Shown: positions 1-39,382 of the stretch, piece by piece
How positions within the stretch are numbered: position 1 is the stretch's first letter
How the letters are laid out: each line of letters starts with the position of its first letter
Made by a program: the position numbers and the translations under genes
The notes under the pieces: model-generated
What the model was told of the DNA's origin: nothing
The model's input: the letters and a program-made list of their open reading frames with translations, nothing else
The model's database searches: none
IMG/VR virus record: IMGVR_UViG_3300025402_000027
Location: 1 to 39,382 of that record
From: a virus
DNA: 39,382 bases
Reading direction: 5' to 3' (one strand)

Positions 1-127
1 GTACTTCTGCTGTGGTCTATACAGCAACTTCTGATTATCGTTTAAAAGAAAATATAACGCCATTTATTAATGCTTTAGATTCTGTATCTAAACTTAAACC
101 AGTAAACTATACATGGAAAGATGGCGG
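1..127. repeat. Left copy of the window-end overlap (circular closure)
   Basis: Bases 2-127 match bases 39257-39382 exactly; base 1 (g) differs from its partner 39256 (c). The repeat lies inside a tail-fibre gene, and that gene stays in frame when the two ends are joined. This is what an assembler leaves when it closes a circular or circularly permuted genome. A genuine short terminal repeat is possible, but a coding sequence cut in mid-gene argues against it. Confidence 0.93.
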
Positions 128-341
128 TGCTTCTGCAAATGGATTTATTGCTCACGAATTACAAGAGGTATGCCCAGATGCAGTTGTTGGTGAAAAAGAT
201 GCAATAGATGAAAATGGAAATCCAAAGTATCAAGCTATTGACCAATCTAAAGTAGTGGCACTTTTAACAGCAGCTATTCAAGAATTAAATATAAAAATTA
301 CAGACCTTGAAGAACAAATACTAAATTTAGGAGTTAAATAA
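3..341 (+). CDS. Tail fibre, C-terminal part with S74 chaperone domain (partial; N-terminal part at 38358)
   Basis: This is the end of a 412-residue protein that starts at 38358 and runs across the circular junction. It carries a peptidase S74 (intramolecular chaperone) domain: the signature SDYRLKENI places the expected Ser-Lys dyad five residues apart (S310 and K315 of the joined protein), followed by GFIAHELQEV and a C-terminal coiled coil. In this family the domain helps a trimeric fibre fold and then cuts itself off before the serine. A GTG at 12 could be taken for a start, but the open frame continues upstream in the other copy of the repeat. The stop TAA shares its last A with the ATG of the next gene, which has the ribosome site ttaggag. 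Confidence 0.9.
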   Translation, partial: TSAVVYTATSDYRLKENITPFINALDSVSKLKPVNYTWKDGGASANGFIAHELQEVCPDAVVGEKDAIDENGNPKYQAIDQSKVVALLTAAIQELNIKITDLEEQILNLGVK

Positions 342-2293
342 TGACCGTTAATTTATCCGCCTTAGCTGGCGCTGGCTGGCAGTTTTTTGACGATAGCGGC
401 GTTCCTTTAACGGGCGGTTTGCTCTATACCTACGCCGCTGGCACAACTACACCCTTAACTACCTATACAAGTAACGCTGGTAATGTAGCTAATTCTAATC
501 CAATCGTATTAGACGCCGCTGGTAGAACACCTAGCGAAGTTTGGCTAACTGCTGGGTCAAGCTATAAGTTTGTTCTTAAAGATTCTACTAATGTCCAAAT
601 TGGTTCTTATGACAATATTGCTGGTATCAATGATTTTAGTTATTTCTCTGTGCCTGGTGGTTCGGCTTTAATTGGTTATTTACCAGGCGTATCTAACGCT
701 GTTGCAACTACCGTACAAGCTAAACTACGCCAATACGTATCTGTAAAAGACTTTGGTGCCGTAGGCGACGCAGTAGTAGACGATACAACCGCATTTACTA
801 ACGCGGCGGCTTATAGCGCAGTTAATTTAGTAGCAATCTATGTACCCGCGGGTACTTATTTAGTTCAAAATATTACTGTACCTTCTAACGCTTCTTTTTA
901 CGGCGATGGTGGTTATGTTTCAGTATTAAAACTTAAAGCAAATACTAATAGAGCTATTTTTGAAGCTGGTACAAGTGACCATGTTGAAATTGACGGGTTA
1001 AGTTTTGATTGCAATTTTAACGATAACCCAGGGCCAGCTCCGTCTGGTAAATCTTTAAGCGGCATTGAAATTCAGTCTTATGCAAAAATTACTAATTGTC
1101 GTTTCTTTGGTATGCAATCAGCCGGTGTTTTTGGTTATGGATCATACAATCTTATTGAAAATTGTATATTTGATAATTTTCCTTATTCTGTCACTACAGG
1201 TACTGCTGTTTATATTACCAATGCTACAGGTGCTTCATTTAATAAAATGATCAATAACAAAGTGTATGGCATTGGTTATGGTCTTTGCGTTAGAAATACA
1301 GGTACAGCAGGCAGCGGTAATATGTTTATTGGAAATAATATTATTAATCTAGGCGCGCCAAACGTATCTTTAGCACAATCTGCTGCTATTAATGCTTGGC
1401 GTTGTAGTGAAACGCTTATCTCTAACAACGTAGCGTATAACTGCAACGGCCCTGCCGTTAGATTGATTGCTTTATCCCAAAATAGCGTTGTAACAGGTAA
1501 CGTAGCACGTCTATGTGGACAAGGTAACGCAGCTACTTATGACATTGGTGATAGCGCTGAATATTTAGATAAAAACTTAATTATTTCCAACAACGTATGT
1601 AGTGGTTCTGGAAGTGCAGGCTTTTGGTTTACTTCTGTATACAACTCTGTTATTTCAAATAACGTGTCAGATAGTAACGGTATTAGTTCGTCTTGCCCCG
1701 CTTTTGCTAAAGCAGGATTTGTTGTTGCGTCTGAAGCAGATAGCGCATCAACACCTGTCAAAGACAACACTTTTTCAGGCAATAGTTGCCAATATAACGA
1801 TTACGCTGTTAGCCGCACTGGTTCTAATGCAGGCGTAATTGTTAATAATACCCATATTGGTAATCAATACATTAACAATTACAACACGTCGTTAAACTAC
1901 GCTCCTTACACTGATAACTTTATTGGCAATACTGGTCAAGGCGACGCGTTCTTAGATTATCGTTTTGAAAAAAATTACGGTGCTGTAGACGGCGCTATTA
2001 CTAGCACTATTCAAAATTTAGATACTGCCGCCGTATTAAAAAATGGCTTTGATAATAATTCAGCGGGTAGCCCTGGATATGTTTTTCAATCAACTGGTTC
2101 AGTAGGGTTTGCGTGTGGATCAGACAGTGCTTTAAGTGCAAATCGTAGACTTATTGTTAAGCTTAACGGCGCAGTTAACTTTGTGCCTAGATACCCAGCG
2201 CCATCTACACCGGCTGAAGGTGATACTTATTATGATAGCGGCGCCCATAATCTGTATCTTTGGAATGGTACTAGCTGGCAACCATTAGCTTAA
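341..2293 (+). CDS. Tail spike with right-handed beta-helix (pectate-lyase-like) domain
   Basis: A 650-residue protein. Residues 1 to about 100 (MTVNLSALAGAGWQFFDDSG...) resemble the particle-binding head domain of many podovirus spikes. From about residue 130 the sequence VSVKDFGAVGDAVVDDTTAF begins a Pectate_lyase_3-type beta-helix, with many short turns rich in N, G and V up to about residue 520. The C-terminus (GDTYYDSGAHNLYLWNGTSW) is a short carbohydrate-binding-like tail end often seen in fibres. Such spikes bind and usually cleave host surface polysaccharide, but I see no catalytic residues I can name, so enzyme activity is inferred. It is coupled by a TAATG overlap to the preceding fibre gene, so the particle probably has at least two receptor-binding proteins. 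Confidence 0.85.
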   Translation: MTVNLSALAGAGWQFFDDSGVPLTGGLLYTYAAGTTTPLTTYTSNAGNVANSNPIVLDAAGRTPSEVWLTAGSSYKFVLKDSTNVQIGSYDNIAGINDFSYFSVPGGSALIGYLPGVSNAVATTVQAKLRQYVSVKDFGAVGDAVVDDTTAFTNAAAYSAVNLVAIYVPAGTYLVQNITVPSNASFYGDGGYVSVLKLKANTNRAIFEAGTSDHVEIDGLSFDCNFNDNPGPAPSGKSLSGIEIQSYAKITNCRFFGMQSAGVFGYGSYNLIENCIFDNFPYSVTTGTAVYITNATGASFNKMINNKVYGIGYGLCVRNTGTAGSGNMFIGNNIINLGAPNVSLAQSAAINAWRCSETLISNNVAYNCNGPAVRLIALSQNSVVTGNVARLCGQGNAATYDIGDSAEYLDKNLIISNNVCSGSGSAGFWFTSVYNSVISNNVSDSNGISSSCPAFAKAGFVVASEADSASTPVKDNTFSGNSCQYNDYAVSRTGSNAGVIVNNTHIGNQYINNYNTSLNYAPYTDNFIGNTGQGDAFLDYRFEKNYGAVDGAITSTIQNLDTAAVLKNGFDNNSAGSPGYVFQSTGSVGFACGSDSALSANRRLIVKLNGAVNFVPRYPAPSTPAEGDTYYDSGAHNLYLWNGTSWQPLA

Positions 2294-2334
2294 TATGCAG
2301 TTAACCGCCATTACCGAACAAAAGGTGTCGTCGC

Positions 2335-2784
2335 ATGACTATAGAATATAAAGTTGATGATTGGCTTGCTAATTTGCCTGCATTAAAAGAAGTGATTACA
2401 TATCACTATGATGAATTAACAGCTTCTAAAGCATACCCGCTTGACCCTGTATGGGAAAACTATGAAAATTTGTGGAATAGTAAAGGATTACATTTCATCA
2501 CTTGTAAAGATGACGGTGTATTAGTTGGGTACATTATTTTTTTTATTGGGCCACATTTGCATTACAGAACTTGTTTAACCGCTTTTGAGGATATTTACTT
2601 CTTGAAAAAAGAATACCGAAAAGGTAGAGTAGGATTAAAAATGTTTCAATTTGCTGAAAAGCATCTAAAAAATGAAGGCGTTAACCGTGTGATTTATAAC
2701 ACTAAAGTAAAATCAGATAACAGTAGTTTATTTGAATATTTAGGTTACACATTAGTTGACAAAGTATTTACTAAATTGCTGTAA
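2335..2784 (+). CDS. GNAT-fold (N-acetyltransferase-like) phage protein
   Basis: A 149-residue protein. The central part FEDIYFLKKEYRKGRVGLKM matches GNAT motif A, with the R-x-x-G-x-G-like acetyl-CoA pyrophosphate loop as RKGRVG, and LFEYLGYTLVDKVFTKLL fits the closing strands. Related GNAT-like proteins sit in the virion region of T7-like phages (gp13/DUF2833 group), where the role is structural or unclear. Here it lies between the spike and the ejection proteins, so a virion-associated role is possible. The start ATG follows aaaggtg. The substrate cannot be read from the sequence. Confidence 0.75.
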   Translation: MTIEYKVDDWLANLPALKEVITYHYDELTASKAYPLDPVWENYENLWNSKGLHFITCKDDGVLVGYIIFFIGPHLHYRTCLTAFEDIYFLKKEYRKGRVGLKMFQFAEKHLKNEGVNRVIYNTKVKSDNSSLFEYLGYTLVDKVFTKLL

Positions 2785-2817
2785 AAGGGCGATAATTAGC
2801 CTTATATTGGAGAGATC

Positions 2818-3543
2818 ATGGGAATATCTGCGGGTACTGGAATGGCAATTATGGGCGGTGCAAGTCTATTAGGCGGTGTACTTGGCTCTAATGCGTCTCA
2901 AAACGCCGCCCAAACGCAAGCAAACGCCGCAGGTCAAGCTACGGCATCTAATAATGCCAATTTAGAACGTCAAATTGGGATAAATGCGCCATTTGTAACT
3001 GCGGGTACAAATGCGATGAATAAGTTATCATCGCAAGCGCCATATACTCCTAGTGCATTTAACTTTAAAGCTGATCCTGGCTATGCGTTTAGTTTAGAAC
3101 AAGGTAATAAGCAAATGAACGCTACTGCGGCGGCGCGCGGTGGTTTGATTTCTGGTAACGCTTTAACCGCTGGACAACAATATGGCCAAGGTTTAGGCTC
3201 TACTTATTACCAACAAGCGTATCAAAACTATTTATCTAAAAATGCTCAAGATTTACAAGCGTATAACGTTAATACTTCTAATAACCAATTCTTAACTGGT
3301 ATAGGCCAAGCGTCTGCTAATAACACAGGCACAGCTATTGGTACTACTGCGGCGAGCAACGCGTCTAATATTATTGGTGCTGGTAATGCTACGGCGGCGG
3401 GTCAAGTTGGTTCGGCTAACGCATACAATAATGCAGTTAGTCAAGGTATCGGCGCATATCAAACTAATGCCCTTATTAATAGCATTAGAAACAATAATAC
3501 ATCCGCGTATACAGGCCCTAATAATTATCAGTACTCGCCTTAA
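2818..3543 (+). CDS. DNA ejection (internal virion) protein, P22 gp7-like
   Basis: A 241-residue protein, close to the 229 of P22 gp7. It starts with a glycine-rich hydrophobic segment (MAIMGGASLLGGVLG) and continues with Ala/Asn/Gln-rich sequence, including NATAAARGGLISGNALTAG and QQAYQNYLS. These features are typical of the 'DNA transfer' proteins that leave the head with the genome and help it cross the cell envelope. It is first of three consecutive genes in the P22 7-20-16 order. The start has a strong ribosome site, ggagag. The assignment rests on composition, length and gene order rather than a catalytic motif. Confidence 0.75.
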   Translation: MGISAGTGMAIMGGASLLGGVLGSNASQNAAQTQANAAGQATASNNANLERQIGINAPFVTAGTNAMNKLSSQAPYTPSAFNFKADPGYAFSLEQGNKQMNATAAARGGLISGNALTAGQQYGQGLGSTYYQQAYQNYLSKNAQDLQAYNVNTSNNQFLTGIGQASANNTGTAIGTTAASNASNIIGAGNATAAGQVGSANAYNNAVSQGIGAYQTNALINSIRNNNTSAYTGPNNYQYSP

Positions 3544-3552
3544 GGAATAATC

Positions 3553-5049
3553 ATGCCAATCGACGCAAGTATCCCGCTACAAGTTCAGCCTGTAAAAATA
3601 GAATCAGGTGCTAATCAATTAGCGATGATGGAGTCTGCTGCAAAAATGCAGGAAATGACGCGGCAAAGGGAAGTTAGAAATATGCTGAGCAATGTAGACC
3701 CTAACTCACCTGATGCAATGAAACAAATATGGGCTTATGATCCTTCTATGGCAATGGATTTTGCTAGTAAACAAGCGGCGTTAAAAACAGCCGCGTTAAC
3801 ACAGCAAAAAACGCAGGGGGATATTTTTGCTAATAATGTAAAACAAGCTAAAGATGCGTTGCCCGGCGTAATAGATCAAAGAAGTTATGACGCTTGGCGC
3901 GAAAATTTTAAAGATAAAATGCCTCCTGGCTATACTTTGCCTGACCAATATTCGCATCAAGTAAAAACGGGGTTAATGTACGACGCCAAATCATATATAG
4001 ACGCTAATGTTGTAAGCGCTAATACTAACGCTACAAATCAAACGCGATTAAATATACATAACGCTGGCGCATTAAATCAAGCTAATATTGCTGACCCGTA
4101 TGGTATCTCAGGGATAAAGCCTGTTTTGGCAGGCCCTAGTGGCGTAATTACAAATGCACCTGTAGCTAATAATCTTGCGCCTTCTACAATGCCACTTAAC
4201 GCGCCCGTTACAACATCTTCTGTACCAGGAGCTACAATGCCTGTAGCCAACGCACCTAAAATAACTGTAAAAGAAGCTATAGGACAAGGTTTACAAGGTG
4301 ATGCTTTCCTTAGTACTTTGCCACCCACAGTTCAATCTAAGCTAAAAGCAATTGCTGAATATCGCATGGCGCCTATACCTGCTGGATCAAGAGCGCCAGG
4401 TGCACAACAAATGACCGAATTACTTAGCTATGCGTATCCTGAATACGATGCTAAAAATTATCATTCTATGAATACGGCTCAAAAAGCCTTTACTTCAGGA
4501 AAACAAGGAAATAGCACCCGTTCATTTAACGTTGTAGTAGACCACTTAAGTACACTATCGCAACTTAATGATGCTATCGCAAATGGCGATATGCCATTAA
4601 TTAATACCCTTGCAAATACAATTTCTACGCAAACAGGCCAACCTGCACCAAATAGTTTTGACGCTGTTAAACGTATCGTAGGCGATGAAATTACAAAAGC
4701 GGTTATCGGCGCTGGCGGTGCATTAGGTGATCGTAAAGAAGTTGCAGATAGATTGTCTGCGGCGAATAGCCCTGCTCAATTTAAAGGCGTTGTTAAAGCA
4801 TATACCGACTTAATGGCGGGGCAATTAAGTGGTCTTGAAACACAATATAAAGCTAGTACAGGTAAAGACGATTATAGAGAAAAGTTTTTAGCTCCTAATA
4901 CTAGACAAGCTTTAGCTGGTAAATCAGGAACGCCGAACGCCGCGTCTTTACCGGCTGGTGTAGGTGCCGATTGGGTGTTAAAAACGGATGCTAAAGGAAA
5001 TAAAGCTTATGTAAGCCCAGATAACGCCAAATTTGTTGAGGTAAAATAA
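3553..5049 (+). CDS. DNA ejection protein, P22 gp20-like position
   Basis: A 498-residue protein. The N-terminal half is helical and Met/Gln/Lys-rich (ANQLAMMESAAKMQEMTRQR). The middle, at roughly residues 190-240, is Pro/Ala/Val-rich and low in complexity, and the C-terminal third is helical again. No enzyme motif was found. Its place between a gp7-like and a large gp16-like gene, and its size near P22 gp20 (471 residues), support an ejection role. Its stop shares a base with the next start (TAATG at 5049), so the two are translationally coupled. Confidence 0.65.
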   Translation: MPIDASIPLQVQPVKIESGANQLAMMESAAKMQEMTRQREVRNMLSNVDPNSPDAMKQIWAYDPSMAMDFASKQAALKTAALTQQKTQGDIFANNVKQAKDALPGVIDQRSYDAWRENFKDKMPPGYTLPDQYSHQVKTGLMYDAKSYIDANVVSANTNATNQTRLNIHNAGALNQANIADPYGISGIKPVLAGPSGVITNAPVANNLAPSTMPLNAPVTTSSVPGATMPVANAPKITVKEAIGQGLQGDAFLSTLPPTVQSKLKAIAEYRMAPIPAGSRAPGAQQMTELLSYAYPEYDAKNYHSMNTAQKAFTSGKQGNSTRSFNVVVDHLSTLSQLNDAIANGDMPLINTLANTISTQTGQPAPNSFDAVKRIVGDEITKAVIGAGGALGDRKEVADRLSAANSPAQFKGVVKAYTDLMAGQLSGLETQYKASTGKDDYREKFLAPNTRQALAGKSGTPNAASLPAGVGADWVLKTDAKGNKAYVSPDNAKFVEVK

Positions 5050-7358
5050 TGGGTTTTGATCTTGCTTCAGCGCAACCAATTCAACCATCTTTAGGTGGTT
5101 TTGACTTATCTACGGCTACACCTATTGAGTTAGGACGTCAAAATGTTCAAGCTGAGTCTGACCGCAGCGTAGGAGGCTTTGCTGGAAATGTTGTTAAAAG
5201 CGGCGCTAATTTAATTGGCGGTATTGGCCACGCAGTAATGCACCCATTAGAAACTACTAAAGGCATATTAGATGTAGGCGCCGGTGCTTTGCAAAATGTA
5301 CTACCTAAATCGGTAGTTGATACTGTAAACAAGATAGATACTTTATTTAACGCTGATCCCGAAGCGGCTAAGCGCGCAGTTCAAGCCGCCGATGCTATGG
5401 GCGGCGTGTATAAAGAAAAATACGGTAGTTGGGATAAGATAAAAAATACGCTTTATACCGATCCAGTTGGCGCGGCGGCAGATTTATCTACCATTTTAGG
5501 TCTTGGGGGCGGCGCACTTAAAACCGTTGCAGGCGCAGCTAAAGTAGCTGGCGCGCCTGAAATGGCTGCTAATGTAGCTAAAGCTATTACGCCTGTTGAA
5601 ACAATGGCTAATGTAACAAATCCGTTAAGTACTGTTACAGGTCGTATTCCATTTACAAATACTTCTGTATTAGGCGCTGCGGCTGGTTTATCTGGAAAAA
5701 CATTAGATTGGTTATCTCAAATGACTGATCCTAAATCGGCAGCCTTGTTAAAAATGACTGAAGGACAAGCACCTGCGGTTATTGAAGCTATCCGTAATAA
5801 TCCTGGGCTTGTTGAAGGGTATAACCCTTCTGTTGCTGAACGTGCATCTGGATTAGGTTTAACCAAACTTGCGGCTGCTGAACGTGAAACTAAACCATAT
5901 GCGTCCACTAATGTATTAGCAAACGACATTGCCAATCGAGAAGCAATTGTTAATAAATTGGCTGTAGATCCATCGTTAATTGGTAAGATTGAACAAATAC
6001 CCACCGCAATTACTACGGCAGAAGAAATACGAAATGCGACTGCTAAAAAGAATTATGGCAGTATTGCAAACGTAAAAGTTAGCGGTATATCTGATGTAGA
6101 ACTTGCAAAAATGCAGTTAGCCCAAGTTGAGGCTAGTAAAGGCGCTGCTTTGCGTGATTGGGGCAAGTTTGCTACCGAAGAAGCGCAACAACGCAATCTA
6201 TCCGCAGGCGGTGTTATTCCCGAAAATTTAGGGGGAACCGGTAATGTTTCGCCTTCTGCTTATCCTGTTCCTGGCTACCCTCGTATTGGGCCACAATATA
6301 CTGAAAACGCAGCGCGTATACCTGAGTATGCAGGCGCCGCAAAAGAAGCTATGGCTATCGCTGACCAACGTGGTCAACAAGCACGGTACCTTCAAAATGC
6401 TTTAGATTCGCTAAAAGAAAAAGTAGGGGCAGATAAGAGCTTACAGTCTATGCTCGGTAAACCCTCTATGCAAGCGGCGGTTAGCGATGCACTTAAAAGC
6501 GCGCAAGAAACAAATAGCTATTTTCCTGCTGCAACGGGTGAAAAGTTTTCTGTAACTAATTTACAGCGTATTAAAGAGTCCTTAGACGCTAATATTGCTG
6601 CAGCTAAAGCTTCAGTTAACGCAGGTAAACGCCCTGAACTATCTCCGGCTGAGTTAACAGCAACCAAAAATCAATTTATAGATTGGCTTGGCAATAAAGT
6701 ACCAGAATGGAAAACGGCGCGTGAAACCTATGCCGAGCAAAGCAAGCCCATTAATAGAATGGAAATTCGTCAAGCTTTAGCTGAAAAAATAACTTCAAAC
6801 TTAAATCCTGAAGGAAAGCTACAAGGCGCCGCGTTTAAAAATGCGCTAGTTGAAGGCAAAGGAATTATTAAAAAATCTACGGGTGAAGCACGATATGGTA
6901 AGTTGCGTGAAATAATGACGCCGGCTGAAATGAAAGATTTTCAAAATATTAGTGATGAGTTAGCTAGGGCTTCCAAAACTGAAGAACAAGCTATGCGCGG
7001 GTCTAAAGAAGGCGCTATTATTCCTGCGGTTTCAGTGCCGCATTTTCCTGCTTTACTTAGCCGAAGTATTGCTTTAGCTAATATGCTATTGCGTAAATTG
7101 CAAGGTAAAGTAACAGATAAACTTGCTAGAGATTTAGCTTTAGAACTAATAATAGACCCTGAAAAAGGTGCTATATCTCTTGAAAAAGCACTTCAACGTC
7201 AAAACAATATAGAAACTATCAAATCTAATGCGGCGCCTATTAAAGAAGCAATTAGTGCAGGGGCTAAAAAGTTAAAAACAAAAGAAGCAGCAACAATTGG
7301 TAGAATATCTAATAACTTGGCTCCAGGTGAGCAAAACCAAAACGCCCTTGCGAGATAA
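5049..7358 (+). CDS. Large DNA ejection protein, P22 gp16-like position
   Basis: A 769-residue protein, the largest of the ejection trio. It opens with two copies of a short motif (GFDLASAQPIQP and GGFDLSTATPIE) that is common at the N-terminus of large podovirus ejection proteins. Hydrophobic Ala/Gly segments follow (around residues 40-90 and 140-190), then a long helical, Lys/Ala/Glu-rich body that ends in a basic tail. No lysozyme or transglycosylase motif is visible. It probably forms part of the channel through the cell envelope; this is inferred from order and composition. Confidence 0.65.
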   Translation: MGFDLASAQPIQPSLGGFDLSTATPIELGRQNVQAESDRSVGGFAGNVVKSGANLIGGIGHAVMHPLETTKGILDVGAGALQNVLPKSVVDTVNKIDTLFNADPEAAKRAVQAADAMGGVYKEKYGSWDKIKNTLYTDPVGAAADLSTILGLGGGALKTVAGAAKVAGAPEMAANVAKAITPVETMANVTNPLSTVTGRIPFTNTSVLGAAAGLSGKTLDWLSQMTDPKSAALLKMTEGQAPAVIEAIRNNPGLVEGYNPSVAERASGLGLTKLAAAERETKPYASTNVLANDIANREAIVNKLAVDPSLIGKIEQIPTAITTAEEIRNATAKKNYGSIANVKVSGISDVELAKMQLAQVEASKGAALRDWGKFATEEAQQRNLSAGGVIPENLGGTGNVSPSAYPVPGYPRIGPQYTENAARIPEYAGAAKEAMAIADQRGQQARYLQNALDSLKEKVGADKSLQSMLGKPSMQAAVSDALKSAQETNSYFPAATGEKFSVTNLQRIKESLDANIAAAKASVNAGKRPELSPAELTATKNQFIDWLGNKVPEWKTARETYAEQSKPINRMEIRQALAEKITSNLNPEGKLQGAAFKNALVEGKGIIKKSTGEARYGKLREIMTPAEMKDFQNISDELARASKTEEQAMRGSKEGAIIPAVSVPHFPALLSRSIALANMLLRKLQGKVTDKLARDLALELIIDPEKGAISLEKALQRQNNIETIKSNAAPIKEAISAGAKKLKTKEAATIGRISNNLAPGEQNQNALAR

Positions 7359-7361
7359 CAA

Positions 7362-7616
7362 ATGGATCAAACTCTATTTAACATAGCCGTTACTATTACT
7401 GGCTTTCTAGGTGGCTGGTGGCTTAAAGTACTTTGGGACGCTGTTAAAGATTTACAGACCGCCGATAAGATTTTGGTTGAAAAGGTCGGTTCCATTGAAA
7501 TTTTGATTGCTGGCAACTATATGTCCAAGCATGATTTTGACAAGATCGCCGCCGCCATATTTGCCAAGCTTGATAAAATCGAAGATAAGTTAGACCGTAA
7601 AGTAGATAAAACATGA
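7362..7616 (+). CDS. Small membrane-anchored coiled-coil protein of the lysis region
   Basis: An 84-residue protein. Residues 5-25 (LFNIAVTITGFLGGWWLKVLW) are one likely transmembrane segment, and the rest is a charged coiled coil ending in KLDKIEDKLDRKVDKT. It lies immediately before a two-helix membrane protein, spanins and endolysin, and shares an ATGA overlap with the next gene. It may assist or regulate the holin, but no family function is known to me. Confidence 0.65.
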   Translation: MDQTLFNIAVTITGFLGGWWLKVLWDAVKDLQTADKILVEKVGSIEILIAGNYMSKHDFDKIAAAIFAKLDKIEDKLDRKVDKT

Positions 7617-7795
7617 AAGTTCACCAATCCAAAACCATGTGGTTTTCATTAGCATTAGTGATTGTTGGTGCTTTGGCGGACAATTTACCTGCTTTGCAAT
7701 CAGTGATTGATCCAAAAGTTTATGGCTATACATTGGTAGCCGTGGGAATTATTTGCGCCGTTTTACGCTTTTACACGTCCAAACCTATTGAGTAA
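7613..7795 (+). CDS. Putative holin (two transmembrane segments)
   Basis: A 60-residue protein with two hydrophobic stretches, MWFSLALVIVGALADNL and YGYTLVAVGIICAVLRFY, separated by a short polar turn, and basic residues near the N-terminus. Size, topology and position just upstream of Rz/Rz1 and the endolysin fit a small holin. The sequence alone does not prove pore formation, and the preceding single-span protein is an alternative. It overlaps both neighbours (ATGA at 7613, TAATG at 7795). Confidence 0.6.
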   Translation: MKVHQSKTMWFSLALVIVGALADNLPALQSVIDPKVYGYTLVAVGIICAVLRFYTSKPIE

Positions 7796-8205
7796 TGTTT
7801 CCCTTACCAATCCTTACTTATGTCAAACTTGGAGCTATTGCTCTCGCTCTACTCTTTTCTGCTTACCTTGGGTATAGTTTTGAACATAGCCGATTCGTGG
7901 CTTTTAAAGCGGCAATTGCAGAAGAAACAAGGCAAAAGGAAATAGAACACCAAATAGCTACCGATGAGATAAGAAAGGTCAAAGATGCTCAAATCCGTGA
8001 TATTAACTCTAAGCTTGTCGATGCTATTAGCGAGTTGCGTAAACGTCCCAGTCGCCCCGAAAGCCCCCTCCCTGGACAAATTGGAACTGGGGCCAGCCTT
8101 TTCGCCGAGGATGCAATCTTTCTTAGACGGGAAGCTGCCAGAGCAGACGAACTCCGTGCAGGACTTGAAGCCTGCTATGCCCAATACGACGCGGTAAGTA
8201 AATGA
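7795..8205 (+). CDS. Rz: Rz-like i-spanin (inner-membrane spanin)
   Basis: A 136-residue protein with an N-terminal membrane anchor (YVKLGAIALALLFSAYLGYS) followed by a charged periplasmic coiled coil of about 70 residues. This is the i-spanin architecture. An o-spanin-like lipoprotein gene is nested in another frame inside it (7985-8197), which confirms the call. With Rz1 it would fuse inner and outer membranes in the last step of lysis. Its stop overlaps the endolysin start as ATGA. Confidence 0.85.
   Translation: MFPLPILTYVKLGAIALALLFSAYLGYSFEHSRFVAFKAAIAEETRQKEIEHQIATDEIRKVKDAQIRDINSKLVDAISELRKRPSRPESPLPGQIGTGASLFAEDAIFLRREAARADELRAGLEACYAQYDAVSK
7985..8197 (+). CDS. Rz1: Rz1-like o-spanin (outer-membrane lipoprotein), nested inside Rz
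   Basis: A 70-residue protein wholly inside the Rz gene in a different frame. It has a lipoprotein signal (MLKSVILTLSLSMLLASC) with lipobox LASC; C18 would be lipidated. The mature part begins with a Pro-rich stretch (VNVPVAPKAPS), typical of Rz1. The combination of nested frame, lipobox and prolines is diagnostic of embedded Rz1 genes such as that of lambda. It would sit in the outer membrane and bind the Rz coiled coil. Confidence 0.88.
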   Translation: MLKSVILTLSLSMLLASCVNVPVAPKAPSLDKLELGPAFSPRMQSFLDGKLPEQTNSVQDLKPAMPNTTR

Positions 8206-8804
8206 CGCTTGAACAATTACACGCGCTTGGCATTGACGCCAAATGGCTAGACCCCCTAAATAAGGCTTTTGAAAAATATGATATTTCAAACCCTAAAAGA
8301 CAAGCTAACTTCATTGGTCAATGTGGCCATGAGTCTAATTCATTCCGTACCTTGGAAGAAAATTTACATTACAGCGCAGCAGCGCTTATGCGTACTTGGC
8401 CAAGCCGTTTCCCAGATATGGATACGGCTGAAAAGTATGCTAACAACCCTGAAAAGATAGCCAACAAAGTTTATGCCGGGCGCATGGGTAACACCGAAGA
8501 AGGCGATGGGTGGCGTTATCACGGGCGTGGTCTTATACAACTTACTGGTAAAGACAACTATGCCAACTGCGGATCTAGTATGGGTTTGGATCTTGTTGGG
8601 AATCCTGATTGGTTGCTTGATCCTACGTATGCGGCTCTAAGCGCAGCATGGTTTTTCAATAAAAAAGGCTTAAACCAACTGTCTGATATTGGCGATGTAG
8701 TCAATCTAACAAAGCGTATCAATGGCGGTACGCTAGGATTAGATGACCGCATGGCGCGTACTAGTCAAGCTTTACGGGTTCTTCAAGGTACTTCTCAAGC
8801 CTAG
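8202..8804 (+). CDS. GH19 (chitinase-family) endolysin
   Basis: A 200-residue glycoside hydrolase family 19 protein. GQCGHESNSF holds the expected first catalytic glutamate (E44), and GDGWRYHGRGLIQLTGKDNY (residues 101-120) is the family's strongest conserved block. Phage GH19 enzymes act on peptidoglycan as endolysins. There is no signal peptide, so release through a holin is expected. Its 3' end overlaps the convergent gene 8761-8964 by 44 nt with no terminator between them. Confidence 0.9.
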   Translation: MTLEQLHALGIDAKWLDPLNKAFEKYDISNPKRQANFIGQCGHESNSFRTLEENLHYSAAALMRTWPSRFPDMDTAEKYANNPEKIANKVYAGRMGNTEEGDGWRYHGRGLIQLTGKDNYANCGSSMGLDLVGNPDWLLDPTYAALSAAWFFNKKGLNQLSDIGDVVNLTKRINGGTLGLDDRMARTSQALRVLQGTSQA

Positions 8805-8964
8805 TAATCCGTTGCGTTTCAAACGAGCATAGTGTTGAGTAATACTCAGCGTGGGTTTTATGCTCCAAAAAGCTACGTTTAGCGCTTTCTAGCTCCTTAG
8901 CTGCGATGCTTTTTGCTGATGGTGGGTTGGTTAATAACATCCAAAATCTTTTTAATACGTTCAT
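8761..8964 (-). CDS. Small helical phage protein, unknown function
   Basis: A 67-residue protein that begins MNVLKRFWMLLTNPPSAK and continues as a charged helix with many K, E, R and A residues. I recognise this as a recurrent small phage type without a known job. I chose the ATG at 8964 over the one at 8970 because aaaagga lies six bases upstream of it. It overlaps the 3' end of the endolysin on the other strand and the 3' end of the next gene upstream in its own operon by 68 nt. Confidence 0.6.
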   Translation of the reverse strand: MNVLKRFWMLLTNPPSAKSIAAKELESAKRSFLEHKTHAEYYSTLCSFETQRITRLEKYLEEPVKLD

Positions 8965-9088
8965 TTTCATTCCTTTTCGTGATGCAGTCCTGGCAAAACC
9001 ATTTATAGGTTAGACCGCTAGGGTTGTTAACATTAGCGCCAGTGGTATTGTTCTTGCGTTGCTGACAATTGTTGCAGATGCGTAACAT
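8897..9088 (-). CDS. Small zinc-knuckle-like protein
   Basis: A 63-residue protein with two Cys pairs, CNNC near the N-terminus (residues 5-8) and CQDC (residues 33-36), which could bind one zinc. The C-terminal half is basic. It is coupled to the upstream gene by a TAATG overlap at 9088, which supports translation. Function is unknown; nucleic-acid binding would be a guess. Confidence 0.6.
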   Translation of the reverse strand: MLRICNNCQQRKNNTTGANVNNPSGLTYKWFCQDCITKRNENERIKKILDVINQPTISKKHRS

Positions 9089-9411
9089 TAACGTCCAAAT
9101 ATTGAGTCGTAAATAGGCGTCATAGACGATGGATTAGGGGTATACACAGGCATAGGGGCTATAGGAGCCATCACAGTGCCTACAGACTGCCCTTGCGCGC
9201 CGTAGACGTAGGTTGTATTGCCTGATTGTTGCGCCGTGCCTCTGCTTTCGCCCTGTGGGCCGTAGAAGTATTGCGTATTACCTGACTGTTGAACGGTGCC
9301 TAAGCTTTGCCCTTGAGCGCCGTATAGGTAAGTTGTTTGCGCTTTAGCTTCTGTTGCACCGCAAAAATAGCCAAGGATAAAGCTAATTGCTACTAAAAAA
9401 AAGTTATTCAT
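9088..9411 (-). CDS. Secreted protein with three 20-residue YGxxGxxxGT repeats
   Basis: A 107-residue protein. Residues 1-24 form a Sec signal peptide (MNNFFLVAISFILGYFCG..., likely cut after AKA). Residues 26 to about 81 (bases 9169-9336) are three repeats of the form TTYLYGAQGQSLGTVQQSGN, then a Pro-rich end. Similar repeats occur in small exported bacterial proteins. In a lytic phage an exported repeat protein outside the lysis cassette is unusual, and it may act at the cell surface. The start overlaps the stop of the upstream gene as ATGA. Confidence 0.7.
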   Translation of the reverse strand: MNNFFLVAISFILGYFCGATEAKAQTTYLYGAQGQSLGTVQQSGNTQYFYGPQGESRGTAQQSGNTTYVYGAQGQSVGTVMAPIAPMPVYTPNPSSMTPIYDSIFGR

Positions 9412-9551
9412 TCTTGATTCTCCCGTGTATTTATTTCACGATAAGCTTTAAGCGCTGCTTTTAGCTCGTCCCTTAAAAACTGCAATTCAACCGTTGCGTC
9501 CTGGGCAAACTTCACCAAGTTCTCATGGCTCCAAGCGTTAAAGTCGGTCAT
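9408..9551 (-). CDS. 47-residue hypothetical protein
   Basis: This short gene reads MTDFNAWSHENLVKFAQDAT... and ends NTRENQE. Its start overlaps the stop of the gene at 9548-9742 as ATGA (9548-9551), and its stop overlaps the start of the secreted protein the same way (9408-9411). Coupling on both sides in a compact operon is strong support for a gene this short. It is mostly helical and charged; function unknown. Confidence 0.65.
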   Translation of the reverse strand: MTDFNAWSHENLVKFAQDATVELQFLRDELKAALKAYREINTRENQE

Positions 9552-9742
9552 GGTTTCACCGCCAGACTTAGTAGCTCAATACGCTCACGGGATACCCGCA
9601 GCGTGTTATAGCGTTGATGTAAGCGTTGCAATACAGATGCACGGCGCTCATTTACCTTTTCCAAGTCAAGCAGGGATAGCACTTCTTCCTCGCTCATCAT
9701 GGAAAGAGCGTTATTTAGCGCCCGCCAACTTAACTTCTTCAT
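9548..9742 (-). CDS. 64-residue helical protein, unknown function
   Basis: It begins MKKLSWRALNNALSMMSEEE and is a basic helical protein containing VLQRLHQRYNTLRVSRERIE. The ATG follows aaagga. It is chained by an ATGA overlap to the next gene downstream, and its 5' end overlaps the 3' end of the gene upstream by 32 nt. The sequence might fit a small DNA- or protein-binding adaptor, but nothing specific can be named. Confidence 0.6.
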   Translation of the reverse strand: MKKLSWRALNNALSMMSEEEVLSLLDLEKVNERRASVLQRLHQRYNTLRVSRERIELLSLAVKP

Positions 9743-9830
9743 TTTTAATCCTTTCTTTTAAGGCTTTAATTTCTTCAATCGTCCGCGTTAAGTTGCGAGC
9801 AGCCGTGCCATAGTTACGCACACGAATCAC
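9711..9830 (-). CDS. 39-residue hypothetical protein (GTG start)
   Basis: An open frame fills the space between 9835-9999 and 9548-9742. From the GTG at 9830 it reads MIRVRNYGTAARNLTRTIEE and ends in a Lys/Glu-rich helix. The GTG lies four bases past the preceding stop, which fits the packing of this operon. The frame is open upstream to another GTG at 9884 (57 residues, ribosome site gaaagg), but that would overlap the previous gene by 50 nt. Function unknown. Confidence 0.5.
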   Translation of the reverse strand: MIRVRNYGTAARNLTRTIEEIKALKERIKNEEVKLAGAK

Positions 9831-9834
9831 GCTC

Positions 9835-9999
9835 TCAGCTTGCTTTAGCTTTAGCTTTGCCTTTAACTGCAACAGTCTTTTCACTTTGTAACCTTTCTAT
9901 TTCTTTAATTAAATCGCGGAGGATTATTTCAAGGTTGGTGCTAGGCGCATATTCCGCTATGTCGTCAGCCAATTTTTTTGCTTCATCTAATAACTTCAT
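9835..9999 (-). CDS. 54-residue charged helical protein
   Basis: It reads MKLLDEAKKLADDIAEYAPS... with a Lys/Ala-rich end (KGKAKAKAS). The frame is open to 10056, but the ATG at 9999 is the better start: gaggag precedes it and it overlaps the helicase stop as ATGA (9996-9999). The pattern of small acidic/basic helices is common in phage early operons. No function is recognised. Confidence 0.65.
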   Translation of the reverse strand: MKLLDEAKKLADDIAEYAPSTNLEIILRDLIKEIERLQSEKTVAVKGKAKAKAS

Positions 10000-11330
10000 T
10001 TCAACTCCTCTAATGCAATGTCTGAAATAGCCCGTTTGTCCTTCAGGGCGTCCCAAATTCTCAAATCAATCGTTTTATTGGTCAATAAGAGGTAAACCCA
10101 TACATCATGCTTCTGACCGCTGCGGTGCAAGCGGCCTACTGTTTGTTCGTACAACTCAAGGCTCCAAGGCAAAGATACAAAGACCATCTTGCTACCGCCG
10201 TGTTGAAGATTTAGCCCATGCCCGGCTGACTTAGGGTGAATCAATAGCAGTTCAATCTTGCCATCGTTCCAACGCTCAATAGCCCTGTCATCGTTGATTG
10301 TCTGTGCGTTAGGATACCGACGCTTGAGTTCAGCCAATTCTTCAATAAAGTTGTAAACAATAATGGTATTGGCGTGTTGGTTTTCCTCAAGCAACTCATC
10401 TAACAGATCAAACTTATGGGTGCTAAACCATATCGGCGTCTTGGTCACGTTCATGCGCCCAGGGCGGTTTGACGCGGTCGTAACCGTTTCATAGACCCAT
10501 CCACCTGCCATTTGTTGTAACTTGCCGGTAACTACACCTGCATTGACGGCGGTAATCTGTACGTCCTTGAATTCAATAACAAAATCCTTTTTCATCTTTT
10601 CGTATGGGGCGCGGTCAGCCAAGTCACACTTCATTTCAATGGTGTGGCATGGTGGCAGCTTGTCAGCGTAATCCCCCGCTTCTAATACGAATGTTGCAGG
10701 TTTAATGCGTTCCATGACTTTTCCTAATGAGCCTACCCGAGGCTCCCACTCGCCAAAGTCTTTATTGACTAAGACAAAATACTGCTGCATAAACGCGCCT
10801 TTGGCACGTCCTAATAGGTTTTGATCAACAATCTTGCATTGACCAAAAACATCTTCTAAGCCATTGGAAGTAAAGCTACCTGTCAAACCCCAACGGGTTT
10901 TGATAGGGTCAACTACCTTAGCCAATGCTTTAAAGCGTTTGCCTGATGGATTTTTAAGTTTAGTTAGCTCGTCAAATACAATGCCATCAAAATTTAATTC
11001 TTGTTCTGACAACCATTGAATGTTGTCGTAGTTAGTAACCACTACGGGAAAACCCGAATGTAATGCTTGGGCGCGTTGCGCTGGTGTACCCACCGCTACT
11101 GCTAATTGCATATCAGTAGCCCACTTTGGTTGCTCTATAGGCCATACATCCGTACAGACACGCTTAGGCGCCAATACAAGCCATCGCTTAACAAGTCCTT
11201 TGCGTAGCATATCCTCCATCGCTGTAAGCGTCAGGGCGGTCTTTCCTGCGCCCACAGGGGCAAGGATCATGGCACGATCGTTCTCATACAAGAAGTCGGC
11301 TGCTTTTTCCTGATAGTCCCTTAATTTCAT
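9996..11330 (-). CDS. SNF2-type superfamily 2 DEAD/H helicase
   Basis: A 444-residue protein with a full SF2 motif set: Walker A APVGAGKT (residues 24-31), DELT in the Walker B position (120-123), GLTGS as motif III (148-152), and QTVGRLHRSGQ as motif VI (396-406). It is the compact Snf2-like helicase found beside replication genes of many phages, where it probably remodels or unwinds DNA during replication or recombination. It overlaps the VRR-NUC gene upstream and the small gene downstream, both as ATGA, so nuclease and helicase are made together. Confidence 0.9.
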   Translation of the reverse strand: MKLRDYQEKAADFLYENDRAMILAPVGAGKTALTLTAMEDMLRKGLVKRWLVLAPKRVCTDVWPIEQPKWATDMQLAVAVGTPAQRAQALHSGFPVVVTNYDNIQWLSEQELNFDGIVFDELTKLKNPSGKRFKALAKVVDPIKTRWGLTGSFTSNGLEDVFGQCKIVDQNLLGRAKGAFMQQYFVLVNKDFGEWEPRVGSLGKVMERIKPATFVLEAGDYADKLPPCHTIEMKCDLADRAPYEKMKKDFVIEFKDVQITAVNAGVVTGKLQQMAGGWVYETVTTASNRPGRMNVTKTPIWFSTHKFDLLDELLEENQHANTIIVYNFIEELAELKRRYPNAQTINDDRAIERWNDGKIELLLIHPKSAGHGLNLQHGGSKMVFVSLPWSLELYEQTVGRLHRSGQKHDVWVYLLLTNKTIDLRIWDALKDKRAISDIALEELK

Positions 11331-11629
11331 AATTTAATTTTTGCTGACCATTCATTAATAGACTCAACTGTATTAAGTAGCGCATAGCGTTGCTTTAGCG
11401 CAACCATAGACTCGGCAAATAGCTCTTGCATAGGAGCTAATACGCCACCTTTAGGACGTTTAAGTTCAACAAACCACGTTTCGCCATTAGGCAAACAAGC
11501 AACTCGATCAGCAACCCCACGTTGCGTAGTTGTCTTAAACTTAAAGGTTCTACCTTTCATTAGCGCCACCTGCCATAAGAAGTAAGCTTCAATTTCGTTT
11601 TCTTTTAAAACTGTTGTTTTTCTGACCAT
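11327..11629 (-). CDS. VRR-NUC domain nuclease
   Basis: A 100-residue stand-alone VRR-NUC (PD-(D/E)XK-type) nuclease. Key residues visible are D41 in GVADR, E55 and K57 in VELKRP, and Q68 in PMQEL. Phage VRR-NUC proteins usually neighbour an SNF2-type helicase, as here, and can act on branched DNA. The ATG lacks a ribosome site; instead an extended -10-like sequence, TGCTAAACT, ends 7 bases before it, so the mRNA may be leaderless. Confidence 0.88.
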   Translation of the reverse strand: MVRKTTVLKENEIEAYFLWQVALMKGRTFKFKTTTQRGVADRVACLPNGETWFVELKRPKGGVLAPMQELFAESMVALKQRYALLNTVESINEWSAKIKL

Positions 11630-11636
11630 GTAAAAA

Positions 11637-11667
11637 AGTTTAGCACATAAATAAATTCTGTGGTAAA
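11637..11667 (-). promoter_or_regulatory. Candidate leftward promoter for the VRR-NUC/helicase operon
   Basis: Read on the minus strand, an extended -10 TGCTAAACT (11645-11637) is preceded after 19 bases by TTTACC (11667-11662) as a weak -35. A start site seven bases downstream falls at or next to the ATG at 11629. It overlaps the rightward promoter candidate, so the two would compete. Confidence 0.4.
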
Positions 11668-11669
11668 GT
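11640..11669 (+). promoter_or_regulatory. Candidate rightward promoter for the DUF2800/polymerase operon
   Basis: TTAGCA (11640-11645) and TAAAGT (11664-11669) are spaced by 18 bases, and the -10 is preceded by TG one base upstream (TGGTAAAGT). Transcripts would have a leader of about 30 bases with the ribosome site aaagga before 11707. This is a motif match by eye in the only intergenic gap between two divergent operons. Confidence 0.4.
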
Positions 11670-11706
11670 TTAATTTCAGTCAGTTAACTAAAGTAAAGGA
11701 ATCAAA

Positions 11707-12843
11707 ATGGAACTCACGAAACATTCATCAATCGTTGGTGGCTCTACAGCCAAACGTGTTATCGGTTGCCCAGGCTCAGTAGCCCTGTGCGCCAAGATGC
11801 CACCCAAGCCTAGCAGCAAATACGCTGACGAAGGCACCTTACTTCACAATGTCATGGATGTCATTCTATCGACAGGGCAAACGCCTGAATCTTGCATTGA
11901 TATGACTTATGAAGGTATTAAATTGACCCAAGAGCTAATTGATGAGAAAGTTTACCCAGCTTTGGCGGCTTTAGACGCCGTTGATCCTAATAAGGAGATG
12001 GAGTATGCGACAGAAACTCGAGTGGGTTTTGGCGATCTGCTGCCTGGTGTGTTTGGAAGCACTGATTTGCTGGGTCGTATTGGAAATCGCGCTTTCATAC
12101 TGGATTGGAAGTTCGGTAGCGGAGTTCCGGTGGATGCCGAGGATAATCCCCAACTAATGTTTTATGCGGCGGCTGCTATGCGGACGCCTGAAGTGCAATG
12201 GGTGTTTGATGATTGTGAGGAAATTGAGTGCATCATTGTGCAACCCCCATCTGTAAAGCGTTGGGTTACAGACAAGAAGCGCATCAAAGCCTTTGAACAA
12301 GAGCTATTGATGGCGGTAAAGATTGCTCAGTTGCCTGATGCGCCCATCAATACAGGCGATCATTGCCGTTGGTGCGCTGCCAAGCCAACTTGCCCTAAGA
12401 TGACAGGGGCTGTTGAACGCGCTGTACACGCCCAGCTTGATATTCTTAATGTAGCGCAGATCAGCGAATATCTAAAAAAAGCCGATATGCTAGAACAATG
12501 GATTACAGACTTACGCGCCCTAGCGCATCAAGTCCTAGAAGCAGGCAAACCTGTGCCAGGCTACAAGTTAGTGGCTAAACGGGCTATTCGCCAATGGGGT
12601 GATGAAGATCAAGCTTTGGTAGCGATGCTTAATGAGGGTATTCCTGAAGAAGAATTGACTACAGTTAAGGTAATATCTCCTGCTCAGGCAGAAAAAGTAT
12701 TGAAAAAGCATGGCAAGCAATTGCCTGCCAATCAAGTAGTAGCAGTTAGCAGTGGCAGTACGTTAGCTGAGGAGTCAGATCCACGGCCTGCGGTTTTACA
12801 AATCGGGCAGCAACTCACCGCAGCCCTTTCTAAACTTCAATAA
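11707..12843 (+). CDS. DUF2800 RecB/Cas4-like PD-(D/E)XK nuclease
   Basis: A 378-residue protein. Nuclease motifs run in order: H47 in EGTLLHNVMD (RecB-type histidine), D120 in FGSTDLL, DWK at 133-135, and QLMFYA from Q149. One Cys at C21 and three at C220, C223 and C229 (HCRWCAAKPTC) form the Cas4/AddB-like pattern for an iron-sulphur cluster. It starts the rightward replication operon and probably processes DNA ends in replication or recombination. Ribosome site aaagga. Confidence 0.88.
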   Translation: MELTKHSSIVGGSTAKRVIGCPGSVALCAKMPPKPSSKYADEGTLLHNVMDVILSTGQTPESCIDMTYEGIKLTQELIDEKVYPALAALDAVDPNKEMEYATETRVGFGDLLPGVFGSTDLLGRIGNRAFILDWKFGSGVPVDAEDNPQLMFYAAAAMRTPEVQWVFDDCEEIECIIVQPPSVKRWVTDKKRIKAFEQELLMAVKIAQLPDAPINTGDHCRWCAAKPTCPKMTGAVERAVHAQLDILNVAQISEYLKKADMLEQWITDLRALAHQVLEAGKPVPGYKLVAKRAIRQWGDEDQALVAMLNEGIPEEELTTVKVISPAQAEKVLKKHGKQLPANQVVAVSSGSTLAEESDPRPAVLQIGQQLTAALSKLQ

Positions 12844-12854
12844 GGAATCAAATC

Positions 12855-13514
12855 ATGTCAAATATCACTACATTTTCAGGTGCAAATCTCCCTTCAGTAA
12901 AGTCATTAGCAACAGCGTTGCGTACCATTGAAACCGATGTTGGCGGTGCAGGCACAGTCATCATCAAGATGGACAAAACAGGGCATTGGGTATTCGGTGC
13001 AGATCAGACCGAGATCGAAGATGCTTCCACTTGGGCAGTTAATCCTTTCTCATTCGTCCACGGCTATATTGCGTGGGGTGATGGCGAAGTGTTGGCTGAG
13101 AAGATGGTCAGCGTAAGCCAACCATTACCTGAACTTGAAGTAGCGCCTCCTGGTGCTAAAAAAGGTTGGGAAACTCAAGTCGGTATGTCTATCAAGTGCC
13201 TTGATGGCGAAGATAAAGGTATGGAAGCGCGTTACACCACAACGTCAGTTGGCGGTAAGAAAGCGGTTCAAGCCTTAGCAGTTGCCATCGCTACGCAAGT
13301 AGAGAAGGAGCAATCTAAGCCAGTTCCGGTTGTTGAACTTGGTAAAGAGCATTACACCCATAAATCGTATGGCCGTATCTATACCCCTATTTTCAAGGTT
13401 CTTGAATGGGCGGGTATGGATGGTGAAGTTGCAGCAGAAGAAGCGCCTAAAGAGATTAAAGCGCCTGTAGAAGCTGAAGCAGCGCCAGCACGTCGCCGTC
13501 GTTCAGGAGCTTAA
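12855..13514 (+). CDS. Candidate single-stranded-DNA-binding protein (by position)
   Basis: A 219-residue protein. The N-terminal 170 residues look like a compact beta-rich domain (GTVIIKMDKTGHWVFGADQT, then HKSYGRIYTPIFKVLEWAG). The C-terminus is acidic/Ala-rich and then ends ARRRRSGA. I do not recognise a named family. In many phages the gene between a DUF2800 nuclease and the DNA polymerase encodes an ssDNA-binding protein, so that role is inferred from position. A conventional SSB acidic tip is absent; the tail is basic instead. Confidence 0.55.
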   Translation: MSNITTFSGANLPSVKSLATALRTIETDVGGAGTVIIKMDKTGHWVFGADQTEIEDASTWAVNPFSFVHGYIAWGDGEVLAEKMVSVSQPLPELEVAPPGAKKGWETQVGMSIKCLDGEDKGMEARYTTTSVGGKKAVQALAVAIATQVEKEQSKPVPVVELGKEHYTHKSYGRIYTPIFKVLEWAGMDGEVAAEEAPKEIKAPVEAEAAPARRRRSGA

Positions 13515-13515
13515 T

Positions 13516-13683
13516 ATGAATATCAATTTAGAACTCACGATCGAAGAAGTGAACGGTTGCCTTATGGCATTGGGCAAAGCGCCTTATGAAATGGCTCAAC
13601 CAATCATTGATAAGATCAAGTCACAAGCCATCCCACAAGTGCAACCCGTTGCACCTGCGGAAGCTGAAGTAGTAGAGCAGTAA
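13516..13683 (+). CDS. 55-residue hypothetical protein
   Basis: A short gene directly after the preceding stop (TAATATG). It reads MNINLELTIEEVNGCLMALG..., has one or two amphipathic helices ending near IIDKIKSQA, then a Pro/Val/Glu-rich tail. The sequence upstream (ttcaggagc) supplies a ribosome site. I recognise the type as a recurrent small phage protein without known function. Confidence 0.7.
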   Translation: MNINLELTIEEVNGCLMALGKAPYEMAQPIIDKIKSQAIPQVQPVAPAEAEVVEQ

Positions 13684-13690
13684 AAGAATA

Positions 13691-13756
13691 GGGGCGGTTG
13701 ACATTATTCAGTTCTATGGCTCTTAGAGATTTCAGGACTAAGAAGGATACTGCCCC
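13691..13756. ncRNA. Structured 5' leader or small RNA element
   Basis: The 103-base gap before 13787 contains GGGGCGG (13691-13697), which can pair with CTGCCCC (13750-13756) over seven base pairs with one G-U. Inside it TCTTAG (13721-13726) pairs with CTAAGA (13738-13743) around an 11-base loop. No T-loop or CCA end is present, so it is not a recognisable tRNA. A consensus -35 (TTGACA, 13698-13703) lies inside, but the -10 at the right distance is poor (TCTTAG). No known riboswitch was recognised. Confidence 0.4.
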
Positions 13757-13786
13757 ACCCTTAAAGTACAGTAAAGGATAATAAAG

Positions 13787-13972
13787 ATGAACGCAAATGA
13801 ACTGGCTGATAAGTTGATGTCAAACCTTACTATGGAATACGACTGCGATAAGTATATGGAACAAGCCGCCACCATGCTACGCCAGCAACAAGCTGAAATA
13901 GAAGCGTTGAAAGACAAGCTGATGCTTGCTAAACAATCGCTACAAATTGTAGAAAGCTGGGTTAAAAAGTGA
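13787..13972 (+). CDS. 61-residue coiled-coil protein
   Basis: The sequence runs MNANELADKLMSNLTMEYDC and then a heptad-rich coiled coil around MLRQQQAEIEALKDKL. Such short proteins with the RQQQAEIEALK type of helix are common in phage replication operons, with no known function. The start has ribosome site aaagga. Its TGA overlaps the GTG start of DNA polymerase as GTGA (13969-13972), so polymerase translation may depend on it. Confidence 0.7.
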   Translation: MNANELADKLMSNLTMEYDCDKYMEQAATMLRQQQAEIEALKDKLMLAKQSLQIVESWVKK

Positions 13973-15939
13973 GCATCCTTTGGCTCGATTACGAAACACG
14001 CTCACGATGCGATTTACGCAGCCGGGGATCGTATAACTATGCTCAGGATCCTAGCACCCAAATCATCTGCATGGCGTATGCCTTTGATGATGAGGACGTT
14101 GCTCTGTGGACGCCTGATCAAAAATTTCCTAAGCGTGTAGCGCAACATTTTTTTGACGATGGTCAGATTAGGGCGCATAACGCAGGGTTTGACCGCCTCA
14201 TTACTGAGTTCGTCCTATGCCATGACTTTCTAGTGCCTACACCATTACTAACGCAGTGGTATTGCACCGCCGCACAAGCACGGGCTAACTGCGCTCCAGG
14301 CTCACTTGAGGACGTTGGTCGCTTTGCTAGTTCGTCTATGCGTAAAGATCATAGAGGCAATCAACTCATCCGTTTGTTGTGTATCCCCAAGGCAGATGGT
14401 ACATTTAGTACAGACCCTACCTTGTTAGCAGAAATGGGTAACTACGCCATGCAAGATGTCAGAACCATGCGTTCTATCAGCATGGCGATGCGTCAGCTAT
14501 CCAAAGATGAGTTGCTTGATTACCATGTCAATGAGCGCATCAATGATCGTGGGGTGCTACTAGATAAGCCCCTGTGCGAAGCCGCAGTGCGCTATGCTAG
14601 CGAAGAATTACAAGAAATTGAGCAGATCGTCGCTGAAGTGACCGAAGGTGAGATCACTTCGGTACGCAGCCCTAAGATGCGTGAGTGGGTTTTAGCGCGT
14701 GTCGGCGATGAAGCTAAAAAACTAATGGAAGTCTATAAAGATGGCGACAAGAAATATTCGATCGACAAGTCAGTTCGAGCTAACTTACTTATTCTTGCTG
14801 AAGAAAACCCCGATGAAATACCGGCGGAAGTTGCAGATGTTATCCAATGTGCGGACGACCTATGGGCGTCTAGTGTTGCGAAATTCAACCGATTAAGGGA
14901 GTTAGCTGATGAAGAAGATCACCGAGTTCGTGGGGCTTTTGTCTTTGCAGGTGGAAGCGCTACGGGACGCGCTTCGTCCTACGGCGCCCAAGTCCACAAC
15001 TTCACCCGCAAGTGCGCTAAGGATCCTGATGCCGTTAGACAAGCTATGGTTAGAGGCCACGCAATTGTCCCTACCTTTGGACGCAGAGTCACCGACGTAC
15101 TCAAGGGAATGTTACGGCCAGCTTTGGTACCCGCTGTGGGAAAAACCCTTGTCGTTGCAGACTGGGCAGGAATCGAAGCCCGAGTCAACCCTTGGCTCTC
15201 CAATTGCGACGCCGGTATTGCGAAGCTATCGCTCTTTGCACGGGGAGAGGACGTCTATAAGGTTAACGCAGCAGCAACCTTCCACGTCCCTGTTGCCGAT
15301 GTTAACAATGAGCAACGGCAAATTGGTAAAGTTCAAGAGTTAGCCTGTGGCTTTGCAGGGGGCATAGGAGCGTTCGCGGCGATGGGACGCGCCTATGGCA
15401 TTTTGTTACCTGAGCCTCAAGCCAAGCGAATGGTCACAGCGTGGCGTTTAGCGAATCCTTGGGCTACCCCGTATTGGCAAGACCTTGAAGAAGCGTACAC
15501 AAGAGCGATGCGTAATCCTAACCATGAATTTAGTGCAGGTAGGGTAACCTATATGTACGACGGGCAACATCTTTGGTATGCTTTACCTTCGGGCAGAGTT
15601 CTTTGCTATCCATTCGCTAAGTTAGAAGCTGATGGCGTTACCTACGCTAAAGCAGCATGGAAACCCGCCGTTGATGCAAAGGAATGGCCTAGAGCAAGAC
15701 TATGGAAAGGTTTAGCGTGTGAAAACATTACTCAAGCAGTTGCCAATGATCTATTGCGTTATTCGCTACGCCAATTAGACGATGTTATCCTTCATATCCA
15801 CGATGAAATTGTTGTAGAAACAACCCAGCCCGAAGCGATGATAAAAAGAATGGAAGAAGTGATGTGTACCGCGCCCGATTGGGCTAAGGGCATACCGCTA
15901 GGTGTAGAAATCCATGCCATGCAGCGTTACGGAAAATAA
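13969..15939 (+). CDS. Family A DNA polymerase with 3'-5' exonuclease domain
   Basis: A 656-residue polymerase. Exonuclease motifs: LWLDYET (D7, E9), IRAHNAGFDR, and YAMQDVRTMR. Polymerase motif A is VVADWAGIEARV with D398, motif B lies in RQIGKVQELACGFAGG, and motif C is IHDEIV with HDE at 611-613. The D..E and HDE carboxylates needed for catalysis are present. The start is GTG, overlapping the upstream stop. It is presumably the replicative enzyme, working with the clamp homologue at 20184-20852 and the primase-helicase downstream. Confidence 0.94.
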   Translation: MSILWLDYETRSRCDLRSRGSYNYAQDPSTQIICMAYAFDDEDVALWTPDQKFPKRVAQHFFDDGQIRAHNAGFDRLITEFVLCHDFLVPTPLLTQWYCTAAQARANCAPGSLEDVGRFASSSMRKDHRGNQLIRLLCIPKADGTFSTDPTLLAEMGNYAMQDVRTMRSISMAMRQLSKDELLDYHVNERINDRGVLLDKPLCEAAVRYASEELQEIEQIVAEVTEGEITSVRSPKMREWVLARVGDEAKKLMEVYKDGDKKYSIDKSVRANLLILAEENPDEIPAEVADVIQCADDLWASSVAKFNRLRELADEEDHRVRGAFVFAGGSATGRASSYGAQVHNFTRKCAKDPDAVRQAMVRGHAIVPTFGRRVTDVLKGMLRPALVPAVGKTLVVADWAGIEARVNPWLSNCDAGIAKLSLFARGEDVYKVNAAATFHVPVADVNNEQRQIGKVQELACGFAGGIGAFAAMGRAYGILLPEPQAKRMVTAWRLANPWATPYWQDLEEAYTRAMRNPNHEFSAGRVTYMYDGQHLWYALPSGRVLCYPFAKLEADGVTYAKAAWKPAVDAKEWPRARLWKGLACENITQAVANDLLRYSLRQLDDVILHIHDEIVVETTQPEAMIKRMEEVMCTAPDWAKGIPLGVEIHAMQRYGK

Positions 15940-15947
15940 AAAGAAAA

Positions 15948-15975
15948 AGCCCCCTAGGTTTTAATCTAGGGGGCT
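15948..15975 (-). terminator. Hairpin with T-run on the minus strand; attenuator on the plus strand
   Basis: A perfect 10-bp stem, AGCCCCCTAG / CTAGGGGGCT, with an 8-base loop lies between DNA polymerase and the primase-helicase. On the plus strand no T-run follows it. On the minus strand it is followed by TTTTTCTTTT, the form of an intrinsic terminator. It may therefore stop antisense transcripts and only slow sense ones. Confidence 0.6.
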
Positions 15976-15997
15976 AACCTCACGAAAGGTAGTCCAG

Positions 15998-18298
15998 ATG
16001 AACTTTGTAGAATATATCACGAACCTAGCACCTGTAGGTGAAACAGCCCTTGTTGTGCGTCAAAAACCACAGTTAGATGGCAATGGGATGTTGCAGACCC
16101 ATGCCGATGGTACGATTAAATGCACATGGCCTGCGTTCCTGCCTACTGCTAAGGTTAAGAAGGATTGGGCTATCTACGGCAATACAGGCTCGTTTATCCT
16201 AGACCGCTTTGCCGATGGCAAGATATCAGCATCTAGCGCAAATTGTGAATACGTCCTTGTGATGATGTTAGATGACATCGGCACCAAGTCAAAAGAGCCG
16301 CCACTTGCGCCTACTTGGATCATGGAAACGTCCGAAGGATCGTTCCAATGGGGCTACGCATTTAAAGAGCAACCAACCAAGGGCGACTTCACCGCAGCCA
16401 TCAAAGCGATTGCTAAAGCAGGCTATACCGATCCTGGTGCTACTAATGCCGTGCGTAACTTCCGCTTGCCTGGTTCTGTAAACCTCAAGCCAGGGCGCGG
16501 TAACTTTGCGTCAGTCTTAGTAGCGTTCCACCCCGAGCGTGAATACAACCTTGAAGATATCTGCACCGCCCTTGATGTGGTGCCTGACCCTGCTGATACA
16601 GCGCAGAATGTCGCCATTCGCCTAGCTGACACAGGCAAAGATTCAGTCGTTACTTGGCTTAACGAGCAGGGGTTAATCATGTCGGCTGCCAATGGCGAGG
16701 GTTGGATGAGTATCGTTTGCCCTAACAACGCAGAGCATACCGATGGCAACATTGAAGGGCGTTACAAACCCTTAGATCGTTCGTTCTGTTGCTTGCATGG
16801 TCATTGCGTCGACTTTAGTTCACAAATGTTTCTTAATTGGGTAGCGGATAATGGTGGCCCAACTGTCGATCATGGTTTGCGTGACGAGTTGCTAGCAGAA
16901 AAGATGAACATGGCATTGTCAAAGCTAACACCCAATGACGTTTACAGAGATACCGCAGCAGAACTGATTGCCGAGGTTGAGCGCAAGGAATTAGGACGCA
17001 TTGAGAAGGCGGATTGGTACAAGCGGTTTGCTTACATCCAAGACGATGAGTCTTACTTTGATATGCAAGACCGACGTGAGGTCAGTCGCCAGACGTTCAA
17101 CGCTTTGTTCCGTCATGTATCGTGCAAGTCCCTTCATACAGGGCGCAAAGTAGAAGCATCCATTTGCTTTGATGAGAATCGTCAAGCAATGGGCGCCAAG
17201 GCGCTCGTTGGTGTGACTTACGCAGCAGGCGAAGATGTGATTGTATCCCGTGATGGCGACTTGTTTGGTAATCGTTGGCGGGATGCTAGACCTGAAATTC
17301 CAAATGCCTCTAACACAGACATTTCTATGTGGCTTAAGCATTGTCAAGAGTTAGTGCCTGAGCCTGAAGAACTTAGCCACATTTTTGATGTGATGGCTTT
17401 CAAAGTGCAATACCCCAAGATTAAAGTAAACCATGCTGTCCTTCATGCGGGTGACGAAGGATCAGGCAAGGACACATTTTGGGCGCCATTTATATGGGCT
17501 ATCTGTGGCGATCACCTTAAAAACAGAGGCATTATGGATAACAATTCCGTAAATTCCCAATGGGGTTATCAGTTGGAATCCGAAATCCTTATCATCAATG
17601 AACTTAAAGAACCCGACGCATCTACACGTCGCCAACTAGCAAACCAACTTAAACCAATCATCGCAGCCCCGCCCGAAATGCTCCCAATTAACCGCAAAGG
17701 ATTGCATCCGTACATGATGGCAAATAGGCTATTCGTGTTGGCATTTTCAAATGACCCCGTTCCAATTTCCTTAGCTAGTCAAGATAGAAGATGGTTCTGC
17801 GTCTGGTCGGCTGCACCGCGTATGGACTCAAACAAGGCCAAGAAAATGTGGGACTGGTATCGTGCCGGCGGGTTTGCTGCTATTGCTGATGTTCTTAAAA
17901 AGCGTGATGTATCCCGTTTTAATCCTAGTGCGCCGCCGATGTGGACTGAGTTTAAGGCCAATCTAGTAGAGCATGGCATGAGCATGGCCGAGAGTTACCT
18001 CGTAGAGATGCTTAAAAACCGCGTAGGCGAGTTTTCGCGTGGAGTTATAGGCTCACCCTTTCACTCTCTTTGTGATCGCCTTGCGGGTGCTGCGCCGTCA
18101 GGCGTTAAAGTGCCACAGGCTGCACTCTTGCACGCCTTAAAAGAAGCGGGCTGGATAGATCGCGGGCGGCTAAAGTCTAGGGAGTTCGACACTAAGAAGC
18201 ATATATTTTGCGCGCCGGCGATGTCTGAGATATCAAAATCAGAGCTGCGCCGTATGGTAGAGGAAAACCCGCCACCTAAGATGGTGTTGGTCAAATAA
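15998..18298 (+). CDS. Primase-helicase (RepB/PrimPol-like N-terminus, SF3/D5-like helicase C-terminus)
   Basis: A 766-residue fusion. The N-terminal part (DWAIYGNTGSFILDRF, VLVMMLDDIGTK, SFQWGYAF, NFRLPGSVNLKPG) resembles virus and plasmid RepB-type primases. A Cys/His cluster lies near residue 260 (CCLHGHC). The C-terminal part has Walker A GDEGSGKD at 485-492 and a Walker B-like ILIINELKEP, as in D5/DUF5906 helicases. It would prime and unwind the origin. Ribosome site gaaaggt. The gene ends directly before a bidirectional terminator. Confidence 0.85.
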   Translation: MNFVEYITNLAPVGETALVVRQKPQLDGNGMLQTHADGTIKCTWPAFLPTAKVKKDWAIYGNTGSFILDRFADGKISASSANCEYVLVMMLDDIGTKSKEPPLAPTWIMETSEGSFQWGYAFKEQPTKGDFTAAIKAIAKAGYTDPGATNAVRNFRLPGSVNLKPGRGNFASVLVAFHPEREYNLEDICTALDVVPDPADTAQNVAIRLADTGKDSVVTWLNEQGLIMSAANGEGWMSIVCPNNAEHTDGNIEGRYKPLDRSFCCLHGHCVDFSSQMFLNWVADNGGPTVDHGLRDELLAEKMNMALSKLTPNDVYRDTAAELIAEVERKELGRIEKADWYKRFAYIQDDESYFDMQDRREVSRQTFNALFRHVSCKSLHTGRKVEASICFDENRQAMGAKALVGVTYAAGEDVIVSRDGDLFGNRWRDARPEIPNASNTDISMWLKHCQELVPEPEELSHIFDVMAFKVQYPKIKVNHAVLHAGDEGSGKDTFWAPFIWAICGDHLKNRGIMDNNSVNSQWGYQLESEILIINELKEPDASTRRQLANQLKPIIAAPPEMLPINRKGLHPYMMANRLFVLAFSNDPVPISLASQDRRWFCVWSAAPRMDSNKAKKMWDWYRAGGFAAIADVLKKRDVSRFNPSAPPMWTEFKANLVEHGMSMAESYLVEMLKNRVGEFSRGVIGSPFHSLCDRLAGAAPSGVKVPQAALLHALKEAGWIDRGRLKSREFDTKKHIFCAPAMSEISKSELRRMVEENPPPKMVLVK

Positions 18299-18303
18299 AA
18301 AAG

Positions 18304-18326
18304 AGCCGGCGTATAGCCGGCTTTTT
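18304..18326. terminator. Bidirectional intrinsic terminator between convergent operons
   Basis: AGCCGGC (18304-18310), loop GTATA, GCCGGCT (18316-18322), followed on the plus strand by a T-run to 18326 and preceded by aaaaaag, which gives a T-run on the minus strand. It separates the rightward primase-helicase gene from the leftward operon that starts at 21058. Confidence 0.88.
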
Positions 18327-18342
18327 AATTGGTGCTAATGGT

Positions 18343-18402
18343 TTAAAGTTCCCATAATAAGATCATCAATTCAATGACAAGTAAGGCCACAAGATAGATC
18401 AT
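18343..18402 (-). CDS. 19-residue hydrophobic membrane micropeptide
   Basis: This reading frame encodes MIYLVALLVIELMILLWEL, a single membrane-spanning helix. Its ATG overlaps the stop of the upstream gene as ATGA (18399-18402), the same arrangement that links most genes here, and its stop lies just before the operon terminator. Coupling, position and an uninterrupted hydrophobic sequence support a real product, though it is too short for certainty. Function unknown. Confidence 0.45.
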   Translation of the reverse strand: MIYLVALLVIELMILLWEL

Positions 18403-18641
18403 TTAAGCGCCCCCATTAACTTGATGGGGTCTTGGCTTTCAAAAAACTCTTTGAGCGTGTCTGTAACTGTTGGCGGGGGTTCTTTTTCTAAGCGTGTTTG
18501 GAGTTCTTCTAGCTTTACTTTCATTTCAGCATAGAAAGCTTTTTTGTTGTCGTATCCGATGTCCTTATACGTCTGACCATAAGATAGGTCACAGATCTCA
18601 AAATAAATTTCGGTCACAAGTTCTTCTATATATTTGTTCAT
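18399..18641 (-). CDS. 80-residue hypothetical protein
   Basis: A charged helical protein, MNKYIEELVTEIYFEICDLS... with KLEELQTRLEKEPPPTV. It begins immediately after the stop of the gene upstream (TAA then ATG) and ends in an ATGA overlap with a micropeptide gene. The acidic composition is typical of small phage proteins that bind host factors, but nothing specific supports that. Unknown function. Confidence 0.65.
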   Translation of the reverse strand: MNKYIEELVTEIYFEICDLSYGQTYKDIGYDNKKAFYAEMKVKLEELQTRLEKEPPPTVTDTLKEFFESQDPIKLMGALK

Positions 18642-18839
18642 TTATTCGCCCCTATAATATGCGGTTAAATCTTCTTCAATCCACGCCATAGCGCTGCATA
18701 TATCGTTCCATTCAGCGTCAAATTGTGGGTCTTGGCCTTCCGGTATGCTATCTTCTCGATAGCACTCAAGGGCGCGCCATAGCGCCCCAAATTGGCTATC
18801 TAAATCGTCGCGTGTTACTGGTTTAAATGTAGTTGTCAT
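18642..18839 (-). CDS. 65-residue acidic hypothetical protein
   Basis: The protein starts MTTTFKPVTRDDLDSQFGAL and contains ECYREDSIPEGQDPQFDAEW. It is rich in D, E and W with a predicted helical C-terminus. It overlaps the upstream gene as ATGA and abuts the next start. The organisation shows it belongs to the leftward operon; function is unknown. Confidence 0.65.
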   Translation of the reverse strand: MTTTFKPVTRDDLDSQFGALWRALECYREDSIPEGQDPQFDAEWNDICSAMAWIEEDLTAYYRGE

Positions 18840-19090
18840 GCTTTGCCCTCTCTGATGTCTTGGTTGGCTTGCTTAATCCACGCGTCAGTGCGTGCTGATC
18901 GTGTGGCCTGTTCTTCTTGGAAATAAATAAGCGCGTCGATATCTTGGATAACCTCTTGCGCCTGTAATGCTTCTTCTTTGTCGCTTTCGTATTGTTCGCC
19001 GCTTGGCTCTTGGTCATCTAAATACCAATCGGCAAAATCGGACAATCGGCGTAACTTTTCGTATTGTTCCTGCGTGATAGTAATATTCAT
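18836..19090 (-). CDS. 84-residue acidic helical protein
   Basis: It reads MNITITQEQYEKLRRLSDFADWYL followed by a strongly acidic helix (SDKEEALQAQEVIQDIDALI). The start has ribosome site aaagg, provided by the end of the upstream gene. The beginning ITITQEQYEKLRR is a common opening of small phage and plasmid proteins. No function is recognised. Confidence 0.65.
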   Translation of the reverse strand: MNITITQEQYEKLRRLSDFADWYLDDQEPSGEQYESDKEEALQAQEVIQDIDALIYFQEEQATRSARTDAWIKQANQDIREGKA

Positions 19091-19092
19091 TT

Positions 19093-19218
19093 TTATGCCT
19101 TTTCTATTGTGCCGCCCGTTTTACGGGCAAAGGTTGTCGCGTTGGCGCGGTTAGTAAAGCGGCGGTATGCGTAAGATTCAACGCCGCCCATATAAGTTTT
19201 ATAAGTTACTGTAAACAT
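19093..19218 (-). CDS. 41-residue basic hypothetical protein
   Basis: The short frame reads MFTVTYKTYMGGVESYAYRR and ends GGTIEKA. It is basic with alternating polar/hydrophobic residues that suggest a small beta sheet. The ribosome site gaggt precedes it. Its 5' end overlaps the previous gene by 20 nt and its 3' end is two bases before the next start. Coupling and filled space support it; function unknown. Confidence 0.55.
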   Translation of the reverse strand: MFTVTYKTYMGGVESYAYRRFTNRANATTFARKTGGTIEKA

Positions 19219-19384
19219 GGTTTTTAACCTCGCTTTCACTTTCAGCAATAAAGCTATTATTTAAGTCTGTTATCCATTCATACCCGCAGTTATCGATCCA
19301 TTTTCTATACCCAACAATGGCGCACGGCAGTTCTTTTTCTATGTATTCAACAAACTGCCCGTTAATTTCTATGTATTTGGTCAT
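19199..19384 (-). CDS. 61-residue hypothetical protein
   Basis: The protein reads MTKYIEINGQFVEYIEKELP and includes YRKWIDNCGYEWITDLNN. I chose the ATG at 19384, which has aaaggg upstream, over the TTG at 19399. The mix of aromatic residues and short strands suggests a small globular fold. It overlaps both neighbours by about 20 nt. Function unknown. Confidence 0.6.
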   Translation of the reverse strand: MTKYIEINGQFVEYIEKELPCAIVGYRKWIDNCGYEWITDLNNSFIAESESEVKNHVYSNL

Positions 19385-19493
19385 TTTTAACCCTTTCAAC
19401 GGCCACGATCACGCGGCTTATCTTGGCTATAAAATTGGCGTAGGCTACGGCCTCGGCCATTGTTTGAAATACTTTCCCGCCGGATATATACAT
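19362..19493 (-). CDS. 43-residue hypothetical protein
   Basis: A short frame, MYISGGKVFQTMAEAVAYAN then FIAKISRVIVAVERVKN. It starts one base after the stop of the gene upstream (TAATATG) and overlaps the start of the next by 23 nt. The pattern of a short hairpin, then a helix, recurs in small phage proteins. Function unknown. Confidence 0.55.
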   Translation of the reverse strand: MYISGGKVFQTMAEAVAYANFIAKISRVIVAVERVKNDQIHRN

Positions 19494-19494
19494 A

Positions 19495-19608
19495 TTAAAA
19501 CCCCCCGTTTAGGTAAAAATACAAGGCGATCATGCCGCCGCCTAGAATCGCGCCCATGATGCCGGCGGCTACTATCTCAAGTTTTGTTGGTTGTGGTTGC
19601 TTATTCAT
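19495..19608 (-). CDS. 37-residue single-span membrane protein
   Basis: The frame encodes MNKQPQPTKLEIVAAGIMGA followed by ILGGGMIALYFYLNGGF. A polar N-terminus and one hydrophobic, Gly-rich helix suggest an inner-membrane protein with N-in topology. It begins two bases past the stop of the gene upstream and is followed at one base by the next start. Function unknown. Confidence 0.55.
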   Translation of the reverse strand: MNKQPQPTKLEIVAAGIMGAILGGGMIALYFYLNGGF

Positions 19609-19610
19609 GA

Positions 19611-20111
19611 TCACACCCAAGCCGGTTGGTTTTCAGATTTTGGCAAACTAGCCAAAAATGAGATTACTTCGTTAGGTATCTCGCACCTTAGCCATGCGCT
19701 GCCGTATTTGTAGGGTTTGCCTTCGTGCAGGTATTCGCTATCTTCTAAAATACCTAATTCTTTCAGCATAACGCAGGCTGCGGTGTATTCATACTTAGCC
19801 CCGCCTAGCTGCCACGCTTTAATGGCTAGTTCTTGGCGCGGGCTGCCGGCCTTCATGTCATTTAGATGGTATTTATCCCAAGTTTTGCGAAACTTAGAAA
19901 CAAGCGCGGGCGTCCAACCTTTGTGCAGCTTTTTAAAATTCCACTCGTGCATGACAATTTGACCGCATGATCCCCGCGCGTTACCGGAAGGAAGCGGGGC
20001 TTCTACGCCTGATATTGAAAGCCGCCCTTCTTTTAGCTCTATGTTGCAAAATAATTGACCGCCTTTTAAGCCGCCTAGATCAACCACGCCGATATTGATA
20101 ATTTTGTTCAT
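19611..20111 (-). CDS. 166-residue conserved phage protein of unknown function
   Basis: I recognise the layout of a recurrent phage protein: a short N-terminal beta segment (MNKIINIGVVDLGGLKGGQL), a GSCGQI element, W-x(n)-YHLNDMKAGSPRQ in the middle, and a C-terminus with YGSAWLRCEIPNEVISFLASL. No function is known to me. I chose the ATG at 20111, which follows aaggaa, over the frame's upstream extension to 20126. A conserved leader hairpin precedes it. Confidence 0.7.
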   Translation of the reverse strand: MNKIINIGVVDLGGLKGGQLFCNIELKEGRLSISGVEAPLPSGNARGSCGQIVMHEWNFKKLHKGWTPALVSKFRKTWDKYHLNDMKAGSPRQELAIKAWQLGGAKYEYTAACVMLKELGILEDSEYLHEGKPYKYGSAWLRCEIPNEVISFLASLPKSENQPAWV

Positions 20112-20126
20112 TTTAGATTCCTTCAA

Positions 20127-20164
20127 TTTAGTTTAGTGAATTGCCGGTGATTAAGCGCACCGGC
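20127..20164 (-). promoter_or_regulatory. Leader element: CCGG hairpin plus CACTAAACTAAA box
   Basis: Read leftward, GCCGGTG pairs with CACCGGC around eight bases (20164-20143), then comes CACTAAACTAAA (20138-20127), then the ribosome site of 20111. The same combination occurs in the leader at 21114-21074. It could be an mRNA-stabilising or translational control element. Confidence 0.4.
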
Positions 20165-20183
20165 CACGCTATCCACTACAAAT

Positions 20184-20852
20184 TTAGGCTGCTATGGCTG
20201 CTGGTTGTTCGGCTGCTGCTAGTGGCGCGTATAGCGTAGGACTAGCAAGGCCGCCGGCCTGTTCGTCGCCTGTTTTGCCTTTGGTTGGCATAATTACGCC
20301 AATAAAGCTAGCAAGGCCGGTGATATTGACTAAGGCCGCGCTGTGGCCATTTTGCATAATCTCAATATCAGGGCTTTTTGCACCGGTCAATAGTTTGGCC
20401 GCTTTTAGGAATGTCGCTAAATAATCGGGGTTATATTGTGCAGCCGCGCCGTTAGTCATTGCGCCGCTTACTACACGAGCATAATCGGGAAATGTGCCCT
20501 CTATGCCGGCGAATGTCGTTTTCACGCCGTAATTGTCAATTTCCCAATACTTAGCACTAGATCCATAAGGGTTAGGAATTTGTTTAATTTGCACGATGTC
20601 GGCATTTTTGCTTACTGGTTTTAAGGCCTTAATAATATCGCTAGGAATGATGAGCGAACCCGCGCCGGTGTTTACTAGGTTTTGAGTTAAGTTCTCAATT
20701 CCTAAAATATGCCCGTTAGTTGCTACTAAGCGGGTTGTTGTTTCGTTAAATTCGACGTTTACGCCGTTTAAATAATAGCGAATATCACCCTTAGCTGCTA
20801 AGAGATCAAGACCCTTTAAAGCATTTATTGAGATTGTAAATTGATTGTTCAT
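20184..20852 (-). CDS. Two-domain beta-type DNA sliding clamp homologue
   Basis: A 222-residue protein that matches bacterial DnaN from its second domain on. DIRYYLNGVNVEF (residues 23-35) corresponds to DVRYYLNGMLFE of E. coli beta, ATNGHILG (44-51) to ATDGHRLA, LIIPSDIIKALK (67-78) to the following strand and helix, EGTFPDYARVV (118-128) to DGRFPDYRRVL, and GVIMP (185-189) to the C-terminal VVMP. Domain 1 (about 125 residues) is absent, and a 30-residue Ala/Pro/Gly-rich tail is added. It probably clamps the family A polymerase. With two domains per subunit it would need to form a trimer to make the usual six-domain ring. Confidence 0.88.
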   Translation of the reverse strand: MNNQFTISINALKGLDLLAAKGDIRYYLNGVNVEFNETTTRLVATNGHILGIENLTQNLVNTGAGSLIIPSDIIKALKPVSKNADIVQIKQIPNPYGSSAKYWEIDNYGVKTTFAGIEGTFPDYARVVSGAMTNGAAAQYNPDYLATFLKAAKLLTGAKSPDIEIMQNGHSAALVNITGLASFIGVIMPTKGKTGDEQAGGLASPTLYAPLAAAEQPAAIAA

Positions 20853-20884
20853 GATAGTTTTGCCTTTAGATTAGAGTAGATTAG

Positions 20885-21058
20885 TTAAAACTTAACGCTA
20901 TAAATTTCGAATGCGTGCGCGTATAAAATATCCGCATAAGGTAATTCGCTGCTTTCGATCTTATCTAATAGCGCGCTAAATTCAGTCTTAGTATTGCAGC
21001 TATCAATAGCATTATCAAGATAAGCATAGGCTTGATTGAGTTCGTTTACAAAGTTCAT
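20885..21058 (-). CDS. 57-residue hypothetical protein, first gene of the leftward operon
   Basis: The frame reads MNFVNELNQAYAYLDNAIDS and continues KTEFSALLDKIESSELPYAD, an acidic helical protein. The ribosome site aaagg lies before the ATG. It is the first gene after the leftward promoter candidate and comes directly before the clamp gene. Function unknown; its position next to the origin region makes a replication role possible. Confidence 0.6.
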   Translation of the reverse strand: MNFVNELNQAYAYLDNAIDSCNTKTEFSALLDKIESSELPYADILYAHAFEIYSVKF

Positions 21059-21073
21059 TTTGTGGCCTTTTCG

Positions 21074-21114
21074 TTTAGTTTAGTGGACTGTTTACCGGTT
21101 AAGTTGCAGCCGGT
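21074..21114 (-). promoter_or_regulatory. Second copy of the leader element (CCGG hairpin plus CACTAAACTAAA)
   Basis: Read leftward, ACCGG (21114-21110) pairs with CCGGT (21098-21094), followed by CACTAAACTAAA (21085-21074), identical over 12 bases to the copy at 20138-20127. The hairpin starts about where the transcript from the promoter at 21121-21149 should start, so it would cap the 5' end of the mRNA. Confidence 0.45.
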
Positions 21115-21120
21115 ATTGAT

Positions 21121-21149
21121 AATGTAAAACAATTCCTTACACTTTGCAA
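21121..21149 (-). promoter_or_regulatory. Candidate promoter for the leftward clamp operon
   Basis: On the minus strand TTGCAA (21149-21144) and TACATT (21126-21121) are separated by exactly 17 bases; each matches four of six bases of the host sigma-70 consensus. It lies between the DnaA-box-like repeats and the first leftward gene, and the predicted start is about 21114. Confidence 0.5.
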
Positions 21150-21170
21150 CACTTAGCGCAAAATATATTT

Positions 21171-21559
21171 TGTGGACTGATTGCGGATCGATTGTGGACT
21201 GATTGTGGACAATCAAAAACAGGGCGCGAACCCTTACAAAATAAGAGTTGTGGATATTGTGGATAAATTAAAATACCTTATTAGTTAGAGGTTGATATAT
21301 TGTTGTATAAATACAACGAATGTTATAAGTCAGCGACTTAAAATCGATTGTCCACTTGTCCACGTTGTCCACGTTTATGCTGCTATTTCGCCCACGCCGT
21401 TAGCTACTAGCTAAAAGTTGTGGATAGTGTGGACAACTTAAAAACATATTGTCCGCATTGTCCACAAGTTAAGCGGCCACGCGCCCAAAGCAAAAAGCAA
21501 ACAACAACAACAACGCAACGCCGCGCCCTAACTTGCCTGGACAATCCACGTTGTCCACA
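21171..21559. other. Candidate replication origin: cluster of DnaA-box-like 9-mers
   Basis: This lies in the only stretch over 300 bases without a gene (21059-21747). At least a dozen 9-mers match or nearly match the DnaA box TTATCCACA. A perfect box is at 21258-21266 (minus orientation); TTGTCCACA or its complement is at 21204, 21428, 21458 and 21551; TTGTCCACG is at 21356 and 21365; others are at 21171, 21193, 21249, 21348, 21419 and 21449. Many are paired head to tail as 18-bp double boxes. An AT-rich segment (about 21263-21335) lies between the groups and could be the unwinding site. Confidence 0.65.
21302..21340. promoter_or_regulatory. Two palindromes in the AT-rich part of the origin region
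   Basis: GTTGTAT-aa-ATACAAC (21302-21317) is a perfect inverted repeat with 7-bp arms, and TAAGTC-agc-GACTTA (21326-21340) has 6-bp arms. They lie between two groups of DnaA-box-like repeats. They could be operators for a dimeric protein or replication hairpins. Confidence 0.4.
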
Positions 21560-21732
21560 AGCCACAAGCTAATAAGGGTAAACCCGTAGCCTGAAACTTC
21601 TGCCTTTCAAATTTAGGCCCCCGGGTAGGGCCGACAGCTTTTGAGTTGGTGGTTGCCAGGTATCACGAACAATTTTTATTTTTATAGCCATCACAACAGA
21701 TTCGTTTTTAATTTTTATTTTTTATTGAAAAG

Positions 21733-21741
21733 TGATAACAT
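21733..21741 (+). promoter_or_regulatory. Candidate extended -10 promoter for the packaging/structural operon
   Basis: TGATAACAT is an extended -10 (TG, one base, TAACAT) seven bases upstream of the ATG at 21748, preceded by T/A-rich sequence but no good -35. It overlaps a small palindrome, GTGAT-aac-ATCAC (21732-21744), which could be an operator. A start seven bases downstream would fall on the A of the start codon. Confidence 0.4.
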
Positions 21742-21747
21742 CACGCT

Positions 21748-22191
21748 ATGTTTGTATCCTTTCCTTATGAACCTCGTAAGCTGCAAGCTACAGAGTCACG
21801 GCTTGAAGCAATCAAGAAAGCCGCCAAGCTCGGCCTTAAGGGAGATTCGTTGGCGTTAGCAGCGGGTATGCTCCCCACCGAATATCGTCAGTTAGTACAG
21901 TTTGATCCGATTGCTGAATGGGCAGAATTAACAGGCAGAGCCGAAGGTGAATATGAAGCTAGCGAACTCTTGCATACTGCTGCACAAAACGGTGACTCCC
22001 GTGCAGCCCTCGCAATCTTGCAAAACGTCCACGGGTGGGTTGCCAAACAACAACTATCCATCGACGTCGAACAGCGCATCTCAATCACCGCTGCTCTCGA
22101 GCAAGCGCAGTCAAGAGTCATTGACGCCCTCACAGCTAGTGAACCTCAAAGCGTAGAGTTCAAACCAGTCAAACAAAAGAAAGCAGCGTAA
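21748..22191 (+). CDS. terS: Terminase small subunit (putative)
   Basis: A 147-residue protein one gene ahead of TerL. The N-terminal part is a helix-turn-helix-like segment (AIKKAAKLGLKGDSLALAAGM) suited to binding the pac site, and the middle and end are helical (EASELLHTAAQNGDSRAALA; ITAALEQAQSRVIDALTA). TerS proteins diverge strongly, so the call rests on layout and position. No ribosome site precedes the ATG, which suggests a leaderless message. Its stop overlaps the next start as TAATG. Confidence 0.7.
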   Translation: MFVSFPYEPRKLQATESRLEAIKKAAKLGLKGDSLALAAGMLPTEYRQLVQFDPIAEWAELTGRAEGEYEASELLHTAAQNGDSRAALAILQNVHGWVAKQQLSIDVEQRISITAALEQAQSRVIDALTASEPQSVEFKPVKQKKAA

Positions 22192-22646
22192 TGGCTACTA
22201 ATGCACTGGCGCCTGCGCCCGTCAATGCGCTAAACGTATTAGCGACAGCGCCTCAGAACGAAATAGATCCTTTTGACTTTACCGCAACGCACAACACTAA
22301 GTTGTCGCCAAAAGAAGAAAAAGCGTTTATGGCATGGGCTGATAAAACGGGCAAGATTAAGGATCTGTACGACTATGATCTGCGTGGTTTTTGGAAGTCT
22401 GGCGCGGGTACGGCTGAGAATGGGCATGGTACAGATACGTTTAAGAAACCAAACCATCCGACATTTAGCGACCAAAGTCAATTTCATTCGCCTGATACGC
22501 CTGGCGGTACTTGGTCAGAAACACCGCAAGGTCAGACTGTGTTTACACCTTCAGATTACAACTTACAAAATATGCCTGCGCCTGCCCTTCAACAGTATTT
22601 TCAAAAAGTTGAACCAAACGTCTTGCTCAATATGCCAGCACAATAA
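22191..22646 (+). CDS. Conserved phage protein between the terminase subunits
   Basis: A 151-residue protein with a block I recognise from many phages: FMAWADKTGKIKDLYDYDLRG, then GHGTDTFKKPNHPTFSDQSQF and GGTW...FTPSDYNLQ. These proteins are found by terminase or head genes and have no established function. It sits between TerS and TerL with TAATG overlaps on both sides, so it is co-translated with packaging genes. Confidence 0.7.
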   Translation: MATNALAPAPVNALNVLATAPQNEIDPFDFTATHNTKLSPKEEKAFMAWADKTGKIKDLYDYDLRGFWKSGAGTAENGHGTDTFKKPNHPTFSDQSQFHSPDTPGGTWSETPQGQTVFTPSDYNLQNMPAPALQQYFQKVEPNVLLNMPAQ

Positions 22647-24175
22647 TGCAAACTACCCGCTATTCCGCGCAAGATGAACAAGAACTCATGGCACGGTTGT
22701 GGAGTCCTGCCATTAAAGACAATCCGCTAGCGTTCGTGATGTTTGCGTTTCCTTGGGGGCAACAAGGCACACCGCTAGAACATTTCACTGGCCCACGCAA
22801 ATGGCAGCGCCAGGTATTGAATGACCTTGGCGAGCATATCAAAGCAAACAATGGCAAGATGGACTATGACGTTATGCGCCTAGCCATCGCCTCTGGGCGT
22901 GGTATTGGTAAGTCAGCCCTTGTCAGTTGGCTAGTCTTATGGATGATGACTACTCGCATTGGGTCTACGGTCATTGTGTCTGCTAACTCAGAAAGTCAGT
23001 TGCGCTCCGTAACATGGGCCGAGATTACTAAGTGGTCGTCAATGGCGATTAACACCTATTGGTGGGAAATCAGCGCCACAAGAGTCATGCCCGCCAAATG
23101 GCTGACCGAGTTGGTCGAGCGTGACCTCAAGAAAGGCACACGTTATTGGAACTTAGAAGGACGGCTTTGGTCGGCTGAGAATCCTGACTCATTCGCTGGT
23201 GTGCATAACTATGATGGCGTGATGGTCGTGTTTGACGAGGCCAGCGGTATTGACGACTCCATCTGGGCGGTGACAAGCGGGTTTTTTACAGAGAACACAC
23301 CCAATCGCTTTTGGTGTTGCTTCTCTAACCCGCGTCGCAATACGGGTTACTTCTATGAAGCCATCGAGGGTAGCAAGCGTGACTTTTGGCAATCTAGGCA
23401 GGTGGACGCTAGGGATGTAGAAGGTACCGACAAGAACGTGTACAACCAGATCATTGAAGAATACGGCCCTGACTCTTACCAGGCGCACGTTGAAGTGTAC
23501 GGTTCGTTCCCTTCAGAAGGTGACGATCAGTTCATCTCATCCACCTTGGTAGATGACGCCATGAAACGGGACAAATGGCAGGATGACTCCGCGCCCATCG
23601 TAATGGGTGTTGATCCAGCCCGCTTTGGCTCGGACTCGACCGTCATTGCGGTGCGCCAGGGCAGAGATATTGTAGAGATCCGTAAGTTCAAGGGTGACGA
23701 TACGATGGTAGTGGTCGGCCATGTGATTGAAGCAATCGAGCAGTACAGCCCAGCAGTCGTGGCGATTGACGAAGGCGGCCTCGGCGCGGGTGTGGTTGAC
23801 CGGCTCAAGGAACAACGCTACAAGATACGGGGTGTGAACTTTGCAAACAAGTCTAGGAACCCCATGATGTACGGCAACATGAGGGCGCAGATATGGGGAC
23901 AGATGAAGGATTGGCTTAAGAACGCAAGCATCCCTAAAGAGAAAACGCTCAAGACTGACCTCATTTCACCGTTGATGAAGCCTGACTCTAAAGGTGCTAT
24001 CTACTTGGAGTCTAAGAAAGACATGAAAGCGCGTGGGTTAGCCAGCCCAGACAGTGCAGACGCCATAGCGCTAACTTTTGCTTTCCCTGTTGCAAACCGT
24101 GAAAGTCGTACTACAATCCGTAAACAAACGTATCAGTCGCAAAGCGCAGCCCTTAACTCATGGATGGGGAGCTAA
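22646..24175 (+). CDS. terL: Terminase large subunit
   Basis: A 509-residue packaging motor. ATPase: Walker A GRGIGKS at 84-90 and Walker B VVFDEA with D197/E198. Nuclease (RNase H-like): D323 in GVDPARFGSDS, D375 and E376 in AIDEGGLG, and D472 in PDSADAIAL. The complete set means both ATP hydrolysis and DNA cutting should work. P22-like neighbours suggest headful cutting from a pac site. Confidence 0.95.
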   Translation: MQTTRYSAQDEQELMARLWSPAIKDNPLAFVMFAFPWGQQGTPLEHFTGPRKWQRQVLNDLGEHIKANNGKMDYDVMRLAIASGRGIGKSALVSWLVLWMMTTRIGSTVIVSANSESQLRSVTWAEITKWSSMAINTYWWEISATRVMPAKWLTELVERDLKKGTRYWNLEGRLWSAENPDSFAGVHNYDGVMVVFDEASGIDDSIWAVTSGFFTENTPNRFWCCFSNPRRNTGYFYEAIEGSKRDFWQSRQVDARDVEGTDKNVYNQIIEEYGPDSYQAHVEVYGSFPSEGDDQFISSTLVDDAMKRDKWQDDSAPIVMGVDPARFGSDSTVIAVRQGRDIVEIRKFKGDDTMVVVGHVIEAIEQYSPAVVAIDEGGLGAGVVDRLKEQRYKIRGVNFANKSRNPMMYGNMRAQIWGQMKDWLKNASIPKEKTLKTDLISPLMKPDSKGAIYLESKKDMKARGLASPDSADAIALTFAFPVANRESRTTIRKQTYQSQSAALNSWMGS

Positions 24176-24176
24176 T

Positions 24177-24398
24177 ATGTGGAAAACTGTTTTAGAACTT
24201 TTTAACTTCGGCCGTAAAAAGCCTAAACTCAAGGAGCAACCATGCCTCTCAAAAAAAGTACCAGTAAAGAAGCCTTCAAGTCGAACATCCGCGCAGAAGT
24301 CAAAGCCGGTAAACCCATCAAGCAAAGCGTTGCCATCGCTTACAGCGAAAAAGCCCAAGCCGCTAAAGGCAAAAGCAAAGGAAAAAAATAATGGCTAA
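24177..24398 (+). CDS. 73-residue Lys-rich protein overprinting the next gene (uncertain)
   Basis: It reads MWKTVLELFNFGRKKPKLKE and then a Lys/Pro/Ser-rich tail. A good ribosome site (ggggag) lies before the ATG. All but its first 65 bases overlap the gene at 24242-24391 in another frame. The first 22 residues look protein-like, while the tail mirrors the Lys/Ala-rich neighbour and could be a by-product. A short protein, an overprinted gene, or a leader that couples translation are all possible. Confidence 0.4.
   Translation: MWKTVLELFNFGRKKPKLKEQPCLSKKVPVKKPSSRTSAQKSKPVNPSSKALPSLTAKKPKPLKAKAKEKNNG
24242..24391 (+). CDS. 49-residue basic phage protein
   Basis: The sequence reads MPLKKSTSKEAFKSNIRAEV and contains AGKPIKQSVAIAYSEKAQA. 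I recognise this as a frequent small phage protein with the pattern KxxxxxNI...GKPxKQAVAIA; the function is not known. It has the strong ribosome site aaggag and ends in a TAATG overlap with the next gene. Confidence 0.75.
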   Translation: MPLKKSTSKEAFKSNIRAEVKAGKPIKQSVAIAYSEKAQAAKGKSKGKK

Positions 24399-24600
24399 GT
24401 TACCTACTAAAACCCGTAATTCTTTGGCTAAATCCGAATTTGGTATGCCAGGCGAGCGTAAATATCCGATGCCTGACCGCGCCCACGCTGCAAATGCAAA
24501 AGCCCGTGCAAGCCAAGAAGTGAAAGCTGGCAAACTATCGCCATCAAGCAAATCCAAGATTGATGCTAAAGCAAACAAAATCTTAACGAAGAAAAAATGA
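24391..24600 (+). CDS. 69-residue basic phage protein (DUF6582-like pattern)
   Basis: It reads MAKLPTKTRNSLAKSEFGMP and has the pattern FGMPGERKYPMPDRAHAANA, followed by a Lys-rich C-terminus. This 'PGxRxYPxxDxxHAxxA' pattern is shared by small phage and bacterial proteins often found near head genes. The function is unknown to me. Its stop overlaps the groES start as ATGA (24597-24600). Confidence 0.7.
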   Translation: MAKLPTKTRNSLAKSEFGMPGERKYPMPDRAHAANAKARASQEVKAGKLSPSSKSKIDAKANKILTKKK

Positions 24601-24872
24601 GCTTAAAACCCCTGAGTAACTGCGTCTTGATTCGTCAAGATATTGAAAAATTGTCTGAATTAATTATTTTGCCCCAAGACAAGTTATTTAGCGGTATCAT
24701 TGTGGCAATTGGTGAAGGTAAGAAAAGTCCGAAAGGATTTCTTGAGCCTATGAACGTCAAAGAAGGCGACCATGTGCTATTCGGTGAGTTTTCCGGGCAA
24801 AAGGTCACAGTCGATGGCGAAGAACTGCTTATGATGCGCGAAGGCGATATTATTGGGATATTGGATGCTTAG
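24597..24872 (+). CDS. groES: GroES-like co-chaperonin (Cpn10)
   Basis: A 91-residue protein, close to the usual 97. The order LKPLSNCVLIRQD, a mobile-loop region (about residues 16-30), SGIIVAIGEGK, VKEGDHVLFGEFSGQKV, and LLMMREGDIIGIL matches the Cpn10 fold. No GroEL is present, so it would cap the host GroEL, as T4 gp31 does for folding of the phage coat protein. It sits just ahead of the portal/scaffold/coat genes, which fits. Confidence 0.88.
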   Translation: MSLKPLSNCVLIRQDIEKLSELIILPQDKLFSGIIVAIGEGKKSPKGFLEPMNVKEGDHVLFGEFSGQKVTVDGEELLMMREGDIIGILDA

Positions 24873-25419
24873 TAGAAAAGAAGCCAAAGCACAAGGATTA
24901 AGCAAATACTTTACAGGCGTTGCTTGTAAATATGGGCATACTGCTGAACGCTTTGTATCTACTAAAATCTGCGCTGAATGTAACAAAATAAAAACAGCAA
25001 GTTGGCGGGCTAAAAATGCAGTGAAGCATAAGCAATTAAGAGCCGAATATTACCAAAAAAACGCAGATAAACTAAAACAAGTAAAAATTACAAATTACTG
25101 GAAAAAGCCTGAAGAACATAGAGCTTACGCAGCTAAATATTTGCGTGAAAATCCAGCTAAATACATTGCTTACAATGCCAAACGCTATGCTAGTAAAAAG
25201 CAACGCACCCCCGCTTGGTTAACTTCGGTTGATTTTGAGCGTATGGAAAATGAATATAGACTTGCAGCATTGCAGACTAAAATAACTAAAACAATATGGC
25301 ACGTTGATCATATAATCCCGTTACAAGGTGAGAATGTATGTGGGCTGCACGTCCCTACTAATTTAAAAGCTATTCCTGGTATGGACAATCTAAGAAAGAG
25401 TAATCGTTATGGCCTATGA
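24865..25419 (+). CDS. HNH endonuclease (likely free-standing homing endonuclease)
   Basis: A 184-residue protein from the ATG at 24865. An N-terminal metal-binding part has C21, H25, C36 and C39 (CKYGH...CAEC), a Lys/Tyr-rich linker follows, and the HNH motif near the C-terminus runs HVDHIIPLQG, LHVPTNLKAI and NLRKSN. It lies between groES and the portal and overlaps both (8 and 11 nt), like a mobile HNH gene that has inserted into the structural operon. It lacks a clear ribosome site, so expression may be low. A frame extension to a TTG at 24853 is less likely. Confidence 0.85.
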   Translation: MLSRKEAKAQGLSKYFTGVACKYGHTAERFVSTKICAECNKIKTASWRAKNAVKHKQLRAEYYQKNADKLKQVKITNYWKKPEEHRAYAAKYLRENPAKYIAYNAKRYASKKQRTPAWLTSVDFERMENEYRLAALQTKITKTIWHVDHIIPLQGENVCGLHVPTNLKAIPGMDNLRKSNRYGL

Positions 25420-27706
25420 TCAGTCATCCATGAATATTGTTGGCAAAGTAGCCGACACAGGTAGTAATCCCACCACTACTCCAAATGAGCAGTCAGACGT
25501 TCTTGCAACGATGCGCCATCGCTTTCAAATGGCGATGTCTGCTTATTCTGAATCAAGAGAAGATGAGCTAGATGACCTTCGGTTTATGGCCGGATCTCCG
25601 GACAACCAATGGCAGTGGCCCGCAGACGTATTGGCAACTCGCGGATCTGTCCAAGGACAGACAATCAATGCGCGCCCATGCCTCACAATCAACAAACTGC
25701 CGCAGCACGTCAAGCAAGTAACAAACGAGCAACGTCAAAACCGACCCTCTGGAAAAGTAATTCCTGCGGACGACAAAGGCGATGTTGAAGTAGCGGAAAT
25801 CTTTGAAGGTATGGTTCGCCATATCGAGTATATGTCTGACTCCGATGTAGTCTATGACACCGCTTGCGAAAACCAAGTAACCTACGGCGAAGGGTACTTT
25901 CGTATCCTGACCGAGTTTTGTACCGATAACTCGTTTGACCAAGATATCCGTCTAGGTCGTATTCGTAACGCATTTAGCGTGTACATGGATCCGATGATTC
26001 AAGACCCTGCTGGTTGTGACGCTGAATGGTGTTTCATTAGCCAAGATATTGAAAAAGATGAGTACGAGCGTCAGTATCCTGATGCCGCGCCCATCACATC
26101 CATTATGTCCCAAGGTGTCGGTGATGATTCCCTGTCCCAATGGATTAATGAGAACACTATCCGTATTGTTGAGTATTTCTACTATACGCACACCCCGACT
26201 AAGCTTAATTTGTACCCAGGCAATCAAGCGTTTTACGCAAATAGTCCTGAAGATAAGCAAATGAAACAGCATGGCTTAAAACCCATCAAAACGCGCACCG
26301 TAGATGTGAAAAAAGTCATGTGGATGAAGTCTAATGGCTATGAAGTTTTGGAAGAACAGGAATGGGCAGGCAAATGGATCCCTGTGATTCGTGTTATTGG
26401 TAACGAATTTGAAGTAGATGGCCGTATTTATGTGTCTGGTTTGGTTAGAAACGCCAAAGATGCACAACGTATGTACAACTACTGGGTATCTCAAGAGGCA
26501 GAAATGCTTGCCTTGGCTCCAAAAGCACCGTTTATCGGTTATGGTGGTCAATTTGAAGGCTATGAACAGCAATGGAAAACCGCTAACACGACCAATTGGC
26601 CGTATTTAGAGGTAAACCCTGATGTAACAGACGGAATGGGCGCAACTTTGCCACTTCCACAACGCGCACCACCACCTTTGGCACAAACTGGTCTTATTCA
26701 AGCCAAAATGGGCGCGTCTGATGATATCAAGTCCACCACTGGACAGTATGACTCGAGCTTAGGAGCCACAAGCAACGAACGCTCGGGTAAAGCTATTATG
26801 GCTCGCGAGAAACAAGGCGATGTAGGTACTTACCATTATGGCGATAACCTTACTAAAGCAATTCGTTTTGCAACTCGCCAGTTAATTGACTTGATTCCTA
26901 AAATTTACGATACCGAGCGCGTTGCCCGCATCGTCGGTGTTGATGGCGAAGTATCTATGGCTAAGATCAACCCCGATCAGCCTGAACCAGTTAAGAAAAT
27001 TGTTGACCAACAAGGCATTGTGATTGAAAAAGTCTACAACCCTAGCGTTGGTGTCTATGATGTTGTGGCTACTACAGGCCCAGGCTATATGACCAAGCGC
27101 CAAGAAGCAATGGACGCAATGGGTCAGATTTTGCAGGGCAATCCTGAACTATGGAAAGTGGCTGGCGATTTATTTGTTAAAAATATGGATTGGCCTGGCG
27201 CCCAAGAACTATCTGAGCGTTTGGCTAAAACAATTGATCCTAAGCTATTGGCAGTTGGCGACGAAGATCCAGCCTTGGCTGCTGCTCAACAACAAATTCA
27301 AGCTATGTCTGGCGAAATGGATGCAATGCACAAAATGTTGCAAAACGTCAGCCAATCTATTGAAATGCAGGACTTGGAGCGTAAAGATTTTGAAGCGCAG
27401 ATCAAGATGTATGACGCTGAAACCAAGCGGGCTGTTGCTATGGCTGCCGCTATGACTCCTGAGCAGATTCAAGACATTGTGTTGGGTACTGTACATGGCA
27501 TGATGACTACTGGCGATTTAGTGACTGAAATGCAACGCGATACTTCGCAAGATATGCAAGAAGAAGAAGCTAAAGAACAGCAAATGGAACAGCCACAAGG
27601 CCAACCACCGCAAGGAATGATGCAAGAGCCAGGCGAAGCCCCTGAAGCACAAGGGCTAAATGAGCAACAAGAGCCAAATGAGCCACCACAAGGGATGCCA
27701 CAATGA
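25409..27706 (+). CDS. Portal protein, P22 gp1-like
   Basis: A 765-residue protein (P22 portal is 725). The N-terminal half has the characteristic P22-portal sequences RHRFQMAMSAYSESREDELD, ARPCLTINKLPQHVKQVTNE and QDIRLGRIRNAFSVYMDPM. The C-terminus is helical, then Gln/Pro/Met/Glu-rich (EQPQGQPPQG), like the barrel and its flexible end. It forms the dodecameric DNA channel at the packaging vertex and binds TerL. The stop overlaps the next gene as ATGA. Confidence 0.93.
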   Translation: MAYDQSSMNIVGKVADTGSNPTTTPNEQSDVLATMRHRFQMAMSAYSESREDELDDLRFMAGSPDNQWQWPADVLATRGSVQGQTINARPCLTINKLPQHVKQVTNEQRQNRPSGKVIPADDKGDVEVAEIFEGMVRHIEYMSDSDVVYDTACENQVTYGEGYFRILTEFCTDNSFDQDIRLGRIRNAFSVYMDPMIQDPAGCDAEWCFISQDIEKDEYERQYPDAAPITSIMSQGVGDDSLSQWINENTIRIVEYFYYTHTPTKLNLYPGNQAFYANSPEDKQMKQHGLKPIKTRTVDVKKVMWMKSNGYEVLEEQEWAGKWIPVIRVIGNEFEVDGRIYVSGLVRNAKDAQRMYNYWVSQEAEMLALAPKAPFIGYGGQFEGYEQQWKTANTTNWPYLEVNPDVTDGMGATLPLPQRAPPPLAQTGLIQAKMGASDDIKSTTGQYDSSLGATSNERSGKAIMAREKQGDVGTYHYGDNLTKAIRFATRQLIDLIPKIYDTERVARIVGVDGEVSMAKINPDQPEPVKKIVDQQGIVIEKVYNPSVGVYDVVATTGPGYMTKRQEAMDAMGQILQGNPELWKVAGDLFVKNMDWPGAQELSERLAKTIDPKLLAVGDEDPALAAAQQQIQAMSGEMDAMHKMLQNVSQSIEMQDLERKDFEAQIKMYDAETKRAVAMAAAMTPEQIQDIVLGTVHGMMTTGDLVTEMQRDTSQDMQEEEAKEQQMEQPQGQPPQGMMQEPGEAPEAQGLNEQQEPNEPPQGMPQ

Positions 27707-28065
27707 AAGCCGCTGATTTTGTAGGAATCTTGTTTTTAGCCCGTGATGTGACTCATTCCGTTCATTTGAACACCCGTAGCTACTCAAAACATAAAGCTTT
27801 AAACAAGTTTTATGACGAAATTATTGAAGCTGCTGATGATTTTGCAGAAGCGTATCAAGGTCGTCACGGTTTGATTGGCCCAATTAGCCTAATGTCCGCT
27901 AAAAAAACTAGCAATGTCATTGAGTTTTTAGAAGGGCAACTTGCCGAGATTGAATCAGTACGATACGATGTTTGCGATAAAGCAGATACATCAATGCAAC
28001 AGTTAATTGATAATATTATTCAACTTTACCTATCTACCCTGTATAAATTACGCTTCTTGGCATAA
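27703..28065 (+). CDS. Ferritin-like helical phage protein (DUF5856-like)
   Basis: A 120-residue, fully helical protein with conserved D, E and H residues: ADFVGILFLARDVTHSVHLN, then KFYDEIIEAADDFAEAYQGR. This pattern resembles the DUF5856 phage family, which is predicted to adopt a ferritin-like fold. Whether it binds metal is unknown. It lies between portal and scaffold genes with overlaps on both sides; function unknown. Confidence 0.6.
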   Translation: MKAADFVGILFLARDVTHSVHLNTRSYSKHKALNKFYDEIIEAADDFAEAYQGRHGLIGPISLMSAKKTSNVIEFLEGQLAEIESVRYDVCDKADTSMQQLIDNIIQLYLSTLYKLRFLA

Positions 28066-28304
28066 TGGCAATAACGATTAACCATTCAACCCCCGCTGAT
28101 GGCTCTTTTAGCGCCTCGGGGGCTACTGCTTGGAACGCTAATCATAGTTTAGTGGGCGCAGGGACGATGGCAGAGCAAAACGCTAATGCCGTAGCAATCA
28201 CAGGTGGTTCGATTGATGGAACACCTATCGGCGTAAGCGTTGCAAGTACTGGCGCCTTTACTTCACTCGTAGCTACATCGGGTGTTGGTGGGGGTGCATT
28301 TTAA
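28065..28304 (+). CDS. 79-residue fibre-like small protein
   Basis: It reads MAITINHSTPADGSFSASGA and contains ITGGSIDGTPIGVSVASTGA. That short motif is common in fibre and appendage proteins (GGxIDGTxIGxxxxSTGxFT). It ends GVGGGAF, much like the fibre gene at 34789-35355 (GIGGGNF). It may be a minor virion protein, but there is no direct evidence. Chained by TAATG at both ends. Confidence 0.6.
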   Translation: MAITINHSTPADGSFSASGATAWNANHSLVGAGTMAEQNANAVAITGGSIDGTPIGVSVASTGAFTSLVATSGVGGGAF

Positions 28305-28420
28305 TGGGGCCATTTTTTAATGGAAGTTTCTTTGCAGGTGGCTTTTTTGAGGGTATTATTGTAGCCACTGAGCAATTATGGATTAAAATCCGTACATTCA
28401 CGGAAAGAGGAAGATTCTAA
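28304..28420 (+). CDS. 38-residue Phe/Gly-rich small protein
   Basis: The frame begins MGPFFNGSFFAGGFFEGIIV and ends in a basic stretch, KIRTFTERGRF. Its start shares a base with the preceding stop and its stop with the next start (TAATG at 28304 and 28420). That unbroken chain, in a genome where such overlaps are the rule, is the main evidence that it is real. The F/G-rich part may associate with a membrane or with other virion proteins. Function unknown. Confidence 0.55.
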   Translation: MGPFFNGSFFAGGFFEGIIVATEQLWIKIRTFTERGRF

Positions 28421-28725
28421 TGTCTATCAATTTAAAAGCAATTACCGTTTGTATCGGTTATCAACAAATTACTAGCTTAAGCTCTGCTGTTGGACTTACT
28501 GTACCTACAATGGATAAAACAGGCTTAAAACAAATGCCTACCATTGCAATAATTACACCTTTGACCGGCAACGTGCGTTGGCGCGATGATGGCACTGCGC
28601 CTACTGCTTCTGTTGGTATGCCTTTGGCTGCTGGCGTGACTTTGCAGTATGACGGCAATTTAAATGGTATTCAATTTATTAATAATGGCGGTAGCGCCGA
28701 ACTCAACATTAGCTATTACGCTTAA
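28420..28725 (+). CDS. 101-residue beta-rich hypothetical protein
   Basis: The protein reads MSINLKAITVCIGYQQITSL and has the block GNVRWRDDGTAPTASVGMPL followed by LQYDGNLNGIQFINNGGSAE. The R-(W/Y)-RDDGTAPT block recurs in small phage proteins near head genes, where it is probably a decoration or minor virion protein. The role here is inferred from position only. Confidence 0.6.
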   Translation: MSINLKAITVCIGYQQITSLSSAVGLTVPTMDKTGLKQMPTIAIITPLTGNVRWRDDGTAPTASVGMPLAAGVTLQYDGNLNGIQFINNGGSAELNISYYA

Positions 28726-28734
28726 GGGTGATAT

Positions 28735-29232
28735 ATGAACATTTCTAGTGACACTGGCGGTATTGATTCTAGTGCATTTCTTGACTATATTGCCAAACAG
28801 TTCCCATCCGATTTAGCTCAAATGGTCGCTTTACGCGACGAATTGGCAAAACGTCAAGGTGCTATTAGCGCTGTTGATGATGCAAATAAAAAGCTTGCGG
28901 ATGCTGATGTCTATGCACAAAACATCAAAGCTCAAGCTGATGCGCTTTTGGCAACTGCTAAAACTGCTAGCGCCGATTCGCAAGATAAACAAGCACTATT
29001 AGATGCCCGTGAAAAAGACTTAACTGCGCTTGAAAATCAAGCTGTTGCTGATAGCGCTGCTACTGCTAAAGATGTAGCGGCTAAAGAAGCTTCATTGACT
29101 GTGCGTGAAGATGGTCTAGCTCAAGCTCAAGCAGAATTAATTGCTGGTCAAGCTAAACTCGCTTCAGATCAAAGCGCGCTTGATGCAAGAGTTAAAGCTT
29201 TACAAGATAAGATAGCTTCGATTAATATTTAA
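28735..29232 (+). CDS. 165-residue coiled-coil protein upstream of the scaffold
   Basis: An almost wholly helical protein, rich in A, K, D, E and Q: DDANKKLADADVYAQNIKAQ, later ALLDAREKDLTALENQAVAD. It looks like a long coiled coil. It might work with the scaffold or ejection apparatus, but no family was recognised. Ribosome site gggtg lies at the start. Confidence 0.6.
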   Translation: MNISSDTGGIDSSAFLDYIAKQFPSDLAQMVALRDELAKRQGAISAVDDANKKLADADVYAQNIKAQADALLATAKTASADSQDKQALLDAREKDLTALENQAVADSAATAKDVAAKEASLTVREDGLAQAQAELIAGQAKLASDQSALDARVKALQDKIASINI

Positions 29233-29246
29233 TAAATAAAACTGTA

Positions 29247-29263
29247 CTGGTGCAGATCACCAG
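29247..29263 (+). promoter_or_regulatory. Hairpin in the scaffold gene leader
   Basis: CTGGTG (29247-29252) and CACCAG (29258-29263) form a perfect 6-bp stem with a 5-base loop, 22 bases before the scaffold start. There is no T-run, so it is not a terminator. It could be an RNA-processing or mRNA-stabilising element that sets the level of scaffold and coat messages. Confidence 0.4.
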
Positions 29264-29284
29264 GGTTTCTAAGGAAACATCGAA

Positions 29285-30073
29285 ATGGACGAAAGTCAAG
29301 AAGTAGTGCCAGCGGAAGTAACCGCGCCAGAGCAGGTGGCAACGGCTGCACCTGAAGCTGAAGAAGTAGCGCCGGAAGCAGTAGAGCCAGCAGCAGAAGC
29401 ACCCAAGACCTTCTCACAAGAAGAACTTGATGCCGCTATTGGTAAACGACTTGCTAGAGAACAACGTAAGTGGGAAAGAGAACAGGCAGCTAGAGCCGTG
29501 GAAACACAAGCTCGAAAAGCCCCAGTAGAAATCCCGCCGATTGAGCAGTTTAATTCGCCTGACGAATATGCTGATGCTTTGGCAGAAAAGAAGGCAGAAG
29601 AATTGCTTGCTAGGCGTGAACAAGCTAGGATGCAGTCTGAGATCATTGAGTCTTATCACGACAAAGAAGAAGATGCGCGGATTAAATACGATGACTTTGA
29701 ACAAGTTGCGTATAACCCCAAGCTTCCAATTACTGACGCGATGGCTCAAACGATTCAAGCTTCAGATGTTGGCCCCGACATGGCTTATTACCTAGGGTCT
29801 AATCCGAAAGAAGCCGATCGTATTTCACGTTTATCGCCACTCCAGCAGGCCAAAGAATTAGGGAAAATTGAGGCTAAATTAGCTGATAATCCCGTAGTAA
29901 AAAAGACTTCGAGCGCCCCAGCACCAATTGCTCCGATTACGGCGAGATCCACTGGATCTCCAGCAACAGACACAACGGATCCTCGTGCCATTAAAAGCAT
30001 GACGACTTCAGAGTGGATTGAAGCTGACCGCCAACGTCAGATCAAGAAGTGGGAAGCGCAGAGAAACCGCTAA
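29285..30073 (+). CDS. Scaffolding protein
   Basis: A 262-residue helical protein with an acidic, Ala/Glu/Pro-rich N-terminus, the typical block TFSQEELDAAIGKRLAREQR, a charged helical middle, and a basic C-terminus (ADRQRQIKKWEAQRNR). P22 scaffold uses a basic C-terminal helix-turn-helix to bind coat protein, so the basic end fits. It lies immediately before the coat gene. It would be lost from the mature particle. Confidence 0.85.
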   Translation: MDESQEVVPAEVTAPEQVATAAPEAEEVAPEAVEPAAEAPKTFSQEELDAAIGKRLAREQRKWEREQAARAVETQARKAPVEIPPIEQFNSPDEYADALAEKKAEELLARREQARMQSEIIESYHDKEEDARIKYDDFEQVAYNPKLPITDAMAQTIQASDVGPDMAYYLGSNPKEADRISRLSPLQQAKELGKIEAKLADNPVVKKTSSAPAPIAPITARSTGSPATDTTDPRAIKSMTTSEWIEADRQRQIKKWEAQRNR

Positions 30074-30097
30074 CTATTTTTTAATTAGGACTTTATT

Positions 30098-31306
30098 ATG
30101 TCAAATTCGATCTTAACCATCGACATGATCACAAGAAAAGCTCTCGAGATCCTTGAGAACAATCTTGTTATCACACGTAACGTAAACCGCCAATATGACG
30201 ACTCTTTCGCTGTTGAAGGTGCCAAAATTGGTTCCACTCTCCGTATCCGCTTACCAGACCGCGCTTTGGTAACTGACGGTGCCGCCTTGCAAGTTCAAGA
30301 CGACAACGAACAGTACACAACTTTGACTGTAGCGTCACAAAAGCACATTGGTGTTAACTTCACTTCTGCTGAATTGACAATGCAGTTAGATGACTTTGCA
30401 GAGCGTGTTTTAAAACCACGTATCTCTCAGTTGGCATCTTCTATTGATAACGATGTAGCAAACAGCTACAAAGCTATCTATCAGTCAGTTGGTACTCCTG
30501 GTACTACTCCTGCTACTTCTTTAGTCCTGTTGCAAGCTCAACAAAAACTAAACGAAGCTGCTGCTGTTATGTCCCCACGTTACGCTACTGTTAACCCAGC
30601 AGCCAACGCAGGTTTGGTTGAAGGTTTGAAAGGTCTGTTTAATCCTACAGATACAATTAGCCGTCAATTTAAGAATGGCATGATGGGTATGGGCGTATTG
30701 GGCTACGAAGAAATCAACATGAGCCAGTCTATTATTCAGCATACAACTGGTGTGACTCCAACTGCACCTATCGTAGCTACTACTGTGACTGCTCAAGGTT
30801 CTACTTCATTGGCAATCAGCTTTACAAGTGGTTCACCAACATTTAACGTAGGCGATGTATTTACTATCGGTAGCGTTTATGCTGTTAACCCACAAACCCG
30901 TCAATCAACTGGATCATTGCAACAGTTCGTTGTAACAGCGCCCGTTACTGTTTCTTCTGGCACAACTGCCACTTTGACAGTATCTCCAGCGATGTATACA
31001 TCAACTAATGCTTTGGCAACTATTGATTCTTTCCCTGCTTCTAGCGCTGTATTAACTTTCCTTGGCGGTTCTGCAACTCAGTATGCACAAAACTTGATCT
31101 ATCATAAAGATGCGATTACTTTTGCAACTGCTGACTTGTTGTTGCCACAAGGTGTTGACATGGCTTCACGTCAAGTTCACAACGGTATTTCTATGCGTGT
31201 TGTTCGCCAATACGATATTAATAATGACCGTTTACCTTGCCGTATTGACGTTCTATACGGTTACTCAGCCATTCGTCCAGCAATGGGCGTTCGGATGTGG
31301 GGTTAA
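30098..31306 (+). CDS. Major capsid (coat) protein, P22 gp5-like
   Basis: A 402-residue protein (P22 coat is 430). Early sequence NSILTIDMITRKALEILENN and LVITRNVNRQYDDSFA is the start seen in P22-type coat proteins, followed by IGSTLRIRLPDRALV, and the region AQGSTSLAISFTSGSPTFNV (about residue 228 on) could be the inserted domain. It assembles on the scaffold into the shell. It has ribosome site tagga, and a strong terminator follows, as expected for the most abundant product. Confidence 0.9.
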   Translation: MSNSILTIDMITRKALEILENNLVITRNVNRQYDDSFAVEGAKIGSTLRIRLPDRALVTDGAALQVQDDNEQYTTLTVASQKHIGVNFTSAELTMQLDDFAERVLKPRISQLASSIDNDVANSYKAIYQSVGTPGTTPATSLVLLQAQQKLNEAAAVMSPRYATVNPAANAGLVEGLKGLFNPTDTISRQFKNGMMGMGVLGYEEINMSQSIIQHTTGVTPTAPIVATTVTAQGSTSLAISFTSGSPTFNVGDVFTIGSVYAVNPQTRQSTGSLQQFVVTAPVTVSSGTTATLTVSPAMYTSTNALATIDSFPASSAVLTFLGGSATQYAQNLIYHKDAITFATADLLLPQGVDMASRQVHNGISMRVVRQYDINNDRLPCRIDVLYGYSAIRPAMGVRMWG

Positions 31307-31314
31307 ACCTAAAT

Positions 31315-31339
31315 GCTCCCGCGCAAGCGGGGGCTTTTT
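31315..31339 (+). terminator. Intrinsic terminator after the coat gene
   Basis: GCTCCCGC (31315-31322), loop GCAA, GCGGGGGC (31327-31334), then TTTTT. The 8-bp stem includes one T-G pair. It would reduce transcription of downstream genes relative to coat. Confidence 0.88.
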
Positions 31340-31366
31340 AAATCAATTTTTTAAGGAATTAATATC

Positions 31367-31756
31367 ATGGCACTTCCAAACGGAGCAGGTGGCTATCAAG
31401 TTACCGATGGCAATTTATCAGAAGCAACTATTGGCGTTCAAGCAGCGCCAGTAACATACGCAGCAGCAGCATCACCTTTGTTATCTGCTGATTTGACTAA
31501 CGGCATTATCTATTACACAGGCAGTGGTAATAACCTGCAATTACCTTTAGGTGTTGATTTAGATGCTGCTATTTCAAGTGCAAAAACCAATAGCTCTATT
31601 GATTTCAATATTATTGCTAATGGTGGTACAGCAACAATTACAACTAATACTGGTTGGACATTGATTGGTACTATCACGGTTCCTACTACCACTTCTGGCG
31701 CTTTCCGCGCTCGTAAGACCGGTACAGGCACTTGGACTTTATATCGCATCTCGTAA
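31367..31756 (+). CDS. 129-residue beta-rich protein, candidate head decoration
   Basis: The protein starts MALPNGAGGYQVTDGNLSEA and has many alternating T, V, G and S residues (TTNTGWTLIGTITVPTTTSG), ending in a basic strand, GTGTWTLYRIS. It is the first gene after coat and lies between two terminators, so its dose is set separately. Decoration proteins often follow coat genes and are of this size and beta-rich. I infer, but cannot show, that it decorates the capsid. Confidence 0.6.
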   Translation: MALPNGAGGYQVTDGNLSEATIGVQAAPVTYAAAASPLLSADLTNGIIYYTGSGNNLQLPLGVDLDAAISSAKTNSSIDFNIIANGGTATITTNTGWTLIGTITVPTTTSGAFRARKTGTGTWTLYRIS

Positions 31757-31764
31757 TGTAATAT

Positions 31765-31787
31765 CCCGCCCTTCGGGGCGGGTTTTT
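31765..31787 (+). terminator. Intrinsic terminator
   Basis: CCCGCCC (31765-31771), loop TTCG, GGGCGGG (31776-31782), then TTTTT. The perfect 7-bp G/C stem closed by a stable TTCG tetraloop makes it a strong terminator after the gene at 31367-31756. Confidence 0.92.
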
Positions 31788-31800
31788 AAAAGGAAAAATC

Positions 31801-32271
31801 ATGCCAAATACCAAAGCTATTGGCGTTGCGTATAGCGACCCTCAATTTGATAGTTTGACCGTTACGGGCGCAACTTCGTTGCAAACACTAACAACTACTG
31901 CTAGTAGTAGTACAAGTTTTAGCGGAACAACGGTTACTGCTACAGGAAATCTTGTAATTGCATCTGCTACTGTCGCCGCTGCTGGGTCAACTAATGCTGA
32001 CGCTGCTGCAATCGCTGGTGGTTTTACATTGGTTACCGCAGCCGATGCAACTAAAGGCGTAATTCTTGCTGCCCCTGTTGCTGGTACTGTAGTCATCATT
32101 AAAAATGGTGATGTAGCAAACGCTGTTTTAAAAGTGTATCCTAATTCGGGCGCTTCTATTAATGCTTTAACTGCAACAACTGGTGCATATAGTATGGCTG
32201 CTAAAACCTCTATGGTTCTTGTAGCTTACAGTGCAACACAATGGTATACCGTACCGTTGGTAGCATCTTAA
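31801..32271 (+). CDS. 156-residue Thr/Ala/Ser-rich candidate virion protein
   Basis: The protein starts MPNTKAIGVAYSDPQFDSLT and is rich in T, A, S and V, with a likely beta-structured end, VLVAYSATQWYTVPLVAS. The composition and position after a decoration candidate suggest a capsid-surface or head-fibre protein. The internal TATGNLVIASATVA is typical of fibre stretches. No named family was recognised. It has its own downstream hairpin. Confidence 0.6.
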   Translation: MPNTKAIGVAYSDPQFDSLTVTGATSLQTLTTTASSSTSFSGTTVTATGNLVIASATVAAAGSTNADAAAIAGGFTLVTAADATKGVILAAPVAGTVVIIKNGDVANAVLKVYPNSGASINALTATTGAYSMAAKTSMVLVAYSATQWYTVPLVAS

Positions 32272-32276
32272 TAAAA

Positions 32277-32297
32277 ATAGGGGGCTTGTCCCCCTAT
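32277..32297 (+). terminator. Hairpin after 31801-32271 without a T-run
   Basis: ATAGGGGG (32277-32284), loop CTTGT, CCCCCTAT (32290-32297): a perfect 8-bp stem. No T-run follows, so it is a weak terminator or a 3' stabiliser. It is the third hairpin in about 1 kb in the coat/decoration region. Confidence 0.55.
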
Positions 32298-32312
32298 CTA
32301 AATGGAAAAATA

Positions 32313-32516
32313 ATGCCTATAATTTATTTAAAGCACCCTATTCATGGCACTAAAGTTGCTACAATAGACGCCGAAGCAGATTATGATGAAGCACAAGGTT
32401 GGAAACGCTACGATCTGAATACGCAATCAGAAAAAGTAGAAGAAATGGTAGAAGAATTGCTTGCGGCTCCTGTCAATACACTGGATGTAAAAAGACGTCG
32501 TAAAACCGCAGAGTAA
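32313..32516 (+). CDS. 67-residue hypothetical protein of the head-tail region
   Basis: From the ATG at 32313 it reads MPIIYLKHPIHGTKVATIDA and ends in a basic tail, DVKRRRKTAE. The frame is open back to 32241, but that part lies across a hairpin and the end of the previous gene, so I chose the ATG after it. Phages often carry a small protein of this pattern between coat and tail-adaptor genes. Function unknown. Confidence 0.65.
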   Translation: MPIIYLKHPIHGTKVATIDAEADYDEAQGWKRYDLNTQSEKVEEMVEELLAAPVNTLDVKRRRKTAE

Positions 32517-32525
32517 GGAGTTGTT

Positions 32526-33239
32526 ATGGCCACTACAGCCGCCGATCAGATAAATGGAGCATTACGCTTAATCGGGATGCTCGCCGAGGCTGAAACGCCT
32601 TCTGCTGCTACTGCCCAAGATGCCCTTAACGCTTTGAATCAAATGATTGATTCGTGGAATACTGAGCGTTTATCAACTTTTTCTACCCAAGATCAAGTAT
32701 TTACTTGGCCTGTAAATACAATTCATAGAACATTAGGCCCTACAGGTGATTTTGTAGGTAATCGTCCTATTTTGTTAGATGATTCGACTTATTTTTTAGA
32801 TCCTTCAAACGGTATTTCGTTTGGTATCAAGATTATTAACCAGCAACAATACGATGGTATTGCGGTTAAAACCGTGACTTCCACTTATCCACAAGTCATG
32901 TGGATTAACATGGATTACCCTAATATTGATATGTACGTGTACCCAGTGCCTACAAAAGCGTTACTTTGGCACTTTGTTTCAGTTACAGAGCTAACTAAGC
33001 CAGCTAGTCTTTCAACTACTTTGGCGTTTCCACCAGGCTATTTAAGAGCGTTTAAATACAATCTTGCTTGTGAAATCGCCAATGAGTTTGGTGTAGAGCC
33101 ACCACCTAATGTGGCTCGTATTGCGATGACTTCTAAGCGCAACCTTAAAAGAATCAATAATCCTGACGACATTATGTCTTTGCCTTATAGCATTGTTGGC
33201 ACACGTCAGCGCTTTAATATATTTGCCGGTAACTACTAA
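32526..33239 (+). CDS. Head-tail adaptor / tail accessory factor, P22 gp4-like
   Basis: A 237-residue protein. The N-terminal DQINGALRLIGMLAEAETPS and ALNALNQMIDSWNTERLSTF is the signature of P22 gp4-type adaptors, which dock below the portal. It is longer than P22 gp4 (166 residues), with an added middle containing YPQVMWINMDYPNIDMYVYP. Ribosome site ggag. Overlaps the next gene as TAATG. Confidence 0.85.
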   Translation: MATTAADQINGALRLIGMLAEAETPSAATAQDALNALNQMIDSWNTERLSTFSTQDQVFTWPVNTIHRTLGPTGDFVGNRPILLDDSTYFLDPSNGISFGIKIINQQQYDGIAVKTVTSTYPQVMWINMDYPNIDMYVYPVPTKALLWHFVSVTELTKPASLSTTLAFPPGYLRAFKYNLACEIANEFGVEPPPNVARIAMTSKRNLKRINNPDDIMSLPYSIVGTRQRFNIFAGNY

Positions 33240-34789
33240 TGCAGACGCCGATTTTAGGCCAAGCGTATGTAGCTCGTAGCGTTAATGCTGCGGATAACCG
33301 TATGGTCAATATGTTTCCAGAAGCCACACCTGAAGGTGGGCAAACTAGCGGTTTTCTTAACCGTACGCCAGGGCTTCGTCTTTTAGCAACTGTAGGTACT
33401 GGCCCAATTCGCGGTCTTTGGACTCACACTACTAATGGCGAAGATGCTTATGTAGCGTCTGGCACAGAATTCTATAAAATTTATCCTGATTATAGTTATG
33501 TTAAGTTGGGCGATATCTCAGGTACAAGCCCAGTATCTATTGCCGATAATGGCGTTCAAATAGCGATTGCGTGTAACCCTGATTTGTTTATTTATGATGA
33601 GCCAGCTAATACTTTTGTACAAGCCACAACACCAGCTGGCGCTAAAACCATATCCTATATTGATGGATATTTTGTTTATAATCAACCAGATTCGCAAATT
33701 CTTTGGGTTACAAACATTTTTGATGGCACGATTACTGATCCATTAGCTTTTGCAGCGGCAGAAAGTTCACCTGATAAAGTGATTGCCGTAATAACCAATA
33801 ACCGTGAAGTGTGGGTATTTGGCGAAGGTACTACTGAGGTTTGGTATGACGCAGCAACTATTCCCTTTCCTTTAGCGCCCATTCAAGGAGCTTACAATGA
33901 AATTGGATGTGTGGCTGCCTTTTCTATTGCTAAACTTGATAATAGTATTTTTTGGCTTGGCACTGACCCACGCGGTTATGGCATTGTTTATCGTAACCAA
34001 GGCTATACTGGCAAACGTGTGTCAACTCATGCTATTGAATTTGCTATTCAACAATACGGCGATGTAACTAATGCAGTTGCGTATACATACCAACAAGAAG
34101 GTCATGCTTTTTATGTTTTAGTATTTCCTACTGTTGGAAAAACATGGGTATATGACGTATCTACAGGTGCTTGGCATGAACGTGCGGGTTGGCTAAACGG
34201 CGAATTTACGCGCTACCGTGGTAATTGCCAAATGAGTTTTAATAACTTAACAATTGTTGGTGATTACGAAAACGGCAATTTATACGCTTTAGACTTAGAT
34301 GTGTATGTAGATAATGACGCGCCTCAAAAATGGCTTAGGTCTTGGCGCCCATTACCTACTAACCAAAATAACCTTAACCGCACAGCACAGCACAGCCTTC
34401 AGCTTAATTGCGAAACAGGCGTCGGCGTAAGCGGTTTGACTAATGTAATTATTCCAGAAAACCCAACGGAGATAATTATTGCTGCGGGCGAAACGCTTGA
34501 AATAGCACCTACCGAAAGTTTAATTATTAATGTAGAAGGCATCGGCGGCGAAACGCTAGGTGCAGACCCCCAAGTAATGCTTCGTTGGTCAGACGACGGT
34601 GGGCATACGTGGTCAAACGAACATTGGGTTTCTATGGGCAAACTTGGTCAATATGGATATCGTGCTATTTGGCGCCGTCTAGGAATGACTACAAAGCTTC
34701 GTGACCGCATTTATGAAGTGTCAGGTACAGACCCCGTTAAAATAAGCATTGTTGGCGCTGAACTGCATTTAAGCGGCACCAATAGCTAA
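33239..34789 (+). CDS. Packaged DNA stabilisation protein, P22 gp10-like
   Basis: A 516-residue protein. The N-terminus MQTPILGQAYVARSVNAADN and MVNMFPEATPEGGQTSGFLN is characteristic of the gp10 family (P22 gp10, 472 residues), continuing with propeller-like repeats such as EVWVFGEGTTEVWY. It plugs the tail after packaging and bridges gp4 to the needle and spikes. The order gp4-like then gp10-like is as in P22. Overlaps the next gene as TAATG. Confidence 0.85.
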   Translation: MQTPILGQAYVARSVNAADNRMVNMFPEATPEGGQTSGFLNRTPGLRLLATVGTGPIRGLWTHTTNGEDAYVASGTEFYKIYPDYSYVKLGDISGTSPVSIADNGVQIAIACNPDLFIYDEPANTFVQATTPAGAKTISYIDGYFVYNQPDSQILWVTNIFDGTITDPLAFAAAESSPDKVIAVITNNREVWVFGEGTTEVWYDAATIPFPLAPIQGAYNEIGCVAAFSIAKLDNSIFWLGTDPRGYGIVYRNQGYTGKRVSTHAIEFAIQQYGDVTNAVAYTYQQEGHAFYVLVFPTVGKTWVYDVSTGAWHERAGWLNGEFTRYRGNCQMSFNNLTIVGDYENGNLYALDLDVYVDNDAPQKWLRSWRPLPTNQNNLNRTAQHSLQLNCETGVGVSGLTNVIIPENPTEIIIAAGETLEIAPTESLIINVEGIGGETLGADPQVMLRWSDDGGHTWSNEHWVSMGKLGQYGYRAIWRRLGMTTKLRDRIYEVSGTDPVKISIVGAELHLSGTNS

Positions 34790-35355
34790 TGGCTAATATA
34801 ACTTTACTGCCTTCGGCCAAAGTTCCCCTCATTTATGAGGGCGAACTTACAATGACAACGGAGTGGTATAGATTTTTTTGGAATATTTATGGTTTTACAG
34901 GTACTGGAGTTGTTCCTGTAGATAAAGGCGGTACAGGTTTAGATACTATTGGCGATCATCAAATAATCATTGGTAACGCTAATAATGTGTTTGAACCCGC
35001 TTCTTTAGTTGGTTCAGGCATATCTATCACTTATGGCACTGGCACCGTTACTTTTGCAATTGGTTCTTCAGGCGTAACCCCTGGCACTTATGGCACTGCG
35101 TCAAGCGTAGGTCAATTCACTATTAATCAGTACGGCGCGGTTACTTTTGCTCAAAATGTATCTATATCCATATCAGCAAGTCAAATTACTAGCGGTACGC
35201 TTGCTACGGCTAGAGGTGGTACAGGTCTATCAACTTTTGGCGCTAATCAAATTTTTTATGCGTCATCTACTAGCACAATGGCCCAATCAAGCAAATTGCT
35301 ATTTGACGGCAATATATTGACTTCTACAGGCGGTATTGGTGGGGGTAACTTTTAA
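34789..35355 (+). CDS. 188-residue tail needle/fibre adaptor-like protein
   Basis: The protein opens with a helix-like segment, YEGELTMTTEWYRFFWNIYG, typical of podovirus fibre N-termini. It then has two GGTGL motifs (VDKGGTGLDTIG, ARGGTGLSTFG), which the long fibre at 35410 carries once, and ends GIGGGNF. In P22 the tail needle follows gp10, so it could be the needle or an adaptor for the fibres. Role inferred. Confidence 0.6.
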   Translation: MANITLLPSAKVPLIYEGELTMTTEWYRFFWNIYGFTGTGVVPVDKGGTGLDTIGDHQIIIGNANNVFEPASLVGSGISITYGTGTVTFAIGSSGVTPGTYGTASSVGQFTINQYGAVTFAQNVSISISASQITSGTLATARGGTGLSTFGANQIFYASSTSTMAQSSKLLFDGNILTSTGGIGGGNF

Positions 35356-35409
35356 ATGACAAGTATAGTGAAACATAATAGAATCAGTCTAAATTTAGGA
35401 CTTCTTTAA
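35356..35409 (+). CDS. 17-residue open frame between fibre genes (doubtful)
   Basis: An open frame starts directly at the preceding stop (TAA-ATG) and ends directly before the next ATG at 35410. It encodes MTSIVKHNRISLNLGLL. Its exact fit is the only evidence. It also supplies the sequence just before the fibre start (ttaggact), so it may be only a leader that reinitiates translation of the fibre. Confidence 0.2.
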   Translation: MTSIVKHNRISLNLGLL

Positions 35410-38250
35410 ATGGCCCAAACAAACTTTACGCCTATCCTGTTATACGCAAGTAGTACACCTACTAACGTACCGCTTGCTGTTAATTTAACTAATAGCGCTA
35501 CTGGGTCAGAAATTGCTATTAACATAGCAGATAAAAATCTGTTTTTTAAAGATAGCGGCGGCGTTGTAAATACTATACCTATTCGTCAATCAGGTACTAG
35601 TTCTAATGGTTGGCTATCTGCAACCGATTGGAATACATTTAATGGCAAAGCACCTGCTACTAGCGGTACTTCTATTTTGTATGGTAATGGTTCAGGTGGT
35701 TTTAGTAACGTCACCATTGGTTCAGGCATTACTTTTGCAGGTGGTACGTTATCAGCTACAGGTTCAGGCGGTACAGTCACAAGCGTTACTGGTACAAGTC
35801 CTGTTGTATCGTCAGGCGGTACAACGCCAGCTATTAGTTTAGCTACAGCTTATGGCGATACGCTTAATCCTTATGCTTCTAAAACGGCTAACTATGTACT
35901 AGCTGCACCTAATGGTTCTGCTGGCGTTCCCACATTTAGAGCTTTAGTAGCGGCTGATCTTCCATCCCTTTCAGGTACTTATATACCATATACAGGTGCA
36001 AGTAGCGCAATAGATTTAAACGCACAAACCGTTACTAATATTGCTCATTTAGGGCTTAATTCAACTGCCGTACCTGACATTTTGTTTAGGGCTTATGGCG
36101 ATAACAATTCTACTTCTCGTATTGCTATTCGTGGGTATTCAAGTAATGCTAGTAGTTCTTCTATGCGCATTGCTAAATTTCGTGGCACTTATGCTGCACC
36201 GCAAGCACCGCTTAGCGGAGATAGTTTAGGTAAGTTTGAATTAGCTGGTTATGGTACAACTTCTGCAAATGGCTATCCACAAGCATCTTATGAAGGAGTA
36301 GCTACAGAAAATTGGGGTGCTACAGCTAGAGGTGCAAAGGCTTTATTTTATGTAACCCCTAATACTACGATTACACAAGCTGTTGCCCTTACTATTGACC
36401 AAGATTCAAAGGCTACTTTTGCAAACACGGTTACGGCTAATGGAGTATTGCTAACAGGTAATACAGGAACAGTAACTAGCGTAGCTGCTACCGCTGGAAC
36501 AGGGATTAGCGTATCAGGAAGCCCTATTACAACTAGCGGTACTTTAACTATTACAAATACAGCCCCTGACCAAACCGTAGCAATTGCAAGCGGTACAGGC
36601 ATTAGCGTTACTGGTACTTACCCTAACTTTACTGTTACCAATACAAGCCCTTCAAGCGGTGGTACGGTAACTAGCGTAACTGGTACGGCTCCTGTTGTAT
36701 CTAGCGGTGGCACTACCCCCGCAATTAGCATGGCCGCTGCCAATACAACAACTAACGGTTACCTTACAAGTACAGATTGGAATACTTTTAATGGTAAATC
36801 CAATACCAACGGAACGGTTACAAGCGTCGCTGCATTAACTTTAGGAACAACTGGTACTGACTTATCAAGTACAGTTGCTACAGGCACTACAACCCCTGTA
36901 ATTACGCTTAACGTGCCAACGGCTTCCGCTTCTAATCGCGGTGCATTAAGTTCTACTGATTGGTCTACATTTAATGGTAAACAAGCCGCTTTAGTTAGTG
37001 GAACTAACATTAAAACCGTTAATGGAACTACTTTATTAGGTTCTGGTGATTTAGGTATTATTACCGGTACTTATGGTGGTACAGGCGTAAATAACGGTGC
37101 TAAAACTATCACTTTAGGTGGTAATTTAACAACTTCAGGTGCTTTTACTACATCCCTTACAGTTAGCGCTAATACATCATTAACTCTGCCAATAAGCGGA
37201 ACAATTTTATCATCTGTAACAGCCCCTACAAATAACCCTATTACTGGAACTCCATCTTCAAGCAACTTCTTGCGTGGTGATGGAACTTGGGCTACACCCG
37301 CAGGTGGCGGCACTGTTACTTCTGTAGCCGCAACTGTTCCAGCTTTCTTATCTATAGCTGGTAGCCCGATCACTACTAGCGGTACTTTAGCCATTAGCTA
37401 TTCAGGAACCGCTTTACCTGTAGCTAACGGCGGTACAGGGTTAACAACCCTTAGTGGAGGGTACATTCCCTATGGTAATGGCACAGGCGCGTTTAGCTCT
37501 ACTTCTAGCTTATATTTTAGTGGTACTCAATTAGGTATTGGGACAACGGCAGTATATCCAAACGCAAGAATAACTTTAGTTCCTGTAACAAATCCGACTA
37601 CAGGGTTAGATGCCAATAATCAATTACAAATTGGTGAATCTAGTGCAAATTCTACTTATAAGTTAAATATTGGGTATTTAAATATAAGCGGGGATTATTG
37701 CGGATCTATTCAATCTATTGCGGGAAGTGCCGCCACCACTTTATTATTAAACCCGTCTAAAGGCGATATTTTTATTGGAAAAACAGCGTCAAGCACTTCT
37801 GTAGCTGGACTTGAAATTGCAAATAATAGTGTTTTAGCTAGTGTTCGATTTGTTAAAACTTATAGTGGTGGTATTAACTCAATCCTTAACTACTATAGCG
37901 GTAACTATGTTGGTGGTGTGAATTATGACGATAGTTCTACAGGGTTTGCTACTTCTTCTGATGTAAGGTTAAAAGAAAATATTGTTGATGCAAGTTCAGC
38001 TTTAACTTTACTTGATAGCATTAAGGTTCGTAACTTTAATTGGATAAACAATCAGTCCAAAGTACCTTTTGGTTTTATAGCGCAAGAACTTGAACCTTTA
38101 GTTCCTGAAGCGGTTTTTAAAGGTACAGATAAAGAAGATGGAACAATGGATATTCCTTGGTCAGTTGACCATAGTAAGTTAGTTCCTATGCTGGTAAAAG
38201 CAGTTCAAGAGCTTAAAGCCGAAATTGATCTGCTAAAGGCAAATAAATAA
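35410..38250 (+). CDS. Long tail fibre with internal repeats and S74 chaperone domain
   Basis: A 946-residue fibre. Its body is made of Gly/Thr/Ser-rich repeats, including GGTVTSVTGTxPVVSSGGTT twice (residues 121-145 and 418-442) and the knot LTSTDWNTFNGK three times in variants. The C-terminal S74 domain starts at SDVRLKENI, with S850 and K855 as the expected self-cutting dyad, followed by GFIAQELEPLVPEAV and a C-terminal coiled coil. The domain should fold the trimer and then be released. It presumably contacts the host receptor. Confidence 0.88.
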   Translation: MAQTNFTPILLYASSTPTNVPLAVNLTNSATGSEIAINIADKNLFFKDSGGVVNTIPIRQSGTSSNGWLSATDWNTFNGKAPATSGTSILYGNGSGGFSNVTIGSGITFAGGTLSATGSGGTVTSVTGTSPVVSSGGTTPAISLATAYGDTLNPYASKTANYVLAAPNGSAGVPTFRALVAADLPSLSGTYIPYTGASSAIDLNAQTVTNIAHLGLNSTAVPDILFRAYGDNNSTSRIAIRGYSSNASSSSMRIAKFRGTYAAPQAPLSGDSLGKFELAGYGTTSANGYPQASYEGVATENWGATARGAKALFYVTPNTTITQAVALTIDQDSKATFANTVTANGVLLTGNTGTVTSVAATAGTGISVSGSPITTSGTLTITNTAPDQTVAIASGTGISVTGTYPNFTVTNTSPSSGGTVTSVTGTAPVVSSGGTTPAISMAAANTTTNGYLTSTDWNTFNGKSNTNGTVTSVAALTLGTTGTDLSSTVATGTTTPVITLNVPTASASNRGALSSTDWSTFNGKQAALVSGTNIKTVNGTTLLGSGDLGIITGTYGGTGVNNGAKTITLGGNLTTSGAFTTSLTVSANTSLTLPISGTILSSVTAPTNNPITGTPSSSNFLRGDGTWATPAGGGTVTSVAATVPAFLSIAGSPITTSGTLAISYSGTALPVANGGTGLTTLSGGYIPYGNGTGAFSSTSSLYFSGTQLGIGTTAVYPNARITLVPVTNPTTGLDANNQLQIGESSANSTYKLNIGYLNISGDYCGSIQSIAGSAATTLLLNPSKGDIFIGKTASSTSVAGLEIANNSVLASVRFVKTYSGGINSILNYYSGNYVGGVNYDDSSTGFATSSDVRLKENIVDASSALTLLDSIKVRNFNWINNQSKVPFGFIAQELEPLVPEAVFKGTDKEDGTMDIPWSVDHSKLVPMLVKAVQELKAEIDLLKANK
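35770..36735 (+). repeat. Two 25-residue fibre repeats with diverged codons (35770-35844 and 36661-36735)
   Basis: Both copies encode GTVTSVTGTxPVVSSGGTTPAIS-type sequence, with only two residues different, while many third codon positions differ. This suggests that protein sequence has been held while DNA identity has drifted. Related partial copies (GTVTSVAAT) begin near 36467 and 37312. Confidence 0.7.
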
Positions 38251-38251
38251 T

Positions 38252-38347
38252 ATGCGTAAGCACAATAAATATATTAAAACTCGGCTAACAAAGCTAAAAT
38301 ACTTTGTATTAGATAGCGTTGCTATGGCTGTTTATACAGCGTCATAA
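38252..38347 (+). CDS. 31-residue basic small protein between fibre genes
   Basis: An open frame begins one base past the fibre stop (TAATATG) and ends just before the next fibre's start. It reads MRKHNKYIKTRLTKLKYFVL and ends LDSVAMAVYTAS: a basic N-terminus, then a hydrophobic helix. The end of the frame supplies aagga for the next gene. It may be a real small protein or a coupling leader. Confidence 0.4.
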   Translation: MRKHNKYIKTRLTKLKYFVLDSVAMAVYTAS

Positions 38348-38357
38348 GGAAAAAATC

Positions 38358-39382
38358 ATGGGAAACCTAGTCTTTCAAGCTACTTTAGGTGGCACAACTT
38401 CGCTAAGTGGCCCTAATACGGCGGCTACAAATGTATTAAATGTCCCTAACGCTTCAGGTAATTTAGCCTGGTCATCGTCTGCGCTTACCGCTGCTCGCGT
38501 TCCTTACATTGGCATGGGCGGTCTATTGCAAGATTCTTCTGCTTTTACCTTTGATGGCGCTAATTTAACTTTAACTGCGGGCGCTGTTAAGTTAGCAACG
38601 GCTTATCAAATTCAATGGTTTAATGGTGCTACTCAATTAGGATCTATTCTTACTGATGGTGGTTCAAATCTTACTTTTCAAACGGGTTCTAGCAATACAG
38701 AACGGATGCGTATTAACTCTAGTGGTAATGTAGGTATTGGTATGCTTCCTATTACAAGTTATGGCACGTTACAAGTTGGTAGCGCAGTAACAAGTGCAGC
38801 GGGCGTGGGTGGATTGCAGGCTTATATTGCAGGTACAAATTCTGCGGTAGGACAAAACGGAAATATTTCTGTTATTACCACTAATGCACAGGGAGCAGAT
38901 ATTGGTGGAAGCATTGGTTTTGGGGGTAAATTTGTAGTTTCTACTGGATTATCAGCGCCGTTTGCAATGATTGCGGGCAGAAAAGAGAACTCTACAGACA
39001 ACAACGGGGCAGGGTATTTACAGTTTTCTACTATACCTAATGGGGGAACAACTACAGAACGGATGCGTATTGACTCTAATGGTAATTTGTTGGTTGGTGG
39101 AACAGCGCAAAGAAATCTTGCAAAACAATCCATTGAATATACCTCTGGTAATAATGGGCTTGCTATATATTGTGTTGCAAATGCAAGCGCAACGGATTTT
39201 GTTACTTTTACTGCTAATGCAGGGGACGTTTGCGGCGCTATTTCAAGAGTAGGAACTACTTCTGCTGTGGTCTATACAGCAACTTCTGATTATCGTTTAA
39301 AAGAAAATATAACGCCATTTATTAATGCTTTAGATTCTGTATCTAAACTTAAACCAGTAAACTATACATGGAAAGATGGCGG
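38358..39382 (+). CDS. Tail fibre, N-terminal part (continues at 3-341 across the junction)
   Basis: The first 341 residues of a 412-residue fibre. The N-terminus reads MGNLVFQATLGGTTSLSGPN. Two copies of a motif typical of S74-type fibres, TERMRINSSGNVGIG and TERMRIDSNGNLLVG, stand at about residues 115 and 235. No stop appears up to the window end, where the frame enters the repeated end and continues as the S74 domain described at 3-341 (S310, K315). Ribosome site aagga. It resembles the C-terminal third of the long fibre at 35410, so the two could come from a duplication. Confidence 0.9.
   Translation, partial: MGNLVFQATLGGTTSLSGPNTAATNVLNVPNASGNLAWSSSALTAARVPYIGMGGLLQDSSAFTFDGANLTLTAGAVKLATAYQIQWFNGATQLGSILTDGGSNLTFQTGSSNTERMRINSSGNVGIGMLPITSYGTLQVGSAVTSAAGVGGLQAYIAGTNSAVGQNGNISVITTNAQGADIGGSIGFGGKFVVSTGLSAPFAMIAGRKENSTDNNGAGYLQFSTIPNGGTTTERMRIDSNGNLLVGGTAQRNLAKQSIEYTSGNNGLAIYCVANASATDFVTFTANAGDVCGAISRVGTTSAVVYTATSDYRLKENITPFINALDSVSKLKPVNYTWKDG
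39256..39382. repeat. Right copy of the window-end overlap
   Basis: This is the second copy of bases 1-127, identical except at its first base. Joining the copies gives a circle of about 39,255 bp in which the fibre gene from 38358 to 341 is intact. Confidence 0.93.

Follow-up and report, generated by a model that had tools for sequence, protein, structure and literature searches.

A candidate replication origin in a tailed-phage genome with iterons that co-vary with the predicted wing of the phage primase-helicase

Introduction

The alpha protein of satellite phage P4 combines primase, helicase and origin recognition in one protein and works with short iterons, and among closely related geminiviruses, residues in the iteron-related domain of the Rep initiator vary in step with the iteron bases. 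In PICI origins, two iteron sets flank an AT-rich region, and P4 alpha with its cognate ori is mentioned in the same work (PMC6092414). The Rep protein of SaPI5 is a fused primase-helicase; in SaPI Rep and SCCmec Cch2, which are regarded as self-loading helicases, a C-terminal domain binds the iterons (PMC7581432). The accessible part of the report on the NrS-1 primase-polymerase describes an 8-nt recognition sequence that occurs twice in the genome and a Tail without structural relatives, and contains no mention of iteron arrays (PMC7102993). Published work suggests that satellite replication modules in Vibrio may diversify under selection by a phage nuclease directed at origins (PMC8263062).

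In the current study, we analyzed a stretch of 39,382 nucleotides (IMG/VR record IMGVR_UViG_3300025402_000027, hereafter the window), a phage genome that encodes a terminase and structural proteins, in which a first-pass annotation had proposed an origin built from DnaA-like boxes. The origin part of that proposal is supported by position, layout, iteron density, an AT-rich core and co-evolution with the primase-helicase; the DnaA identity of the boxes is not. The repeats are most likely landing sites of the phage primase-helicase, and not host DnaA sites.

Results

The repeat cluster and its genes

The cluster lies upstream of terS (Table 1). Positions 21060-21620 (561 bp) hold 12 boxes with at most one mismatch from TTRTCCACR, whereas 1000 dinucleotide shuffles of this region averaged 0.53 boxes and never exceeded 5; the next-best 561-bp stretch anywhere in the window has 3. 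Four box pairs follow each other head to tail at 9 bp in the cluster, and none did so in any shuffle. Far above shuffle expectation, the cluster is real, and all coordinates listed for it in the first-pass annotation were checked: the 18-bp units at 21249, 21356, 21419, 21449 and 21542 are all present, the perfect DnaA box TTATCCACA is found at 21258-21266 on the minus strand, and the doublets of the inverted repeat stand in opposite orientation with 12 bases between them. The AT-rich core and its two palindromes (TTGTATAAATACAA and AAGTCAGCGACTT) were likewise recovered. The first half of the last unit (21542-21550, CAATCCACG) carries two mismatches. What had been described as 22-bp direct repeats at 21171 and 21193 share only 16 of 22 bases and represent degenerate sites (TGTGGACTGATTG), not long repeats. 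GC skew across the window showed no clear turn near 21.2 kb, and neither a DNA search of phage records with the origin region nor an Rfam search returned a match.

Pfam assigned a DUF5906/SF3 domain to the primase-helicase, with RepB_primase just under its cut-off, and the PDB sequence match was to the helicase part of NrS-1. The clamp-like protein beside the cluster matched a PHROG processivity factor (E 1e-11) and, more strongly, a PHROG labelled RusA-like (E 6e-30); its homologues occur in 22 of 66 loci, and other genes occupy that place in the remainder. The phage further encodes a PD-(D/E)XK nuclease and an SNF2-type helicase. Small ORFs of the window, checked against DnaA families, gave no match, and a single search through 84,980 bacterial and archaeal genomes found no relative and no bacterial host.

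Table 1. Features of the candidate origin, the proposed initiator and neighboring genes (window coordinates).
Feature	Position	Strand	Comment
Family A DNA polymerase	13969-15939		
Primase-helicase, 766 aa; proposed initiator	15998..18298	+	RepB_primase/AEP-like N-terminus, SF3 DUF5906 helicase, putative C-terminal DNA-binding domain
C-terminal region, residues 620-766	17855..18295	+	AlphaFold2, 68 natural sequences, mean pLDDT 82
Wing-tip codons, residues 726-731 (K-S-R-E-F-D)	18173..18190	+	K726, R728, D731 co-vary with iteron bases 5, 7, 3
Sliding-clamp-like protein adjoining candidate origin	20184-20852	-	Pfam DnaN central domain, E 2e-10
Repeat cluster	21171-21559		Intergenic, between minus-strand gene block (18399 to ~21059) and terS-terL late genes (from 21748)
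Left arm, outer iterons	21170..21212	-	Degenerate at 21171, 21193; exact TTGTCCACA at 21204-21212
Left arm, inner iteron doublet ATATCCACA/TTATCCACA	21249..21266	-	9-bp tandem; includes perfect DnaA-box sequence
AT-rich core, 74% AT (window 56%)	21267..21347	.	Conserved block RATGTTAYAAGYCAGCGAYTTAAAA at 21319-21343
Right arm, iteron triplet	21348..21373	+	Starts 21348, 21356, 21365
Right arm, iteron doublet, left half of inverted repeat	21419..21436	-	
Right arm, iteron doublet, right half of inverted repeat	21449..21466	+	
Distal right iterons	21536..21559	.	TTGTCCAGG at 21536-21544 (-); doublet 21542-21559 (+)

Relatives keep the layout and change the letters

Relatives of the primase-helicase were found at 78 IMG/VR loci (60-100% identity in the best segment), and its nearest annotated record is MW202483.1 (54%; locus L001). 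Three further scans raised the set to 229 loci including the window, of which 148 are non-redundant with terS downstream. Iteron type was assigned where at least three tandem TGNC sites occur, which typed 102 loci and left out 46 of the 148; the distant clades L001, L058-L066, L131 and L132 follow other motifs. GTTTACA-type repeats take the place of TGNC iterons in L001. The minus-strand block of this record also encodes a small protein annotated as DnaA helix-turn-helix (7083-7379, minus strand), for which the only relative found was at L064 (13205-13435, minus strand).

Dense TTGTCCACA boxes stand upstream of terS in 27 of the first 66 loci, and most of the others carry equally dense, different repeats at the same place. 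Site sequences across close relatives include TGTCCACA, TGACTACA, TGACAATT, TGCCAATA, TGCCTACA, TGACCCAT and others, with a common scheme of TG[A/T/C]C plus a variable part, head to tail every 8 or 9 bp. The first-pass annotation had named absence of the boxes from this place in close relatives as evidence against an origin; the TTGTCCAC letters are indeed absent there, and other iterons stand in their place. The 9-base phasing on which it had also relied holds where relatives share the iteron type of the window (137 of 158 spacings, counting those of 7-12 bp); several other types mostly use 8 bp.

In the 148 loci, the region upstream of terS keeps one layout, with arms of head-to-tail sites around an AT-rich core. 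When sites were mapped relative to the conserved core block ATGTTAYAAGYCAGCGA, positions and strands were largely kept, whatever the letters: a minus-strand doublet at about -70/-61, the core, a plus-strand doublet or triplet at +29/+37/+46 and, farther out, a minus-strand doublet at about +100/+109, a plus-strand doublet at about +131/+140 and distal sites at about +210/+225. Minus-strand sites about 115-150 bp left of the block match the outer left arm of the window, the inner left doublet lies near the -70/-61 doublet of relatives of any iteron type, and the right-arm triplet is conserved in position relative to the block. The core block was found in 27 loci spanning several iteron types, and the AT-rich core is probably the unwinding element.

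Other repeats and motifs share this region. Locus L071 has about 14 tandem TGACCGGC units beside ordinary TGACCATA-type iterons upstream of terS. Between iterons and terS, the L065 clade (e.g., L161, L149, L174, L178) has a second repeat family of imperfect palindromes like GTTAGTGnnnACTAAC in several copies; an automatic motif search returned this family as GTTAGTGnnCACTAAC, distinct from the iterons. The corresponding block of the window (21560-21747) contains GGGTAGGGCC, AACAATTTTTATTTTT and GTGATAACATCACGC, and in relatives it has a TAGGGCC-like motif in 109 of 148 loci and a poly-T block in 124 of 148. This block could be a packaging site, a promoter or a terminator.

Iteron bases co-vary with three residues of the primase-helicase

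Identity profiles of the primase-helicase among close relatives drop at residues 721-740 where iteron types differ, and within the TGACAATT (AATT) type none of these 20 residues is different. In the alignment of the wing segment, TGTCCACA phages have G-R-x-K-S-R-E/D-F/Y-D-x-K-K-H, those with TGACTACA have M-S-R-D-Y-T/P, those with TGACAATT have A-S-H-D-Y-P, those with TGACAATA/TGCCAATA have A-S-A-E-Y-M and those with TGCCTACA have Y-S-R-E-Y-A. Mutual information between all 766 protein columns and the iteron bases of the 102 typed loci placed columns 731 and 726 at the top for bases 3 and 5, and columns 731, 726 and 728 for base 7; bases 6 and 8 had weak links to residues. Column 731 reached 0.86 bit, vs. 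maxima of 0.33 for TerS, 0.41 for TerL and 0.34 for the DNA polymerase.

The residue triple at 726, 728 and 731 has predictive value. With L001-L079 and the window as reference, it gave 100 of 104 site bases correctly in 26 later-fetched loci, compared with 43 of 104 by transfer from the nearest relative over residues 1-700. Although the full set of loci contributed in part to selecting the three columns, the test set informed this selection only slightly, since the first-fetched loci alone rank columns 731, 726 and then 732, 746 and 728. Of 44 loci with the K-R-D triple of the window, 43 have TGTC-CAC iterons or close variants, the exception being L156 with TGCCCACA; a second exception to the residue code is L224, with M-R-P and TGACCTACA. 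Seven loci (L149, L152, L156, L157, L174, L188, L191) combine K-R-D with K733R and an RKHII tail, and all three of these that were typed or read (L149, L156, L174) carry TGCCCACA, indicating that specificity depends on more than three residues.

Kinship was controlled with independent supported pairs on a tree built from primase-helicase residues 1-700, without the C-terminal domain; parsimony on this tree requires 17 or more changes of the TGTCCAC class. Residue 731 (D731) and TGTCCAC changed in the same sense in about 11 of 12 independent pairs, in the opposite sense in none, and were unchanged in one (p ~0.001). The corresponding counts were about 10, 0 and 2 for residue 726, and about 6, 0 and 8 for residue 728 against base 7 (p 0.03); control residues 219, 415 and 746 had no association in the same test. 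Because independent pairs agree, shared ancestry does not explain the link between residues and iterons.

Two other candidate specificity factors were rejected. In a search for a small regulator gene following iteron type, most gene clusters exclusive to TGTCCACA loci proved to be fortuitous ORFs within the repeats themselves or families present in just 4-8 loci, and the DnaN-like clamp is present in 7 of 27 TGTCCACA loci and 15 of 39 others of several types.

The co-varying residues map to the tip of a predicted wing

In the AlphaFold2 model, residues 620-766 begin with a helix and a short strand, continue with two helices and a beta-hairpin, and end in another helix. Within this model, a strand (683-685), helices 688-698 and 707-717, and wing strands 720-725 and 734-738 give the H1-S1-H2-H3-S2-wing-S3 topology of a winged helix, with block pLDDT of 81-93 over residues 670-739 and above 90 in the blocks holding the wing. 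The hairpin tip is a loop made up of residues 726-733, and helix 707-717 (within QAALLHALKEAGW), in the usual position of a recognition helix, is nearly invariant. The same elements recur in a full-length model, which is weak overall (pTM 0.38). Foldseek matched this full-length model to the NrS-1 polymerase CTR (6k9c, E 1.4e-11, best), poxvirus D5/E5 and ASFV PrimPol, and the AEP part also matches S-2L PrimPol (6zp9). The isolated domain had no PDB match at E<=0.001 (best E 0.1-2, several winged-helix proteins), so the term winged helix denotes the predicted topology; a profile search of the domain against the PDB gave no NrS-1 match.

Discussion

Taken together, the cluster is very probably the replication origin of this phage, with iterons bound by the predicted C-terminal winged helix of its own PrimPol/SF3 protein, a presumed self-loading initiator, and the wing tip reading their variable bases. 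The sites, their layout and their co-variation with the wing support this reading, and the co-variation suggests that the C-terminal domain determines iteron specificity. The primase-helicase, which the first-pass annotation had also put forward for a binding test, is a more likely ligand than DnaA.

A role of the iterons as operators that control the divergent operons on either side, with the primase-helicase C-terminus or a different phage regulator as ligand and no origin present, would suit a region between divergent gene sets (minus-strand genes to ~21059 and terS from 21748). However, the co-varying protein is a replicative primase-helicase, the AT-rich core with its flanking arms resembles PICI origins, and no small minus-strand regulator tracks iteron type as well, the testable widespread families occurring in other types too. 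We therefore regard operators alone as very improbable, and autoregulation could exist alongside origin function.

That the boxes are host DnaA boxes, with DnaA opening the phage origin as it does on the chromosome, would account for the one perfect TTATCCACA and the many TTGTCCACA variants in the window. DnaA specificity is conserved in bacteria, so DnaA cannot explain wholesale site swaps between close relatives, in which unrelated sequences occupy the same positions and the letters of the boxes track the wing residues; nor does it account for the co-variation with a phage protein. TGTCCAC averages 8.3 copies per origin in K-R-D loci vs. 0.19 in the rest, and a perfect box is present in only 6 of 58 origins with other wing residues, all six in the L065 clade. 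In that clade, 30 loci of differing iteron type all retain a single perfect GTTATCCACAG, and DnaA may help there. Near the iterons and yet independent of their type, this box behaves as expected of a true DnaA site, which sharpens the contrast with the iterons. An origin opened by DnaA is thus very improbable: the likeness of the cluster to DnaA boxes is that of one specificity among several, the K-R-D type, and is no evidence for DnaA. The perfect TTATCCACA at 21258 sits in an iteron position and is most simply a degenerate iteron, although DnaA might bind it. Packaging (pac/cos) sites recognized by the adjacent TerS, as the position of the repeats directly upstream of terS in relatives would allow, are most improbable, since no TerS column exceeds 0.33 bit with iteron bases, compared with 0.86 in the wing of the primase-helicase, and locus L022 has a different iteron type in spite of TerS and TerL being 90 and 98% identical to those of the window.

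Returning to the primase-helicase as initiator, we infer binding, opening and initiation from the likeness to SaPI Rep, SCCmec Cch2 and PICI origins. The TGNC-NNNN iterons, which recur head to tail at 8-9 bp in an arm on each side of the core, would be read by wing-tip residues 726-733, roughly with 731 facing base 3, 726 base 5 and 728 base 7. Helicase subunits would gather at the tandem sites to the left and right of the core and could then melt 21267-21347 and load as two rings; unwinding and priming from the core, as the origin fires, would be the work of this same protein.

Judging from sequence comparison, these phages appear to have rewritten their origin recognition sequence many times. 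It is conceivable, though we hold it only tentatively, that a compact wing code of about one residue per base lets this tailed-phage family switch origin sequence repeatedly with the geometry kept, that antagonists may be the drivers, and that relatives constitute incompatibility groups. Satellites, co-infecting phages and origin-directed nucleases like Odn of ICP1 might each drive such switching, attack by such nucleases being a possible cause, and under repeated switching close relatives would form origin incompatibility groups.

The DnaA reading is thus replaced by a phage-encoded pair of initiator and iteron whose specificity is readable from sequence. On this basis, three residues could serve to predict an iteron sequence, and origins could be called from metagenomes without culture. 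The relatives also provide a natural series of matched protein-DNA pairs in which to study how initiators and origins change together, which bears as well on origin switching as a possible escape from parasites or rivals.

Among known systems, bacterial oriC shares with the window the resemblance of the K-R-D type iteron to TTATCCACA, but window-type sites vary among relatives and follow a phage protein. Geminivirus Rep is an unrelated rolling-circle HUH initiator of plant ssDNA viruses. P4 alpha is similar by description, although its site sequence is different and P4 is a satellite. Like the window protein, NrS-1 joins AEP and SF3 helicase parts; it also has a C-terminal Tail, and its helicase is hexameric, as that of the window protein may be. 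PICI/SaPI and Cch2 systems use an SF3/D5-family initiator helicase, with or without fused primase, as the window phage probably does. Unlike in PICI/SaPI, where the origin follows directly 3' of rep, initiator gene and candidate origin are here ~3 kb apart across a variable minus-strand block, with the origin next to terS; those satellites are integrated in the host chromosome, whereas the window is a tailed-phage genome, and one close family here holds many iteron types with residue-level co-variation. An origin of a kind known from phage satellites (PICI/SaPI), with a rapidly switching specificity, is the best reading of this locus.
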